Of a DNA stretch of 64,000 bases, positions 1-64,000 are shown in pieces. The stretch is from assembly GCA_031266185.1 (NCBI GenBank), contig JAISBM010000004.1:1-64000 (forward strand), given 5' to 3'. The position numbers and the translations under genes are program-made. The stretch's first letter is position 1, and the number at the start of each line of letters is the position of its first letter. The notes below the pieces were generated by a model, which saw nothing but the letters and a program-made list of their open reading frames with translations, was not told where the DNA came from and ran no database searches. The DNA comes from Endomicrobium sp. (GTDB lineage Bacteria > Elusimicrobiota > Endomicrobiia > Endomicrobiales > Endomicrobiaceae).

Positions 1-123
1 CATTTAAACAAATTAGTAAACTAGCAAAATGAAAAGACAAGAAAGACTTATATGTATTTTGCTTTATACAATGCTAATATATTAAATGTTTGTTGCTCAT
101 ATGCCGCTCTTTGAGGTAATTAC
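1..123. repeat. Fold-back repeat, copy A (cut by window edge)
   Basis: This copy shares long near-identical stretches with the complete copy at 51658-51849. It begins inside the left arm (CATTTAAACAAATTAG) and carries the central segment GACAAGAAAGAC. It runs through the right arm (TTAAATGTTTGTTGC, GCCGCTCTTTGAGGTAA) until similarity ends near position 123. The left end lies outside the window and the terminal CTAAACTAGA is missing. It lies just past the 3' end of the REC-NERD gene. No coding capacity is visible. Confidence 0.85.
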
Positions 124-158
124 GACAATAACATTAGGCTAATGTTGCATTAGAGCGA

Positions 159-1202
159 CTAGAATAAGTTTTGTAATATTATTGTTTTAACTTTTTCATC
201 TACAATTCGTTTTGGCATAGAAAAAGCAGTTTTTATTAAAAAATCTTGAGTTAAGTCTTTAAGTTTACATATTTTTGTGTATTTATTTGCATTTTTAGTT
301 TGTATTTGAGATATGTCTGTTGTATCGGTAAAAACTATAAAATTTTGTATAAAAGGTCTAAACTTTTCTTCTTTTTTAGTGTATTTAAAGTCATGTAAAA
401 TTTTTTCTATACGCTTACTTAGTTGCTTAAATTGATTTTCAGACTGTTCAAAAAAATTTCTTCTTTTAGTAGAAACTTTTTCTATATTATTTGTAACAAC
501 TTTTGTAAGATCGTTAATGCTTCCTGTAATTTTTGCATTAGGGAAATATTTTGCTTCAAATAACATTATTGCAAATGGTAGCGGAGATGCTGTAAAAGCT
601 ATTATATCTATTTGTTGTCCGTTAATTATAATATTTTTTTTTGGTTCGTAAGGGTATTGCATAAATACTTTTGTCATGCTTTTTAACTTGTTTTGAACTT
701 CGTCTTCAAAAAGTTGTCCAATACCTTTATCGTCACGATTTAACATTTCTGTAAGTAAATGATTTTCTTTTTGTAAGTTTTCAATCGTTTTTGTTTTGTC
801 GTCTTTGACACTTAAAGCTTTTTTGATTTTTATAATAAGTTCTGTTTCTGTTGCTGGTTTAGCAATAAAATCTATTATATATTCTCCTGCTATATTTGTA
901 ATTTCGGACCCATAATTTTTTTCCATGGCAGAAAGTAATATTATTGGCAAGTTTGGAGAAAGTTCTTTTATGTGTGGCAAAATATCAATACCTGTTTCTC
1001 CAAACCCAAAATAGATATCTAAAATTAAAAGATCTATTTTGTCAGGATTGTTTAAAAGAAATTTTTTTATTTCTATTGTGTTGTTAAATTGTAATACCTC
1101 TATATCTTGAAAATGTTTTTTTATTGTTCTTTCTATGGACATGCATACGCTAGAGTTGTCGTCTGTTATAGCAATTATTTTTTTGTTTATTTCACTCATC
1201 AT
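159..1202 (-). CDS. Response regulator with NERD-type nuclease-like output domain
   Basis: Residues 1-130 form a CheY-like receiver domain with the acidic pair D14/D15, phospho-acceptor D62 in LLILDIYFG, S91 in ILLSA and K115 in IAKP. A charged linker of about 25 residues follows. Residues from about 160 to the end resemble the nuclease-related domain (NERD): a G-rich start with E168, D199 in QQID, E216 and K218 in FEAK, then a helix (ENQFKQLSKRI) and the strand FIQNFIVFTD. This is the pattern of a PD-(D/E)XK fold. The chosen ATG at 1202 follows GGAG; an ATG at 1199 and an in-frame TTG at 1211 are alternatives. The start overlaps the stop of the kinase gene, so the two are probably translationally coupled. 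By inference, phosphorylation controls a DNA- or RNA-directed activity. A NERD domain as receiver output is unusual, and the catalytic role is unproven. Confidence 0.8.
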   Translation of the reverse strand: MMSEINKKIIAITDDNSSVCMSIERTIKKHFQDIEVLQFNNTIEIKKFLLNNPDKIDLLILDIYFGFGETGIDILPHIKELSPNLPIILLSAMEKNYGSEITNIAGEYIIDFIAKPATETELIIKIKKALSVKDDKTKTIENLQKENHLLTEMLNRDDKGIGQLFEDEVQNKLKSMTKVFMQYPYEPKKNIIINGQQIDIIAFTASPLPFAIMLFEAKYFPNAKITGSINDLTKVVTNNIEKVSTKRRNFFEQSENQFKQLSKRIEKILHDFKYTKKEEKFRPFIQNFIVFTDTTDISQIQTKNANKYTKICKLKDLTQDFLIKTAFSMPKRIVDEKVKTIILQNLF

Positions 1203-3210
1203 TTTCTCCAACAGAGAAGTCTTTTGTAAAGTATGGAATATTAATTACAGTTTCTAAACCGTTCATTTTTCTAAACTGAATATTTTTTGCATAAATAAAA
1301 CCACCTAATACTTTTATAAAATTGTTTGCTATTATAGTACCTTCTCCGAACCTGTTACCTTTAGAGCTTTCTATAGGGGATTTATATATTTTTGAAATTT
1401 TGTTTTTTGAAATTCCTCCACCATTATCTAATATTGACACAGATACAAATTTATCGTTTTTGATTTTTAACTCTATGTTTATAATTGCATTAAAACTGTT
1501 ATAAAGCATATGCTTTTGTAAGGCATACACTGAATTATCTAAAATGTTATTAAAAGCTATAAAAAAAGATTTATTTATCTTGCAGTAAATGTCAGTTTTT
1601 TTAAGTTTAATAAACTTGATTTCAATGTATGGAGCTTTGGTTTGTAAGGTTGATATAATATTTTCTGTTTCTTTTGTTATGTCTTGTAAATAATAAGTTT
1701 TTAGAGTGCCGCTAGTTATCTCTTCAATATATTGGCGTATTTCTTTTTGATTTTTTAAAATTAAATCGCTGTATGGTTTTACTACATTGTCGTAAACTTC
1801 AGATAAAAGTTCGTTAAGTTTTGTTTTTGATTTTTCTAAATCATTTATTAAATCATGCCTAGCACTTTTTAAGAATTCTAATGTGTTAGCAGACCAGTTT
1901 AATTCCAAAACTTGTAGTTTTTGTTTTTGCTCGTCAAATGCTACAGACAATTGTTCAGAAGTTTGTTTTTTTATGAGTTCGTTGTTTAATGTAACAGTTT
2001 CTGTAATTCTATTATTTCTTCTATCAATTAATATGAAGGTGCATACAGTTAATAGTAACCACAATAACAGTTCTGGTTTAGCTTTTATGTTAGTAATGGT
2101 ATAGTAATATGCTACAGGTGTTATTCCTGTTATAGCAACTAGGATAAATAGATATATAATTATTAATATACTTGATATAAAAAAAATGTCAATAAGAAAA
2201 TATTTGCTGTCTCTGTCTATACTTTCAGTATCAAAATTATATTTTGGTGTAATTTGTAAATATTTATAATTGTTTGTTGAAAAAATTTTTAATGTTGTAA
2301 AAGCAATAAAGATGAGTATAGGAAAAGTAAGAATTTCTAAAAATATGTAGTCTTGTAAAGAATATAATGATAAGTTATTTATAAAACCCATAAGTAGTTT
2401 AAGAGAAGTTGTTTTTATTTTTAAAATATAGATAATAATTAATATAAAAAAAATACAAATTTCTGTTAAAGAAAAATGAGTTAAAGTTATTTTGTGCCAA
2501 GATAGGTCGCTTTTATATATTTGTTTTTGATAAGTGTTTGTTAATGTATAAATATTAAATTTAAATATTGTTAAGCATATTGTTAGTCCAAAGAATACAT
2601 CTATAATTTTATCAGGAATTTCTATAAACGTGTCTGCTATATAATTTATAAATATTGTGCTAACACCAGAACTTGAAAAATTAAAAAAGTTGCCAAATAG
2701 GTGAGCAAAAAATAAAGAGTAAGGTTTATCAAATAACATGTTTTGGGAAAGGACGCTTCTTATTATAGAAGAAAAAAATGCTGTCAAAAGGCCAGCGCCA
2801 ATACCATAAAATAATAAAAAAGATACCGCTTTGTTAAAATTAGATTTTAGTGAAGACTTTTGTTCTAAGTTATTATTTTTAAATATAGTGAGAATTCCAC
2901 ACTCATTCAAAATGCCCCAGTATAATGCTCCAACAATGTTTACGGCTGCAAGATAAATAAAGTGAGGAGATGTTGACACTGAAAGCAGAATTGTGGAAGC
3001 AAAACTTACTATTATTCCCCATAAACTTCCTAGTACTATTGTTGCTACAAATGTCCCGACCATATCAAAATATAAAAAGTTGTAGCTGTTTTCATAGACG
3101 AAAGAATATCCAGCCCAGTTTAAAAGAATAGAAAATATAGCAACAAGAAACAAAAATTTTTTATCGCGAAGTTTCCAATATAAGGTTGAAACTAGATTAA
3201 AAAGTTTCAT
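1192..3210 (-). CDS. Multi-pass membrane sensor histidine kinase
   Basis: The protein has 672 residues. Residues 1-395 are very hydrophobic with about ten membrane segments. The stretch 47-105 (YFDMVGTFVATIVLG, GIIVSFAS, AAVNIVGALYWGIL) resembles the S component of ECF vitamin transporters, which suggests small-molecule sensing in the membrane. A coiled-coil region at 400-450 leads to a dimerisation helix with the likely phospho-acceptor H452 (ARHDLIND). The ATPase domain has an N box (FNNILDNS, 553-560), G1 DNGGGIS (595-601) and a G2 region GEGTIIAN. Its stop overlaps the start of the REC-NERD gene, so that regulator is the obvious partner. There is no clear Shine-Dalgarno before ATG 3210. 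The kinase assignment is firm; the ligand is unknown. Confidence 0.85.
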   Translation of the reverse strand: MKLFNLVSTLYWKLRDKKFLFLVAIFSILLNWAGYSFVYENSYNFLYFDMVGTFVATIVLGSLWGIIVSFASTILLSVSTSPHFIYLAAVNIVGALYWGILNECGILTIFKNNNLEQKSSLKSNFNKAVSFLLFYGIGAGLLTAFFSSIIRSVLSQNMLFDKPYSLFFAHLFGNFFNFSSSGVSTIFINYIADTFIEIPDKIIDVFFGLTICLTIFKFNIYTLTNTYQKQIYKSDLSWHKITLTHFSLTEICIFFILIIIYILKIKTTSLKLLMGFINNLSLYSLQDYIFLEILTFPILIFIAFTTLKIFSTNNYKYLQITPKYNFDTESIDRDSKYFLIDIFFISSILIIIYLFILVAITGITPVAYYYTITNIKAKPELLLWLLLTVCTFILIDRRNNRITETVTLNNELIKKQTSEQLSVAFDEQKQKLQVLELNWSANTLEFLKSARHDLINDLEKSKTKLNELLSEVYDNVVKPYSDLILKNQKEIRQYIEEITSGTLKTYYLQDITKETENIISTLQTKAPYIEIKFIKLKKTDIYCKINKSFFIAFNNILDNSVYALQKHMLYNSFNAIINIELKIKNDKFVSVSILDNGGGISKNKISKIYKSPIESSKGNRFGEGTIIANNFIKVLGGFIYAKNIQFRKMNGLETVINIPYFTKDFSVGENDE

Positions 3211-3238
3211 GAGAATATGATATTAATATTATTATAAT

Positions 3239-3268
3239 TTTACAAGTAAATTTTAATTTTATTATAAT
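3239..3268 (+). promoter_or_regulatory. Promoter for the LysM/M23 gene, probably leaderless
   Basis: TTTACA at 3239-3244 and TATAAT at 3263-3268 are separated by 18 nt. The ATG of the peptidase gene begins only 6 nt after the -10 box and has no Shine-Dalgarno sequence. The transcript would therefore start at or next to the ATG. Confidence 0.6.
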
Positions 3269-3274
3269 ACAAAC

Positions 3275-4222
3275 ATGATTAAAATTAAAGATATTATTTT
3301 TAGATGGGTTTTATTTGTAATTTTTATTCTTTTTGCTGTTGTTATTACTCAAATAATTATAGTAAAAAAGGCAGCAGCTATACTATCATCTGTTCCAAGT
3401 GTAAGTTTGCCTACGTATTCTCCTCAAGATTTGTTAAATGATGTAAATTTAAGAGTTAAATATCTTGCTGCTAGAGTTAGGGATACACATTTTTTTGTTT
3501 ATACAGTAAGACCCAAAGATAATCTTTGGAAACTTGCAAAAAAACAAGGATATTCAGTACATACACTAATAGGCGTAAATCCTCAACTTAAAACGTATGA
3601 AATAAATGTAAATCAAAAAATTTTAATACCTTCTTCTGGTGGATGTTTGCATCTTGTCCAGGATAATGATACTTGGCAAAAGATAGCTCAACGCTATGAT
3701 ATAGACGTTGACGAATTGCAGTTAAAAAACTTTGGTGTTTCTAAGTTGGTTCAAGGAGAATATATATTTATACCAGGTAAATATCCATCAATAGATTTGA
3801 TGAATAAAAGTATGCAGGAGAAATACGAACAACGATCTTTATTTCAATCTCCATTAAGCGGTAGATACTCTTCTGTTTTTGGTAAGCGACTACATCCTGT
3901 AACAGGGAAAGTAAGTTTTCATGGTGGTATAGATATTGCAGTGCCGTCTGGTACTTGGGTAGGTGCTGCAGATGATGGTATTGTAATAGTTGCAAGTACT
4001 AATGTAAGTCATTATGGTACTGCTGTTTTTATAGATCACAAAAATGGTTATATAACCCACTATGGGCACCTTTCTAAGTTATATGTAAGAGTTGGGCAAA
4101 AAGTTAGGAAAGGTCAACTTATAGCTAAAAGTGGAGCCACTGGTAGAGTTACAGGTCCTCATTTACACTTTACAATAAAGAAAGGTGACAAAGCTTTAGA
4201 TCCAATGAAGTTTATTTGGTAA
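3275..4222 (+). CDS. LysM-domain M23 metallopeptidase (murein endopeptidase)
   Basis: This is a 315-residue envelope protein with an N-terminal membrane anchor or signal (about 8-32). Two LysM-like repeats follow (about 75-118, YTVRPKDNLWKLAKK, and about 123-167, LVQDNDTWQKIAQ). The C-terminal M23 domain (about 193-312) carries the zinc-site motifs HGGID and HLHF. M23 enzymes cut peptide cross-links in peptidoglycan and LysM binds glycan, so a role in cell-wall remodelling or division is likely. Either catalysis or an activator function (as in EnvC/NlpD) is possible. The catalytic motifs are complete, which favours an enzyme. It is transcribed divergently from the kinase operon. Confidence 0.88.
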   Translation: MIKIKDIIFRWVLFVIFILFAVVITQIIIVKKAAAILSSVPSVSLPTYSPQDLLNDVNLRVKYLAARVRDTHFFVYTVRPKDNLWKLAKKQGYSVHTLIGVNPQLKTYEINVNQKILIPSSGGCLHLVQDNDTWQKIAQRYDIDVDELQLKNFGVSKLVQGEYIFIPGKYPSIDLMNKSMQEKYEQRSLFQSPLSGRYSSVFGKRLHPVTGKVSFHGGIDIAVPSGTWVGAADDGIVIVASTNVSHYGTAVFIDHKNGYITHYGHLSKLYVRVGQKVRKGQLIAKSGATGRVTGPHLHFTIKKGDKALDPMKFIW

Positions 4223-4227
4223 TCTAT

Positions 4228-4536
4228 TTACAAATTATCCTTTTATGTTTTTGTTTAGCATTTCTGTCTTTTTTGCCAAATTGTTTGTCTGAGCGTCTAT
4301 TATTTATTCCACATGGAGGTAAGTCGTCATTGGTCCTAAACTTGTTTAATGCAGTATAATTTGAAACAAGAGAATCCATTGCACTGGCGCTTAGTACCCA
4401 AAATAGCTTGGTGATCCTAATCTTATAATTTCATTAGTTGTAATCTCAGGATATGCGTCTTCTGACACTAGAATTATGTCTGGTTGATCCCCATCTAAGC
4501 CCTAGGATTTCTTTTTTGTTTGTTGGTAAAAACATG
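4228..4536 (-). pseudogene. ygiQ-type radical SAM protein remnant
   Basis: Starting at ATG 4536, the minus strand reads MFLPTNKKEILGL and then, after a +1 shift, DGDQPDIILVSEDAYPEI. This matches the conserved N-terminus of the YgiQ (UPF0313) radical SAM family. Further down, SNYTALNKFRTNDDLPP resembles the family's NYTA...R..D.Y.PGG motif, but with further frameshifts and stops. The central radical SAM domain and most of the protein are gone. The ATG lies 8 nt after the stop of the upstream glycosyltransferase, so it was once the next gene of that operon. Confidence rests on two short conserved motifs in order. Confidence 0.65.
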
Positions 4537-4543
4537 TAAATCC

Positions 4544-5569
4544 TTAAAAAATATACTTCTTAAATTTTTCTCTGTACTTTTTTCTCTGACTTTTTTTAGG
4601 TAAAAATTTTGAAATTATAAAAATTAGTCCAAAGTAATATTTATTTAAAAGTTGTCTTATTTTTGTAAGTTTGTTGAAATAAATCACATAGTTTAAAAAG
4701 TTGTAAAAACCGTTTTTGTCAGGTTTATATTGTGTGGGAAAATTAATTTGTTGTAATAAACTTACAGCACAAGGTATTATATCATTGACATTATGTGAAC
4801 GTTCTATACTTTGAACAATTAGCTGGATAAATGGTTCTTTGTAATTTTCAAGCATATTTTTTTTGTTTAAGTAATTGTAAATGTTTTTAATAGCTTTTAA
4901 AATATCTTCTCTGTTTTTTTTGCTAGAAAGTATAGAGTTTGGCCTTAATCTGTAAATATAAAGATGTTTGTTGATAAAGTAAGTTTCTTTTGATTGAGTA
5001 AAGAATTTATAATAAAACTCTAAGTCTTCAAAAAGAATATTTTCTGAGAATTTAACATTGTTTTTTTTTATTGTGCTTGTACGGTACACTTTGTTCCAAC
5101 AGTTTATAGGAAAATTGTTTATGTTTTCAGAGGTTATATTTAGTGGACCATTGTTAGTTTTTAAAAAGTAGTTGTCTTTTGTAAAAGATTTTTTATTATC
5201 ATTGAAAATTTTAACATTAACCCATACGCTGTCTAAGTTTAAGTTTTCTAGTTTAGTATAAGCAAGTTCTAAAAAATTAGGTTCTACATAGTCATCAGGG
5301 TCAATAAAAGAAATGTATTGCCCGGTTGAATTTTCTATGCCAATATTTCTTGCAGTACCGGGGAGTTTGTTGTTGTCTAGTTTTATTACTTTTATTCTAA
5401 TATCTTTTTTTGCAAAATTTTCGACGATTTTTATAGATATGTCTGTTCCACAATCATCAATGCAAAGTATTTCAATATCTTTTAAAGTTTGTGATATAAT
5501 ACTTTCTAGACATTGTTTGATATATTTTCCAACATTATAAATTGGAAGTATAACTGAAACTTTTAACAT
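4544..5569 (-). CDS. Family 2 glycosyltransferase
   Basis: The 341-residue protein has a GT-A fold typical of family 2. It has an N-terminal nucleotide-sugar site (VSVILPIYNVGKYIKQCLES, LCIDDCGTD) and a metal-binding DPDDY at about residue 91. The acceptor-side region includes ENILFEDLEFYYKF, which matches the ED motif of the family. The C-terminus is basic without an obvious membrane segment. It probably adds a sugar to a cell-surface polysaccharide or LPS; neither donor nor acceptor can be told from the sequence. The gene is followed by the ygiQ remnant. Confidence 0.85.
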   Translation of the reverse strand: MLKVSVILPIYNVGKYIKQCLESIISQTLKDIEILCIDDCGTDISIKIVENFAKKDIRIKVIKLDNNKLPGTARNIGIENSTGQYISFIDPDDYVEPNFLELAYTKLENLNLDSVWVNVKIFNDNKKSFTKDNYFLKTNNGPLNITSENINNFPINCWNKVYRTSTIKKNNVKFSENILFEDLEFYYKFFTQSKETYFINKHLYIYRLRPNSILSSKKNREDILKAIKNIYNYLNKKNMLENYKEPFIQLIVQSIERSHNVNDIIPCAVSLLQQINFPTQYKPDKNGFYNFLNYVIYFNKLTKIRQLLNKYYFGLIFIISKFLPKKSQRKKYREKFKKYIF

Positions 5570-5620
5570 ATTTTTGTATAAAACCCTTTTGTTATTTAAT
5601 TATACAAAAATTATCTTTGT

Positions 5621-5649
5621 TTGACGACTATTATATAAAGATGTATAAT
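5621..5649 (+). promoter_or_regulatory. Sigma-70 type promoter for malic enzyme operon
   Basis: TTGACG at 5621-5626, a 17-nt spacer, and TATAAT at 5644-5649. It lies 36 nt before the malic enzyme ATG at 5686, which has its own ribosome site AGGGA at 5675-5679. Confidence 0.75.
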
Positions 5650-5685
5650 TATCGCATATTTTTGTGTTTAAATTAGGGATTTGTT

Positions 5686-7038
5686 ATGAAAAAGAAGAGA
5701 AAAACTAGTGAAAAAAGACTTTTAAAAGTTGCTCAGAAACCATCTGAAATGGCAAAAAAACTTCATTCTTTTTATAAAGGTAAAATAGAGGTAGTGCCGA
5801 AATGTCAAGTTAAAAGTTTAAACGATTTTTCTATATGGTATAGTCCAGGTGTTGCCGCAGTTTGTACTGATATTTATAAAAAGCAAGACCTTATTTATGA
5901 ATATACAAATAAAGGTAATAGTCTTGCAATTATAAGTGATGGGTCCAGAGTTTTGGGACTTGGCGATATTGGTGCACAAGCTAGTATGCCTGTTATGGAA
6001 GGTAAAGCTCTTCTTTACAAATATCTTGGCGGAATAGATGCATATCCAATATGCCTTGGCACAAAGGATGAACAAGAAATAATACAAACAGTTAAAATTT
6101 TGCAGCCTTCTTTTGGTGGCGTAAATTTGGAAGATATATCACAACCTAAATGTTTTTCTATTTTGAATACTTTAAGAAAAGAATGTTCTATACCAATTTG
6201 GCATGACGATCAACAAGGTACTGCTCTTGTTACTTTAGCAGGTTTTATAAATGCTTTAAAAGTTGTAAGTAAAAAAGCGCACAAGGTTAAAATAGCAATG
6301 ATAGGCGCAGGAGCAGCTAACGTGTGCATAGCTAGGCTTTTAATTTTATATGGTGTAAATCCTAAAAATGTGGTTATGGTTGATGTTAAGGGCACATTAC
6401 ATAGAGAACGATTTGATTTGAAGTCGTGTTATGAGCAATGGTCGCTTGCCATAGACACAAATGGCAACGATATTAGAGGTGGTATTAAGGAAGCAATAGT
6501 AAATGCTGACGTTGTTATTGCTTTGTCTAGACCAGGACCTGAAGTAATAAAAAAAGAGCATATATCCTTAATGGCGAAAAATCCAATAGTGTTTACTTGC
6601 GCAAATCCAGTTCCGGAAATTTGGCCTTGGCAAGCAAAAGAAGCAGGTGCGGTTGTAGTTGCAACAGGTAGGAGTGATTTTCCTAATCAAGTAAACAATT
6701 CTTTAGGATTTCCTGGCGTTTTTAGAGGAGTTTTAGATGTAAAAGCTACAACAATTACAGATACAATGTGTATAACTGCTGCTTGTGAACTTGCCTCTTG
6801 TGTACCTGGCAATAAAATAAAGCCGGACAAAATTCTTCCAACCATGGATGATTGGAAAATTTTCCCTAAAGTTGCAGCTGCAATTGGCGTAAAAGCTATA
6901 AAAGAAAAAATTGCATACAGAAAATTAAGTTATGATGAGATTTATGAAAATGCGGAAAAAATTATAAAAAGAAGTAGACAAGTAACAGAGACAATGATGA
7001 AAAAAGGTTACATAAAAAGTGCGAAATATAAAATCTGA
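5686..7038 (+). CDS. Malic enzyme (malate to pyruvate, decarboxylating)
   Basis: The 450-residue protein matches the short bacterial malic enzymes that lack the phosphotransacetylase-like tail. Visible family signatures are WYSPGVAAVC (about residue 47), GDIGAQASMPVMEGKALLYK with the catalytic lysine, the metal/substrate segment IWHDDQQGTA, and the Rossmann site IGAGAANVCIARLL (about 205). Late motifs are ANPVPEI and SDFPNQVNNSLGFPG. It links C4 acids to pyruvate with NAD(P)H formation, and whether NAD or NADP is used is not evident. The 3' end overlaps the fumarase alpha gene by 20 nt. The two enzymes together would convert fumarate to malate to pyruvate. Confidence 0.92.
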   Translation: MKKKRKTSEKRLLKVAQKPSEMAKKLHSFYKGKIEVVPKCQVKSLNDFSIWYSPGVAAVCTDIYKKQDLIYEYTNKGNSLAIISDGSRVLGLGDIGAQASMPVMEGKALLYKYLGGIDAYPICLGTKDEQEIIQTVKILQPSFGGVNLEDISQPKCFSILNTLRKECSIPIWHDDQQGTALVTLAGFINALKVVSKKAHKVKIAMIGAGAANVCIARLLILYGVNPKNVVMVDVKGTLHRERFDLKSCYEQWSLAIDTNGNDIRGGIKEAIVNADVVIALSRPGPEVIKKEHISLMAKNPIVFTCANPVPEIWPWQAKEAGAVVVATGRSDFPNQVNNSLGFPGVFRGVLDVKATTITDTMCITAACELASCVPGNKIKPDKILPTMDDWKIFPKVAAAIGVKAIKEKIAYRKLSYDEIYENAEKIIKRSRQVTETMMKKGYIKSAKYKI

Positions 7039-7858
7039 AGTTATAACAAAGGCAATAGAAGATTTATGTGCTAAAACTAACTTTCAATTACCTGATGACG
7101 TTTTATATTCTTTAAAACAAAATATTTTGCACGAACATGGCATAGCAAAAAATGTTTTAGAAGAAATTATTGAAAACGCAAATATTGCAAAAACTGAAAG
7201 TTTGCCATTATGCCAAGACACTGGTACAGCTAACTTTTTTGTAAAGTTAGGTGCAGATGTATGTATAGAAGACGGAACTATTTATGATGCGATAAATAAT
7301 GGTGTTTGTTTAGGATATAAAAATAATTATTTGCGTAAGTCCATTGTTTGTGATCCTTTAAACAGAAAAAATACGCAAGATAATACGCCTGCAAATATTT
7401 ATATTGATATTGTTAGTGGGGATAAAATAGAAGTATCTTTTTTGCCAAAAGGTGGTGGTAGCGAAAATGCAAGTTCTTTAAAGATGCTTGCGCCTTCTTG
7501 TGGCTGGGATGGAGTAAAAGAATTTGTTTTAAATGTTGTAGACAATTATGCTAGAAATGCTTGCCCTCCTTTAATAGTTGGTGTAGGTATAGGAGGAGAT
7601 TTCTCTTCAGTTGGTCTTTTAGCAAAAAAAACTTTACTTAGAAAAATAGGTAGTATAAACAGTAATTCTTTTTATAAGGAGAGGGAAAGAGAGCTTTTAG
7701 AAGATATAAATAAATTAAATATAGGACCGATGGGCTTGCGTGGCAAAACTACGGCACTTGCAGTTTTTATTGAAGCAAAGCCTACTCACATAGCTTCGCT
7801 TCCAATAGCTGTAAGTATTCAATGTCATTCTTGTAGAAGGCAGACTATCACAATATGA
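7019..7858 (+). CDS. Class I fumarase-type hydratase, alpha subunit
   Basis: This is the 279-residue alpha subunit of a two-subunit, iron-sulfur hydro-lyase (fumarase or L(+)-tartrate dehydratase family). The signature PLCQDTGTANFFVKLG contains a cluster cysteine, and PKGGGSENAS and GVGIGGDFSS are also family motifs. The start is a GTG inside the end of the malic enzyme gene, indicating translational coupling. The stop overlaps the beta-subunit start (ATGA). Fumarase is favoured over tartrate dehydratase because of the malic enzyme next door. The 4Fe-4S cluster fits an anaerobic lifestyle. Confidence 0.88.
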   Translation: MRNIKSEVITKAIEDLCAKTNFQLPDDVLYSLKQNILHEHGIAKNVLEEIIENANIAKTESLPLCQDTGTANFFVKLGADVCIEDGTIYDAINNGVCLGYKNNYLRKSIVCDPLNRKNTQDNTPANIYIDIVSGDKIEVSFLPKGGGSENASSLKMLAPSCGWDGVKEFVLNVVDNYARNACPPLIVGVGIGGDFSSVGLLAKKTLLRKIGSINSNSFYKERERELLEDINKLNIGPMGLRGKTTALAVFIEAKPTHIASLPIAVSIQCHSCRRQTITI

Positions 7859-8385
7859 ATGTATCCTTAAATGATTTAATTTTTAATTTAAATAACTTAA
7901 AAGTTGGGCAAAGAGTTCTACTTAGTGGAACAATTTATACTGCAAGAGACGCTGCTCATAAAAGAATTATAGATTTACTAGATTCTGGGAATAAAGACAA
8001 GATTCCTTTTAATTTAAATAATTCTGCAATTTATTACTGCGGTCCTACGCCAACAAAGCCAGGAAACATTGTTGGAGCTTGTGGCCCTACAACATCTTCT
8101 AGAATGGATACTTTTACTCCAAGGCTACTTAAAGAAGGTGTAAAAGTTTTAATAGGTAAAGGAAATAGGTCTAAAAATGTTGAAAAATCAATAGAGGAAA
8201 ATAAGGCAATATATTTTATAGCTACTGGAGGAGTTGCAGCACTTATTTCTAAATCTGTAGTAAAAGTGGACTTGATTGCTTTTGAGGATTTAGGTCCGGA
8301 AGCTGTTTACGGGTTTGAGGTAAAAAATATACCACTTGTTGTTGCTATTGATAGTTATGGCAGCAATATTTTTTTTAGAGGGTAA
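7855..8385 (+). CDS. Class I fumarase-type hydratase, beta subunit
   Basis: This 176-residue partner of the alpha subunit has the conserved start GQRVLLSGTIYTARDAAHKR, then YYCGPTP, GACGPTTSSRMD and an IGKG segment. Together with the alpha chain it makes one class I fumarase (fumarate + water to L-malate). It overlaps the alpha gene by 4 nt (ATGA) and is followed 1 nt later by coaX. The length fits separate beta subunits in archaea and anaerobes. Confidence 0.88.
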   Translation: MNVSLNDLIFNLNNLKVGQRVLLSGTIYTARDAAHKRIIDLLDSGNKDKIPFNLNNSAIYYCGPTPTKPGNIVGACGPTTSSRMDTFTPRLLKEGVKVLIGKGNRSKNVEKSIEENKAIYFIATGGVAALISKSVVKVDLIAFEDLGPEAVYGFEVKNIPLVVAIDSYGSNIFFRG

Positions 8386-8386
8386 A

Positions 8387-9172
8387 ATGTTTTTAGCTTT
8401 AGATATTGGCAATACGAATATAACAGTAGGATTGTTTAAAATGGATGGCCGAAACATTTTAAACAATCCTTTAAACGTTTGGAGAATGTCTACAGTAAGA
8501 GTACAAACTTCAGATGAATATGCAACTATGCTTATGGATATGTTTTTTTATAATGGTTTTGATTCTAAAGATGTAAAGCATATTGCTATTGCAAGTGTAG
8601 TACCTTCTTTAAACGTTGTTTTTGAAGAAATGGCAAAAAAGTATTTTAATAAAAAGATATTTTTCGTAAATCATAAAAATTCTGGTGGTTTAAAATTTAC
8701 ATCTTTAGATAAGAAAGAAGTTGGTGCAGATAGAATTGCAGATGCTGTTGCTGCTTATGTTATGTATGGTGGAGGTTGTGTTATTATTGATTTTGGTACA
8801 GCAACAACTTTTGATTGTATAGACCCTAAGGGAAGATATTTAGGTGGTGCAATTGCTCCAGGCCTGTTAATTTCTGCGCAGTCTCTAAGTTTAAAAACAG
8901 CTCAATTACCGCAAGTTGAACTTAAAAAACCTTTAAAAGCTATAGGTACAACAACGGTTGAATGTATACAAGCAGGCCTTTATTTTGGACATGTGGGCCT
9001 TGTTAAAGAGATTATAAAACGAACAAAAAAAGAAATGAAAGTTAATCATATAATTGCAACAGGTGGACTTGCTAGTTTGATGTTAAATGAAATAGATGAA
9101 ATAGAAGTTATACTTCCAAACTTGACATTAGAAGGTATAAGAATTATATGGAAAAAAGAAATAGGAGATTAG
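8387..9172 (+). CDS. coaX: Type III pantothenate kinase
   Basis: The 262-residue protein is an ASKHA-fold kinase that phosphorylates pantothenate, the first step of coenzyme A synthesis. The phosphate loop LALDIGNTNITVGLF lies at the N-terminus. Other motifs are IASVVPSLN, the pantothenate/monovalent-cation region VGADRIADAVAAY, and VIIDFGTATTFDCI with GGAIAPGL. The ATG at 8387 follows AGAGGG and gives the normal N-terminus; an upstream in-frame start inside the fumarase gene would add 17 unlikely residues. Confidence 0.93.
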   Translation: MFLALDIGNTNITVGLFKMDGRNILNNPLNVWRMSTVRVQTSDEYATMLMDMFFYNGFDSKDVKHIAIASVVPSLNVVFEEMAKKYFNKKIFFVNHKNSGGLKFTSLDKKEVGADRIADAVAAYVMYGGGCVIIDFGTATTFDCIDPKGRYLGGAIAPGLLISAQSLSLKTAQLPQVELKKPLKAIGTTTVECIQAGLYFGHVGLVKEIIKRTKKEMKVNHIIATGGLASLMLNEIDEIEVILPNLTLEGIRIIWKKEIGD

Positions 9173-9176
9173 AAAA

Positions 9177-9920
9177 ATGAACAAAATTCTTACATTTTTT
9201 GTAATGTTTTTTTTGTTAGTTTCTCAATGTATAGCAAACCCATATACATCTTTTAATTCTGTTTTAGATACTTTGCCTAAAGAAGACGCTCAAAAAAGTC
9301 TTGATGTTTTTACAAAAGATTTTGGACAAGCAATTTCTGGAGGATCTTGTGGTATGGGTGCAGCGCTTGGGCTTCTTGGAGTATATGGTGGTTTAAAAGT
9401 TTCTTATAGGACTATTTCTAAAGACAACATAATTGTTAAAGATACAGCCTCAAAAGGGCTGTTTTTCCCTATGCTTCACTTTTGTGTAGAGTTGCCCTAT
9501 GATTTTAATGCTATTTTAAGATTCTCAAGGTTTGATGATACAACTGTTATTGGAGCAGGGTTACTTTATGAACTGTTTAAACCAAAAACTATTATAGTTC
9601 CCGCTATTTCTTTACAGTCTGTTTATAATGATGCGTCTACTAACGCTCATGGCAGCGAATTTAAAGCTTGGAACTTAAAAAATTCTATTCTTTTACAATT
9701 TTCTAAAGTTCCATTTATCAAACCTTACATGGGTTTAAATTATGATATTACTCATGTTAAGACGTATTCGTCTAAATATTGTGGTATGTCTTCAGATGTA
9801 TATGGGTTTGGCTATGGGGCAGGGTTAAGTGTTAGTTTAGGCATTTTTAGTTTTATTATAGATGTTTTTATTTATGAAGATAGGCCTACTTATAATTTAG
9901 GTATGTTTGTAGGTTTTTGA
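9177..9920 (+). CDS. Exported protein, probable small outer-membrane beta-barrel
   Basis: I do not recognise a family for this 247-residue protein. It has a clear signal peptide (about 1-20, ending CIANP). A short helical-looking stretch (DTLPKEDAQKSLDVFTKDFGQ) and a glycine-rich patch follow. The rest has alternating hydrophobic segments ending in aromatic residues, and the last residues are GMFVGF with a terminal phenylalanine, as in outer-membrane barrels. It is 4 nt downstream of coaX and directly before the bamA promoter. A porin- or OmpA-like envelope role is inferred. Confidence 0.6.
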   Translation: MNKILTFFVMFFLLVSQCIANPYTSFNSVLDTLPKEDAQKSLDVFTKDFGQAISGGSCGMGAALGLLGVYGGLKVSYRTISKDNIIVKDTASKGLFFPMLHFCVELPYDFNAILRFSRFDDTTVIGAGLLYELFKPKTIIVPAISLQSVYNDASTNAHGSEFKAWNLKNSILLQFSKVPFIKPYMGLNYDITHVKTYSSKYCGMSSDVYGFGYGAGLSVSLGIFSFIIDVFIYEDRPTYNLGMFVGF

Positions 9921-9930
9921 CTTTTACACC

Positions 9931-9959
9931 TTGAGAAAGACATGTATTTTTGATAAAAT
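9931..9959 (+). promoter_or_regulatory. Promoter before bamA
   Basis: TTGAGA at 9931-9936, a 17-nt spacer, and TAAAAT at 9954-9959. It lies about 30 nt before the bamA ATG at 9992. A ribosome site GGGAG is at 9981-9985. It could drive the whole bamA-lpx operon. Confidence 0.65.
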
Positions 9960-9991
9960 AGCAAAATTATTATAGTTTTTGGGAGTTTTTG

Positions 9992-12247
9992 ATGAAAATT
10001 CGTGTTATTTTTGTATTTCTTATGCTATCTTTTGCTTCTTTTGTTTATGCCACAGATACAATATCTTCTGTTTTAGTTGAAGGACTTCACAGTGTTAAAT
10101 TGAGAACAGTTTTATCGGCTATTAATATTAAAAAAGGTGAAGTCTACTCTGCAGATGTTGCTAGAGAAAATGTTCGCTCTATATCTGCTCTTGACTATTT
10201 TGAAAATGTTGAAGTAAGTTTTGATGATCAAAGAGGAATTTTAACTTTTACAGTTACAGAAAAACCCTATATAAATCGCGTTATGTTTAAGGGAAATTCC
10301 GCCTTTTCAACAGGCAAACTAAAAAGTACAAGTGTATTAAAAGAAAAAGAATATTATGATCTTTCAAAATTGGAAGAAACTAAAAATAAAATATTGGAGT
10401 TGTACAGGGATAAAGGCTACACAGACTGCCAAATAGAAGCTTACCCAACCGTAGATGCAGACACAAATAAGATCACTATAACTTTTATTATGACAGAAAA
10501 TAATAAGGTTGTTATAGGTGGAGTTGATGTAGATGGTGTGGGTTCATTTAATACTAAAAAAATTCTTAAACTTATGAAGACAAGACCGAAAAAAATATTT
10601 AAAGAAGGTATTTTTCAAGCAGATTTGATGACAGTACAAACTTTTTATAAAGATAACGGTTTTATGGACTATCAACTGTTGTCTTCTTCTATTACTTATA
10701 ATGAAAGCAGAACAGAAATGTTTTTAAAAGTCAGTATAAGTGAAGGTAATAAGTACGAAATTGGGGACGTAAGTTATAGTGGAACTTTTGCTATTGATGA
10801 TAAAGACATTAAAAAAGTGATTAAATTGAAAAAGAAACAAATTTATAATCAAGATAAAATTATCGAAATAGTTAGAGAGATATATTCTTTATATTCTGAT
10901 AAAGGTTATTTAAATGCAAAAATTGAGCCACAATTTAACAAGTCAAGTGAAGTTTCTGGTGTGGTGGACGTAAACTTTTCAATTCAAGAAAACACAATTG
11001 TATATGTGGGAAATATTTATATTGATGGGCTTGTATCTACAAAGGATAAAACAATAAGAAGAGAGCTTCTTTTATCTTCAGGTGATGTATTTTCTTTCCA
11101 GAAAGTGCGTAGAAGCGTAGAAAAAATTTATAATTTAGGTTTTATTGAAAGTGTTGAAACACAACCTATGCCAACGGGTGTTCAGGACGTCTTAGACTTG
11201 TCTCTTGCCATTACAGAAGGTAAGCCTGGTATGATTAGTGCAGGTATTGGGTATTCTTCAGTTGATCAATTAATAGGTTCTTTGCAATTGCAACATTTGA
11301 ATTTGTTTGGATTAGCTCAAAGATTAAATTTGTTGTACGAGTTTGGTGCTCGTAGGCGCAATTATGAGGTAGACTGGACTGACCCACGGATCCTAAATCA
11401 AAATATGAGTTTAACTTTAAGCCTTTTTGATACAAACAGAAAAAAAGATTATGCAAGTACTACAGATGCTTATGAAGAGGCAAGAATAGGTTTTTCTACA
11501 AAGATTGGTCCGCGATTAAGTGATTATGTGGCATTGATGTTTGGGTATACTATTGAAGATATAAAACTTAAAGATATAAAAGATGATGTAAAAAGACAAA
11601 TAGAGCAAGCTGCTGATCTTTCAAAGGGTAAAACATCCAGTGTATTTACACAGATTGTTTATGATTCTAGGGATTATGTTTTTGACCCTACCAAAGGCAA
11701 TAGGCAACTTCTTAATTTTCAAATAGCAAGTAATAAGCTTGGAGGAGATATAAATTTTTTAAGAGGTATTGCAAGGTCTACTTGGTATTTTCCAACTTTT
11801 TGGAAATTTGTGTTAAGTACTAATGTTGAACTTGGTGCAATTACAGCTTATGGAGATCAGAGATTGCTGCCTATTTATGAAAAGTTTTACGTAGGTGGAG
11901 CGGGTGATGTTAGAGGCTATAAATCTAGAGTAGAAATAGGGCCTGCTAATGGTGGAAAAGTAAAAGGTGTTTTAAATGTAGAGTATAAATTCCCTATAAT
12001 TGCAGAAAAGGGCAGATCAATACTTGTAGGTGCCTTCTTTTACGATATAGGTGGTTCTTGGGCAGATTTTAATACTATAAATTTAAATTTTGGTATAGGT
12101 GAAAAGAATTTACGTTCTGGAGTTGGGTTTGGTATAAGAATAGCAACGCCAGTTTTCCCTATAAGGCTTGATTGGGGATACGGCTTAAATCATAAAGAAG
12201 GTGAACCTTTACAACAGTTCTATTTTACTATGGGAAATGTTTTTTAA
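9992..12247 (+). CDS. bamA: Outer-membrane protein assembly factor BamA
   Basis: The 751-residue Omp85 protein has a signal peptide (1-20), five POTRA repeats (about 22-410, for example SSVLVEGLHSVKLRTVLSAI and NRVMFKGNSAFSTGKL) and a 16-strand barrel. The barrel carries the conserved late motifs GGAGDVRGYK and RLDWGYGLN. It folds beta-barrel proteins into the outer membrane as the core of the BAM complex. Length is normal for the family. The gene heads the lipid A operon and overlaps ompH. The ATG at 9992 follows GGGAG. Confidence 0.95.
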   Translation: MKIRVIFVFLMLSFASFVYATDTISSVLVEGLHSVKLRTVLSAINIKKGEVYSADVARENVRSISALDYFENVEVSFDDQRGILTFTVTEKPYINRVMFKGNSAFSTGKLKSTSVLKEKEYYDLSKLEETKNKILELYRDKGYTDCQIEAYPTVDADTNKITITFIMTENNKVVIGGVDVDGVGSFNTKKILKLMKTRPKKIFKEGIFQADLMTVQTFYKDNGFMDYQLLSSSITYNESRTEMFLKVSISEGNKYEIGDVSYSGTFAIDDKDIKKVIKLKKKQIYNQDKIIEIVREIYSLYSDKGYLNAKIEPQFNKSSEVSGVVDVNFSIQENTIVYVGNIYIDGLVSTKDKTIRRELLLSSGDVFSFQKVRRSVEKIYNLGFIESVETQPMPTGVQDVLDLSLAITEGKPGMISAGIGYSSVDQLIGSLQLQHLNLFGLAQRLNLLYEFGARRRNYEVDWTDPRILNQNMSLTLSLFDTNRKKDYASTTDAYEEARIGFSTKIGPRLSDYVALMFGYTIEDIKLKDIKDDVKRQIEQAADLSKGKTSSVFTQIVYDSRDYVFDPTKGNRQLLNFQIASNKLGGDINFLRGIARSTWYFPTFWKFVLSTNVELGAITAYGDQRLLPIYEKFYVGGAGDVRGYKSRVEIGPANGGKVKGVLNVEYKFPIIAEKGRSILVGAFFYDIGGSWADFNTINLNFGIGEKNLRSGVGFGIRIATPVFPIRLDWGYGLNHKEGEPLQQFYFTMGNVF

Positions 12248-12806
12248 AAAAATTCTTTTATTAATTTTCTGTTTGGCTTTTATATCTTTAAAGGCATTTT
12301 GTATAGATGATCCTTTAAATGTTGACCTTTTTAATAACGTTTTTTGTGTTGATATGGATGAGATATTTAATGCTCATCCAAAAATTATAAAATATAAAAA
12401 TGAAATTAAGAATTTTGTCTATAAAAGAAAAATAGCTATAGAAGATTTAATAAAAGAGCTTGATAAATTAAAATTTAGAGCTAAAACTTTAAAGTCGGAA
12501 ATATCAAAAGCAAAATCAAACAATAATGAAGTGCTTACCACTCAACTTTCAAAAGAGTTAGATAATCTTTTAATAACTTTAAAGGAACAAAGTATAAAAA
12601 TTTCAGATTTGTCTGACAGTTCAAAAAAAGATATATCTTTACTTGAGAAGCGTTATAGTGTAGAGGTTTTAAAAGATATAGATATTTTATTAAAAGAGTT
12701 TGCAAAAAAATATCATGTTGATACAATTTTAGATAAAAAAAGTGTTTTGTTTGGCAAATATAAAAATGTTACAGATGAAGTTATAAAAATGATAAAGGAA
12801 AAATAA
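12237..12806 (+). CDS. OmpH/Skp-like periplasmic chaperone
   Basis: The 189-residue protein has a signal peptide (MFFKKILLLIFCLAFIS, about 1-22). A central charged coiled coil (about 50-150) carries the Skp-like C-terminal motif KEFAKKYHVDTILDKKSVLFG. Skp holds unfolded barrel proteins for BamA. The start lies inside the last codons of bamA and the stop is directly followed by lpxD, the classic bamA-skp-lpxD order. The sequence is more lysine-rich than in enterobacteria. Confidence 0.85.
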   Translation: MFFKKILLLIFCLAFISLKAFCIDDPLNVDLFNNVFCVDMDEIFNAHPKIIKYKNEIKNFVYKRKIAIEDLIKELDKLKFRAKTLKSEISKAKSNNNEVLTTQLSKELDNLLITLKEQSIKISDLSDSSKKDISLLEKRYSVEVLKDIDILLKEFAKKYHVDTILDKKSVLFGKYKNVTDEVIKMIKEK

Positions 12807-13835
12807 ATGCGGTTAACTGCTTATGAACTTGCAAAGATTGTTTCTGGAGAATTTATTGGCAGTAACGATATCATTTTAACAGGTGTTAATAGTCTCTCTA
12901 ATGCAAAAGAAAATGAAATTTCTTTTTTAGGAAACTTAAAATATCTGCAAGATGCTTTAACAAGTAAGGCTGGTGTCATTTTTGTAACATTTGACACAGA
13001 TGTTTTAAAATTTAAAGATAAAAATATTATAAAAGTAGAAAACCCTCAATATTCTTATAGTATAGTGCTTAGCTTAATAGAAAAGGAAAGATTGGAAGAA
13101 ATAGAAAAGAAAGTGCATAGTAGTGCTTTTATATCTAGTGATGCTGTTATAGGTTCATCTGCTTATATTGGCCAAAATGTTGTTGTTGAAAGTGGCGCAA
13201 AAATTGGAAATAATGCGAAAATTTTTCCGAATGTTTATATAGGTAAAAATGTTGTAATAGGGGACGATTGCCTTGTGTATCCAAATGTAGTTATAAGAGA
13301 AGGTACAATTATTGGCAATAGAGTTATAATACAGCCCGGAGCTGTTATTGGGGGAGATGGTTTTGGTTTTGCAAATATTTCTGGGAAAATCCATAAAATT
13401 CCTCAAATAGGTTATGTGAAAATAGGAGATGATGTTGAAATAGGGGCAAATACCACTATAGATAGGGCTACTTTTGACTCAACTAAAATAGGTAATGGTA
13501 CAAAAACAGATAACCTTGTACAGATAGCGCATAATGTTGAAATAGGTGAAAATTGTATTATTGTTGCACAGGTAGGAATAGCTGGCTCAACACATATAGG
13601 TAATAATGTAACTATTGCAGGACAAACTGGCCTTGTTGGACATTTAAAAATAGGTAATAATGTAACTATTGCAGGCCAAGCTGGTATTTCTGGAAATATC
13701 GAAGATGGTCAACAAGTAGGTGGAAATCCCATGGCACCTTTAAACCAAAGTATAAAAATAAGAGTTTTAATTAGAAAACTGCCTGAAATTTATAATGATT
13801 TAAGAAAAATAAAAAAAACTTTATGGGATAAATAG
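12807..13835 (+). CDS. lpxD: UDP-3-O-acyl-glucosamine N-acyltransferase
   Basis: The 342-residue enzyme has an N-terminal uridine-binding domain (residues 1-100, with [10 protein letters not shown]) and a left-handed beta helix of hexapeptide repeats (about 105-300). The catalytic histidine lies in [12 protein letters not shown] (about 240). A C-terminal helical tail follows. It transfers a second 3-hydroxyacyl chain to the 2-amino group of the lipid A precursor using acyl-ACP. The gene is directly after ompH. Confidence 0.93.
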
Positions 13836-13842
13836 CTTTATT

Positions 13843-15186
13843 ATGATAAGACAAACGACTATTTTAAAAGAGATTTTGCTTGAAGGGAGAGGTCTTCATA
13901 CAGGGAACAAAAGTGTTGTAGTGTTTAAGCCAGCTGTACATGCTAATTATGGTATAAGATTTATAAGAGTTGACTTGCCTAATAAACCTGAAATAGAAGC
14001 AAATTATAAAAATACAGCCACAGGGCTTGCTGTAAGGGGAACTGTAATAGAAAAAGATGGTGTAAGAGTACACACAATAGAGCATATAATGTCTGCATGT
14101 GCGGCTTTAAATATTGACAATTTAATTATAGAAATAAACAATAATGAACCTCCAATTTTAGATGGAAGTTCGAAGATCTTTACAGAAACGCTTTTAAATG
14201 CAGGTGTACAAGAGTTAGATGCACAAAAGGAATTTTATACAATTAAAGAGCCTGTTTATTTTGAATCTGAAAAGACTAAAATTTTTGCATATCCCAGCGA
14301 TCATTTAGAAATAGAATGCACTATAGGGTTTGATCATCCTTTTTTACAACACCAGAGTTTAACTTTAACAGACTTAAATAAAGATAACTATCTAAGTGAT
14401 TTTGCAAGTGCTAAAACTTTTTGCTTTGATTATGAGATAGAAGCTTTACAAAAAAATGGTCTTGCGCTTGGCGGGTCAATGGAAAATGCCATAGTTATAG
14501 GTTTAGGTGGAATACATAATAAAGAGCCTCTCCGCTATAGTGATGAATTTGTGCGACATAAAATTTTAGATTTGATAGGAGATCTTTATTTAGCAGGTAA
14601 ACCTATTAAAGCAAAAATAGTTGCACAAAAACCTGGCCATCAAAACAATATAAATTTTGTTAAAGAATTTGTAAGTAAAGCAATCATTGAAAAAAATAAA
14701 ATTTCGGAGGGAAAAGTGAGTACAGGTGTAGACTTATCTCCAACTGAAAAAATTTTAAGTCATGAGGAAGTTTTAAAATATATTCCTCATAGGTATCCGT
14801 TTTTGATGATAGATAAAGTTAAAATAGATACTGCTAATAATACAAAAGCTGTAGGCTATAAATGTGTAAGCGGGAACGAAAATTTTTTTCAAGGGCATTT
14901 CCCAGGTTATCCTATAATGCCAGGGGTTTTAATTATAGAAGCTATGGCGCAAACATCTTGTGTTATGTTTCTTTCTAGGCCACAGATGCAGGGTAAGGTG
15001 GCTTACTTTATGAGTATAGATAAGGCTAAGTTTCGTGTACCTATAAAGCCAGGAGATTTTCTTGAGCTTCGTGTTGAAATACTAAAAGATGGTGGTAAGC
15101 ACGGAAAAATGAAAGGTGAAGCTTATGTAGACGGTAAGCTTGCAACAGAAGCGGAATTTATGTTTGTTATTGTGGATAGACAGTAG
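13843..15186 (+). CDS. lpxC-fabZ: LpxC-FabZ fusion: lipid A deacetylase plus 3-hydroxyacyl-ACP dehydratase
   Basis: This single 447-residue protein has two enzymes. Residues 1-285 are LpxC (zinc UDP-3-O-acyl-GlcNAc deacetylase). They start RQTTILKEILLEGRGLHTG and carry the zinc motif HTIEHIMSA and GLALGGSMENAI, with a later RHKILDLIGDL. Residues about 300-447 are FabZ, with HRYPFLMID (catalytic His) and GHFPGYPIMPGVLIIEAMAQ (catalytic Glu). The fusion is known in Bacteroidetes and some other phyla. It couples the committed step of lipid A synthesis with the enzyme competing for hydroxyacyl-ACP. Confidence 0.94.
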   Translation: MIRQTTILKEILLEGRGLHTGNKSVVVFKPAVHANYGIRFIRVDLPNKPEIEANYKNTATGLAVRGTVIEKDGVRVHTIEHIMSACAALNIDNLIIEINNNEPPILDGSSKIFTETLLNAGVQELDAQKEFYTIKEPVYFESEKTKIFAYPSDHLEIECTIGFDHPFLQHQSLTLTDLNKDNYLSDFASAKTFCFDYEIEALQKNGLALGGSMENAIVIGLGGIHNKEPLRYSDEFVRHKILDLIGDLYLAGKPIKAKIVAQKPGHQNNINFVKEFVSKAIIEKNKISEGKVSTGVDLSPTEKILSHEEVLKYIPHRYPFLMIDKVKIDTANNTKAVGYKCVSGNENFFQGHFPGYPIMPGVLIIEAMAQTSCVMFLSRPQMQGKVAYFMSIDKAKFRVPIKPGDFLELRVEILKDGGKHGKMKGEAYVDGKLATEAEFMFVIVDRQ

Positions 15187-15200
15187 TTTAAGAGGTGATT

Positions 15201-15965
15201 ATGATACATCAGACAGCTGTAGTAAGTGAGGATGCTGTTATAGAAGATAATGTAGAAATAGGGCCTTATACAGTAATAGGGCCAGAAACTGTTATAAAAG
15301 CTGGAACTAAAATTCATGGGCAGTGTGTTATAGAATATGCACAAATAGGCAAAAATTGTGAAATTTTTAACTTTTCTTCTATAGGCAAACGCCCTCAAGA
15401 TTTAAAATATCAAGGAGAACACACCAATGTTATAGTTGGTGAGGGTACAACTGTAAGAGAGAGCGTTACGTTAAATAGAGGAACTGCCGCAGCAGGACAA
15501 ACTGTTGTAGGCAAAAATTGTTTGCTTATGGCTTGTGCTCATATAGCTCATGACTGCATTATTAAAGACAATGTAATTGTTGGCTATTCAACAGGTCTTG
15601 CTGGACATGTAGAAATTGACGATGGAGCAATTCTTAGTTCAGGGATTGGTGTACATCAGTTTTGTAAAATAGGAAAATCTGTAATGATTGGGGCAGGCGC
15701 TATGATTAACATGGATGTTATACCTTATGTAACTGCTCAAGGAGACAGAGCTGTTGTAGCTGGCCTTAACCTTATAGGCTTAAAAAGGAAAAAAGTTAAG
15801 CTTTCAGAAATAGAGGATATAAAGTCTGCATATAGAATTCTTTTTATGTCTAAGCTAAGTCTAGATGATGCTATAGCAAAACTAGAGGAGTCCGCTTCCC
15901 CATATGTTAAAGATATAACAGATTTTATAAAAAATTCTCAAAGAGGTATTACAAGGCCAAAATAA
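15201..15965 (+). CDS. lpxA: UDP-GlcNAc (or GlcNAc3N) acyltransferase, paralog 1
   Basis: The 254-residue left-handed beta-helix protein has LpxA signatures: the catalytic histidine in CAHIAHDCII, AGHVEI, GVHQFCKIG, and the C-terminal helical bundle ending QRGITRP. It adds the first 3-hydroxyacyl chain from acyl-ACP. At the acyl-chain ruler position equivalent to E. coli G173, this copy has alanine (VMIGAGAMINMD). The ATG at 15201 follows AGAGGTG. A second lpxA copy follows 154 nt downstream. Either copy might prefer the 3-amino sugar made by the gnnAB-like genes. Confidence 0.92.
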   Translation: MIHQTAVVSEDAVIEDNVEIGPYTVIGPETVIKAGTKIHGQCVIEYAQIGKNCEIFNFSSIGKRPQDLKYQGEHTNVIVGEGTTVRESVTLNRGTAAAGQTVVGKNCLLMACAHIAHDCIIKDNVIVGYSTGLAGHVEIDDGAILSSGIGVHQFCKIGKSVMIGAGAMINMDVIPYVTAQGDRAVVAGLNLIGLKRKKVKLSEIEDIKSAYRILFMSKLSLDDAIAKLEESASPYVKDITDFIKNSQRGITRPK

Positions 15966-16119
15966 TAAATGTTTTATTTTATAATAAACTAAAAGTACAA
16001 AAGATAAAGTTAATGTAGGTGTTGATCTAGCATTAGAATATTCATATAAAACTGCAAGTAAATTATAGGAATTGCTATTCTGTTTCAAGATCTATTTCTG
16101 AATTTTGGAGTTATTAAAA

Positions 16120-16881
16120 ATGATTCATAAAACAGCTGTAATAGACGACTCTGCGATTATTGGCGATAATGCTTCTATAGGAGCATATACTGTGATAGGT
16201 AAGAATGTTGTTATAGGTTCAAACGTGATAATAGGTTCTAATGTTTTTATAGAACATGCACAAATAGACAATAACTGTAAAATTTATAATTCAGTTTCTA
16301 TAGGAACTGCTCCTCAAGATTTAAGTTATAATGATGAACCTTCAAAAGCTTATATTGGATCTGGTACTACAATTAGAGAATTTGTAACTTTAAATAGAGG
16401 TACAAAAAAAACAGGAAAAACTGTTATAGGTAAAAATTGTTATTTTATGATTTCGTCTCACATAGCTCACGATTGTCGTATAGGAGACAACGTTATAATG
16501 GCAAACTGTTCAGCAGCTGGTGGCCATGTTGAAATTGGCGACAATGCTTTTATAAGTGGTCTTGTTGGAATACACCAGTTTACAAAGATTGGTAAAGATA
16601 CAATGACAGGTATTGGTGCAGCTGTTACTATGGACATAATTCCTTACGCTTTATGCACAGGTGATAGAGTAAAACTTGATGGATTAAATTTTGTTGGTAT
16701 GAAAAGAAGAAAAATTTCTTCAGAGGAAATAAATGCTGTTAAAGAAGCTTATCGTATACTTTTTAAATCAAAACTTTTGCTTGAAAATGCTTTATCAAAG
16801 CTTGAGCAAATGCAGTCAACGTGTGTCAAAGATATTGTTCAATTTATAAAAGAATCTAAAAGAGGCATTGCAAGGCCTTGA
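16120..16881 (+). CDS. lpxA: UDP-GlcNAc (or GlcNAc3N) acyltransferase, paralog 2
   Basis: This 253-residue second LpxA is full length and about half identical to the first by eye. The catalytic site is kept (SSHIAHDCRIG, GGHVEIG, GIHQFTKIG) and the C-terminus ends KRGIARP. The ruler position has isoleucine (TMTGIGAAVTMD) instead of alanine. In known LpxA enzymes a larger residue here shortens the accepted acyl chain. The 154 nt before it contain no intact gene. With all catalytic residues in place it looks functional, so this strain probably has two different LpxA specificities. Confidence 0.9.
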   Translation: MIHKTAVIDDSAIIGDNASIGAYTVIGKNVVIGSNVIIGSNVFIEHAQIDNNCKIYNSVSIGTAPQDLSYNDEPSKAYIGSGTTIREFVTLNRGTKKTGKTVIGKNCYFMISSHIAHDCRIGDNVIMANCSAAGGHVEIGDNAFISGLVGIHQFTKIGKDTMTGIGAAVTMDIIPYALCTGDRVKLDGLNFVGMKRRKISSEEINAVKEAYRILFKSKLLLENALSKLEQMQSTCVKDIVQFIKESKRGIARP

Positions 16882-16900
16882 AAGATTATAAGAGTACAAA

Positions 16901-17701
16901 ATGGAAAATATAGGTCTTATTGCCGGGAACAACAGGTTCCCCTTTTTAGTGGCAGAAGAAATTAAAAGAAGTGGCAATAGAGTTATTTGTATTGCTTTAA
17001 AAGAAGAAGCTGATGTCGAGTTAGAAAACGTTTGCGATAAAATTTTTTGGTTTTCTGTGGGGAAGTTTCAAAAAATTATAGACGCGTTGAAAAGTGAAAA
17101 TGTAAAAAACGTTATAATGGCAGGACAGGTAAAACATGTTAAAATTTATTCTGCTATAAGTATGGATTTTCGTGCTTTAAAAGTTATGGGTAGTTTAGTA
17201 AATAAAAAAACTGACACTATTTTAAAAACTATTGCTAACGAATTTGAAAAAGATGGCATGTATTTAATGCCTTCTCATACTTATTTAAAACATTTGTTGG
17301 CTCCTAGTGGGTTGATAGCTGGCAAAAAGCTTTCTTTAGATGAAAATAAAAATGTTGATTTTGGATATAAGATAGCAAAAGGCATAGCTAGTTTTGATAT
17401 TGGGCAAACTGTTGTTGTTAAAGACAAATCTGTATTGGCTGTTGAGTCTGTTGAAGGTACAGACGAGTGTATAAAAAGAGCATATAAACTTGGTGGAGAA
17501 AATTCTATAGTTATTAAAGTGGCAAAACCGAATCAAGATTTTAGATTTGATGTTCCCGTTATTGGACTACAAACAGTAAATACTTTAAAACAAAACAAAG
17601 TAAGAGCAATAGCAGTTGAGGCGGGTGTTACCTTTATTTTAGACAAAAATGAAGTTATAGCAAAAGCAAAAGAAGAAAAAATTACTATTTTTGGTATATA
17701 A
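16901..17701 (+). CDS. lpxI: UDP-2,3-diacylglucosamine pyrophosphatase LpxI
   Basis: The 266-residue protein matches the LpxI (DUF1009) family. The N-terminus is IGLIAGNNRFPFLVAEEIKRSG, with a middle segment MAGQVKHVKIY and a C-terminal catalytic domain containing VVVKDKSVLAVESVEGTDECI and the late EAGVTFILDK. LpxI hydrolyses UDP-diacylglucosamine to lipid X in bacteria without LpxH. It sits between the lpxA pair and the amino-sugar genes. The assignment is firm from length and motif order. Confidence 0.9.
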   Translation: MENIGLIAGNNRFPFLVAEEIKRSGNRVICIALKEEADVELENVCDKIFWFSVGKFQKIIDALKSENVKNVIMAGQVKHVKIYSAISMDFRALKVMGSLVNKKTDTILKTIANEFEKDGMYLMPSHTYLKHLLAPSGLIAGKKLSLDENKNVDFGYKIAKGIASFDIGQTVVVKDKSVLAVESVEGTDECIKRAYKLGGENSIVIKVAKPNQDFRFDVPVIGLQTVNTLKQNKVRAIAVEAGVTFILDKNEVIAKAKEEKITIFGI

Positions 17702-17727
17702 AGCTATGATTACCATAAGGAAATAAA

Positions 17728-18822
17728 ATGATTAATATAGCAAGTCCAATTATTGGCAAAAAAGAAAGGCGGCTAATAAAGGAAGTTTTAGATTCAAAAA
17801 TTTTAGCAAGTGGCAAGTATGTTACTCAGTTTGAACAATCTTTTGCTAGTTATTGTGGTGCAAAACATGCTATTGCAAATGCAAATGGAACAACGTCTTT
17901 GCACACTGCTCTTTTAATGTGTGGTATTAAACCCAAAGATAAAGTCATAACTACTTCTTTTTCTTTTATAGCTACCGCAAATTCGATTTTAATGTGTGGC
18001 GCTGAACCTATATTTGTAGATATTGATCCAAAAACTTTTAATATAAGTCCAGTAGAACTTGAGCAAGCTTTACAAAAAGAGAAAAATGTAAAAGCAGTTT
18101 TAGTGGTACATTTATATGGACTTACTTGTGATATGGACGCAATACTAAAACTTAAAAAAAAGTACGGCTTTAAACTTATTGAAGACGCTTGTCAAGCACA
18201 TGGAGCAGAGTTTAAAAATAAAAAAGCCGGATCTTTTGGAGACGTGTCTGCATTTTCTTTTTATGCTACAAAAAATATGATGACTGGCGAAGGTGGAATT
18301 GTTTTAACAAATAATAAAGACTATGATAAATATGGAAGACAAATTATAAATCATGGAAGAGAAGGACATTCTACACATGTTGTTTTAGGGTACAATTATA
18401 GATTTACAAACCTTGCTGCTGCAATTGGTATAGCACAACTACAACAGCTTGAAAGCTGGATTGGCAAGAGAATAAAAAATGCAAATATGTATAGCCAAGC
18501 TTTTAAAGAGCTAGATTTTTTGCAGATACCTTTTGTTCCTAAACATTCTAGGCATGTGTTTCATCAATATACTATCAGAGTTAGTGATAAAGAAAGAGAA
18601 AAGTTTATTGAATATCTTTCAAGAAATGGTGTGGGTAGTGGCATTTATTATAACACGGTTATGTACAATCAACCGTTCTATAAACACTTGGGCTATAAAC
18701 AGGGTCTTTGTAAAGAAGCTGAAAAAGCAGCTCAAGAAGTGGTATCTATTCCGCTCCATCCATCTATTAAAAAGAATGAAATACTTAAAATAATAAAAGT
18801 TGTACAAGGTTATAAAAAATGA
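17728..18822 (+). CDS. DegT/DnrJ sugar aminotransferase, GnnB-like
   Basis: The 364-residue PLP enzyme is of the DegT/DnrJ/EryC1 family: NANGTTSLHTAL, ITTSFSFIATANSI, EDACQAHGAEF, and the Schiff-base lysine in FSFYATKNMMTGEGG. These enzymes transfer an amino group from glutamate to a keto-sugar nucleotide. It overlaps the Gfo/Idh gene by 4 nt, and both lie between lpxA/lpxI and lpxB. In Acidithiobacillus the gnnA-gnnB pair, which converts UDP-GlcNAc to UDP-GlcNAc3N, lies between lpxA and lpxB. That context makes GnnB likely. A WbpE-like role in O-antigen sugar synthesis is the alternative. Confidence 0.75.
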   Translation: MINIASPIIGKKERRLIKEVLDSKILASGKYVTQFEQSFASYCGAKHAIANANGTTSLHTALLMCGIKPKDKVITTSFSFIATANSILMCGAEPIFVDIDPKTFNISPVELEQALQKEKNVKAVLVVHLYGLTCDMDAILKLKKKYGFKLIEDACQAHGAEFKNKKAGSFGDVSAFSFYATKNMMTGEGGIVLTNNKDYDKYGRQIINHGREGHSTHVVLGYNYRFTNLAAAIGIAQLQQLESWIGKRIKNANMYSQAFKELDFLQIPFVPKHSRHVFHQYTIRVSDKEREKFIEYLSRNGVGSGIYYNTVMYNQPFYKHLGYKQGLCKEAEKAAQEVVSIPLHPSIKKNEILKIIKVVQGYKK

Positions 18823-19754
18823 TAGTAAAAACGGCTATTATAGGGGTTGGTTCTTTAGGGCAGCACCATGCAAGAATTTTAGGGCAACATCGTAATTCTC
18901 AACTACAGTTTGTTGTTGACTCAGACTTAAAAAGAGCAAAAAAAATTGCAAAAGTAAATCAAACAAGTTATTTAACAGATTTTAATGATTTGGTAGGCAA
19001 AGTAAATGCTGTGGTGATTGCTGTCCCTACTCAGTATCACTATCAAGTTGCCAAACCTCTTCTAGAAGCTGGCCTGCATTGTCTTGTAGAAAAACCTTTC
19101 ACTTTAAATGTTCAAGAAGCTCAAGAGCTTATAGAAATTGCTAAATATAAAGATTTGGTTTTACAAGTAGGACATGTAGAAAGATTTAACCCTGCAATTA
19201 TTGCAGCAGTCCCGTTTATAAGTAAACCTAAGTTTGTTGAAGTCAACAGGCTTGGCCCTTATGACCCTAGAACAAATCGTGTAGGTGTGGTACTTGATTT
19301 AATGATTCATGATTTAGACATTTTATTTTCTTTTATAAAAGATAAAGTTGTTTCTGTTGAAGCGTACGGTGCAAAAATTCTTTCTGACACTGAAGATATT
19401 ACAAAAGTAAGATTGAAATATGCAAATGGATGTATTGCAGACGTATCTGCAAGTAGAGTCTCAATGGATAAATGCAGAAGGATAAGGATTTTTCAAGATG
19501 ACAGTTATATTTCTATAGATTATGCTGGTAAAAGTCTTAAAGTTTACACTAAAAAAGAGGGGAAAGAAAAAATAACTTCTTTGTTTGACATAGATATAAA
19601 AAAGCCTAAACTTCCTACTAAGGAGCCTCTTTTTTATGAGCTTGATAATTTCTTAAGCAATGTAATTGAAGGTAAGAAACCTTTAGTTTCAGGAGAACAA
19701 GGTAGAGATGCTGTAGAACTTGCTCTTAACATTTTGCAAAATATGGTGTTTTAA
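18819..19754 (+). CDS. Gfo/Idh/MocA sugar-nucleotide oxidoreductase, GnnA-like
   Basis: The 311-residue protein has an N-terminal Rossmann domain (AIIGVGSLGQHHARIL) and the family motif VEKPFTLNVQEA with the catalytic lysine. Next come VGHVERFNPA and a C-terminal substrate domain with LGPYDPR and DLMIHDLDIL. It would oxidise C3 of UDP-GlcNAc with NAD so that the neighbouring aminotransferase can install an amino group. The start overlaps the aminotransferase stop (ATGA). Function in lipid A precursor synthesis is inferred from position; the family itself is clear. Confidence 0.75.
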   Translation: MIVKTAIIGVGSLGQHHARILGQHRNSQLQFVVDSDLKRAKKIAKVNQTSYLTDFNDLVGKVNAVVIAVPTQYHYQVAKPLLEAGLHCLVEKPFTLNVQEAQELIEIAKYKDLVLQVGHVERFNPAIIAAVPFISKPKFVEVNRLGPYDPRTNRVGVVLDLMIHDLDILFSFIKDKVVSVEAYGAKILSDTEDITKVRLKYANGCIADVSASRVSMDKCRRIRIFQDDSYISIDYAGKSLKVYTKKEGKEKITSLFDIDIKKPKLPTKEPLFYELDNFLSNVIEGKKPLVSGEQGRDAVELALNILQNMVF

Positions 19755-19766
19755 TGGCGGAAAAGA

Positions 19767-20312
19767 ATGCAAGAAATTGACAAAAAAAGTTTAGAAAATG
19801 CTTATAACCTGTTTGAGACCGATGAAGTTAATCATTTTGAAATCGGGACCACAAAAAGCCTGCAACAGATCCATAAATATTTATTTGATGGACTGTACGA
19901 TTTTGCTGGCAAAATTCGTGAGAAAAACATTTCAAAAGGTAATTTTAAGTTTGCTAATAGTCTGTATCTTAAAGAAGTCTTATTAAAAATTGAGCAAATG
20001 CCTGAAAGTTCATTTAAGGAAATTATTGCAAAATATATTGAAATGAACATTGCCCATCCTTTTATGGAAGGAAATGGCAGAGCTACAAGGATTTGGCTTG
20101 ATCTAGTCTTAAAGAAAAATCTGCACAAAATTGTTAATTGGCAAAATGTTGATAAAGAGCTATATTTGCAGGCAATGGAACGCAGCCCTATCAATGAGTT
20201 AGAAATTAAGACATTACTTGGAGACAATTTAACAGATGATGTTGATAATTACGAAATTATTTTTAAAGGTATAGAGCAATCTTATTACTATGAGGGTTAT
20301 AAAAAAGTGTGA
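19767..20312 (+). CDS. Fic-domain AMP transferase, class III (self-inhibited)
   Basis: The 181-residue Fic protein has the complete active motif [12 protein letters not shown] (about 92-103), with catalytic His and the Glu-Gly-Asn-Gly-Arg loop. The flap region FANSLYLKE lies upstream. The C-terminal helix has SYYYEG, matching the [S/T]xxxE[G/N] inhibitory motif of class III Fic proteins such as the Neisseria enzyme, so no separate antitoxin is needed. Such enzymes transfer AMP from ATP to target proteins. It interrupts an otherwise pure lipid A operon, which suggests later insertion. It starts 12 nt after the oxidoreductase gene. Confidence 0.9.
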
Positions 20313-20420
20313 AAGAAACTTGCCAAACTTATTAAAAGCAGACGCAATATGTGTAAATGATAAGATAATGTTTCCAATTTCAAAATATAAGAAAATCAAA
20401 TGGTGCTTTAATGGTAAATG
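20313..20420 (+). pseudogene. Short open tail between fic and lpxB, possible LytTR-like remnant
   Basis: The frame beginning GAAAGAAAC at about 20313 reads LPNLLKADAICVNDKIMFPISKYKKIKW and stops just inside the lpxB start. The ending resembles the C-terminus of LytTR DNA-binding domains (an N-L pair, then xPISKxYKK), but it is too short to be sure. A 14-bp direct repeat (GTAAATGATAAGAT) occurs at 20353 and again at 20414, inside the lpxB start. It may be the tail of a gene lost when fic arrived. Confidence 0.25.
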
Positions 20421-21502
20421 ATAAGATTTTCATATCAGTTGGAGATTTGTCTGGTGATATTCATGCTGCAAATGTCATAAAGGAAATTAAAAATATAAAT
20501 CAAAATTGTCATGTGATTGCTTTGGGTGGCAATAATTTAAAATGTGTTTCTGATTATTTTATTGAAGACATAGTTAATATAAACGCTTTTGGTCTTTTAT
20601 CTTTAAAGCAAATTTTATATTTTAAAAGATTATTAAAAAAAGTAAGTTCTATACTTTCTATAGAACGTCCAAGTAAAATAATACTTGTAGATTATTATGG
20701 GTTTCATATACATATTGCACGACTTGCAAAGAAGTTAAATATTCCAGTATTTTATTATATAAGTCCTCAAGTTTGGGCATCAAGAAGTTCAAGAATAAAA
20801 AAACTTGCAAAAACTGTAAAAAAGATGCTTGTTATTTTACCTTTTGAAGAGGCAGTGTATAAACAAAATGGAGTTGACGCTGTTTTTGTAGGGCATCCGT
20901 TAATAGATAAAATAATGCAAAAAAACGATTTTAATAATAAACCGTTTAGCGCTCTTAACCCTCCTTTAATAGGATTATTCCCTGGTAGTCGTATCCAGGC
21001 AATTAAACGCCATATTCCAATACTTCTTGAAACTGCAAAGATACTCAAAGAAAAGATAAATGCACAGTTTATAATGTTTTGTGTAAATTCTGATATTTCT
21101 TATAATTTGCCAGATTATATTAAAGTGGATATTTCAAACGATTTTACTCAAAGAAAACTCATAGATTTTGCTGTTTGTCCATCTGGTACTGTAAGTCTTG
21201 AAAATGCGTTAATGGGTATTCCTATGGCAATAATATATAAACTCCCATACCTTAATTATTTCTTTTTCAGGGCAATTATAAAAGTAAAATATATAACTAT
21301 GGTCAATATTTTATCTTCTAAAAATGTTGTACCTGAGTTTATTCAATTTAATGCAAATCCAAAGAAAATATCAGAATATGTACTTTCACAACTAAAACCT
21401 AAAAATTATATGTCAAAAGTTGAGGAGCTTCTTTTATTTAGACAGATGTTAGGCCAACCTGGCGTAAGTAAAAGAGTAGCAGAAATAATTTTAAATGATT
21501 AA
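20411..21502 (+). CDS. lpxB: Lipid-A-disaccharide synthase
   Basis: The 363-residue GT19 glycosyltransferase joins lipid X and UDP-diacylglucosamine to make the lipid A disaccharide. Signatures are SVGDLSGDIHAANVI at the N-terminus, YYISPQVWASRSSRIK, VFVGHPLID, GLFPGSR and the donor-site CPSGTVSLENALMGIPM. The Shine-Dalgarno is weak, but the ATG at 20411 gives the standard N-terminus. It is the last gene of the envelope operon. Confidence 0.93.
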   Translation: MVNDKIFISVGDLSGDIHAANVIKEIKNINQNCHVIALGGNNLKCVSDYFIEDIVNINAFGLLSLKQILYFKRLLKKVSSILSIERPSKIILVDYYGFHIHIARLAKKLNIPVFYYISPQVWASRSSRIKKLAKTVKKMLVILPFEEAVYKQNGVDAVFVGHPLIDKIMQKNDFNNKPFSALNPPLIGLFPGSRIQAIKRHIPILLETAKILKEKINAQFIMFCVNSDISYNLPDYIKVDISNDFTQRKLIDFAVCPSGTVSLENALMGIPMAIIYKLPYLNYFFFRAIIKVKYITMVNILSSKNVVPEFIQFNANPKKISEYVLSQLKPKNYMSKVEELLLFRQMLGQPGVSKRVAEIILND

Positions 21503-21517
21503 AGGTTCATTAGTAGT

Positions 21518-21886
21518 TTAATTAAATACATTTTTTTTCAAGATATAGCTTATAATACTTTTCTTAAAGCTATAGTGTATTTTAAGATTTTTGTCTATAT
21601 TTAAATTGCCTATATCTAAAATAATTTGATTATCCTTAATATTAGATTTATCAATCTTTAAATTAGCTTCTTTATGAGTTATCGTAGCTATGTTATTATT
21701 TTTAATTTCTATAAACAAGTGTTTTTGCATATTTAAATCTTTTGCGTCTATTACTAGATTATTATCATTGATTTTATAGTCTAAAGGAAGATTAATCATA
21801 AATATGGGGACAAAAAATATAATTATAAAAATTATAGATATCAATATAATTAAATTGTTTAAAAAAGATATTTGTTTTTGATTCAT
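21518..21886 (-). CDS. Small single-pass membrane protein, unknown function
   Basis: The 122-residue protein is unrecognised. It has one strong membrane segment (about 10-32, isoleucine- and phenylalanine-rich). A lysine/asparagine/isoleucine-rich domain follows that alternates like a small beta structure (NNNIATITHKEANLKIDKS, NIKDNQIILDIGN). It is 17 nt downstream of the broken ABC exporter on the same strand and so belongs to that unit. By position it could be an accessory or immunity-type protein, but there is no sequence evidence for either. Confidence 0.55.
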   Translation of the reverse strand: MNQKQISFLNNLIILISIIFIIIFFVPIFMINLPLDYKINDNNLVIDAKDLNMQKHLFIEIKNNNIATITHKEANLKIDKSNIKDNQIILDIGNLNIDKNLKIHYSFKKSIISYILKKNVFN

Positions 21887-21903
21887 TTATTTCTCACTAT
21901 AAT

Positions 21904-23522
21904 TTATAATTGAATCTTTTTCTCAAACAAATTAGCAATATTTGCTCTATGAGAAACAGCAACAATAATTTTGTCTTTATAAAAATTAATTAATCGTTTG
22001 TAAATCTCTATTTCCATTTCTTCATGGATAGAATTTCCAAATTCATCTAATAACAAAACATCAAAATCTTTCATTAAACATCTTGCTAAACTTATTCTTT
22101 GTTTTTCCCCGCCAGAAACAAATATTCCTTTATTCCCTACAATTTTACCGTCATTTAAGTTTTCAAGAGAACATATTTTTGAAATTTCTGAATACTTTTG
22201 AGCTACTAGTGAACTATTATAATCTAAATCTAACAGAATATTTTCTTTAATAGTTGTGTTAAACAAGAATGAATCTTGTGTAAAATATGATATTTTAGAT
22301 CTAAGATTTTTAATATTTATTTCATACAAATTTATACCGTTTATCAAAATATTACCAGAAGATAGACTATCAAAAAGTACTATTAGATTTAAAATTGTAG
22401 TTTTGCCAGCCCCTGTATGTCCGGTTATAATAACTTTATCATTTAAATTAACTTCAAAATTTAAGTCCCTTAATATAATTTTGTTATTTCTCTCTATTGA
22501 AACATCTTTAAAAATTATACTTTTAACTTTTTCAATTTTGTAATCAGGACAATTATCTTTAAAATTTTTATCTTCGCATTTTTTAAGTAATATTCTCTTA
22601 ATCCGTTTCCAAGGTACATTAGAGTTTTTAGTAAAAAAATAAAGACTCCAAAAACTGCTAATAACATAGAAAAGATTATCAGATATATTATAAATAAAAA
22701 CTGCCTGCCCCATAGTAATAACTTTTTGTTGAACTTGATATCCTAAAAGTCCAAGTAAGATCCCAATAATAATATGTTGCAAAGCTATACTAAATTGTCC
22801 AGATGTAAATCCCCAAAACATTTGTTTTGTGTTTATCCAAATTAAATTTTCAGCAGAAGAATTAATTTCAGTTATCTCTTTTTGATACATGTTAAATAGT
22901 TTTATTTCTTTGACAGAATCTATTATATCTGATAACTTTGAAGAATATAAAGCGAACACTTCTTGGTGTTTAGATGTAAAGTATTGATTTTTTTATTAAA
23001 AAAAGAAAAGAATAGGGATGGGAAAATAGCGCTTAAAATAATCAATAAAATAATTAAAAAATTAAATTGTAAAAGTATGGGTATTAAGCAAACTAGAAAA
23101 AATATCGAACTTATACTTGTTGCTATTGGCCTTATAAATAAACTGTTTATAAGCTCTGTATCACTTATGATTCTTTGCGATAAGTATGGACCTTTGTTTA
23201 AATTGCTGTTACTGTTATACCTGGAATTTAAAAATCTTATTAAAATGATTTTTCTAAAATCGAACAAGACTCTATTTTCTAGTAAATACAAAGTAAGTGT
23301 TTTAAATAAAACAGAAATTGAACTAAAAATTAGTACAGAAATATATAAAATTATAAAAATTACAATAAAGTTGTTGCCTATATTAATTGTATCTACAAAA
23401 ATCATTAGAAAAAAAGCTGTAACTATATTGATAAATTTTAATAAAAAATCAATACAAAAATATTGAAAAACTTCTAGCTTGTAATTTTTAAAAAGGTTAA
23501 AGATAGTGTTAAATTTTTTCAT
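21904..23522 (-). pseudogene. ABC exporter (fused membrane and ATPase domains) broken by one frameshift
   Basis: The first frame (from 23522) encodes the N-terminal transmembrane helices of a type I ABC exporter. After KINTLH the reading must shift near 22970-22985 to continue as SKHQEVFALYSSKLSDIIDS. The second frame supplies the remaining helices and a complete ATPase: Walker A GHTGAGKTT, Q-loop SYFTQDSF, signature VSGGEKQR, Walker B VLLLDEFG and a switch His in VAVSHRA. Apart from the single indel all motifs are intact, so inactivation is recent or the frameshift is a sequence error. No C39 peptidase domain is present. Peptide or lipid export is the likely original role. Confidence 0.85.
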
Positions 23523-23651
23523 TTTGCTTAAGGCTCTTATAATATAATCTTAGTCCTTTTTCATATTCATATTTCCATTCGTTACATCCTAAATCTAAAA
23601 AACCCTATATTACTTTCTTCTTTAAATTTCCTTGCAATAAAATCTCCTAAA

Positions 23652-23688
23652 AAACTATCCCATGCACAACTGTATCATGGGATAGTTT
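23652..23688 (-). terminator. Strong hairpin with U-tract upstream of ABC exporter
   Basis: AAACTATCCCATG at 23652-23664 pairs perfectly over 13 bp with CATGGGATAGTTT at 23676-23688 around an 11-nt loop. Read on the minus strand, the stem is followed by a run of T. It lies about 130 nt upstream of the exporter start, so it is a terminator of something upstream or an attenuator in the exporter leader. Confidence 0.6.
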
Positions 23689-23941
23689 AAATTTAAAAAA
23701 ATTCATCTTCACAAAAATATACACTAATGTTCTTTAACTTATTATGTTATTTTTAAACTAGATAATAAATTTTTTATTCAAAGTCAATAAATGATGTATA
23801 ATACTAGGCATATAAGTATAAATCTAAGTGGGAGATTTAATCTCTAGAACATTTACTTGAGATAATATAGCTAGAAAAATATTAGGTTAGCTTGATATAA
23901 GTAAAAGGATGGCAGAAATAGCTTTGAATAGATAATTAATA
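23689..23941. other. Intergenic stretch without recognisable gene
   Basis: No conserved reading frame is seen here. A TATAAT at about 23796-23801 (ATGATGTATAATACT) could be the -10 of a plus-strand promoter for the outer-membrane protein starting at 23942, but no good -35 box is at the right distance. The stretch contains many stops in all frames. Confidence 0.4.
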
Positions 23942-24916
23942 ATGAAAATACTTTGTTCAGTTATTGTTTTCTGTGTTTTTCTTGAAAATGTCTACGCCTT
24001 AAATTTACAGGGCATACCCAATGCTTATGATGGTAGTGTGCCTTCTGCAAATTCTATGGCTATGGGCGATACTGGGGTAACAGTTTGTGATCCTGGAAGC
24101 ATTTTTTATTACAATAGTGCTATTCTTGCATACCATACAGGTTTAGAACTTCAATCGTCTTTTTCTTGCCTTGGGAAAGATGATTCTCATATAAATAATC
24201 TTTATAATCCCTCAGGTTTTGGTTTAACTACTGTTTGTCTTGTTAAAGATGATATATCTATTTCATGGAATAGGTTGGTTAATAATAATGTTTTAATAAA
24301 TATCTCAGATAATAATTATGCAAAAATTCAAAATTCAATTAATTCTTTATCTCTTTCTTTTGGCAAAAAGTCTTATTTCGGGTACTCTACAGGCTTTTCT
24401 TTGTCTTATCTATATGGAGCCATTGGAGAAACTACATTTGACGCATTAAATAATTCTAATGCGTCAATTTATAACGGTAATGGTTTTAGTTGCGACTTAT
24501 CTTTTCTTTTTCCTTTACAAAACAATTTAAATTTTGGATTAAATTTAAAAAATTTAATTGGGCTGATGTTTTGGCAAAAATATAAAACAGAATATGTGCC
24601 ATTTACGATTATGTCAGGTTTAGGTTATACTTATAGAAATTTATTTTTATGTTTTGACTGGCACAAATATTGTTATCGTTTTGGAAATTTGGATAAAGAT
24701 AAGTTTCATTTTGGTTTAGAACAATGTATATTTAAAAATATTTTTCTTAGATTAGGAACTATAACATTTACTAATTTTGATAAGAGAAATTTATCTTTTA
24801 CTTATGGGGCTGGCATAAACATAAAAAATTATCAACTTTCTTTGTCTTTCAAACAAGAAAATGTTTATAGCGAAAAATTTTTAAAGTATATGGTTACTCT
24901 AAAAGGTTCATTATAA
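23942..24916 (+). CDS. Probable outer-membrane beta-barrel protein (PorV/OmpP1-like)
   Basis: The 324-residue protein has a signal peptide (1-19, ending VYALN). A stretch typical of PorV/FadL-like barrels follows (SANSMAMGDTGVTVCDPGSIFYYNSAIL), with the usual small-residue/asparagine pattern. Repeated amphipathic strands come next (YRNLFLCFDWHKYCYRF, FGLEQCIFKNIFLRLGTI), and the end is VTLKGSL. It is likely a surface or outer-membrane protein used in transport or secretion. No operon partner is visible; downstream lies the pseudogene island. Confidence 0.65.
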   Translation: MKILCSVIVFCVFLENVYALNLQGIPNAYDGSVPSANSMAMGDTGVTVCDPGSIFYYNSAILAYHTGLELQSSFSCLGKDDSHINNLYNPSGFGLTTVCLVKDDISISWNRLVNNNVLINISDNNYAKIQNSINSLSLSFGKKSYFGYSTGFSLSYLYGAIGETTFDALNNSNASIYNGNGFSCDLSFLFPLQNNLNFGLNLKNLIGLMFWQKYKTEYVPFTIMSGLGYTYRNLFLCFDWHKYCYRFGNLDKDKFHFGLEQCIFKNIFLRLGTITFTNFDKRNLSFTYGAGINIKNYQLSLSFKQENVYSEKFLKYMVTLKGSL

Positions 24917-24917
24917 A

Positions 24918-25630
24918 TATGGGAAATATTCCATAAATATTATCTTAATATACCTGAAAATGAACTTGCAATTATGAAAAAAGCTTATAAATTATGCTTC
25001 AAATGCGCGTCCTTGTCAATGTAGGGCTTTAGACGAACCTTACTTCTAGACGTGTTTAATATTTTTGCAAGGATAAGCTACTAAGCGAAATCTTGAAAAC
25101 CGAAAACAAAGAAAACAATGTCGCGCTGCAAGACAGCAGTCAAGCTTCTCAAGCAAAAGATTTTGAAAAAAAATTTGCAGCTATGTGTCATTGAAACGAC
25201 GACCAAAAAAAATATTTTGAAAGCCTGCTTCTTCCATCTGCGGTACCAGGAAGCTCTGCTGTATCTATAAGTGCCAACGACGATAAGTCAAGCAAAAAAT
25301 CTGTAGAAGAAATTTTTTACGATGCAGTAAGTAAATTCGGACTCAAGTAGAATTTTTAGATGTGTTAAAAACTGAATGCAATTTTGAGCAGATATTTGTT
25401 TTTACTCTTAAAAAGAACATAATAAAGCTTCCATGTAGAGCAACGACTTTAGATTTTGCTTATGCTATTCACTCAGAAGGGAATACTTTTATTGGCGCTA
25501 AAGTTAATGGTAAAATGGTAACAGTAAGCACGGAATAAATACAAGAGATGTCTGTGAGATTTTAACTGGGAAAAATATAAAACCAAGTATTCACTGGTTA
25601 GAATGTGCAATAACTGCTCAAGCCCATTCT
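24918..25630 (+). pseudogene. relA: relA/spoT (p)ppGpp synthetase remnant
   Basis: Two separate pieces of a RelA/SpoT gene are readable. About 24930-25020 reads KYYLNIPENELAIMKKAYKL, like the start of the HD hydrolase domain. From 25344, QVEFLDVLKTECNFEQIFVF and then LPCRATTLDFAYAIHSEG and IGAKVNGKMV are the TGS domain; after a frameshift, CEILTGKNIKPSIHWL continues it. The HD, synthetase and C-terminal regulatory parts are missing, and unrelated coding-like DNA sits between the pieces (25078-25349). The stringent-response enzyme encoded here is certainly non-functional; another copy could exist elsewhere. Confidence 0.8.
25078..25349 (+). other. Coding-like insert of unknown origin inside the relA remnant
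   Basis: One frame stays open for about 90 codons except for a single TGA at about 25192. It reads LLSEILKTENKENNVALQDS, then QASQAKDFEKKFAAMC, and after the stop YFESLLLPSAVPGSSAVSIS and KSVEEIFYDAVSKFGLK. The wording is hydrophilic, with more G+C in third positions than its surroundings. I recognise no family. It may be a fragment of a horizontally acquired gene joined to relA by a deletion. Confidence 0.4.
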
Positions 25631-25635
25631 AGGAA

Positions 25636-25827
25636 TTATATTGCTTTTTTTATTTTGTTTGACTTAATACAAGAGGTACAAACATATTCGCGAGTTTTCT
25701 TACCGTTAACAACAATGTTTAAACTTTGAAGATTTGGCCTAAAAAGTCTTTTTGAAGCTTTATTTGAGTGGCTTACAGTATTGCCAGATGACGAACCTTT
25801 CCCACAGACTGCACATTTATAAGACAT
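25636..25827 (-). CDS. rpmB: 50S ribosomal protein L28
   Basis: The 63-residue protein has the L28 start [31 protein letters not shown], and two CxxC pairs (C5/C8 and C50/C53) forming a zinc ribbon, ending in a lysine-rich tail. GGAGGG precedes the ATG on the minus strand. Length is normal for zinc-binding L28. It is an intact essential gene standing alone inside a pseudogene island. A 134-bp copy of its 5' half and leader lies at 26641-26774. Confidence 0.95.
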
Positions 25828-25850
25828 TTTTTACATCCCTCCCAATAATA
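25717..25850. repeat. 134-bp direct repeat, original copy (rpmB 5' half)
   Basis: The segment from GTTTAAACTTTGAAG to TCCCAATAATA is repeated at 26641-26774 with two base differences. It covers the first codons of rpmB and its ribosome-binding region. Confidence 0.95.
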
Positions 25851-26001
25851 CCAATGTCTAAAGATTGTACATAATTTGTCAAATTATAGTCAAATTAATG
25901 TATCTAACAATACAGTTGCAATACACTTGCTTGGCATTATTTATAAATTTATTCTTGGGTTTTTAGAGACACCCAATTACCAAGTCATACATCTTCGAGA
26001 C

Positions 26002-26125
26002 GGCGTTGGCGGCATATGGGAAAATTTTTGCATTGTGGAGCGCATGAAAAAAAACAACGAAAAGAAAGGCGATGCCGTACATATTTTTGGAGGAACTATG
26101 AAAAGCTTGACATAGGTACGTGTAA
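26002..26125 (+). pseudogene. DUF4143 ATPase C-terminal remnant
   Basis: RDGVGGIWENFCIVERMKK matches the C-terminal domain of the two DUF4143 ATPases at 54841-55975 and 56434-57564 (GALWENFCINERLK, GTLWENFCIVERKK). After a one-base shift the next bases read YFWRNYEKLDIG, corresponding to their YFWRSYQGEEID motif. The ATPase and most of the domain are absent. The fragment is preceded by an open but unrelated frame from about 25876. Confidence 0.7.
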
Positions 26126-26135
26126 CTAGTATCAT
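26107..26135 (+). promoter_or_regulatory. Consensus-like promoter before antitoxin-like ORF
   Basis: TTGACA at 26107-26112, a 17-nt spacer, and TATCAT at 26130-26135. It lies 27 nt before the GTG at 26162. It overlaps the end of the DUF4143 remnant. Confidence 0.55.
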
Positions 26136-26161
26136 GATGCTTATGTTGAAGTAAGAGGGGA

Positions 26162-26467
26162 GTGAACATACAAATATCTTTAACTAAGCTGCGGAAAGAT
26201 CTTCTGCATCTTAAGGATGATGAAGAATTAACGGTAACATCTGAAGGCAAGGCTGCATATACTATTAAAAAAGCGAACCATGACAGGAATGCAAAGTTTC
26301 TGCAGGCTTTGAGCAAGTGTCCAAACTTGTCCCTCACAGATGAAGAGATAATAATGTTTAAAAATGAGGGGGAGAAAATGATAGTTCTGGATGTATACCA
26401 CAAAAGCCAATCTTTAATTTTCTCATTTGCTAAATCGCAATCATTTATACAATCTTGGTTTCTATAA
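26162..26467 (+). pseudogene. Phd/YefM-like antitoxin with toxin-start stub, truncated
   Basis: The GTG at 26162 follows GAGGGG. The first 70 residues (NIQISLTKLRKDLLHLKDDE, LTVTSEGKAAYTI) look like a type II antitoxin DNA-binding domain of the Phd/YefM kind. The frame then runs into MIVLDVY, which resembles the first residues of a PIN-domain toxin. It next crosses into DNA of the minus-strand transposase remnant, giving a meaningless tail. The antitoxin part could still be made and has a good promoter. The toxin is gone. Family assignment is by pattern only. Confidence 0.5.
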
Positions 26468-26640
26468 ACAAATTGTTCTTTGATCGTTCTGTTAAAGCGT
26501 TCAATGTATGCGTTGTTTTAGGATTATGCGGATAATTAAAAAAATGTGTTAAATCATTTGCTTTCAAAGTAATCATGTGCATGTCCTGCAAACTCACTTC
26601 CGTTATCCGTCAAGATCCGTTTTATTTCAAAAGGGCAAAA
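26400..26640 (-). mobile_element. Transposase (DDE integrase type) C-terminal remnant
   Basis: On the minus strand, [20 protein letters not shown] carries the second catalytic aspartate of DDE integrases (TDNGSEF). After a frameshift, THFFNYP then NAYIERFNRTIKEQFVYRNQ contains the catalytic glutamate motif (IERFNRT), ending NEKIKDWLL. This resembles IS481/IS3-type elements. The N-terminal half and both ends of the element are absent. Its 5' side is fused to the partial rpmB copy. Confidence 0.8.
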
Positions 26641-26774
26641 GTTTAAACTTTGAAGATTTGGCCTAAAAAGTCTTTTTGAAGCTTTATTTGAGTGGCTTAC
26701 AGTATTGCCAGATGACGAACCTTTCCCACAGACTGCACATTTATAAGACATTTTCTACATTCCTCCCAATAATA
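26641..26774 (-). pseudogene. Truncated rpmB copy fused to transposase remnant
   Basis: The first 37 codons of rpmB and its ribosome site are duplicated here. The frame then passes directly into the transposase remnant (residue 38 on: [17 protein letters not shown]). The start signals are intact, so a 65-residue chimera could be translated. It carries only one of the two zinc CxxC pairs and cannot replace L28. It is the second copy of the 134-bp repeat. Confidence 0.85.
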
Positions 26775-26802
26775 TCCATTCGATAGGCAACTTATAATTT
26801 AG

Positions 26803-27045
26803 TCTGCAATACAGACAAAAGGTATTATAACTATAGAAGAACATAAAACCACAGGAGGGTTAGGATCAATTGTTTCAGAGATATTATGCTTAAACGTTGA
26901 TAAATATGTGCCATTTAAAACGATAGGTGTTGATACAGACTGTTTTTATAAAAATTTACGCTATAATCAAGCAAAAGAAGAATATGGAATAACTTCAGCT
27001 AATATAGTTTCTACTGCCGAGTTAATTTATAAAGGAGCTAAATAA
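26803..27045 (+). pseudogene. Transketolase C-terminal remnant
   Basis: The frame reads GIITIEEHKTTGGLGSIVSE, then FKTIGVDTD and EEYGITSANIVSTAELIYKG. This is the C-terminal domain of transketolase/DXS-like enzymes (vEEH..tGGLGsaV.E). About 75 codons remain, open to the natural stop. That stop (TAA at 27043) overlaps the ATG of the HIT gene, as in a former two-gene operon. The thiamine-binding domains are missing, so it is inactive. It is probably the C-terminal half-protein of a split transketolase. Confidence 0.75.
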
Positions 27046-27524
27046 TGGGATGTTTAACATGTCAAATACTACAAGGAGATTTAATCCCGCCTGGTGGTAT
27101 TTTTTATCGAGATCAGGATTTTCTTATTTGCCATACTTTAGATGTAAATATTTTGGGGTATATGATTGTTTCTCCAGTTAGACACATACAAAGTTATGAT
27201 GAACTTTCAAGCAAAGAAGCAGAAAAGTTAGGGTTACATATACACATATTAACTCGATTTTTAAAAACAAAGATTCATGACATTGAAAAAACTTATATTT
27301 GTAGTTTTAATGAAGAAACTCATCACTTGCATTTTCATGTTTTTCCTAGATATCCATGGATGTTAAGTTCTGAAAATATTCATACCGATGGGAAAATAGA
27401 TGCTGCAAAGATTTTTAGCCAGATGAGAAAAACGTACAAAGTTGGTATTAATGAGGAGATGAAGAATAAAATATATCTTCTTGCGGAGCAATTTAAAGTC
27501 TTTTTATCAGAATATAAGGATTAG
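27045..27524 (+). CDS. HIT family hydrolase
   Basis: The 159-residue protein has the histidine triad HHLHFHVFPR (about 102-111) and the N-terminal pattern CLTCQILQGD with two cysteines that may bind zinc. Between them lies HTLDVNILGYMIVSPVRHI. HIT proteins cut nucleotide phosphoramidates or dinucleotides such as AppppA. The C-terminal 45 residues are an extension beyond the core. The ATG overlaps the stop of the transketolase remnant, so its old translational coupling may be lost. Confidence 0.88.
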   Translation: MGCLTCQILQGDLIPPGGIFYRDQDFLICHTLDVNILGYMIVSPVRHIQSYDELSSKEAEKLGLHIHILTRFLKTKIHDIEKTYICSFNEETHHLHFHVFPRYPWMLSSENIHTDGKIDAAKIFSQMRKTYKVGINEEMKNKIYLLAEQFKVFLSEYKD

Positions 27525-27528
27525 AAAA

Positions 27529-27642
27529 ATGCCAAAAGTTATTATTGTTACTAGTACTAAAGGCATTGGGGAATTAATTTTGGACATAATAAAATGTTGC
27601 AAATGTTATGTAACAATACATGAGCTTGCTTTTTTGCAATAA
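27529..27642 (+). pseudogene. Short SDR-like N-terminal remnant
   Basis: Four nt after the HIT stop, an ORF of 37 codons starts MPKVIIVTSTKGIGELIL. It resembles the TGxxxGIG nucleotide-binding start of short-chain dehydrogenases, but with the first glycine replaced. It ends after 37 residues (HELAFLQ) without any further SDR sequence. Confidence 0.4.
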
Positions 27643-27748
27643 TATTTTGTAAAATATACGCTAAGTTAACAAGGGAGAAAAAGTGCAGATTTCAGCATAC
27701 AGCATATAATGTAATAAATTCCGCAAGAGCATTTTTTTACAAAAAAGT

Positions 27749-27785
27749 AAAGCCGTTGTCTGGTATTTTCAGACAACGGCTTTTT
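27749..27785 (+). terminator. Perfect 14-bp hairpin plus T-run before the RiPP precursor
   Basis: AAAGCCGTTGTCTG at 27749-27762 pairs perfectly with CAGACAACGGCTTT at 27770-27783 over a 7-nt loop, and a T-run follows. It is G+C-rich compared with its surroundings. It could end transcription from the HIT side or act as an attenuator in a leader that continues into the precursor gene. Confidence 0.8.
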
Positions 27786-27800
27786 CATTTTGTTGTTAAA

Positions 27801-27831
27801 AAGGAGGGTGTGTATGAAAAAGTATGAGTAA
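27801..27831 (+). promoter_or_regulatory. Strong ribosome site with five-codon ORF in the precursor leader
   Basis: AAGGAGGG at 27801-27808 is a near-perfect Shine-Dalgarno. It is followed 5 nt later by ATG AAA AAG TAT GAG TAA (27814-27831). It lies between the hairpin and the precursor gene. It may be a leader-peptide remnant or the start of a decayed earlier precursor. Confidence 0.4.
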
Positions 27832-27900
27832 ATTCTTCGATTTTTTGTAACCGCAGAAGTTAGGTATTAAATTCATGTAAAATAAAGATTGGAGGAAAAA

Positions 27901-28080
27901 ATGGCAAAGTTTAAAAAAGAAAAAGTCTCATTTTTTAAGAAAGAATTAAAGGCACTGTGTGCATATACACTAGCAGATGATAACCCATGGAAGGATCGCC
28001 GTCCACCTAACCCTCCTCCTACTCAGCCCAAACCTCAGCCTCCTTTGCCTGGGTTTCCTCCGTTTAGACCTTTTTTTTGA
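27901..28080 (+). CDS. RiPP-type precursor peptide with proline-rich tail
   Basis: The 59-residue peptide starts at ATG 27901, 5 nt after GGAGG; an in-frame TTG at 27889 overlaps that site and is rejected. Residues 1-25 form a basic, amphipathic leader-like segment (MAKFKKEKVSFFKKELKALC) with the only cysteine, C20. Residues 26-59 are unusual: an acidic pair, NPW, KDRR, then a tail with 13 prolines in 27 residues (PPNPPPTQPKPQPP) ending GFPPFRPFF. Such tails resemble proline-rich antimicrobial peptides, and PPP stretches need EF-P for translation. The three next genes encode a PqqD-like protein, a radical SAM enzyme and an exporter. I do not recognise the precursor family. Confidence 0.75.
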   Translation: MAKFKKEKVSFFKKELKALCAYTLADDNPWKDRRPPNPPPTQPKPQPPLPGFPPFRPFF

Positions 28081-28108
28081 TGAGTATATCCGGTGATAGT
28101 GATAAGTA

Positions 28109-28381
28109 ATGTATATATTAAACAAATTTTTACGAATTAAAAAGTCTTATGTTTTCGGTTCATTTTATATAATTTATGTGCAATATCCATATTATATAAA
28201 TTGTGATACGAAGTTTTATGTATCTAAGGAAATGAAAAAAATTTTTAATTATTTAAAAAAGATTAAAAATTTTGAATTAACTATTTTTTATGAGATTTTA
28301 AATAATAGTGAAGATGAAATAAAAGAAATAATTAGAATGTTAATTAGCAACAAGGTGATTTTAAATGCAGATCTTGGATAG
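28109..28381 (+). CDS. PqqD-like RiPP recognition protein (RRE)
   Basis: The 90-residue protein has an N-terminal beta-rich part (KKSYVFGSFYIIYVQYPYYI). A winged-helix-like part follows (VSKEMKKIFNYLKKIKNFEL, EILNNSEDEIKEIIRMLISN), as expected for a PqqD-fold RRE that binds the precursor leader and presents it to a radical SAM enzyme. The last 17 nt overlap the radical SAM gene. The assignment rests on size, predicted pattern and position; the sequence is divergent. Confidence 0.6.
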   Translation: MYILNKFLRIKKSYVFGSFYIIYVQYPYYINCDTKFYVSKEMKKIFNYLKKIKNFELTIFYEILNNSEDEIKEIIRMLISNKVILNADLG

Positions 28382-29354
28382 CTATATTACAATTACATTA
28401 GAATTAACATACAATTGTAATTTTAAATGTGTACATTGCTTTAATTCTTATAAGAAAGCTCAAGATAAAAGTCTTGAGCTTTCTTTAGAAAATATAAAAT
28501 ATATTGTAGAAAAAACTAAAAAGTTAGATATTCTTAAAATATATTTGTTTGGTGGAGAACCTCTGCTTAATAAAAACTTTAAGGAAATCTATGTGTTTTT
28601 ATGGAATCAAGGATTCCAAATTACAATCACTACTAATGGATTTCTGCTATCTAAGAAAATTATTGATCTTTTCAAAAAATATCCTCCTTTTAATCTTAAT
28701 ATTAGTTTATATGGATACAATTCCCAAACATATATAGACACAACCTCTTTTAATGTTTTTGAAACTATCTACTCAAATCTAAAATCCCTACAGGAAAGTA
28801 ACATGGATTTTTTTATCAAATATATAGCTTTGAAAACTAATTTTAACTATGATTTAATAATAAATTTTATGTTAAAAAACAGCTTTAATTATGCTATTCA
28901 ATATTCAATAATCCCACTTTTAAATACAGATCTAAAAAGTTTACAATATCAAATTTCTGAAACTGAATTAAAGCAAATAAGTCCAGCTAAAAATATGAAT
29001 CTAAAAGTAGATGCCACAGAACATTATTCGGTTTATGAAAAAAAAGAAAATAGATGTGAAGTTTGGAAACAAAGTTTTGTAATTGCTCCTAATGGAGATA
29101 TGAGACCATGCATTCCATTTACTAATTCAAAAAAAATTAATATATTCAAAAGAATAAAAATTGAAAATTTATTATTAAAATTAGGCAATAATTTTAATGA
29201 AAATAATATATATTATGGTAAATGTAGTAAATGTTTAGATAAAGATTTTTGTGAATGTCCTGTTATTATAAACTTATATAAAGGTAAAGATCTATCTAAT
29301 GTTTGCCACCGAACTAAAATTAAAAAACTAAAGAAAAAGGTATTAAATAAATGA
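28365..29354 (+). CDS. Radical SAM/SPASM peptide-modifying enzyme
   Basis: The 329-residue protein has the SAM cluster motif CNFKCVHC (CxxxCxxC, about 18-25) and FGGEPLLN. The C-terminal SPASM region has APNGDMRPC, then GKCSKCLDKDFCECP and a final C before HRT, giving the cysteines for auxiliary Fe-S clusters. This architecture is standard for enzymes that crosslink or otherwise modify ribosomal peptides. It overlaps the RRE upstream (17 nt) and the exporter downstream (ATGA), so the three are one translational unit. The obvious substrate is the proline-rich peptide at 27901-28080; the reaction cannot be predicted. Confidence 0.88.
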   Translation: MQILDSYITITLELTYNCNFKCVHCFNSYKKAQDKSLELSLENIKYIVEKTKKLDILKIYLFGGEPLLNKNFKEIYVFLWNQGFQITITTNGFLLSKKIIDLFKKYPPFNLNISLYGYNSQTYIDTTSFNVFETIYSNLKSLQESNMDFFIKYIALKTNFNYDLIINFMLKNSFNYAIQYSIIPLLNTDLKSLQYQISETELKQISPAKNMNLKVDATEHYSVYEKKENRCEVWKQSFVIAPNGDMRPCIPFTNSKKINIFKRIKIENLLLKLGNNFNENNIYYGKCSKCLDKDFCECPVIINLYKGKDLSNVCHRTKIKKLKKKVLNK

Positions 29355-30970
29355 AAAAATTCAAAATTTTAAATAAAGATTTTATTAAATCGCAGATTTA
29401 TATATTTATTACTATCATAATTTTACAATTGTTTTTTTTAGTAAATCCATTTATATATAAAAAAATTATAGATGAGGCTGTATTAAAAAACAATTTAAAT
29501 TTATTTTTTAAATATATACTTATTTATCTGATTTTTGCTTTAATAAAATTCTTGTTAGAATATTTGGATTTTATATGCGCAGCTTATTTTCAAAATAAAA
29601 ACTACTTAATATTAAATAATATTTTTTTTACAAAATTTTTAAAAATAAAAGAAAATATATTAAAGAAAAAAGCAGGCGGGGAAATACAACATATTCTTAA
29701 TAATGACATTAATAATATTTTGGTTTATGTAACATCTACTTTTGCTAATTTGTTAAGTAATTTATTGAGTGCGCTAGTAGCTTTATTTTTTATTTTCAGA
29801 TTAAATACAAAAGTAGGATTTATTTCTTTAGCTACTTGTGCTATTATGTTGTTTGTTAGCAATAAATTTTATAAAAAAAATATAGCATTAGCCCCATTTA
29901 TAAGAGATACATCGAAGGATAAACTAGACTTTTTGCTTTCAATATATAATTATTCAGGATATATAAAAAGCAATCGATTAATGGATTTTTTCAAAGGTAA
30001 ATATTTTGGACTTAATAATAAATATAATTTTTATTTATATAAAGAAGCATGCAATGATATTTTTTCTGACCAGATAAATAATTTTTTAAGGCTAATAGTA
30101 AGTATTTTAGTTTTAATATTTATGGGTTTGAATTTATTTGGAGGCAAAACTACTTTAGGGACAATATTAGCAGTAGAAGCTCTACTACCACTATTTTATA
30201 ATCCTATGTTGTATTTTTTCAATAGCATAACAAGATTAGGCAAGACTAAAGAATCATTAAAAAGATTAGAAGAATTTGGGAATTATGAGGAGGAAGTTTA
30301 TGGGAAAGGATTAAAAATAGATAAAATAAAAACCATCAACCTGGACAATATTAAATATTCCCATGATAACAAAAAAATTCTATATGAAAATTTGACTAAA
30401 AAAATAGAGATTGGGAAAATAAATTTTATTGTTGGAGCAAACGGTATAGGAAAAACTACTTTATTTAAAATAATCTTAAATTTATTTGATTTAGATACTG
30501 GAGATATAAAAGTTAATGATACATCTATAAAAGAGATAGACTTAGAAAGTTATAGGCAACATTTTTTATATACATCATAAGAACCATTTATAATGAAAGG
30601 AACTATCTTTGAAAATATAGTTTTAAATAAATCAATAAATCAAGAAGATTTGATTGAAATATTAAAAAAATATAATTTATACAGTAGAGTTAATAACTTA
30701 GGTGGTCTAGATAAAAATGTTTCTAGTGGTGGTAAAGAATTAAGTGGCGGTGAGAAACAAGTAATAGAAATTATACGATTTCTTTTAAATGATTCACAGA
30801 TGATATTAATGGATGAACCTCAAGCAAATATTGACCAAGAATTAAAAGAGATTTTAGCAGATATAATTGAACAATTTAATCAGTCTGGAGTTACGTTTAT
30901 TATAATTTCCCATCAAGAATTTGATTTTAAAAATGAAAATACGAAAAATCGGCATATAGTACAATTATAG
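29351..30970 (+). pseudogene. ABC exporter of the RiPP locus, interrupted by one in-frame TAA
   Basis: The 539-codon frame encodes six membrane helices (about 10-290) and an ATPase: Walker A GANGIGKTT, signature LSGGEKQV, Walker B MILMDEPQ and switch His in IISHQE. It is interrupted only by TAA at 30578-30580. The context YTS*EPFIMKGTIFENI places the stop exactly at the Q-loop glutamine (compare YFTQDSF in the exporter at 21904-23522). A single CAA to TAA change explains it. No peptidase domain is fused. The product is probably lost or truncated unless the stop is read through or is a sequencing/strain difference. Confidence 0.85.
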
Positions 30971-31008
30971 AAAAAGTATATTTGACCTGATTAAATTTTA
31001 ATGTTTTG

Positions 31009-32190
31009 TTAGTCGTACCTCAACGCTTCTGTAGGACTCAATTTAGAGGCTTTTCTTGCAGGCCACACTCCAAAAATTAGGCCGGTAAACCCTGAAAAGC
31101 AAAAAGCAAGTACTATTGAAAATGGTGTTATGACAGTTGGCCAACCGGCAAGCTTGCTGACTATAATTGAAGCTATAGATCCAAATATTATGCCAACAAA
31201 GCCTCCAATACAACATACAAAAATGGATTCAATTATAAACTGAAGCAAAATATCTGCATTGTTTGCACCAATTGCTTTCCTTAGACCTATCTCTTTTGTT
31301 CTTTCGGAAACAGATACAAACATTATGTTCATAATACCTATTCCGCCTACAAGCAAACTTATAAAACCAATAGAGCCTAACAAAAGAGAAAATGCTCTTG
31401 TCGTTTGTGACACGGTCTCTTGGATTTCAACCATATTCCAAACTTTTATGGCATCTCTTTGTGAAGCAGGCATTCTATGTGTAAATAAGAGTCGAGTTAT
31501 TATAGATTCAGCCACTTCGTTCATATCTGCATCATCTCGTACCTGAACATCCATATAGTTTAAATACACAGTACCAAGTACTCTTTTCAAGGCTGTATTT
31601 AAAGGCATAGTTACTTTATCATCTTCATCACGCCAACCGCTAGAGCCTTTAACTGGCAAAACTCCTATTACTCGAAAATCTATTCTGTTAATTTTTATGT
31701 ATTCACCAATGGGATTAAAATTTTTATCTCCATAAATTTCATTGATCACAGTTTTTCCAAGTAGCACAACCTTTTTTTTATCAATATTTTCAGCCTCGGT
31801 AAAAAATATGCCCCTAGAAGGATGAGAATTTTTTAAGTCAGCATAGTCTGGAGAAACACCTTCTAATACCGTATTATAATTTCTACCATTTGCAACAACT
31901 TGAGCTCTTCCAGTAGCATAACCTACTACAGCTTTTATGCCAGCTACATTTCTTTTAAGATCATATATGTCCTCAACCTTAAATCCTATGTAAGAGTCAG
32001 TTTCAATAGAAATTCCACCTGAAATCTCATTTGGGCGATGGTTTAGACGGTCTGATAACCCCACCATATTTAGCAACTTGACAGGATCTTCATGCATGTC
32101 ATTTTTTGAAGAATAAATAGTAGGTAAAGCTACGTTTTCTAGTATTGTAAGCTTATCCGTCACCGTGACCAGTGATGAAGGCGTGGACAA
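31009..32190 (-). pseudogene. MacB-type ATPase/permease deletion chimera
   Basis: Residues 1-60 are a piece of a MacB/LolD-like ATPase (LTILENVALPTIYSSK, LLNMVGLSDRLNHRPNEISGG), lacking Walker A and everything after the signature. They run straight into the periplasmic domain of the partner permease (TDSYIGFKVEDIYDL) and its FtsX-like membrane part. The latter ends normally with GLRKAIGA and ARKASKLSPTEALRYD. An internal deletion has fused two adjacent genes in frame and removed the first permease helix. The start is only a TTG without ribosome site. Transport function is not expected. Confidence 0.8.
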
Positions 32191-32199
32191 AGATAGAGT

Positions 32200-32439
32200 A
32201 TGTTTACTAATTATACAAGAAATCTAGTGACTATTACTATACTTGTTCACTTAGATTTTGCAAGAAGTCTAATGTCATGTGCTTTTATACTTAAAATTCG
32301 AAAAGGTTCAGTATTTTTATTATTTTTTATCTTGAAATTGCCAGAGATGATAGCAGCTGCTGCTGCATTTGTCAATGTATTAACATTTTTTATTATGTTG
32401 CGTTTAAAAAATTTAGTAAACTGTCTGTCTAAATTATAA
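32200..32439 (+). CDS. Small hydrophobic ORF, possible tail of a lost membrane protein
   Basis: This 79-residue open frame has a hydrophobic central part (SVFLLFFILKLPEMIAAAAA) and a second membrane-like segment (FVNVLTFFIMLR), ending in a basic tail. There is no clear ribosome site and no recognised family. Its stop is 5 nt before the PIG-L gene frame on the same strand. That position suggests the C-terminus of a glycosyltransferase or flippase whose front was lost in the event that created the MacB chimera. Confidence 0.3.
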   Translation: MFTNYTRNLVTITILVHLDFARSLMSCAFILKIRKGSVFLLFFILKLPEMIAAAAAFVNVLTFFIMLRLKNLVNCLSKL

Positions 32440-32444
32440 ATTAT

Positions 32445-33203
32445 TTGGTTTATAATTTAAGTTTGGGATTAAGTCCCTTTGGAGAAGATAATAAAACACT
32501 TAAAAAACAGACACTTTTTAGGCTTTATGAATATATTCAGCCTCTTATAAATTATTCTATTCCCAATGAGGATAGCATTTATGTAGATAAAGTTTTAGCT
32601 ATTGCTCCTCATCAAGATGATGAAGCTGTTGGCTGTGCTGGAACTTTGATAAAACATGTAAAATCTGGTAAACATTTAGAAATTGTTTTTTGCACAAATG
32701 ATTCACAAGAAAGAATGGAAGAATCTAAAAAAGCTGTAGAAATAATAGGCTCTAAGAAAAATCATTATATGCATTTTCCTGCACGTAACTTAAGTGGGAA
32801 TAAGGATTTTAAAGAAAGTTTGGGTACTATTTTAAATTCCGTAAAACCAGAAGCAGTGTTTATGCCTTTCTTTTTTGATAAACATGATGACCACATAGCT
32901 GTTTCTTGGGCAATTAGTAAACAGGCAAAGAAAATGGATTTGAATTTTATGGTTTATGCTTATTCTGTGTGGTCGCCGTTCAATCCAAATTGTTTGTTTG
33001 ATATAAGTAAAGAATGGGATGTCAAAATGCAGGCAATAGAATGCTATAAAACCCAGCATGCCACAAGAGATTATATAAAAATTGCTCAAGGTTTGAATCA
33101 GTATTGGGGTGAAATTAAAGAGCGTGGCATGATGTATGCTGAAGTTTTTCTTAAAATGACGGTACAAGAATATATATCTTTATGGAGTAAAATATTTAAA
33201 TGA
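32445..33203 (+). CDS. PIG-L family (LmbE-like) sugar N-deacetylase
   Basis: The zinc-enzyme signature APHQDDEAVGCAGTLIKH (about 51-68) and a later FFDKHDDHIAVSWAI supply the HxDD...H metal site. Family members deacetylate N-acetylglucosamine in glycolipids and LPS. The first 45 residues are an extension; the start is uncertain (TTG 32445 or TTG 32463, with no ATG upstream of the motif). It overlaps the GT4 gene by 4 nt and leads a run of LPS genes, so an LPS core or O-chain sugar is the likely substrate. Confidence 0.85.
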   Translation: MVYNLSLGLSPFGEDNKTLKKQTLFRLYEYIQPLINYSIPNEDSIYVDKVLAIAPHQDDEAVGCAGTLIKHVKSGKHLEIVFCTNDSQERMEESKKAVEIIGSKKNHYMHFPARNLSGNKDFKESLGTILNSVKPEAVFMPFFFDKHDDHIAVSWAISKQAKKMDLNFMVYAYSVWSPFNPNCLFDISKEWDVKMQAIECYKTQHATRDYIKIAQGLNQYWGEIKERGMMYAEVFLKMTVQEYISLWSKIFK

Positions 33204-34306
33204 GGTATAGAATTTTACACATTTTTTCATCTTATTCTTTTGGTGGTGCAGAAAAAACTACACTTCTTTTGGCTGAAAATTTACAAAAATTTGGAGGTAG
33301 TGATAATATAGTTGCACTACCTTGTGATAGTCAAATGTACAAAGAAGCAGAAAAAAGAAATATTAAAGTTGTAAATTTTAAAGCAGTTAACTCTTTTGAC
33401 CCCAGTGGCATTTTAAAACTTATAAAACTTATAAAAAGAAATAATATAAATATATTGCACGTTCATCAAGGTAAACTTTATTGGACTTCTATTATAGTAA
33501 AGTTGTTGTGTTTAAATAAAATTAAAGTAGTTTTTCATAGAAGGCAAGACACTAGACATAGCTTTATAAGCAAAAATCATTATAGATTTGCAGATGCAAT
33601 TATAACTGTGTCGCAAGCTGTTGCCAACGGTTTAATAAAATACGAAAAAGTTGATCCTAAAAAAATTACAGTGGTTTATAATGGTGTAAATTTTGAAAAG
33701 TTTAATAAAAATATAGATTGTAGTGATGTTATAAAAGAGTATTCTTTAGAAGGAAAAAAGGTTGTAGGTACAGTTTCTCAAATTGTAGATTTTAGAGGTA
33801 AAGGTCAAATATATCTTACCGAAGCTGCCCAGATGCTTAGAAAAGATTTTCCTGATTTAAGATATTTAATAGTAGGCTCAGGCAAAGGACTACAAGAGCA
33901 AAAAGAGTATGCAAAAAAACTTAATGTTGACGACATAGTTTATTTTTCAGGTTATCAAGACAATGTTCCTAAATACATTTTGGCTATGGACATCTTTTGC
34001 TTGCTTGCTTGGGATACTGAAGGTATGCCAAACGTTGTTGTGGAAGCAGAATCTTTAGAAAAACCTGTAATTGTTACAAACATTGGAGGCAATGTTGAAG
34101 CTTTTATAGATGGTGTTACTGGCCTTATGGTGGAGCCTAAAAATTCTGTTCAAGTTGCAAATGCAATAAAAATCCTTATTTTAAATCCGCATCTTGCAAA
34201 GCAGATGGGTATAGCAGGTAAGAAGTATATTGAAGAAAAATTTGTTTTAAAAAATACAGTCAAAAATACTTTTGGAGTGTATGAAAGAATACTAAAAAGT
34301 ATTTAA
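33200..34306 (+). CDS. Family 4 glycosyltransferase
   Basis: The 368-residue GT-B fold enzyme has an N-terminal acceptor domain starting LHIFSSYSFGGAEKTTLLLA. A linker VSQAVANGLIKYEKV and the donor-domain start VYNGVNFEKF follow. Late motifs are AWDTEGMPNVVVEAESLEKPVIVTNIGG, the family's EGxPxxxxEA signature. It probably extends the LPS core with a hexose or heptose. It overlaps the deacetylase gene and is 29 nt from the next transferase gene. Confidence 0.9.
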   Translation: MRYRILHIFSSYSFGGAEKTTLLLAENLQKFGGSDNIVALPCDSQMYKEAEKRNIKVVNFKAVNSFDPSGILKLIKLIKRNNINILHVHQGKLYWTSIIVKLLCLNKIKVVFHRRQDTRHSFISKNHYRFADAIITVSQAVANGLIKYEKVDPKKITVVYNGVNFEKFNKNIDCSDVIKEYSLEGKKVVGTVSQIVDFRGKGQIYLTEAAQMLRKDFPDLRYLIVGSGKGLQEQKEYAKKLNVDDIVYFSGYQDNVPKYILAMDIFCLLAWDTEGMPNVVVEAESLEKPVIVTNIGGNVEAFIDGVTGLMVEPKNSVQVANAIKILILNPHLAKQMGIAGKKYIEEKFVLKNTVKNTFGVYERILKSI

Positions 34307-34335
34307 CATATTATTTTTTTTAAAGGTAGCTTAAA

Positions 34336-35088
34336 ATGAACAAAGTTTCAGCTTACGTGTTAACTAAAAATGTAGAAAAGTATATTAAAGATTGTATAGA
34401 AAGTGTTAAGTGGGTTGATGAAATTGTAGTTGTTGACGATTATAGTACAGATAATACGGTAGAAATTGCTAAATCTTTTGGCTGTAAAGTTATACAGAAT
34501 AAATTAGAATGTTTTGGTAAACAAAGAAATTTTGCTTTAGAACATTGCGCTTACCAATGGGTTGTGTGTCTTGATGCAGACGAAAGACTATCTCCACATT
34601 TAAGAAAAGAAATAGAATATGAACTTAAAAAGTCTCTAGATTTTGATGTTTATATTGCACCAAGAAAAAGTAAATTTATAAATAAGTGGATTATGCATTC
34701 TGGTTGGTATCCGGATTATAGACATCCCATTTTGCTTAACAAAAGTAAAGTAAAATATAAAGAACAACTGGTTCATGAAGATGTAGATTATAAAGGTAAA
34801 AAGTTTTATTTTAAAGGCGATATTTTGCATTATCCGTATGACAGTATAAAAAGTTTTATTAAAAAATCTGACTTTTATAGTGATTTACGTTCAAAAGAAA
34901 TATTTCAAAGAGGTAAAAAGTTTAAAATTATAAATTTAATAGTAAATCCTACTGTTATGTTTGTTAAGATGTATGTATTAAAAAAAGGGTTTTTAGATGG
35001 TGTTACAGGTTTGATCCTTGCTTTGCTTTATTCTTCGTTCTACACTTTAATGAAATATGTAAAACTTTGGGAATTAGAAAATAAATGA
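34336..35088 (+). CDS. Family 2 glycosyltransferase, WaaE/KdtX-like
   Basis: The 250-residue protein has the compact GT2 domain of LPS core beta-glucosyltransferases: SAYVLTKNVEKYIKDCIESV, VVVDDYSTDNTVEIA, CLDADERLSP (metal-binding DAD) and GWYPDYRHPILLNK. Helical C-terminal segments (YVLKKGFLDGVTGLILALLY) may contact the membrane. WaaE-type enzymes add glucose to inner-core heptose. The stop overlaps the lpxK start (ATGA), which supports a lipid A/core role. Confidence 0.87.
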   Translation: MNKVSAYVLTKNVEKYIKDCIESVKWVDEIVVVDDYSTDNTVEIAKSFGCKVIQNKLECFGKQRNFALEHCAYQWVVCLDADERLSPHLRKEIEYELKKSLDFDVYIAPRKSKFINKWIMHSGWYPDYRHPILLNKSKVKYKEQLVHEDVDYKGKKFYFKGDILHYPYDSIKSFIKKSDFYSDLRSKEIFQRGKKFKIINLIVNPTVMFVKMYVLKKGFLDGVTGLILALLYSSFYTLMKYVKLWELENK

Positions 35089-36098
35089 GAGCTTTATACC
35101 CATTATCTTTAATTTATTCTTTTTTGTATAAGTTAGATAGGGGTTTTAGTAAGCCAAAAAAGTTACATAAACCTGTGATAAGTGTTGGTAATATAACTTT
35201 AGGTGGTACAGGAAAAACGTCTATAGTAATAGAACTTCTGAAATTGTTAGTTAAAAATGAATTAAATCCTACGGTTTTAACTAGAGGATATTTAAGGAAA
35301 ACTAAAAAACCAGTAATATTAAAAAATGGTGGACTAAATGTAGATGTTTCTGTAAGTGGGGATGAGCCAATGTTAATAGCTAAAACTGTTCCAGATGCTA
35401 GCGTTATTGTCGGAGCAGATAGATATGCCAATGCTATAAAATTTGCAAATAAAGAGAACACGGATGTTTATGTTTTAGATGATGGGTTTCAACATTGGAG
35501 TATAAAGAGAGATTTAGATATAGTTTGTATAAATGCTTTTAACCCTTTTGGTAATGGTATGTTAATACCGGCAGGAATTTTAAGGGAATCTGTAAATGCT
35601 TTAAGAAGAGCTGATATTCTAATACTTACAAATTCCGATATGATAAATCAGACAAAATTGGAAAATTTACAAAGCAAAATACTAAATTTAACAGGAAAAG
35701 CGCCTATAGTAACTTGCTATAGCAGTTTTGAGTATAAGACTTTAGATTTAAAAACAGATTTTGACATTAAAGTTTTAACTGAAATGAGTTTGTACTCTTT
35801 AAGTGCTGTAGGTTTTGCAAGTGGATTTAAAAATTCTATTTTAAAATCTGGGTTAAAAATAAAAGGTAGTATAATTTTAAGAGATCATAGTAGTTTTGGC
35901 AATAAATTTTTAAACAATATAGTCAATAAGAAATACAGAAATACTTATTTTATTGTTACAGCTAAAGATGCTGTGAAATTTGAAAATATTGATGAAAGTA
36001 TTAAAAGAAAAGTTATAGTTTTAAAAGTACTTCCAGAATTTATAACAGGAAAAAATCAATGGGAAAAAAGTATATTAAGTATCCTGCGGTCTTTTTAG
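35085..36098 (+). CDS. lpxK: Tetraacyldisaccharide 4'-kinase
   Basis: The 337-residue protein has the P-loop GNITLGGTGKTS (about 36-47), LTRGYLR, SGDEPMLIA and VLDDGFQHW, all standard LpxK motifs. It phosphorylates the 4' position of the lipid A disaccharide at the inner membrane. Length is normal. Start and stop overlap the neighbouring genes (4 nt upstream, 40 nt with gmhB downstream). Confidence 0.93.
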   Translation: MRALYPLSLIYSFLYKLDRGFSKPKKLHKPVISVGNITLGGTGKTSIVIELLKLLVKNELNPTVLTRGYLRKTKKPVILKNGGLNVDVSVSGDEPMLIAKTVPDASVIVGADRYANAIKFANKENTDVYVLDDGFQHWSIKRDLDIVCINAFNPFGNGMLIPAGILRESVNALRRADILILTNSDMINQTKLENLQSKILNLTGKAPIVTCYSSFEYKTLDLKTDFDIKVLTEMSLYSLSAVGFASGFKNSILKSGLKIKGSIILRDHSSFGNKFLNNIVNKKYRNTYFIVTAKDAVKFENIDESIKRKVIVLKVLPEFITGKNQWEKSILSILRSF

Positions 36099-36631
36099 AT
36101 AGAGATGGTACACTTATTTATGATAAAAATTATTTAAGTTCTCCTGATCAAGTTAAACTTTATTCTTATGCTGCAGAAAGTATAAACAAATTTAAAAAAG
36201 CTGGTTTTAAGGTAATAGTTGTAACAAATCAGTCAGGCGTTGCAAGAGGTATGTTTACATTGAAAGATTTAAACAAAATTCATAAAAAATTTTTATCTCT
36301 TTTAAAAAAAGCCGGTACAACTGTTGATGGTATATATTTTTGTCCTCATTTAGATGAAGATAAGTGTGAATGTAGAAAGCCAAAAACAGGTATGGCTGTA
36401 CAAGGTGCTAAAGATTTTAATATAAATCTAAAAAAATCTTATGTGGTTGGTGACAGTACCAGAGATTATTTGTTAGGTTATAATATTGGCGGTAAGGGTA
36501 TTTTGGTGCTTACTGGTCATGGAAAGAAACAACAAAAAGAAATAAGTCATGAAATGGTGCAACCTTTTGCTATATGTAAGGATTTAAAACAAGCGGTTAA
36601 TTTAATTATTAAAGATGCTAAAAAATGTTAA
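36059..36631 (+). CDS. gmhB: Heptose 1,7-bisphosphate phosphatase (HAD family)
   Basis: The 190-residue HAD phosphatase has the nucleophile motif VFLDRDGTLI (about 10-19), VVTNQSGVARG, and the zinc loop CPHLDEDKCECRKPKTGM typical of GmhB. The final acidic motif is VVGDSTRDYLLG. It removes the 7-phosphate in ADP-heptose synthesis for the LPS core. The start overlaps the end of lpxK by 40 nt. A histidinol-phosphatase-like activity is possible in this family, but the LPS context favours GmhB. Confidence 0.88.
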   Translation: MGKKYIKYPAVFLDRDGTLIYDKNYLSSPDQVKLYSYAAESINKFKKAGFKVIVVTNQSGVARGMFTLKDLNKIHKKFLSLLKKAGTTVDGIYFCPHLDEDKCECRKPKTGMAVQGAKDFNINLKKSYVVGDSTRDYLLGYNIGGKGILVLTGHGKKQQKEISHEMVQPFAICKDLKQAVNLIIKDAKKC

Positions 36632-37386
36632 AGAAAATTAAATTACCATTTTTGTTTTTTGTGTGCACATTTTGTTTTTTTGCAAAAAATTTATCTGCAA
36701 AACAGTTGAATGTAACACAAACACCAGAATTTGAAAAAATAGATTACACTTTAACATGGAATATGCTTCCTATTGGGTATGCAAGCTTAGAGCTTAAAGG
36801 GTTTAAAGATAGGAACGGGATAAAAACTCGTTATGCTTGTTTAAATGTAACAACAAATGATTTTTTGTCTTCTATGTTTTCTCTTAATGCTCATTTTGAA
36901 TCTTTGTTTGAATACAATGCCACGTATTCTTTTGAATTTATTTCAAAAATGCTTCAGGATGGTAAAGAAAGATATGAGCATATTGTATTTGAGCCGCAAG
37001 AGCAAAACTATAGATTAAATAATAATGGAATTATAAAAAAAGGGAAAACGTTAAAAAATGTAAAAGATATTTTAGCTACTCTGTATTGTATTAGAACGCT
37101 TGATTTAAAAGTGGGGCGTAAATATATTTTAAATTTACATTCTCAAGACGTTTCTACGTCGATATCTGTTTTGGTTTTAAAAAAGGAACAATTAAATACT
37201 GTTTTAGGTCAACGTAACTGTTTTGTTGTAGAACCTTTATTGTATGAAAACAATACAATTGATTTAGGTGGTAAAATATTAGTCTGGATTACTGCTGATA
37301 CAAAAAGATTGCCTATTTATATAAAGGTTGAAAGTAATATAGGTGTAGTATCTGCAAAATTGACATTTTTTAGTAATAAAAAATAA
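36625..37386 (+). CDS. DUF3108-like exported protein
   Basis: The 253-residue protein has a signal peptide (about 1-25, LPFLFFVCTFCFFAKNLSAK). A beta-rich domain follows (YTLTWNMLPIGYASLELKGF), and the end PIYIKVESNIGVVSAKLTFF is characteristic of DUF3108 periplasmic proteins. The function of the family is not established. It overlaps gmhB by 7 nt at the end of the LPS gene run, so a role in envelope assembly is inferred. Confidence 0.7.
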   Translation: MLKKIKLPFLFFVCTFCFFAKNLSAKQLNVTQTPEFEKIDYTLTWNMLPIGYASLELKGFKDRNGIKTRYACLNVTTNDFLSSMFSLNAHFESLFEYNATYSFEFISKMLQDGKERYEHIVFEPQEQNYRLNNNGIIKKGKTLKNVKDILATLYCIRTLDLKVGRKYILNLHSQDVSTSISVLVLKKEQLNTVLGQRNCFVVEPLLYENNTIDLGGKILVWITADTKRLPIYIKVESNIGVVSAKLTFFSNKK

Positions 37387-37397
37387 GGAATTTTTAG

Positions 37398-38351
37398 ATG
37401 ACTGTTTTAAAAAAATCAATAAATACAGCAAGACTTTCTGTATTTTCTAATATTTCATTAACAGTGGGTAAACTATTTGCTGGTGTATACGTGGGTTCGA
37501 TATCAATTATTTCTGAGGCTGCGCATTCATTGGTAGATTTGGTTGCCTCGCTAATAGCATATTTTGCTGTAAAAGAATCTTCAAAACCTGAAGATAAACA
37601 ACACCCTTACGGTTATGGAAAGTTTGAAAATGTCTCAGGCACAATAGAAGCTATTCTTATTTTTATAGCTGCTATTTATATTATTTATGAAGCTGTAGAT
37701 AAACTTTTACATCCTTTAAAAATACAAATGCCTATAATAGGCGTTTTAATTATGTGTTTTTCTGCAGGCGTCAATTTTTTTGTTTCAAAAAAACTTTTTG
37801 TTGTAGCAAAAGAAGTAGACTCTGTTGCTATAGAAGCAGATGCTTGGCATTTAAGAACGGATGTCTATACTTCTTTAGGTGTTATGTCTGTATTGTTTAT
37901 AATTACTCTATTTGAACTTTTTTATCCAAAAATAAATATTTATTGGTTAGATCCAATCGCTGCTATTGTTATTGCTATAGCTATTATTAAAACCGCTTAT
38001 AAACTTGTCATTAAGTCTTCTAAAGATTTGTTTGATATAAGTCTTCCTGATACTGAAGTTAAGCTTATTGAAGGAATAGTAAGGACAAGTACGGACATTT
38101 GTGGTTATCATGATTTAAAAACTCGTAAGTCAGGCAATAAAAGATTTGTTGAGTTTCACATACTTGTTAGACATCAAATGAGCGTTTTGCAAGCTCACGA
38201 TATAACAAGGCAAATGGAATATCAAATTTCTAAACAACTTGAAAATATTACTGTGACAATTCACGTGGAACCTTGTGATAATGCATGTACTCTAAAGTGT
38301 CAAGAAGGGTGTTTAATAAAAGCGTGTAAATTAGAGAACATTAAAAAATAA
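37398..38351 (+). CDS. Cation diffusion facilitator (Zn/Fe/Mn efflux)
   Basis: The 317-residue protein has the CDF membrane domain with metal sites SEAAHSLVDL (about 40-49) and EADAWHLRTDVYTS (about 145-158), plus YGYGKFENVSG. The cytoplasmic C-terminal domain contains GYHDLKTRKSGN and HVEP. An extra cysteine-rich tail (CDNACTLKCQEGC) may bind metal as well. CDF proteins exchange divalent metal for protons. It is 11 nt after the DUF3108 gene but functionally separate from LPS. Confidence 0.9.
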   Translation: MTVLKKSINTARLSVFSNISLTVGKLFAGVYVGSISIISEAAHSLVDLVASLIAYFAVKESSKPEDKQHPYGYGKFENVSGTIEAILIFIAAIYIIYEAVDKLLHPLKIQMPIIGVLIMCFSAGVNFFVSKKLFVVAKEVDSVAIEADAWHLRTDVYTSLGVMSVLFIITLFELFYPKINIYWLDPIAAIVIAIAIIKTAYKLVIKSSKDLFDISLPDTEVKLIEGIVRTSTDICGYHDLKTRKSGNKRFVEFHILVRHQMSVLQAHDITRQMEYQISKQLENITVTIHVEPCDNACTLKCQEGCLIKACKLENIKK

Positions 38352-38445
38352 TTTTTGTTAAAATAATTTGAGAGGCGATATGAGTGCAGATAAAATAATC
38401 AACTGGGTTTGAGCGGATTTAAGTTTCCTTGAGATTGGTGTTAGA

Positions 38446-38608
38446 GAGGTAACTCCGATAAGATACTAAACTAGATCAATAGTTTGGTTAGTCTAGTTTA
38501 GACTCTTATCTACGTTACTAGAGCAATCGCAAGTAAACATTTAAACAAATTAGCAAACTTGCAAAATAATAAGACAAGAAAGACTTATATGTATTTTGCT
38601 TCAAACAA
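38446..38608. repeat. Fold-back repeat, copy B (rearranged)
   Basis: GAGGTAACTCCGATAAG...CTAAACTAGA (38446-38475) is the right end of the repeat. After 16 nt it is followed by the left end TCTAGTTTAG (38492-38501), the left arm and the centre (GACAAGAAAGACTTATATG). Similarity ends near 38608 before the inner right arm. This is a tail-to-head junction of two copies, or one copy with permuted ends. It lies just upstream of the gpmA promoter. Confidence 0.85.
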
Positions 38609-38676
38609 TTATAGGCATTAGGTTTTTTAGAGAAACCTCTTAAAAAATTTTAATAGTTGCAAGATTATACAAGGAT

Positions 38677-38705
38677 TTGAGTGTTCGATTTAAATGTAAT
38701 ATAAT
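38677..38705 (+). promoter_or_regulatory. Promoter for gpmA
   Basis: TTGAGT at 38677-38682, a 17-nt spacer, and TATAAT at 38700-38705. The gpmA ATG is 26 nt further on, preceded by GGAGGGG. Confidence 0.75.
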
Positions 38706-38730
38706 TGTCCTAAAATTGTGGAGGGGTTCA

Positions 38731-39516
38731 ATGTATAAAATTGTTTTAATTAGGCATGGAGAAAGTGTTTGGAATAAAGAAAATAAATTTACTGGTTGGA
38801 CAGATGTGGCTTTGTCTGACAAAGGCCACCAAGAAGCATTGGATGCTGGTAAGCAGCTAAAAAAAGATGGTTTTACTTTTGATTTAGCTTATACGTCTGT
38901 GCTTTCAAGAGCAATAAAAACTTTATGGAATGTTTTAAATGTAATGGATTTGGCTTGGATACCGGTTATAAAAAATTGGAGATTAAACGAAAGGCACTAT
39001 GGTGCATTGCAGGGTTTAAATAAAGCTGAAATTGCAGCAAAGTATGGCCAAGATCAAGTAAAAATATGGAGAAGAAGTTATGATGTGCCTCCAATGCCTT
39101 TAGAAGAAACTGATGAGAGATATCCAGGAAAAGATAAAAGATATGCTGGACTTTCTAAAGAAGAGCTTCCTGTGACAGAATGCTTAAAAGATACAGTAGC
39201 AAGAGTTGTCCCTTATTGGGAAAAAGCAATTGTTCCTCAAATAAAATTAGGCAAAAAAATTATAATTGCAGCGCATGGGAATAGTTTAAGAGCTTTAGTT
39301 AAATATTTAGATAATATAAATGATAATGATATTGTAAATTTAAATATACCTACAGCTATACCTTTAGTTTATGAACTTGATGAAAATTTAAAATCTATAA
39401 AAAATTATTACTTGGGTGATCAGGAAGCTGTCAAAAAAGCTATGGAAGCTGTTGCAAATCAAGGGAAAAGCAAAATAAATAGAGATAAGGGGTTTTGCAA
39501 TGCTACGAAAGTTTAA
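38731..39516 (+). CDS. gpmA: 2,3-bisphosphoglycerate-dependent phosphoglycerate mutase
   Basis: The 261-residue protein has the phospho-histidine motif [20 protein letters not shown] at the N-terminus, then [21 protein letters not shown] and the second catalytic [14 protein letters not shown]. It interconverts 3- and 2-phosphoglycerate in glycolysis. The start ATG 38731 sits 5 nt after a strong GGAGGGG; an earlier in-frame start at 38677 would lie within the promoter and is rejected. It overlaps the protease gene by 17 nt. Confidence 0.94.
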
Positions 39517-41146
39517 ATTATATTTTATAAACAACAAAATATGGTTTATTATTGGTACTCTTGTTACTAGTCTTATAGGGTTGTCTGTATATGGACTAAG
39601 TAAATTAGAGTCTTTTTATAGAGTGATGACTCTTGCAACTATGCCAATACAACTTTTGTTAGCATTTGCAAGTGCAGCTGCTTTTGTGTTTATGTATATG
39701 ACTGTATTTACAAGAGGCGGTTTTAGTAATTTAAGGAAGAAGAGAATTCAAGCTAGAGATATTAAAGTGTCTTTTAAAGATGTTATAGGTCTTGAGGCAG
39801 CAAAAAAAGAAGCTTTAGAAGTTGTAAAACTTATTAAAGATAGAAAGCAACTTCAAAAAATTGGTGGTAAAATAATTAAAGGTATTATTTTAATGGGCCC
39901 TCCGGGTTGTGGTAAAACTTTACTTGCAAAAGCTATAGCTACAGAATGTAAAATACCATTTATTTCTATGGCTGGTAGTGAGTTTGTCGAGATGTTTGTT
40001 GGAGTTGGTGCAAGCAGGGTGAGAAATCTTTTTAAAAAAGCTAGAGAATATGCTTATACTGATGGAGCTTGTATAGTTTTTATAGACGAAATTGAAGTGA
40101 TAGGTAGAGGTAGAACTTTTTCTTATATGGGTGGTGGGGAAGAGACAAATAGTACTCAAAATCAGCTGCTTGTGGAAATGGATGGTTTAAATAACGAAAA
40201 AAGTAATGTTATTGTTGTAGCTGCAACAAATGCTGACGAAACTGTTTTAGATAGAGCCTTGCTTAGACCTGGTAGATTTGACAGAAAAATTTCTATTATT
40301 CTTCCAAACTTAAAAGAAAGAGAAGAGCTGTTTGCGTATTATTTAAAAAAAGTAAAAATATCTTCTGAGGTAAAAATTGATAGGCTTGCGCGAAAGTCCG
40401 TTTATAAGTCGCCAGCTGATATTGAAAATATTGTTAAAGAAGCAGCTCTAATTGCTACAAGAAAAAATAAAGAAGAAATAGATATGAAAGATATATCAGA
40501 AGCTATGGATAGGATAGATCTAGGTATGGAAACACATCTGGATATGACACCAAAAGAACTTGAGATGACGTCTTATCATGAGGCAGGACATGCTGTAGCC
40601 ATATATTTGATGCATCCAACTGACGATGTGTTTAAAGTTACTGTAAGGTCACATCAAGGTTCGTTGGGACTTGTTGCTCCTCTGCCTAAAGAGGAACTGC
40701 ATAGTGAAAACAAAGATGAGTTACTTGCGGATATTATGGTGTCTCTTGCAGGATATGTTGCAGAAAAAATTAAATACAATAACACGACTACAGGCGTTTC
40801 TGCCGACTTTTCTATGGCTATGGCAACAGCAAATGCAATGGTGTGGAAAGTTGGTATGGGAAACAATGGTATGGTTGGAAACTTTTCTGTTATACCTAAG
40901 GAAGAAATGTCTCAAAGTTTAAAAGAAAAATTAAATAATGAGACAATATCTATAATAAATTCTTGTTACTCTAAAGTAGAAGAATTTTTAAAATCAAATT
41001 GGGATGCTGTGGATGCGCTCGCAAAGAGACTTGTTAAAGGCAAAGAACTTGATTTTGATGAACTAGAAGAAGTTATGGAAGCTGTAGGCAAAAAAAAGCC
41101 TAAAACTGAAAGCTCTATAATTTCAGATTTTTCCAGTAAAGAGTAA
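39500..41146 (+). CDS. FtsH-like AAA+ membrane metalloprotease, compact form
   Basis: The 548-residue protein has two N-terminal membrane segments (about 13-33 and 45-72) with almost no periplasmic domain between them. The AAA module follows: Walker [14 protein letters not shown], pore loop [12 protein letters not shown], Walker [10 protein letters not shown] and arginine-finger region RPGRFDR. The M41 protease domain has HEAGH and GVSADFSMA (third zinc ligand). Canonical FtsH has a larger periplasmic domain and about 600-650 residues, so this is a divergent FtsH paralog. It would extract and degrade membrane or cytoplasmic proteins. A second, standard FtsH may exist elsewhere. Confidence 0.87.
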
Positions 41147-41187
41147 AGCTTATTAAACTATACTATAACAAGGGAAAAGTTGTAATT

Positions 41188-41967
41188 GTGAAAAAATTTA
41201 AAATTCCATTGATTCTAGTAATGATAGTTTTTTTGTTTGTTTCTTGTGGGGTTACTTATAAGAAGGGAGAAATATCACAAGATTTGCAAACGCTTATAAA
41301 AAAAGAGTGTGGTTTGGATTCAAAAGCTTTTGTTGTCGGCAAAACTCTGTATTTGGATATAACTATAGATAGTCTTGTTTCTAATGACAGTAAAGTTTTT
41401 GCACGAACAATGCGCACAATACAAACTGCAAATCTTGCTGTTGTTAGAGTTGTGTTAAGTAGTGATTCTAATATACACTATATGGTTGCAACAGTTTTTG
41501 ATAAAAATAAAATTTTGGCTTTTAGAGTTGTTCAAAACATTGAAGATATAAAAAGTTATTTTTATATGCGTATATCTCGTTCAGATTATGAATCAAGAAG
41601 CCTTATAGAGCTTGTGGGAAGTTCTTTAGCTCCAATAATGATAAATGATAAACATGATATAACAAGAGATGAGTTTGTTGGAAGGCTTATAGCGTCCCAA
41701 ATTAATATGATGGCTAGAACAAACCCTTTTTATGGTGCTTTAATAGCTGCAATGCAAATGCACTACATAGGAATAAGGGGCAATGAACTTTATTTGTTAG
41801 TTTTAGGGATAGTAAATTCTATAGCGGAACCTATAATTCAAGACGCTTTACAAAAAGATCTCAAAGATTACGTGAATAAATATAAAGTTTCTTTTGACAC
41901 TATAAAAGCTATAAACCATAATGGTAAAGTTGTATTTAGTGCGAGTATATCAAATTCTAAAAACTAG
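41188..41967 (+). CDS. Lipoprotein of unknown function
   Basis: The 259-residue protein has an N-terminal signal with lipobox (FLFVSCGVTY, cysteine at about 20). The start is a GTG preceded by AAGGG at a long distance. The body has a regular alpha/beta pattern without a known motif, including ITRDEFVGRLIASQINMMAR. Several aliphatic segments look amphipathic rather than membrane-spanning. I do not recognise a family. It lies between the protease and the XRE-cupin gene, with no clear operon logic. Confidence 0.65.
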   Translation: MKKFKIPLILVMIVFLFVSCGVTYKKGEISQDLQTLIKKECGLDSKAFVVGKTLYLDITIDSLVSNDSKVFARTMRTIQTANLAVVRVVLSSDSNIHYMVATVFDKNKILAFRVVQNIEDIKSYFYMRISRSDYESRSLIELVGSSLAPIMINDKHDITRDEFVGRLIASQINMMARTNPFYGALIAAMQMHYIGIRGNELYLLVLGIVNSIAEPIIQDALQKDLKDYVNKYKVSFDTIKAINHNGKVVFSASISNSKN

Positions 41968-41987
41968 AATTTATTGTTGGAGGGCAG

Positions 41988-42554
41988 ATGTCTTGTAATG
42001 ATATTCTAAAGCAAATAGGGATGCGTATTAAAGCTGTTAGAGAAATTGCAGGCTTATCTGCAGAAGCGTTTTCAAAAAGCGTTAACTTAGATATTGAAAC
42101 TTTTATGAAATATGAAGAGGGTTCTTTAGATATTCCCATAACTGTACTTTCTGCAATTGCAAACAAATATAATATAGAGTTAACTGCTCTTTTAACAGGG
42201 CAAGAACCTCACTTAAATGCATTGTCTATTGTTAAAAAAGGTGAAGGTATAACTGTAACCAGAAGGAAAGAGTATAAATATCAAGATTTAGCTTATGAGT
42301 TTGCTAAAAAGAAAACTGAAGTTTTTTTAGTTAAAATTGAACCGTCAACTAAGCAAGAAACACATTCTTGTTCTCATGAAGGGCAAGAGTTTAATTATAT
42401 TTTAGAAGGAACTGTAAAATTTGTTTTTGATGGCAAAGAATATATGTTGGAGGCAGGAGATTGTGTGTATTTTGATTCTGGTCATAATCATGCTGTGTTT
42501 GCTACAGGAGGTGCTTGTTCAAAACTGTTAGCGGTAATTCTCGAGTTAAAATAA
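41988..42554 (+). CDS. XRE-family regulator with C-terminal cupin domain
   Basis: The 188-residue protein has an N-terminal helix-turn-helix ([20 protein letters not shown], about 7-62) and a C-terminal cupin_2 barrel (about 115-185, [20 protein letters not shown] with [14 protein letters not shown]). Such proteins act as ligand-sensing regulators of the neighbouring metabolic genes. GGAGGG precedes the ATG. The acyl-CoA synthetase gene starts 34 nt downstream; this pairing occurs widely in anaerobes and suggests control of that enzyme by its substrate or product. Confidence 0.87.
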
Positions 42555-42588
42555 GTTAATAATATATGTCCTAAAAAAGAAGGAAAGA

Positions 42589-44247
42589 ATGATAGCTGAA
42601 AAGTTTGTGAAAACTAATTATAAGTCTTATGAAGACTTTATGCAAAATTGTAAAATTTCTGTTCCAGATAATTTTAATTTTGGATTTGATGTTGTTGATG
42701 AAATAGCAAAATCTAAGCCTGATAAAAAAGCTATGATTTGGTGTAATTCTGAAGGAGAAGAAAAAACTTTTACTTTTGAAGACATAAAAAAAGAAAGCAA
42801 TAAAGTGGCAAATTTTTTTAAGTCTTTAGGGATAAGCAAAGGTGATTCAGTTATACTTATGCTTAAAAGACATTATGAGTATTGGCATTGTGCAGTTGCT
42901 TTACATAAGATAGGCGCTTTACTAATACCGGTTACGCATTTGCTAACAGCAAAAGATATAAAATATAGAGTAAAAGCTGCAGGTGTGAAAGTTATTGTAG
43001 CAGCTTCAGATAGGAGAATTATAGATATAGTAACTGAAGCACAAAAAGATTTGCCAGAACTAGAGCATGTGGTGTCAGTCAGAGGTAAAGTTGATGGTTG
43101 GATTGAGTATTTAAAAGAGGTTGAAAAATGTTCAGATGTGTTTTGCAGGCCTACTGATGCTGAAGCGACAAGTTCCAAAGATAAGTTTTTACTGTATTTT
43201 ACGTCTGGAACTACAGGTATGCCTAAAATGGTTTGCCATGATTTTTCTTATCCTTTAGGGCATATTATTACTGCACGATTTTGGCAAAATTTAGATGAAA
43301 GTTCTTTACATCTTACAGTTGCAGACACTGGGTGGGCTAAAGCTTCTTGGGGCAAACTTTATGGACAATGGCTATGTGATGCATGTATTTTCGTTTATGA
43401 TTATGAAAGGTTTGATTATCATGATTTATTATCAAAAATTGCACATTACAAGGTGAGTTCTTTCTGCGCTCCTCCTACAGTGTATAGATATATGATAAAA
43501 GAGGATTTTTCTAAGTATGATTTTTCTAATTTAAAGTATGCTGAAACTGCAGGTGAACCTTTAAATCCAGAAGTGTTTGTAAAATTTAAACAGATGACAG
43601 GTTTAGAGATAAAGGAAGGTTTTGGTCAAACAGAAAGTGTTGCTTTGATTGCAACTTTCCCTTGGATGAAAGTAAAACCCGCTTCTCTTGGGAAGCCTTC
43701 TCCGGGCTGGGATATAGATATTATAGATTCTGAAAACAATTCTTGCCAGGCAGGTCAAGAAGGTCGTCTTGTTGTAAGAACAAAAGAGTCTAGACCTGTA
43801 GGTTTGTTTTGTGGTTATTATAAAGACGATATTATGACAGAAAAAACTTGGAAAGATGAGATATATGATACTGGAGATGTGGCCTATAAAGATGAAGATG
43901 GATATATTTGGTTTGTAGGGCGTTCGGATGATGTTATAAAAAGTTCTGGATATAGAATTGGACCATTTGAAGTCGAAAGTGCATTGTTAGAGCATCCAGC
44001 TGTATTAGAATGTGCAATTACTGGTGTTCCTGACGATATTAGAGGCGCAGTTGTTAAGGCTACTGTTGTGCTTACTAAAGAGTATAGTCCAAGTCCAGAA
44101 CTGGTTTTAGAACTTCAAAATCATGTAAAAAAAGTTACAGCTCCTTATAAATATCCAAGAATTATAGAGTTTGTAACAGAACTCCCCAAAACAATAAGTG
44201 GTAAAATAAAACGCAAAGAAATAAGAGAGGCTGATGCAGTTAAGTAA
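42589..44247 (+). CDS. AMP-forming acyl-CoA synthetase
   Basis: The 552-residue ANL enzyme has the P-loop [11 protein letters not shown] (about 203-213), the core [12 protein letters not shown] and EGFGQTES, and the hinge [26 protein letters not shown]. The C-terminal catalytic lysine lies in [13 protein letters not shown]. The sequence resembles acetyl-CoA/medium-chain acyl-CoA synthetases of the AcsM type. It activates a short or medium carboxylic acid to its CoA thioester via acyl-AMP. Upstream is the XRE-cupin regulator and downstream pta, so acetate or a related acid is a reasonable substrate. Confidence 0.88.
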
Positions 44248-44277
44248 GGGCAATGGGTTATTAAGGAGACCTGAAAG

Positions 44278-45285
44278 ATGGACATTAAAAAACAAATTTT
44301 AGAAACTGCAAAAAAAATAAGAGGTAAAATAATTTTACCAGAAAGTTTTGATATAAGGATTTTAAAGGCAGCTTCCATGCTTGTTAGGGATGCTATAGCT
44401 TCTGTTGTTTTACCAACAAACAATTTAGAAGAAGTCAAAAGTATGGCCCAAGATGCAGGGATCGACTTAACTGGCATAGAAATAATTCCTATAGATAGAT
44501 CTTTATTGGACGATACTAATGTTAAGTTTTTTGTTGATGCAAGAATGAAAAAAAAGATGTCTGAACAAGATGCTTTAGAATTATTAAAAAATCCTTTATA
44601 TTTTTCTATGATGTATCTTAAAAGTGGTAACTGCGATGCATGTGTGGGTGGCGCTGTCTATGACACTGCAGATGTTTTGAGGGCGGCTATTTATGTTATT
44701 GGTACTCAAGAGGGGATAAAGATGATTTCCTCTTATTTTCTTATGATTCCTCCTCAAAACCATCCTATAATAAAAGAACCTATAATGTTTGCAGACTGTG
44801 CTGTAAATCCTGAGCCACAAGCTCTAGGTTTACAGAATATAGCAATAGCCGCAGTGGCAAACTACAAAAAAATTTTTCCAGAAAAAACTGTAAACGTTGC
44901 AATGCTTTCTTTTTCAACTAAAGGTAGTGCAACAAATAAAATGCTTTCAAAAGTAATAGAAGCTACACAACTTACAAAAGAATATTTTAAAGGGGACAGT
45001 TCTGTAAATGTTGATGGGGAATTGCAGTTTGATGCTTCTATTGTGCCAAATGTGGGCAAAAGAAAAGCTCCAAATTCTCCAGTTGCAGGAAATGCCAATA
45101 TTTTAATTTTTCCAGACTTAAATGCTGGTAACATATCCTACAAAGTTGCAGAAAGGGTGGGTGGCTTCCAAGCCTTGGGCCCTATACTGCAAGGGCTATC
45201 ACTTCCTGTAAGCGATCTAAGCAGAGGGTCTAGTGCTGAAGATATTTACTTAATATCAGCTATAATGCTTTTAAATAAAAGATAA
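44278..45285 (+). CDS. pta: Phosphate acetyltransferase
   Basis: The 335-residue protein has the stand-alone Pta domain: GKIILPESFDIRILKAA at the N-terminus, NCDACVGGAVYDTADVLRAA and VALPLVEK-type AMLSFSTKGSA. The C-terminal signature is PNSPVAGNANILIFPDLNAGNISYK. It converts acetyl-CoA and phosphate to acetyl phosphate, the step before acetate kinase in fermentative ATP formation. A short Shine-Dalgarno AAGGAG precedes ATG 44278. The acetate kinase gene is not in this window. Confidence 0.92.
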   Translation: MDIKKQILETAKKIRGKIILPESFDIRILKAASMLVRDAIASVVLPTNNLEEVKSMAQDAGIDLTGIEIIPIDRSLLDDTNVKFFVDARMKKKMSEQDALELLKNPLYFSMMYLKSGNCDACVGGAVYDTADVLRAAIYVIGTQEGIKMISSYFLMIPPQNHPIIKEPIMFADCAVNPEPQALGLQNIAIAAVANYKKIFPEKTVNVAMLSFSTKGSATNKMLSKVIEATQLTKEYFKGDSSVNVDGELQFDASIVPNVGKRKAPNSPVAGNANILIFPDLNAGNISYKVAERVGGFQALGPILQGLSLPVSDLSRGSSAEDIYLISAIMLLNKR

Positions 45286-45291
45286 AGTTGG

Positions 45292-45323
45292 AAAAGCTGT
45301 TAGAATTTAAGTTAAGCTTTTTT
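45292..45323 (+). terminator. Probable terminator after pta
   Basis: AAAAGCT at 45292-45298 pairs with AGCTTTT at 45315-45321 and is followed by two more T residues. The 16-nt loop is large, so the structure is only moderately convincing. The following 140 nt to mnmA hold no recognised gene. Confidence 0.45.
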
Positions 45324-45462
45324 GTTTGATAATTTATATATTATTCACATTACTTTTATATTTAATTAATCGGCTGGCACCCAAATGGTCAAGTCAGATT
45401 TTATGTGTAAATTCCTCATTTTTCTTTAAAGCCGTTAAAGTTAGGAGAAGTAAACACAATAA

Positions 45463-46536
45463 TTATTGTATTGTGCCTCCACCAAGCACTACGTCACTTT
45501 TATAAAACACTGCACTTTGCCCGGATGTAATAGACATTTGTTCTTCTTCAAATTCAACTTTTGCAGATGCAGTATCAAGAGGAACAATAGTAGCTTTTGC
45601 AGGCTTATGTTGTTGCCTAATTTTTACGGTTGCTTGTATAGGGTGTGTGGGTATACTTATAGATCCCCAAGCAATTTTTGTGACAGTTAAAGATTTTGAA
45701 TATAAATCTTCTTTGGCGCCAACTACTATAACATTTTGTTTAGCTAAAATGTTTGTTACATACAGAGGTTCTTTTGTTCCCCCGGATAAGCCCAATCCTT
45801 TACGTTTGCCTATTGTGTAATTCCAAATACCGTTATGTTTACCTAAAACTTTTCCATTTTTGTCTATAATATCTCCATAGCTTACAGGAAATTGTAGAAT
45901 GTCATTATAATCGCCACAATAAAAATCCTGACTATCTGGCTTTTGCGCTACAGGAAGACCGACTTCTTTTGCAATAGTTCTTACGTCTTCTTTTTTTAGT
46001 TCTCCTAAAGGGAAAATTACTTCAGATAGGATTTTTTGGTTTAACCTATATAAAAAATATGTTTGGTCTTTAGTTTTATCGAATGCTTTACACAGTTGGT
46101 ACTTCCCTGTAGAATTATCAAATTTTATATTGGCATAATGACCTGTAGAAAATTTATCAAAAGTGATGTTATGCCTTTTTGCTGTGGCTGGTAAAACTCC
46201 AAACTTTATATAAGCATTACACCATACACAAGGGTTTGGTGTACGTCCTTGTTTATATTCATTTTTGAAGTTTTCAATAACGATTTTTTTATATTCTTCT
46301 CTACAATCTAATATGTGTAAAGGTATTTCTAAAAACTCTGCTATTTTTTTTACAGATTCAATATCGTCGTCTTCTGGGCCAAAACAGGCGTCAACACTTT
46401 TATTTTTAGATGCAGGGTAAGAACTGTCCCATATAGACATCATAGCCCCTACTACTTGGACCCCTTGTTTTTTTAATAAATAAGCAGCAATAGCAGAGTC
46501 AACTCCTCCACTTAAACCAACCAAAATCTTTTTCAT
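45463..46536 (-). CDS. mnmA: tRNA-specific 2-thiouridylase
   Basis: The 357-residue protein has the PP-loop LVGLSGGVDSAIAAYLL, the first catalytic cysteine in TPNPCVWCN and the second in DSQDFYCGDY. The C-terminal beta domain has TITSGQSAVFYKSDVVLGGG. It makes the 2-thio group of wobble uridine in Lys, Glu and Gln tRNAs. It starts 21 nt after hydE on the same strand and is probably co-transcribed with it. Confidence 0.94.
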   Translation of the reverse strand: MKKILVGLSGGVDSAIAAYLLKKQGVQVVGAMMSIWDSSYPASKNKSVDACFGPEDDDIESVKKIAEFLEIPLHILDCREEYKKIVIENFKNEYKQGRTPNPCVWCNAYIKFGVLPATAKRHNITFDKFSTGHYANIKFDNSTGKYQLCKAFDKTKDQTYFLYRLNQKILSEVIFPLGELKKEDVRTIAKEVGLPVAQKPDSQDFYCGDYNDILQFPVSYGDIIDKNGKVLGKHNGIWNYTIGKRKGLGLSGGTKEPLYVTNILAKQNVIVVGAKEDLYSKSLTVTKIAWGSISIPTHPIQATVKIRQQHKPAKATIVPLDTASAKVEFEEEQMSITSGQSAVFYKSDVVLGGGTIQ

Positions 46537-46557
46537 GCCAAAATTTCCATAATTTAA

Positions 46558-47610
46558 CTATACTGTAACATAAGGATTATGAAATCCTTTACTTTTAGAA
46601 ACAAACCTGCCTATAGAGTTAATTTTATTTTCTATACAAGCTCTACAGTGTCCAGGAGAATCGTTTAAACAGATTTTCCCTGGATATATTTCATATTTTT
46701 TTCTGTAAATAGTTTCTGTAGCGTTAGGCATAACGACATTAGCTCCACTTTGCAAAGCTATAAGTCTGCCATTATGGTTTAAAGTCTCCATTGCAGTTGT
46801 GGCAGGTATATTAATATCTGGCATAATTAACCGTAAAATAGCCATAACTTTAAGAGACAAATCAAAATTGTCGTACTGATTTATACTTTTAAATTGTAAA
46901 GAGGTATCTGGATTATAAATAAAAGGTCCAATTCCTGCCATATCTACAGGTATAGATTTTAAGTACACAATATCTTTTGCAATACTTTCAAATGTTTGAT
47001 CTGGCAAGCCAACCATTATTCCAGACCCTACTTCAAACCCAAGTTTTTTAATGTTTTCAAGACATATCATTCTATTTTTTAAGCTCATATCAGGGTCAAG
47101 TTTATTGTAAAGAGCTTCGTCTGTGGTTTCTATTCTAAGCAAGTACCTATCAGCGCCTGCTTCTTTGTATGCTCTGTATTCATCAAAAGTTTTTTCACCA
47201 ATGCTTAAAGTTATAGCAATATCTAACTTTTTTATTTCAGATATTATATATGTCATTTTGTTTACATTATAGTAGTCGTCTTCACCTGACTGTAAAACCA
47301 CAGTTTTATATCCGAAACCTTTTGCTTGTTTTGCTAAATTAACTATATCTTGTTCTTTTATACGATACCTTTCTAATTTTAAATTGGTTCTTTGCAGGCC
47401 GCAATAAAGGCAGTTTTGTTTACAATAATTTGAAAATTCTATTAATGCTCTTAAATGTACTTCATCACCCACATATTTCTTTCTTACCATATCTGCAAAA
47501 GAAGTAAGCTTTTTTGTATCTTTAGTTTTTAAAAGATACAGCATTTCTTCTTCATTTAAATTATGCGAACTTATAGCCTTTTGTAATATGTAATCTGTAT
47601 TATGTTTCAT
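46558..47610 (-). CDS. hydE: [FeFe]-hydrogenase maturase HydE (radical SAM)
   Basis: The 350-residue protein has the radical SAM motif CKQNCLYCG (about 63-71), LQSGEDDYY, LRIETTDEALY, GIMVGLPDQT and the end region PGHCRACIENKI with further cysteines. HydE works with HydF and HydG to build the 2Fe subcluster of [FeFe]-hydrogenase. Its presence implies hydrogen production elsewhere in the genome. HydE and BioB/PylB are related; the sequence order and length fit HydE best. Confidence 0.88.
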   Translation of the reverse strand: MKHNTDYILQKAISSHNLNEEEMLYLLKTKDTKKLTSFADMVRKKYVGDEVHLRALIEFSNYCKQNCLYCGLQRTNLKLERYRIKEQDIVNLAKQAKGFGYKTVVLQSGEDDYYNVNKMTYIISEIKKLDIAITLSIGEKTFDEYRAYKEAGADRYLLRIETTDEALYNKLDPDMSLKNRMICLENIKKLGFEVGSGIMVGLPDQTFESIAKDIVYLKSIPVDMAGIGPFIYNPDTSLQFKSINQYDNFDLSLKVMAILRLIMPDINIPATTAMETLNHNGRLIALQSGANVVMPNATETIYRKKYEIYPGKICLNDSPGHCRACIENKINSIGRFVSKSKGFHNPYVTV

Positions 47611-47807
47611 TTTTGATATTGTACAAAAAATAAGTAAAAAGATAATAGATATTATCCACTTATTGCTTTGGCGAACTATATTATAAATGAGTGGTTAGAC
47701 CGTTATCTTGACAAGTGTCATCCAGTTAAGAGAAATTGCGATTTTTTTCAATTTAAATCCTTATTAATATTTATAAACAATTTCTACAGTTACAAACAAA
47801 AGAAAAT

Positions 47808-48107
47808 TTAATTTAAGCCAGGTATTTTTAAACCGCCGGTTAAACTTTTAGCTTCTTCAGCCATTACAGTTTGCGCTTTTTTGCCAGCTTCTTGAAAAGC
47901 GGCAAGTATGTGTTTTTCTAGTTTTTCTTTTTTTTCTGCAAGCAAGTCCTCAGGTATATTTAAGCTTAAAAATTCATTTTTAGCGTTTACTTGGATTTTT
48001 ATACCTTTATGCTCTACTTCAATAATTTTTGCCTTTAACTTTTTGTCCATTTCACTCAATTTGCTTCTCATAGCTATTGCTTCTTTTGCCATCTTAAACA
48101 ATTCCAT
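47808..48107 (-). CDS. YbaB/EbfC family nucleoid-associated protein
   Basis: The 99-residue protein has the YbaB pattern: an N-terminal helix (MAKEAIAMRSKLSEMDKKLK), a short beta sheet (IEVEHKGIKIQVNAKNEFLS) and a long C-terminal helix (KLEKHILAAFQEAGKKAQTV). Family members bind DNA as dimers. Here it lies at the end of the nadC-birA operon rather than beside recR/dnaX. It follows the small membrane protein gene with no spacing. Confidence 0.75.
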   Translation of the reverse strand: MELFKMAKEAIAMRSKLSEMDKKLKAKIIEVEHKGIKIQVNAKNEFLSLNIPEDLLAEKKEKLEKHILAAFQEAGKKAQTVMAEEAKSLTGGLKIPGLN

Positions 48108-48311
48108 TTAAAATCTCCTTTGTTTTTGTGTAAATTTTTTGTCTAGTATTATTAACACTCTTACTAAAATAGCAAGTACTGCCCAAACACAAGCAAGTGC
48201 CCAACCTAAAACAGTAAATTGTTTATAGAGTAAATACACGCCTATAACACCGCAAGCAGTTGAAACTAAAAACATATTTTTATAAATAATTGCTTTTTTA
48301 TTTTGTTCCAT
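48108..48311 (-). CDS. Small two-helix membrane protein
   Basis: The 67-residue protein has two membrane segments (about 11-27 and 31-53, separated by KQF). It begins MEQNKKAIIYKN and ends in a basic tail (KKFTQKQRRF). I do not recognise a family. It overlaps the preceding small membrane gene by 14 nt and directly precedes ybaB. The pair with the next small protein may form a complex; AtpI-like proteins have a similar size, but no ATP synthase genes are nearby. Confidence 0.6.
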   Translation of the reverse strand: MEQNKKAIIYKNMFLVSTACGVIGVYLLYKQFTVLGWALACVWAVLAILVRVLIILDKKFTQKQRRF

Positions 48312-48492
48312 TTTTTGCCTTATCTAATTGTTTATGAAGCTTTAAAATTATAGCATAGACAGTTAAATTTAGAAACAAAAGAACAAAAGTTGTAATAACT
48401 GCTGCTAATAAATTTACAAATTTCCACACAACAAATCCCACAAAAATATCTAAAGAAAAAAGAGTATAAAAAAATATTTTAAATTTTTTCAT
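48298..48492 (-). CDS. Small two-helix membrane protein
   Basis: The 64-residue protein has two membrane helices (about 5-25 and 30-53), starting MKKFKIFFYTLFSLDIFVGF and ending in a basic tail KLHKQLDKAKNGTK. The family is unknown. The start overlaps the stop of the NlpC/P60 gene by one base, and the end overlaps the next small gene by 14 nt. Tight coupling argues that it is real. Confidence 0.6.
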   Translation of the reverse strand: MKKFKIFFYTLFSLDIFVGFVVWKFVNLLAAVITTFVLLFLNLTVYAIILKLHKQLDKAKNGTK

Positions 48493-49814
48493 TATTTTAC
48501 CACATTCATTAAAGTTATTCTTTCAAGTAAAGACTTGTCTTTTGATTTATCTCCTAATGCGAGGTCTGTTACAGCAACTTTGTTTAGCATATGTATTTTG
48601 TTGTTTTTGCCGGAATATCCTCTAATTGAATGTATTACATAAGGATTTTGGTCTAAGTGCCCTAGGTATAGCATGATGTGTCCGGGAAGATATAAAAGAG
48701 TTATTCCACTGATCCCTTCTGAAATTATTGCCTGTGCTTTTAGTGTAGTATTATAATTGCCTAATTGAATAGAGTCTTTCATGTTGATTTGTTGGCCCGA
48801 GTTTTTGGGAAAATTAATCCCAAAACAAGAAAAAATTTGCTTAACAAAACCAGAACAATCAGTGTATCCATAATTATGTCCCCAATCGTAAGGTGCGTCT
48901 ATTTGTTTAAAAGCTTGGACAATTACATTGCGTTTAGTGTATGGCAGAAAGCCCAAAGATACATCTGATTTTTTTACATAACAGTACATGAATTCTAAAT
49001 TTTCATTTAGAGATTTAACTGGTATTTTTACTTCTATAGTATCATTTTTTATTTTTGAAATGTGTAGTATAGTCCCCATTTTTACACTGTCGTAAAACTG
49101 GGTTAGAGAAGTATCTTTATAAATATCTGCAAATCTAGAAGTAACTACGGCAATATTTTTGTCATTGAAATAGTCAGATATAACTTCTTTTGAAGCAAAA
49201 AGTAAGTGTTCTGCTTTTATCCAACCTTCGTACACCTCAGAAATTACATAACACCATTGATTATCTTTAGTGGAATATAAGGCCGCTACAGGGGACCAAA
49301 AATTAAGATCTGTGGCGGCTAATCTGTTTAGATCTGTTGTATCTGAAGATGAGATTAAAGGCACATCTGTTGGTAATGCTTTTAGCTTTGCATACCCAAT
49401 AGTTAAGGCAAATCTTATATTTATAGGAGCATCAGGATCTATATTGTTTTTTAAAGTTTCAAAGAATGTTGATCCAACTTTCTTTAAAGAAAGAGCATCA
49501 TAATATTTTGAGTATTTTTTTAGCTTATTTGCATAGTTTATGCGACTACGTTTTTCTTTTTCTTTCTCTAGGTCTCTGCTAAGAACGTTTTTTAAAAAAG
49601 GACAGTTTTCTAATATTTTTGCGTTCAGATTTTCAATTTGCTTTTCTGTGAGAATTATTTTGTCTGGATTTTGTGTTTTTGATATCCAAAAGCCTGGAGT
49701 TTTTAGTTCTCTTGAAATGCCAGATGTTACCTCAAAATGAGGAACAAGTACCTTTTTAGATGAACAAGAAAAAATAAAAAGACAAAGAAATAGTAATATA
49801 AATTTTATTTTCAT
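48492..49814 (-). CDS. NlpC/P60 peptidoglycan endopeptidase lipoprotein with SH3 domains
   Basis: The 440-residue protein has a lipobox (CLFIFSCSSKK, Cys at about 17), a helical region, and bacterial SH3-like domains (about 175-315). The C-terminal NlpC/P60 domain has the catalytic cysteine in YTDCSGFVKQIF and histidine in LPGHIMLYLG. It resembles YkfC-type gamma-D-glutamyl-diamino acid endopeptidases that process wall peptides. It overlaps birA by 4 nt. Outer-membrane attachment is likely because the organism has a diderm envelope. Confidence 0.87.
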   Translation of the reverse strand: MKIKFILLFLCLFIFSCSSKKVLVPHFEVTSGISRELKTPGFWISKTQNPDKIILTEKQIENLNAKILENCPFLKNVLSRDLEKEKEKRSRINYANKLKKYSKYYDALSLKKVGSTFFETLKNNIDPDAPINIRFALTIGYAKLKALPTDVPLISSSDTTDLNRLAATDLNFWSPVAALYSTKDNQWCYVISEVYEGWIKAEHLLFASKEVISDYFNDKNIAVVTSRFADIYKDTSLTQFYDSVKMGTILHISKIKNDTIEVKIPVKSLNENLEFMYCYVKKSDVSLGFLPYTKRNVIVQAFKQIDAPYDWGHNYGYTDCSGFVKQIFSCFGINFPKNSGQQINMKDSIQLGNYNTTLKAQAIISEGISGITLLYLPGHIMLYLGHLDQNPYVIHSIRGYSGKNNKIHMLNKVAVTDLALGDKSKDKSLLERITLMNVVK

Positions 49815-50758
49815 TTTTGAGTCTCTCTTAAAGTTCCTGATATTATTTTTTCAACATTGTCTTTAGTTTTAACTATAAGCATTCCGTTTTCGTCTATTCC
49901 CAAATTTATGCCAGTTATTGTGTTATGCCCATTGCTTATTGTTACATGTTTATTTTTATATAAGAGGTTGGCGTTATATTCTTTTAAAAATGGCTTTAAC
50001 CCTTTTTCTTTGAAAGATGTGTATAATTTTTCAAAGTTTATAAAAAATTTACAAATAAATTCTGTCCTATCTATTTCTTTATTTATAATTTCTTTTAATG
50101 ATGTTGCTATGTCTTTTAATTCTTTTGGCAATTCGTTGTTAATATTTATGCCGATACCCGCAACAATCCAATTTATAATATCTTGCTCTGCAGACATTTC
50201 TATTATTATGCCAGCTATTTTCTTATTGTTTATAAAAATGTCATTAGGCCATTTTATTTTTGAATCAATATTGTACAAATCAAAAGTTTGCTTTAATGCA
50301 ATACTTAGTATCAAAGCTAATTTCGTAGACTCTTCAGGAACTAAAAATGGTTTTAAAAGTATAGAAAACCAGAGTCCGCCAGTATTAGAAGCCCAAACTC
50401 TTTTAATACGTCCGTAACCGCTTGTTTGTTTTTCTACAATTACAACTGTACCTTCGTAGAAACCTTTTTGTGCAAGCATTTTTACTGTGGTTTGTGTGGA
50501 AGGCAGTTCTTTATAATATTTTATAATTTTGCATATGGTAAGGGATTTGTTTAATTTGCATTCTATTTCGTGTTCATTGAAAAAAAGTTTGTCTTTAGTT
50601 AGTTTATATCCTTTTGTACAAGATTCAATATTATATCCGAGTTGTTTTAAATTTTTTATCTGCTTACAAACTGCTACTTTAGATATACCAAGCAATTCTC
50701 CTATTTTGTGACCTGAAATGTAGGTGTTTGAATATAGCAGCTTAAGAATTTTTGTCAT
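49811..50758 (-). CDS. birA: Biotin-protein ligase/biotin repressor
   Basis: The 315-residue protein has an N-terminal winged helix (ISGHKIGELLGISKVAVCKQIKNL, about 14-37) and a catalytic domain with GYGRIKRVW, SKIKWPNDIFINNKKIAGIIIEM and a C-terminal SH3-like domain. It attaches biotin to carboxylase carrier proteins. The DNA-binding domain means it can also repress biotin genes. Bio genes lie 2 and 7 kb away in this window. It overlaps nadC (ATGA) and the peptidase gene. Confidence 0.93.
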   Translation of the reverse strand: MTKILKLLYSNTYISGHKIGELLGISKVAVCKQIKNLKQLGYNIESCTKGYKLTKDKLFFNEHEIECKLNKSLTICKIIKYYKELPSTQTTVKMLAQKGFYEGTVVIVEKQTSGYGRIKRVWASNTGGLWFSILLKPFLVPEESTKLALILSIALKQTFDLYNIDSKIKWPNDIFINNKKIAGIIIEMSAEQDIINWIVAGIGININNELPKELKDIATSLKEIINKEIDRTEFICKFFINFEKLYTSFKEKGLKPFLKEYNANLLYKNKHVTISNGHNTITGINLGIDENGMLIVKTKDNVEKIISGTLRETQK

Positions 50759-51600
50759 TTTATTTTTACTTCTAAAGATAAGTCTAAAGCGCTAACAGAA
50801 TGCGTAAGCATTCCTACAGAAATTCTGTCAGCGTCAAGTTTAGAGAAACTTTTTGCGGTTTTTAAGGTTACTCCACCTGAAATCTCTATCTCTGGCTTAT
50901 ACTGTATGTTAGAGTTATTCCTTATAAGTTTAATCATTTTTTTTGTATTACTAATAGAAGTATTATCTAACATTATAATGTCTGCCTTTGCATCAATAGC
51001 TTGTTTTACTTCTTGTAGTGTTTCACACTCAATTTCAACAGGAATTTTGTTGTATGTTTTTCTAAATATTGCCACTTTACTTTTTAGATCTGTAACAAGT
51101 TTTAAGTGGTTATCTTTTATCAATGCCATATCATAAAGTCCCATTCTGTGGTTAAATCCACCACCACACTTTACTGCGTACTTTGCAAGTTCTCTATAAC
51201 CTGGCAGTGTTTTTCTTGTATCGTATATTTTTGGTTTACCATTTTTAATGGCTTGTACAAAAAGATTTGTTAAAGTTGCAATTCCGGATAAATATTGTAA
51301 AAAGTTAAGAGCTGTTCTTTCTGCTGCTAAAATTGATTTAGCTAAACCGTAAATTTCTAAAATCTTATCGCCTAGTTTAATTTTTGCACCATCTTTTAAT
51401 TTTAGTAAAACTTTACAATTCTTATCAACAGTTTTAAACACCTTTACAAAAACATCTATACCACAAAGAATGCCAGATTTTTTAGCAAACAGTACAACTT
51501 TTGCTTTTTTATCTTTTGGGATAAACTCTTTTGTGGTAATATCTTTAAAAACGCCGTCTTCTTTTAATGCGAGTTTTATAAGGATATCTATATTTTTCAT
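50755..51600 (-). CDS. nadC: Nicotinate-nucleotide pyrophosphorylase
   Basis: The 281-residue protein has YDTRKTLPGYRELAKYAVKCGGG, NHRMGLYDMALIKDNH and the C-terminal IMLDNTSI and ISGGVTLKTAKSF. It converts quinolinate and PRPP to nicotinate mononucleotide in NAD synthesis. The ATG at 51600 gives the normal N-terminus (MKNIDILIKLALKED). An in-frame start at 51636 would only add 12 hydrophobic residues. It is the first gene of a tightly overlapping operon with birA. Confidence 0.93.
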   Translation of the reverse strand: MKNIDILIKLALKEDGVFKDITTKEFIPKDKKAKVVLFAKKSGILCGIDVFVKVFKTVDKNCKVLLKLKDGAKIKLGDKILEIYGLAKSILAAERTALNFLQYLSGIATLTNLFVQAIKNGKPKIYDTRKTLPGYRELAKYAVKCGGGFNHRMGLYDMALIKDNHLKLVTDLKSKVAIFRKTYNKIPVEIECETLQEVKQAIDAKADIIMLDNTSISNTKKMIKLIRNNSNIQYKPEIEISGGVTLKTAKSFSKLDADRISVGMLTHSVSALDLSLEVKIK

Positions 51601-51657
51601 TTGAGTGATTATATAAAATAGTAGCTCAAAACTCAAAATAAATGCAGCGGATGTTGG

Positions 51658-51849
51658 TCTAGTTTAGACTCTTATCTGCGTTACTAGATCAATCGCAACA
51701 AACATTTAAACAAATTAGCAAACTAGCAAAATAATAAGACAAGAAAGACATAAATGAATTTTGCTTCAGACAGAGCTAATTTGAAATATTAAATGTTTGT
51801 TGCTCATATGCCGCTCTTTGAGGTAACTCCGATAAGATACTAAACTAGA
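51658..51849. repeat. Fold-back repeat, copy C (complete, about 192 bp)
   Basis: The ends are perfect 10-bp inverted repeats (TCTAGTTTAG / CTAAACTAGA). Further inward lie CTTATC/GATAAG, GTTAC/GTAAC, GCAACAAACATTTAA (51695-51709) with its exact complement at 51789-51803, AAATTAGC/GCTAATTT and AGCAAAAT/ATTTTGCT. The whole element can therefore fold into one long interrupted hairpin around the central GACAAGAAAGAC region. Related copies are at 1-123 and 38446-38608. No coding frame is present. It is a MITE-like or palindromic intergenic element. Confidence 0.92.
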
Positions 51850-51910
51850 TCAAGCTAACTACATCTGTGTCAAGTAACTCTAAACGTCCAACATGTGTTT
51901 GGACTTTTAC

Positions 51911-51943
51911 AAAAAAATAGACTTTTACTAAGACTATTTTTTT
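51911..51943. terminator. Bidirectional terminator between repeat and DJ-1 gene
   Basis: AAAAAAATAGACTT (51911-51924) and AAGACTATTTTTTT (51930-51943) form a 14-bp stem with one mismatch and a 5-nt loop. It has T-runs in both directions. It lies 9 nt after the stop of the minus-strand DJ-1 gene. A second small hairpin (GTCCAA/TTGGAC) is just before it at 51889-51905. Confidence 0.7.
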
Positions 51944-51952
51944 GAGCTGTAA

Positions 51953-52462
51953 TTATAGGGTTATTGCTTTTAGAACAGCTTTTCCGAAATCTTCAGCTAT
52001 GTCGGGGCCGTTTGCAGTTATAATGTTTCCATCAATTTCTAAAGAAGCAGCAGTATATGTGGCGCCTTTATTTATTAATGTGTCTTTCCCATCTACAAAT
52101 ACAGTTGCTTTTTTATCTTTTAAAATACCTGAATTTGCAAGAATTACACCTGCAATACATATAGAAGCTACGACTTTGTTAAGTTTAAAAAACTCTCTTG
52201 CTAAATTTAAAGCCTTTTCATTGTCAAAGAATGTGTTAGATCCAGCTCCTCCTATATACACTATTGCATTAAAATTGGTAGGGATAATATCTCCAATTAA
52301 GAGAGTACTAACTGTTTTGCCTCCAAATTTTCCAGTTAGTTCACCTATTTTTGTGCTTGCTGTTACAACTTCAATATTAGCATTTTCAAGTACTTCTTTA
52401 GGTTTATAATATTCTTCATCTCTAAAAGTATTTGGAGCAGTTATAAAAACAACTTTTTTCAT
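51953..52462 (-). CDS. DJ-1/PfpI family protein
   Basis: The 169-residue protein starts KKVVFITAPNTFRDEEYYKP with the conserved glutamate, and VASICIAGVILANSGIL contains the nucleophile-elbow cysteine (about residue 103). Members include chaperone-like deglycases and proteases; substrates are uncertain. AGAGG precedes the ATG. It stands alone between the nadC and bio operons. Confidence 0.88.
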   Translation of the reverse strand: MKKVVFITAPNTFRDEEYYKPKEVLENANIEVVTASTKIGELTGKFGGKTVSTLLIGDIIPTNFNAIVYIGGAGSNTFFDNEKALNLAREFFKLNKVVASICIAGVILANSGILKDKKATVFVDGKDTLINKGATYTAASLEIDGNIITANGPDIAEDFGKAVLKAITL

Positions 52463-54823
<2,361 letters not shown>

Positions 54824-54840
54824 TTGTTTTAGTTGTTAAA

Positions 54841-55975
54841 TTACACCAAGAATTCAAACCAATTTTCTTTATTAATGCATTTAACGTCTGATGGATTGTA
54901 GTTTGAAATAAAATTTTTTGGCTGTTTTATTTTATCTTTGCTGTATTTAAACTCGTACCCTTCTATAATATTGTTATATTCTTCTACATAATTTACTTCT
55001 TCTCCTGTAAAAGTTCTGTAAAAAAATTGCTTAACTCTTTTTTGTAGAGCATTGTTCAATTTTTTACGTTCTACAATACAAAAATTTTCCCATAAAGTGC
55101 CTGTATCAGTTCTAAGGTTTAATGGTGTAAAAGTCTGTATAAGAGCATTCCTTATCCCTAAGTCATAAAAGAATACTTTAACGGATTTAGAAATTTCTTT
55201 ACGTGGATTTTTTGAAAAAGAGCGTAGCTTAAAAACTATAAAACACTTTTCCAGTAAATCTATATACTTTGAAATAGTTGAGTGACTCTTTCCAAGTTTT
55301 TGTCCTATTTTAGAATAAGAAACCTCTTTTCTGATTTGCAGTGCCAACATTTGTAAAAGTTCTAATAATTTATTTGAATTTTGAAGTTTTTCAAAAGCCA
55401 GAGCGTCTTTGTATAGATAATTACCTGCCATTATTGACAAATTTTCTTGAGCTACACTTTCTGAAGTTCCAAAAATACTGGGGTACGTTCCTGTAAGTAA
55501 AGTTTCATTAAGTTTACCAATAGTTTGTGTAAAACCAAGATTATTTTTTATTTCTCTTACAGAAAAAGGATAGAGTATAAACGGAATAGATCTACCGGTT
55601 AAAGGAGCTCCTACCTGATTTACTAAATCAAAACTTGAGGAACCACTTGCAATCACACAAACATTTGGGAAAATATCATGAATTATTTTTAATATTAAAC
55701 CTATGTTTTTTATATATTGAGCTTCATCTAAAGCTATAAAGGTCTTTATTATCTAAAGCCATACGTAATGAATTTTCGCTAGTAGTTTCGAATGCAGTTT
55801 TTACCTCAAGCGATTCACAGTTAAAATATGCAGTCTTTTTTGTCAAAGAATATTTTTCTAAAATTTGTTTACAAAGAGTAGTTTTTCCTACTTGCCGTGC
55901 CCCATAAATTAATATTATTTTCCCTTTGAATAACTGCTTTTCAATAATATCTTGTAAATCTCTTTCAAAAAGCAT
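54841..55975 (-). pseudogene. DUF4143 ATPase broken by one-base frameshift
   Basis: The first part (from 55975) has the Walker A YGARQVGKTTLC and ends at LDNKDL. The second part continues as IALDEAQYIKNIGLI (Walker B) and ASGSSSFDLVNQVGAPLTGR through the C-terminal DUF4143 domain (GTLWENFCIVERKK). The frames join again if one base is removed from the AAA run at 55738-55740 (TTT on the coding strand). All motifs are otherwise intact. It is a close relative of the intact gene at 56434-57564. It lies right after bioA in the opposite orientation, between two biotin gene groups. Confidence 0.88.
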
Positions 55976-56332
55976 TTATCCTCCTATGCATAAATCCAAA
56001 ATCTCATTGGCAGAATTGTAATAAAATCTGCCAACGTTCTGGCTATTTTATATATAATCTTTATCATTTAGTCAATTTTTTTGTAAAATCCGCGTTGAGT
56101 GTATTCAAAAAGGATCAGACCCTGACTTGGCCATTAGGTTTTCCTCAAACTTACTTTTTCATGAATAAATTCCTTCTTTTTACCTAATACCTGTCAAGTC
56201 TGGTAATATAATAAATCTCTACATTTTCAGGTGCAATAATTTCAAGGATTTTTTATGATTTTTTGTGTCAGCAAATAATACAAAAAAACTTTAATGCTCT
56301 TTAATCTTTAAATAAAAATATAGTAACTGGTA
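55976..56332. other. Intergenic stretch between two DUF4143 ATPase genes
   Basis: No conserved frame is found. The segment AAAAAGGATCAGACCCTGAC at 56108-56127 is G+C-richer than its surroundings and may be mobile-element debris. The only ORFs are very short. Confidence 0.35.
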
Positions 56333-56361
56333 TTGACAAAAGTAGACAATTTTGATAAAAT
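56333..56361 (+). promoter_or_regulatory. Promoter for intact DUF4143 ATPase
   Basis: TTGACA at 56333-56338, a 17-nt spacer, and TAAAAT at 56356-56361. It is close to the sigma-70 consensus and 72 nt before the ATG at 56434. Confidence 0.65.
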
Positions 56362-56433
56362 TTTAATATAAATTTAAATATTCATGTTAAATTTAAAATC
56401 TTGCTGAAAAATATTAAAAAGGCGTTCTATGAT

Positions 56434-57564
56434 ATGTATAAAAGAATAATATCAGATAGTATTGTTGCCTCTTTATATAAAGGCAAAATCATTATTATGT
56501 ACGGAGCAAGACGTGTAGGAAAAACTACTCTATGCAACATGATTTTAGATGAACAGGCAAAGTCAGGTAAAAAAACAGCATATTTTAATTGCGAATTGTT
56601 AAGTGTTAAATCAAAATTAGAAACTACAAACGAACAGATTCTTAAAGATTTTTTAGGTAATAACGATTTAGTTGTTTTAGATGAGGCACAAACAATTTCT
56701 CAAATTGGTTTAATTTTAAAAATTATTTCAGATACTTTTCAAAGCATTCAGATTATTGCCACAGGATCAAGCAGTTTTGAACTTTCAAATCATATAGGGG
56801 AGCCACTTGTAGGAAGAAGCAGAGAGTTTAAGCTACTGCCATTATCTGTTAATGAATTAAAAACCAAACATAATAATTTTGAAATAGATAGTAAAATCAA
56901 TAATATATTAAGATTTGGCTCTTATCCTGGTATAATAGATTTGCCAGAGACGGAATCTATGATAGACTTAGAAAGTCTTGCCAGCAGTTATTTATTTAAA
57001 GATATTTTAGCTTTTGAAAATATCAAGAACTCGTCGGTTATTTCAAAATTAGTAAAACTGCTCGCTTTGCAAATAGGAAGCGAAGTTTCAATTCACGAAC
57101 TTGCTGGACAGCTTGGCTTGGCTTCTCAAACTGTCCGAAAATATATAGATTTGTTAGAAAAAAACTTTATTGTCTTTTCTTTACAGGCATATAGTTCAAA
57201 CTTAAGAAAGGAGATAAGCAAATCAAACAAAGTTTATTTTTATGATTTAGGAATACGTAACGCCATTATAAATAATTACAATACCCTTGATAATAGAGAC
57301 GACATAGGGGCTTTATGGGAAAATTTTTGCATAAATGAAAGATTAAAATACAATCAGCAAAATAATAGAATCGTAAATAATTATTTCTGGCGTTCATATC
57401 AAGGCGAAGAGATAGACTATATAGAAGAAATTGGTGGAAAACTTCTAGCATTTGAATTTAAATATTCTTATAAAAAAATTAGACATAAAAAAACTTTTTT
57501 AACAGCTTATCCTAACTCTGAATTTAAACTAATTAATAAAAACAATTGGCAAGAATTTTTTTAA
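56434..57564 (+). CDS. AAA-fold ATPase with DUF4143 domain
   Basis: The 376-residue protein has an N-terminal P-loop ATPase (Walker A YGARRVGKTTLC, Walker B LVVLDEAQT, sensor ATGSSSFEL) and a winged-helix region (SIHELAGQLGLASQTVRKYI). The DUF4143 C-terminal domain has VYFYDLGIRNA, GALWENFCINERLK and YFWRSYQGEEIDYIEE. The last part looks like a PD-(D/E)XK-type fold (EEID, FEFKYS). The biological role of the family is not settled. ATG 56434 is chosen over a TTG at 56401 by analogy to its neighbour. Confidence 0.88.
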   Translation: MYKRIISDSIVASLYKGKIIIMYGARRVGKTTLCNMILDEQAKSGKKTAYFNCELLSVKSKLETTNEQILKDFLGNNDLVVLDEAQTISQIGLILKIISDTFQSIQIIATGSSSFELSNHIGEPLVGRSREFKLLPLSVNELKTKHNNFEIDSKINNILRFGSYPGIIDLPETESMIDLESLASSYLFKDILAFENIKNSSVISKLVKLLALQIGSEVSIHELAGQLGLASQTVRKYIDLLEKNFIVFSLQAYSSNLRKEISKSNKVYFYDLGIRNAIINNYNTLDNRDDIGALWENFCINERLKYNQQNNRIVNNYFWRSYQGEEIDYIEEIGGKLLAFEFKYSYKKIRHKKTFLTAYPNSEFKLINKNNWQEFF

Positions 57565-57662
57565 GGCTCTATGCTATATAAGGTAGAAAAAAGCTAACAC
57601 CTTTTTAATACGCACTTATAATTAATGAAAAGTACATAAAATTATAACAAAATCGGTCAATA

Positions 57663-58841
57663 TTAATCATTTTTATACTGGTATTTTAATGAATTTATTA
57701 AAAGATCTATGTCTTTAACACTATGCCCGGAAGTTAAAGATATTCTTAGCCTCGCTTTACCGTTAGGTACAGTTGGTGGTTTAATTGAAGGGGCATAAAT
57801 ATTGTTTTTTAGAAGTTGAGATGATAATTTTTCTGTTTTTTCGATTGGTCCTGTTATAACTGGTATTATTTGTGACTCAGACTTGCCAATATCAAATCCT
57901 AAATCTTTTAGTTTATTTTTTAAGATTTTTGAAATATTATGGAGATGTTTCCTATCAGTACCACTTTCTTTTATAATCTCTAAAGACTCTATGGCCATAG
58001 CTGCTAAAAATGGCGAAATAGCAGTTGTATATATAAAAGCTCTACTTTTGTTTATTAAAAAATCTATTAATGTTTTAGATCCGCATACAAAGCCTCCTTG
58101 TAAAGCAAAAGCTTTTGATAGAGTACCTATAGTGATGTCTATTTTATCAGCAACTCCAAAAGTGTCAGCAAGACCTTTCCCTTGATTACCAAAAACGCCC
58201 GTAGAATGAGCTTCGTCTACCATGCTTATAGCTTTATATTGTTGGCAGAGATTTACAAATTCATCCATTGGAGTAATATCTCCATCCATTGAAAATAAAG
58301 ATTCAGTTACTACTAATTTAAATTTATAATTTCTAGTTCTTTTGAGAACTTTTTCAAGAGAGTTCATATCGCAATGTTGGTAAACAAAAATTCTAGCTCC
58401 TGACAGTTTTGCTCCGTCCCATAACGAAGCATGATTTAATTTATCCATTATTATGCATGCGTCTTTCTGGTAAGATATCAACGCACTTATAACACCTAAA
58501 TTTGTTTGGTATCCGCTCGGATACACAAGACACGCTTGTTTGCTTTTAAATAAGGCCAACTTTTCTTCCAGTTTTTTGTGCACTGAAATATTGCCAGACA
58601 CAAGTCTAGAAGATGTGGCAGACAGTCCATAATTTTCAATTATGTGCAAAGCTTTCTTTTCTAATGTTTTGTTGCCAGCTAGATCTAAATAATTGTTAGA
58701 TGAAAAATTGATTAACTCTTTTCCTTGAAGTTTTATTTTGGATCTAGGAGAACAATCTACATTTCTTAAAAATCTTTTAAGTCTACTATTTTCTATTTCT
58801 GATAATTGTTGTGATAAGAGTTTATTAAGCATATCGTTCAC
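57663..58841 (-). CDS. bioF: 8-amino-7-oxononanoate synthase (KAPA synthase)
   Basis: The 392-residue PLP enzyme has NNYLDLAG, LVYPSGYQTNLGVISAL, VTESLFSMDGDITPM, MVDEAHSTGVFG and the PLP lysine in IGTLSKAFALQGGF. It condenses pimeloyl-ACP or -CoA with alanine. Glycine C-acetyltransferase (Kbl) is similar, but the bio context favours BioF. The start lies 17 nt inside the KAS gene, so it is translated as the third gene of the SDR-KAS-bioF unit. Confidence 0.88.
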   Translation of the reverse strand: MNDMLNKLLSQQLSEIENSRLKRFLRNVDCSPRSKIKLQGKELINFSSNNYLDLAGNKTLEKKALHIIENYGLSATSSRLVSGNISVHKKLEEKLALFKSKQACLVYPSGYQTNLGVISALISYQKDACIIMDKLNHASLWDGAKLSGARIFVYQHCDMNSLEKVLKRTRNYKFKLVVTESLFSMDGDITPMDEFVNLCQQYKAISMVDEAHSTGVFGNQGKGLADTFGVADKIDITIGTLSKAFALQGGFVCGSKTLIDFLINKSRAFIYTTAISPFLAAMAIESLEIIKESGTDRKHLHNISKILKNKLKDLGFDIGKSESQIIPVITGPIEKTEKLSSQLLKNNIYAPSIKPPTVPNGKARLRISLTSGHSVKDIDLLINSLKYQYKND

Positions 58842-59928
58842 TTTTATGTCTTTTTAAAAATAAAGCGCAAGACTGTCCGCCAAACCCAAAAGACAAAACA
58901 AGACTGGAGTTGATAGCTCTTACTTTTGGTTTATTTGGTGTGTAATCCAAATTTAAATTTATGTCTGTTTGTTTAAAATTTAAAGTTGGAGGTACAATAT
59001 TGTTTGCCATGGCAAGTAAAGAAAATATTGTCCCAGCTATTGCAGAAACGCTAAGCATGTGCCCAGTTGAAGCTTTTGTAGAACTTAAAGAAATTTTGCT
59101 TGCAGTGTCAAAAGATTCAAAAACTGCTTTACTTTCATTGTAATCGTTTAATTTAGTTGCAGTCCCATGCATATGTATATAGTCAGGCGTATGTCCGGAT
59201 ACAGTTTTTTTAATTATTTGTGTCATTTTCGAATGGGAACTTATATATAAAGTATTGTCAGAGTATATACCATTTGAAAAATTTGCTATTTCAGCATAAA
59301 TTTCAGCATTATTTTTTATAGCCTTTTCTAAACTTTCAAGCACGATAAAACCGGCCCCCTCTCCTATTGCAAAACCGTCTCTGTCTTTGTCGAAAGGGCT
59401 AGGTAAATGCTTTGTTAAAACGCCTATGTTTTTAAATCCTGCTATATAAAGTGGATGTATAGAAGTTTCGCTACAACCACAGACAACAGCATCGCATATC
59501 CCATCTTTTATAAGTTTACAACCTTGAATAATTGTTAAAATTCCTGTAGCACATGCTGCAGATACACAAGAAGTTTCATTAAAATGAAAAGTTTTGCTTA
59601 ATTCTTTTAGTAAAGAATATTCAAAAGGCTTATTAAATAGATTTGTTTTACTTTCACCTAAACAAAGTCCTACCTTTTTATTAGAAAAAGAGTTTGCAAT
59701 GCTTGCGTCTTCAAGAGCTTCATTAATGGCCAGCATTGCCATTTGGTATTGTCTTTGATTGTTTGCTGCGTTGAAATTGTCTAAACTAGCAATATTTGCA
59801 TCTACTTTTTTATTGTAACAAATATTATGATTACAATTTATTAATTGTTTCCAGTTTTCTTCTTTACCTATACCTAGAGGGGAAACTATTCCTATACCTG
59901 TAATTGTGACTTTAATGTTACTATTCAT
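58825..59928 (-). CDS. Beta-ketoacyl synthase next to bioF
   Basis: The 367-residue FabF/FabB-like thiolase-fold enzyme has the full Cys-His-His triad: C126 in SCVSAACATGIL, His in YIHMHGTATKLND, and His in STKASTGHMLS, plus the C-terminal NSLVLSFGFGGQSCAL. It is about 45 residues shorter than FabF. It condenses malonyl-ACP with an acyl starter. Sitting between an SDR and bioF with overlaps or one-base gaps, it may elongate a special starter to pimeloyl-ACP. The housekeeping fatty acid genes are not here. Confidence 0.82.
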   Translation of the reverse strand: MNSNIKVTITGIGIVSPLGIGKEENWKQLINCNHNICYNKKVDANIASLDNFNAANNQRQYQMAMLAINEALEDASIANSFSNKKVGLCLGESKTNLFNKPFEYSLLKELSKTFHFNETSCVSAACATGILTIIQGCKLIKDGICDAVVCGCSETSIHPLYIAGFKNIGVLTKHLPSPFDKDRDGFAIGEGAGFIVLESLEKAIKNNAEIYAEIANFSNGIYSDNTLYISSHSKMTQIIKKTVSGHTPDYIHMHGTATKLNDYNESKAVFESFDTASKISLSSTKASTGHMLSVSAIAGTIFSLLAMANNIVPPTLNFKQTDINLNLDYTPNKPKVRAINSSLVLSFGFGGQSCALFLKRHKSERYA

Positions 59929-59929
59929 T

Positions 59930-60631
59930 TCATATCAATCTTGAGTCAAAATTGAATACTTGTCCTGACACAGTTTTAAGTCCTGATAAAAAAATAATAA
60001 AATCAGTAAGTTCTTTAATATCTGTTGTTGTGTTTAGAACACTTTCTTCTTTTACTTTTTTTATATAAGAATCGCTAGCATTATTGCCCATATTTGTAAA
60101 GTGAAACCCTGGCAATACAGCGTTTGCCGTTATCCCAAAATGTCCAGCTTCTATAGAGAGATTTTTCGTAAATGCAATAAGCCCTGCTTTAGAAGCAGAA
60201 TAATTTGCACTTCCTATAAAAGCTGTGAATGCACGTATAGAAGCTATATTAATTATAGATCCACTCTTACGTTTGCTCATGATTTTTAAAACTTCTTTTG
60301 TTGTATAAAATACACCTGTTAGGTTAGTGTTTATAACAGAAGACCACTCATTGTTAGACATTTTTAATATTGTCGATGGATTAGAAATGCCCGCATTGTT
60401 TATGAGACAGTCAATGGAGCCATACTCTGCAATAGTAGTTGTAACCAACTTTTTTACATCATCATAAACAGATACATCTGCTTGTATAAACTTAGAATTT
60501 TTTAATATATAATCTGGTTTATTGTTTTTATAACAACCACATACGTTCCATCCAGCTTCTGAAAATGCGATTGCTAAATGTTTGCCTATGCCGCTAGATA
60601 TACCTGTTATCAATATTGTTTTGCTTTGCAT
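59930..60631 (-). CDS. Short-chain dehydrogenase, FabG-like ketoreductase
   Basis: The 233-residue SDR has LITGISSGIGKHLA (cofactor site), NNAG, the catalytic serine in INIASIRAF and the YSASK catalytic tyrosine/lysine. It is of FabG type, reducing 3-ketoacyl-ACP. It ends 1 nt before the KAS gene start, giving a coupled reductase-synthase-BioF series. GTGAGG precedes the ATG. Like the KAS, it could serve pimelate synthesis or another small acid. Confidence 0.82.
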   Translation of the reverse strand: MQSKTILITGISSGIGKHLAIAFSEAGWNVCGCYKNNKPDYILKNSKFIQADVSVYDDVKKLVTTTIAEYGSIDCLINNAGISNPSTILKMSNNEWSSVINTNLTGVFYTTKEVLKIMSKRKSGSIINIASIRAFTAFIGSANYSASKAGLIAFTKNLSIEAGHFGITANAVLPGFHFTNMGNNASDSYIKKVKEESVLNTTTDIKELTDFIIFLSGLKTVSGQVFNFDSRLI

Positions 60632-60663
60632 AAAACCTCACTAGAATCAAATTATACTAAAAA

Positions 60664-60692
60664 TTACACTAAAGATGTTTTTTTAGTATAAT
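60664..60692 (+). promoter_or_regulatory. Promoter for valS
   Basis: TTACAC at 60664-60669, a 17-nt spacer, and TATAAT at 60687-60692. It lies 44 nt before the valS ATG at 60736. It shares the intergenic space with the divergent SDR gene. Confidence 0.65.
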
Positions 60693-60735
60693 CTTAAAGA
60701 TTACATTATTTTAAATTAGTCAAGAGGGTTTTGTG

Positions 60736-63387
60736 ATGGATATGGAGAAGGTTTATAATTTTAAGACAGTTGAGGGGAAATGGAGCAAGTATTGGGTAGA
60801 AAATAAAACATTTTCAGCAAAAGTGGACAAAAATAAAAAGCCGTTTACCATAGTTATCCCTCCTGCTAATATTACTGGATCATTACATATGGGGCATGCT
60901 TTAAACACTACTTTGCAAGATATTATAATAAGGTTTAAAAAGCTTCAAGGGTATAACACTTTGTGGGTGCCTGGCACTGACCATGGTGGTATTGCTACAC
61001 AAAATGTAGTTGAAAAACTTTTAAAGAAAGAAGGTATAAATAAATACGAATTAGGTCGTGAAAAGTTTTTAAAAAAGATGTGGCAGTGGAGAAACAAAAC
61101 AGGTGATACGATATTAAGCCAACTTAAAATGATGGGGTGCGGTTTAGATTGGGATAGAGTTGCTTTTACTATGGACGAAGGGTGTTCTAAAGCTGTAAAA
61201 AAAGCTTTTATAGAGCTATTTAATAAAGGTTTAATATATAGAGGAAAAAGACTTGTCAATTGGTGTACAAGATGTGGTACAGCGCTCTCAGATATAGAAG
61301 TTGAGTACGCTGATGAAAAAAGTAGTTTGTGGCATATTAAGTACCCTTTAAAAGATTCTAACGAGTATATTGTTATAGCAACAGCTAGGCCAGAGACAAT
61401 GTTTGGTGATACTGCTGTTGCAGTAAATCCTGACGATGACAGATATAAAAAACTTTTAGGGAAAACTTTAATATTACCTTTACTAAATAGAGAGATTAAA
61501 GTAATTTCAGATTACACTATAGACAAGTCGTTTGGTACGGGTGCGCTCAAAGTAACGCCTGCTAGTGATGCTGTAGACAATGAAATTGCAAAAAGAAACA
61601 ATCTTGAAGTTATAGAAATAATAGATATAAATGGCAAAATGATAAATGTACTAGAAAATTATAAAGGTTTAACAGTAAAAGAAGCTAGAGAAAAGGTAGT
61701 TAAAGAGTTAGAGATAAAAGGCTATTTAATAAAAGTGGAAGATTATGATCATAAAGTTGGTAAATGTTATAGATGCTCTACAACTATAGAACCTCTAATG
61801 TCAGAACAATGGTTTTTAAATGTTTGGCAAATGTCTAAAAGAGCTATAGATGCAGTAAATGGTGGTGAAACTGTTTTTTACCCAGAATCTTGGAAAAGAC
61901 CTTACGCTTTATGGCTTGAAAATTTAAGAGACTGGTGTATAAGTCGCCAGTTGTGGTGGGGACATAGAATACCTATATATTATTGTGTTGATGAAAAAGG
62001 CAATAAAACTGATTGTAAGCCTACTGCTTCTTTTGAAGCACCGAAACAATGTTTGTGTTGTAAAGGGTCAAATTTTGTTCAAGATGAAGATGTTTTAGAT
62101 ACTTGGTTTTCTTCTGCTTTATGGCCAGTGAGCATTTTTGGTTGGCAAGAAGACGAACATAACGAGGAATTGAAGTATTTTTATCCGACATCAGTTTTAG
62201 CTACAGGGCATGAAATTATATATTTGTGGGTAGCTAGAATGGTACAGTTTGGGTTAGAATTTATGAAAGAAGTTCCTTATAGAGATGTCTTTATTCATGG
62301 TATTGTAAGGGATAAACATGGCAAAAAAATGTCTAAGTCTTTAGGCAATGTAATTGACCCCAGAGAAATTATGGAGAAATATGGTACAGATGCTTTAAGA
62401 TTTGCTTTAGCTTGTACTGCAGCTCCTGGAAGAGATATGCAAATTTCAGAAGAATCGTTTTTATCTGCACGAAATTTTGCAAACAAAATATGGAACGCTT
62501 CAAGGTTTATAATAATGAACTCAGAGGGAATTGAAAATTTAGATGAAGATATAGCAGCTATAGAACTTTCTGATAAGTGGATTTTAGCAGAACTTTACGA
62601 AATGTCTTCAAAAGTAAAAAAAGCTTATGAATCTTACAATATAGACACTGCTTCAAGGACGCTTTATGATTTCTTTTGGGTAAAATATTGTGATTGGTAT
62701 ATTGAACTTTCCAAAATACGCATGATGTCTGAAGATCTACAAGCAAAAAAGCAGGTTCTTAAGATATTGGTGCATGTCCTTAAAGTTACATTGCAGTTGT
62801 TGTCTCCCATTATGCCGTTTATAACTTCAGAAATTTGGCAAATATTAGGAGAAAAAAAGATAATAGCAGAAAGCGAGTTTTTAAATGAGCTCAAAGAAAG
62901 TAATAAATCTAATATTGAAAAAATGAAATCTTTGCAGGATATAATAATAGCTTTAAGAACTATTAGAAGCAAGATGAACATATCTCCAGCTCAACAAATA
63001 GAAGCAGCGCTATTTAATGTGCTAGATGAAAGTAAAGAAAAAGTTGTAAAGGAGAATGAAAGTTATGTAAAACAGCTTGCAAAACTAAGCTCAATAACTT
63101 TTACAAAAAATACTGTAAGGCCAAATAATTCTGCGTTAGCTGTTGTTGGTGGTTTTGAAATATTTCTACCTTTAGAAGGGCTTATAGATATAGAAAAAGA
63201 AAAAACAAGGCTTCTTAAAGAGCTAGCTCTTGCAAAACAAGAAATAGAAAAAACTACTGCGAAATTAGAAGATGACAATTTTATCAAAAGAGCGCCGGGC
63301 CCAGAAGTAGAAAAAATTAAAACTAGACTTAATGAAGCTAATATAAAATTGGACAAAATTAATGAGAGTTTAAAATTTTTAGGATAA
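60736..63387 (+). CDS. valS: Valyl-tRNA synthetase
   Basis: The 883-residue class I synthetase has the HIGH-type motif ITGSLHMGHALN, an editing domain with ATARPETMFGDTAVAV, zinc-type cysteines (CCKGSNF) and KMSKS in KHGKKMSKSLGNVIDP. A C-terminal coiled-coil arm (LIDIEKEKTRLLKELALAKQ) completes it. ATG 60736 follows AGAGGG; a GTG one codon upstream is possible. Length is typical. Confidence 0.96.
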   Translation: MDMEKVYNFKTVEGKWSKYWVENKTFSAKVDKNKKPFTIVIPPANITGSLHMGHALNTTLQDIIIRFKKLQGYNTLWVPGTDHGGIATQNVVEKLLKKEGINKYELGREKFLKKMWQWRNKTGDTILSQLKMMGCGLDWDRVAFTMDEGCSKAVKKAFIELFNKGLIYRGKRLVNWCTRCGTALSDIEVEYADEKSSLWHIKYPLKDSNEYIVIATARPETMFGDTAVAVNPDDDRYKKLLGKTLILPLLNREIKVISDYTIDKSFGTGALKVTPASDAVDNEIAKRNNLEVIEIIDINGKMINVLENYKGLTVKEAREKVVKELEIKGYLIKVEDYDHKVGKCYRCSTTIEPLMSEQWFLNVWQMSKRAIDAVNGGETVFYPESWKRPYALWLENLRDWCISRQLWWGHRIPIYYCVDEKGNKTDCKPTASFEAPKQCLCCKGSNFVQDEDVLDTWFSSALWPVSIFGWQEDEHNEELKYFYPTSVLATGHEIIYLWVARMVQFGLEFMKEVPYRDVFIHGIVRDKHGKKMSKSLGNVIDPREIMEKYGTDALRFALACTAAPGRDMQISEESFLSARNFANKIWNASRFIIMNSEGIENLDEDIAAIELSDKWILAELYEMSSKVKKAYESYNIDTASRTLYDFFWVKYCDWYIELSKIRMMSEDLQAKKQVLKILVHVLKVTLQLLSPIMPFITSEIWQILGEKKIIAESEFLNELKESNKSNIEKMKSLQDIIIALRTIRSKMNISPAQQIEAALFNVLDESKEKVVKENESYVKQLAKLSSITFTKNTVRPNNSALAVVGGFEIFLPLEGLIDIEKEKTRLLKELALAKQEIEKTTAKLEDDNFIKRAPGPEVEKIKTRLNEANIKLDKINESLKFLG

Positions 63388-63391
63388 AATC

Positions 63392-63985
63392 ATGATAAAA
63401 AAGATAATATTAGCCACTACCAGTAAGTATAAGGAAGAAGAAATAAAATCATTATTAAAAGATCTAGACATTGAAGTTATGTCTATGACTTCTTTTGATA
63501 AGTATCCTAAAACAAGAGAAGATGGCAAAACTCTTGAAGATAATGCAATAAAGAAAGCAAAAGAAGCAGCCAAGTTTTTTAATAGCTGGGTTCTTGCAGA
63601 TGATACGGGCCTTGAGGTAGATTATTTAAATGGTGCGCCTGGAATTTTTACTGCTAGGTATGCTGGAAAAGAATGTTCTTTTCAAGATAATATTAAAAAG
63701 TTACTTTATGTTTTAAAAGATGTTCCGTTTGAAAAAAGAACTGCACGGTTTAGAACAGTTATTGCAATTGCTAGTCCTAGTGGGCAGTTGTACTTGTCAA
63801 CAGGAGAAATCTATGGTATAATTAATCTCATAGAACAAGGACAGTATAATTTTGGATATGATCCAATCTTTTATATTCCCGAATACAATAAAACTTTTGC
63901 AGAGTTAACGCCTGATATTAAAAATACAATAAGCCACAGGGCAAAAGCTTTGCAACAAGTTAAAGTGGTCCTTAAACAATTGTAA
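63392..63985 (+). CDS. rdgB: dITP/XTP pyrophosphatase (RdgB/HAM1 family)
   Basis: The 197-residue protein starts KIILATTSKYKEEEIKSLL. It carries WVLADDTGLEVDYLNGAPGIFTARYAG and FGYDPIFYIPEYNKTFAEL, the standard motifs. It removes non-canonical purine nucleoside triphosphates to protect DNA and RNA. It begins 4 nt after valS and is complete, ending 15 nt before the window end. Confidence 0.94.
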   Translation: MIKKIILATTSKYKEEEIKSLLKDLDIEVMSMTSFDKYPKTREDGKTLEDNAIKKAKEAAKFFNSWVLADDTGLEVDYLNGAPGIFTARYAGKECSFQDNIKKLLYVLKDVPFEKRTARFRTVIAIASPSGQLYLSTGEIYGIINLIEQGQYNFGYDPIFYIPEYNKTFAELTPDIKNTISHRAKALQQVKVVLKQL

Positions 63986-64000
63986 ACAAACCGGGAAGTA

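Follow-up and report, generated by a model that had tools for sequence, protein, structure and literature searches.

A radical-SAM RiPP cassette, probably horizontally acquired and partly decayed, in an Endomicrobiellum genome

Gene content of the locus

The window analysed here is a stretch of 64,000 nucleotides from a 52%-complete MAG of the genus Endomicrobiellum (G000), the nearest named relatives of which are the termite-gut flagellate endosymbionts Candidatus Endomicrobiellum siamense and cryptotermitis (PMC11257099). Between positions 27901 and 30970 of the plus strand, the gene for a precursor peptide is followed by those for a 90-aa protein, a radical SAM/SPASM enzyme and a peptidase-less ABC exporter (Table 1). 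A preliminary description of this DNA had interpreted these four genes as a RiPP locus; they lie where it placed them, and the last three do overlap by 17 and 4 nt. The three genes downstream of the precursor have a GC content of 19-23%, against 30% for the window, and the precursor has a higher value than these three because of its proline codons.

Table 1. Features of the RiPP locus and their coordinates in the window
Feature	Coordinates	Strand	Evidence or remark
Dispersed composite repeat, core about 27693-27789	27625..27870	.	Copies elsewhere in the genus
Two-way intrinsic-terminator-like hairpin within the repeat	27749..27783	.	Sequence
Precursor	27901..28080	+	59 aa; homologues in relatives
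Leader, residues 1-19, MAKFKKEKVSFFKKELKAL	27901..27957	+	Conserved in 5 Endomicrobiellum copies
Conserved motif, residues 20-30, CAYTLADDNPW	27958..27990	+	C20, D26, D27, P29 and W30 invariant in four precursors from two phyla
Pro-rich tail, residues 31-59	27991..28077	+	Variable among relatives
90-aa protein in the position of a discrete RRE/PqqD-like chaperone	28109..28381	+	Position; RRE/PqqD assignment putative
Radical SAM/SPASM peptide maturase (predicted)	28365..29354	+	Pfam domains, cysteines, dN/dS 0.18
Peptidase-less ABC exporter gene	29351..30970	+	539 codons, in-frame stop inside
In-frame TAA inside the exporter gene	30578..30580	+	Nucleotide-binding domain, FLYTS*EPFIMKG; CAA in relatives

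The third gene encodes a radical SAM protein, as previously described (Pfam Radical_SAM, E=1.3e-21), with CxxxCxxC at residues 18-25; its Pfam SPASM match (E=0.0029) lies below the curated cut-off. The SPASM cysteines (231, 249, 287, 290, 296 and 298) and C18, C22 and C25 are all invariant among 14 relatives. The last SPASM pair is CxC; the usual last pair is CxxxC. Among proteins of solved structure, SkfB (E=4e-39) and CteB gave the best profile matches, and PapB is among the longest-covering NCBIfam matches, far below its equivalog cut-off (NF047865; 67.3 bits versus 340). The NCBIfam scores for AlbA (41 bits versus 850) and SkfB (39 versus 300) also fall short. Because no curated family threshold is reached, the chemistry cannot be read from homology. 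Top structural matches of the enzyme model were MoaA, SuiB, SkfB and EpeE; the SPASM region has a pLDDT below 50, which makes that half of the model unreliable, so these matches mainly reflect the radical SAM core.

The 90-aa protein had been called PqqD-like. Its position, size and strand-strand-helix-helix-helix pattern fit this description, but its sequence supports neither PqqD nor an RRE: Pfam and NCBIfam searches returned no PqqD (PF05402) match, and neither did hhalign comparison of its very shallow profile with four true PqqD proteins. The fold pattern comes from a poor AlphaFold model (pLDDT 40), which had no structural match in the PDB.

The exporter is not the single intact gene of the preliminary description, because one TAA splits its frame into ORFs at 29351-30580 and 30593-30970. 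As E. siamense, G017, G030 and G009 all read CAA (Gln) at this position, the stop is specific to G000; it could be a nonsense mutation, or an error of sequencing or assembly in a MAG of this completeness. If it is a nonsense codon, the peptide is probably no longer exported, or its export has recently begun to fail. Other copies carry other stops: G017 a different one at codon 97, and G009 several. An N-terminal C39 peptidase domain of the Mbov_0121 family (NF045998) was not found in the exporter, whose match (156 bits, cut-off 500) starts at profile position 147; leader removal, if any, would therefore happen elsewhere.

Several neighbouring genes also seem to be disrupted or duplicated. On the minus strand of the window, another ABC exporter (21904-23522) seems to be frameshift-split into ORFs of 199 and 351 aa, and the beginning of an L28-like ribosomal protein gene is present in two copies (25636-25827 and 26554-26751), the second of which runs into transposase-like sequence, a trace of insertion with duplication. 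On the same strand, a MacB-like permease (31009-32190), with an N-terminus like a piece of an ABC ATPase, seems to be a deletion fusion; the same permease adjoins the exporter remnant in G030.

Conservation within the precursor peptide

The precursor ORF is preceded by a Shine-Dalgarno sequence (GGAGG, 27891-27895). As described earlier, it encodes 59 residues with 13 prolines among the last 27, the end GFPPFRPFF and a single cysteine, which is C20. Its first 32 codons are kept beside the same genes in relatives, which argues that it is more than a chance ORF. Homologues are found in E. siamense (MAKVKKEKVVFFEEDLASHCGCGMRGDDRPWRDPPSHVHARLYTPSQHKD) and in G009 (MTKFKKEKVSFFKKELRLDCACARGDDSPWLMPPPPPRPNPPPLPKPF). 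In Clostridium hydrogeniformans, the ORF directly before the gene for a radical SAM enzyme 33% identical to that of the window has a strong Shine-Dalgarno sequence and encodes MFYEKPEFEIITINLLGNVCACASDDDNPWAG; downstream of the enzyme gene lie genes for an ABC exporter and a true PqqD. Conservation of the peptide beside the enzyme, which the preliminary description had proposed as the test of its reading, thus holds for E. siamense, where a conserved leader and a variable core adjoin the enzyme gene, but not for G009, where the precursor is kept and the enzyme gene deleted. Together with the recurrence of the motif in C. hydrogeniformans, this supports the RiPP reading, and the locus has the features by which radical-SAM RiPPs are generally recognized: a short precursor with a conserved leader and a more variable core, and an adjoining radical SAM enzyme.

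Nine residues are invariant across the four aligned precursors (M1, K5, E7, L16, C20, D26, D27, P29 and W30), all of which share C-x(5,6)-D-D-x-P-W. Three of them also have C-x-C; the window precursor reads CAY, with Tyr in place of the second Cys, and for this reason does not match C-x-C-x3-D-D-x-P-W. Beyond the motif, the tail is Pro-rich in G009, different and not Pro-rich in E. siamense, and absent in C. hydrogeniformans. Judged from this alignment, the conserved part of the precursor is the 11-residue motif and not the Pro-rich tail. The case for conservation rests on four precursors, with that of G009 standing without its radical SAM gene; given this loss, the G009 precursor is best seen as a released copy.

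The motif was found post hoc, during inspection of the small ORFs that adjoin genes for related enzymes. As an exact DNA pattern, C-x-C-x3-D-D-x-P-W has three matches in 732 genomes (391 Clostridia and 341 Elusimicrobiota), two of them in these RiPP loci, and a scan of 207 Clostridiaceae added none. The third match, in G758, was dismissed as chance, as no precursor-like gene or enzyme lies nearby. This rarity in the genomes scanned makes coincidence unlikely. Viral-contig searches for the enzyme and for the motif returned no matches, nor did a plasmid search with the Clostridium precursor. Literature searches on the DDNPW motif, proline-rich radical SAM RiPPs and Elusimicrobia RiPPs yielded nothing relevant, and the motif is without description in the databases and literature searched.

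Partial copies of the precursor also occur. In G030 (G030:C40), a leader-only copy of 20 codons followed by a stop precedes a B12-type radical SAM gene, and a similar 20-codon copy lies in E. siamense (G004:C23); both (L037 and L042, around 1500-1560) are accompanied by the repeat found upstream of the window precursor. We rejected them as second precursors because both stop right after the leader, as truncated duplicates would. In C. hydrogeniformans, a short ORF immediately before the precursor gene (L028:5730-5801; MFHEKSEFKMKLINL...) resembles a second, truncated leader, and that locus has a second radical SAM gene (L028:4747-5628) like the YydG peptide epimerase (83 bits, cut-off 300), so the peptide there may be doubly modified.

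Probable horizontal acquisition and decay of the cassette

In a maximum-likelihood tree, the enzymes of the window and E. siamense (86% identical) group with Clostridia and one Omnitrophota sequence (support 97/99), on a long branch and separate from the common Elusimicrobiota enzymes. This position, the low GC content and the patchy distribution fit a horizontal gain, and suggest that the enzyme, or the cassette, was acquired in this way from a donor that the long branch does not fix exactly. Elusimicrobiota outside the genus have a widespread cassette of PqqD, a radical SAM/SPASM enzyme and a precursor of ~48 aa (L005, L006, L008-L010, L012, L015, L016, L020, L021 and L024), joined in some by a peptidase S24/signal-peptidase-like protein. 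Its precursor reads KKxxKPxIxSEKIFETAALACGKCxxGxxxxxxxC, and those tested had no significant Pfam or NCBIfam match.

Traces of the window cassette occur in 7 of the 77 genomes of the family, all in the same genus. It is complete up to the contig end in E. siamense (G004); G009 has lost the enzyme and has the small protein fused to the exporter; E. cryptotermitis (G040) has an enzyme gene full of stops and no precursor; G017 retains an exporter at a contig end; and G030 and G020 hold fragments. Comparison of G000 with E. siamense gives a dN/dS of 0.18 for both the enzyme and the exporter, 0.29 for the small protein and about 0.7 for the leader of the precursor; for the precursor compared with G009, the ratio is 0.48. 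These ratios indicate that the enzyme evolved under purifying selection. With the broken copies, they suggest that selection maintained the cassette until recently and that it is now disappearing piece by piece, as would be expected under the progressive genome erosion known for Endomicrobiellum (PMC11257099).

The repeat upstream of the precursor has 13 matches in G004 and 3 in G000, counting the query itself and its inverted self match. At the homologous position, E. siamense and G009 have promoter-like sequence instead (TTGACA-N17-TACACT/TATACT), and insertion of the repeat, with its terminator-like hairpin, may have altered expression in G000. An Rfam scan around the locus gave chance-level matches only.

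How real and how alive the cassette is can be weighed on these observations. The small ORF is short and unusual in composition, as a chance ORF unrelated to the enzyme might be, but its start, Shine-Dalgarno sequence, leader and motif are conserved in relatives and in another phylum, and its proline content exceeds that of any other ORF in the window; we find this reading hardly credible. A far closer call is whether the whole G000 cassette is already a non-functional pseudogene remnant, its open frames being leftovers of recent erosion. The in-frame TAA, the terminator hairpin where relatives have promoter-like sequence, the broken state of the locus in G040, G009, G017 and G020, its going undetected in most of the genus and the erosion known for Endomicrobiellum (PMC11257099) all speak for this. 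However, the genes for the precursor, the small protein and the enzyme remain intact and show low dN/dS in the comparison with E. siamense, and a lone stop may reflect an error or allow partial readthrough. We lean slightly against a remnant, which is in any case compatible with our best explanation, as the later fate of the cassette. The cassette of the window is a real radical-SAM RiPP locus, probably horizontally acquired and partly decayed in G000.

Proposed chemistry and relation to known systems

The explanation that we consider rather likely for the whole is a horizontally gained radical-SAM RiPP cassette in which the motif is modified, the tail is variable and export is failing in G000. 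The basic leader of the precursor would be held by the small protein, acting as an RRE-type partner, and presented to the radical SAM/SPASM enzyme. Going by conservation, the enzyme would modify C-x5-D-D-x-P-W, placing a Cys-sulfur-to-carbon crosslink from C20 to D26, D27 or a neighbour, with Trp30 as a possible alternative or second site. The variable C-terminal extension, Pro-rich in G000, would be the diversifying part of a product that the ABC exporter would send out, perhaps, at a guess, to interfere with other bacterial residents of the protist or gut.

The preliminary description had thought sulfur-to-carbon bridging unlikely, a view that the homologues do not support: C20 is one of the nine invariant residues, and the other three precursors have C-x-C. 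Precursors that adjoin more distant members of the enzyme family also carry a Cys right after the leader, in other Elusimicrobiota (...SEKIFETAALACGKC...), Clostridia (...EESIAICNKW...) and Omnitrophota (...PEQAVLTCFC...). Of the two best profile matches, CteB is a thioether maker. SkfB is another (PMC6231123), and PapB joins Cys to the Asp beta carbon with 0-6 residues between them (PMC9413430). The Cys-to-Asp spacing in the four precursors is five or six residues. The invariance of the Cys, the distant Cys-bearing leaders, the SkfB and CteB matches and the PapB-like spacing lead us to favour a thioether from Cys to Asp or a neighbouring residue, and a ranthipeptide- or sactipeptide-like Cys-based thioether is the best-supported candidate chemistry.

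Its main rival is a Trp crosslink. Of the carbon-carbon sites named earlier (W30, F52 and F55), F52 and F55 are not conserved, but W30 is invariant in all four precursors and still eligible, and the streptide maturase SuiB ranks among the top structural matches; a streptide- or triceptide-like cyclophane could join W30 to a nearby residue such as K/R31 or D32. The residues after the Trp vary, however (KD, RD, LM and AG), the Cys and two Asp are equally invariant, and the distant family precursors share the Cys and not the Trp, so we regard this cyclophane as unlikely. Less likely by some distance is modification of the Pro-rich tail, which the preliminary description had likened to antimicrobial peptides that bind ribosomes or chaperones, to give a product of this type like the eukaryotic proline-rich antimicrobial peptides. 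With its 13 prolines, Arg and Phe, the tail invites the comparison, and the G009 precursor also ends Pro-rich, but the C. hydrogeniformans precursor lacks a tail, that of E. siamense has one that is not Pro-rich although its enzyme is 86% identical to that of the window, and the homologues have no conserved Pro/Arg-rich active region. The literature searched contained no report of such a tail in connection with a radical SAM RiPP. The Pro-rich tail, which two of the four precursors have, cannot be the target that the enzyme needs.

The Cys-to-Asp thioether that we favour, or the Trp crosslink, or both, would also figure in a broader proposal that we offer tentatively as a possibility: a new RiPP family of Clostridium and protist endosymbionts with a C-x(5,6)-D-D-x-P-W core, to which Endomicrobiellum added a Pro-rich tail used in or around the protist host. 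The motif provides a defined 11-residue target, with two small testable enzyme/peptide pairs, from E. siamense and from the C. hydrogeniformans DSM strain. A RiPP pathway is a new trait for a group so far known for metabolic gene gain and loss, and this one would be a natural-product pathway that an intracellular symbiont of termite-gut protists acquired and is now in the course of losing.

The cassette is a variant within the known radical-SAM RiPPs and not a new kind of system. With ranthipeptides (PapA/PapB; SCIFF/CteB), in which the Cys thiol is bound to a carbon other than the alpha carbon, for example the Asp beta carbon, it shares a radical SAM/SPASM maturase, long-covering profile matches of the enzyme to PapB and CteB, and a Cys followed by an Asp at short spacing (C-x5-D), but its precursor has a single Cys rather than many, a discrete small protein stands in place of a fused RRE, and the PapB score is 67 against 340. 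Sactipeptides (SkfA/SkfB and subtilosin, made with AlbA) likewise have radical SAM/SPASM-made Cys crosslinks, in their case thioethers to an alpha carbon, and SkfB is the best solved-structure profile match, whereas the window precursor lacks a multi-Cys core and the enzyme scores below the NCBIfam cut-offs. Streptide and the three-residue cyclophane RiPPs (SuiB) resemble it in the radical SAM/SPASM fold and the conserved Trp; unlike them, the window family has no conserved residue after the Trp, and its constrained residues include Cys and Asp-Asp. The other Elusimicrobiota PqqD-type cassettes have homologous enzymes (about 25-29% identity), a small chaperone and a short basic leader ending at a Cys, but differ in the core, in their separate enzyme clade and in having no ABC exporter in the short flanks read. 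Alike in its C-x(5,6)-DD-x-PW precursor, radical SAM/SPASM enzyme (33%) and peptidase-less ABC exporter is the locus of C. hydrogeniformans DSM 21757 (L028), which differs in a 32-aa precursor without a tail, an extra YydG-like radical SAM gene and a true PqqD after the exporter.
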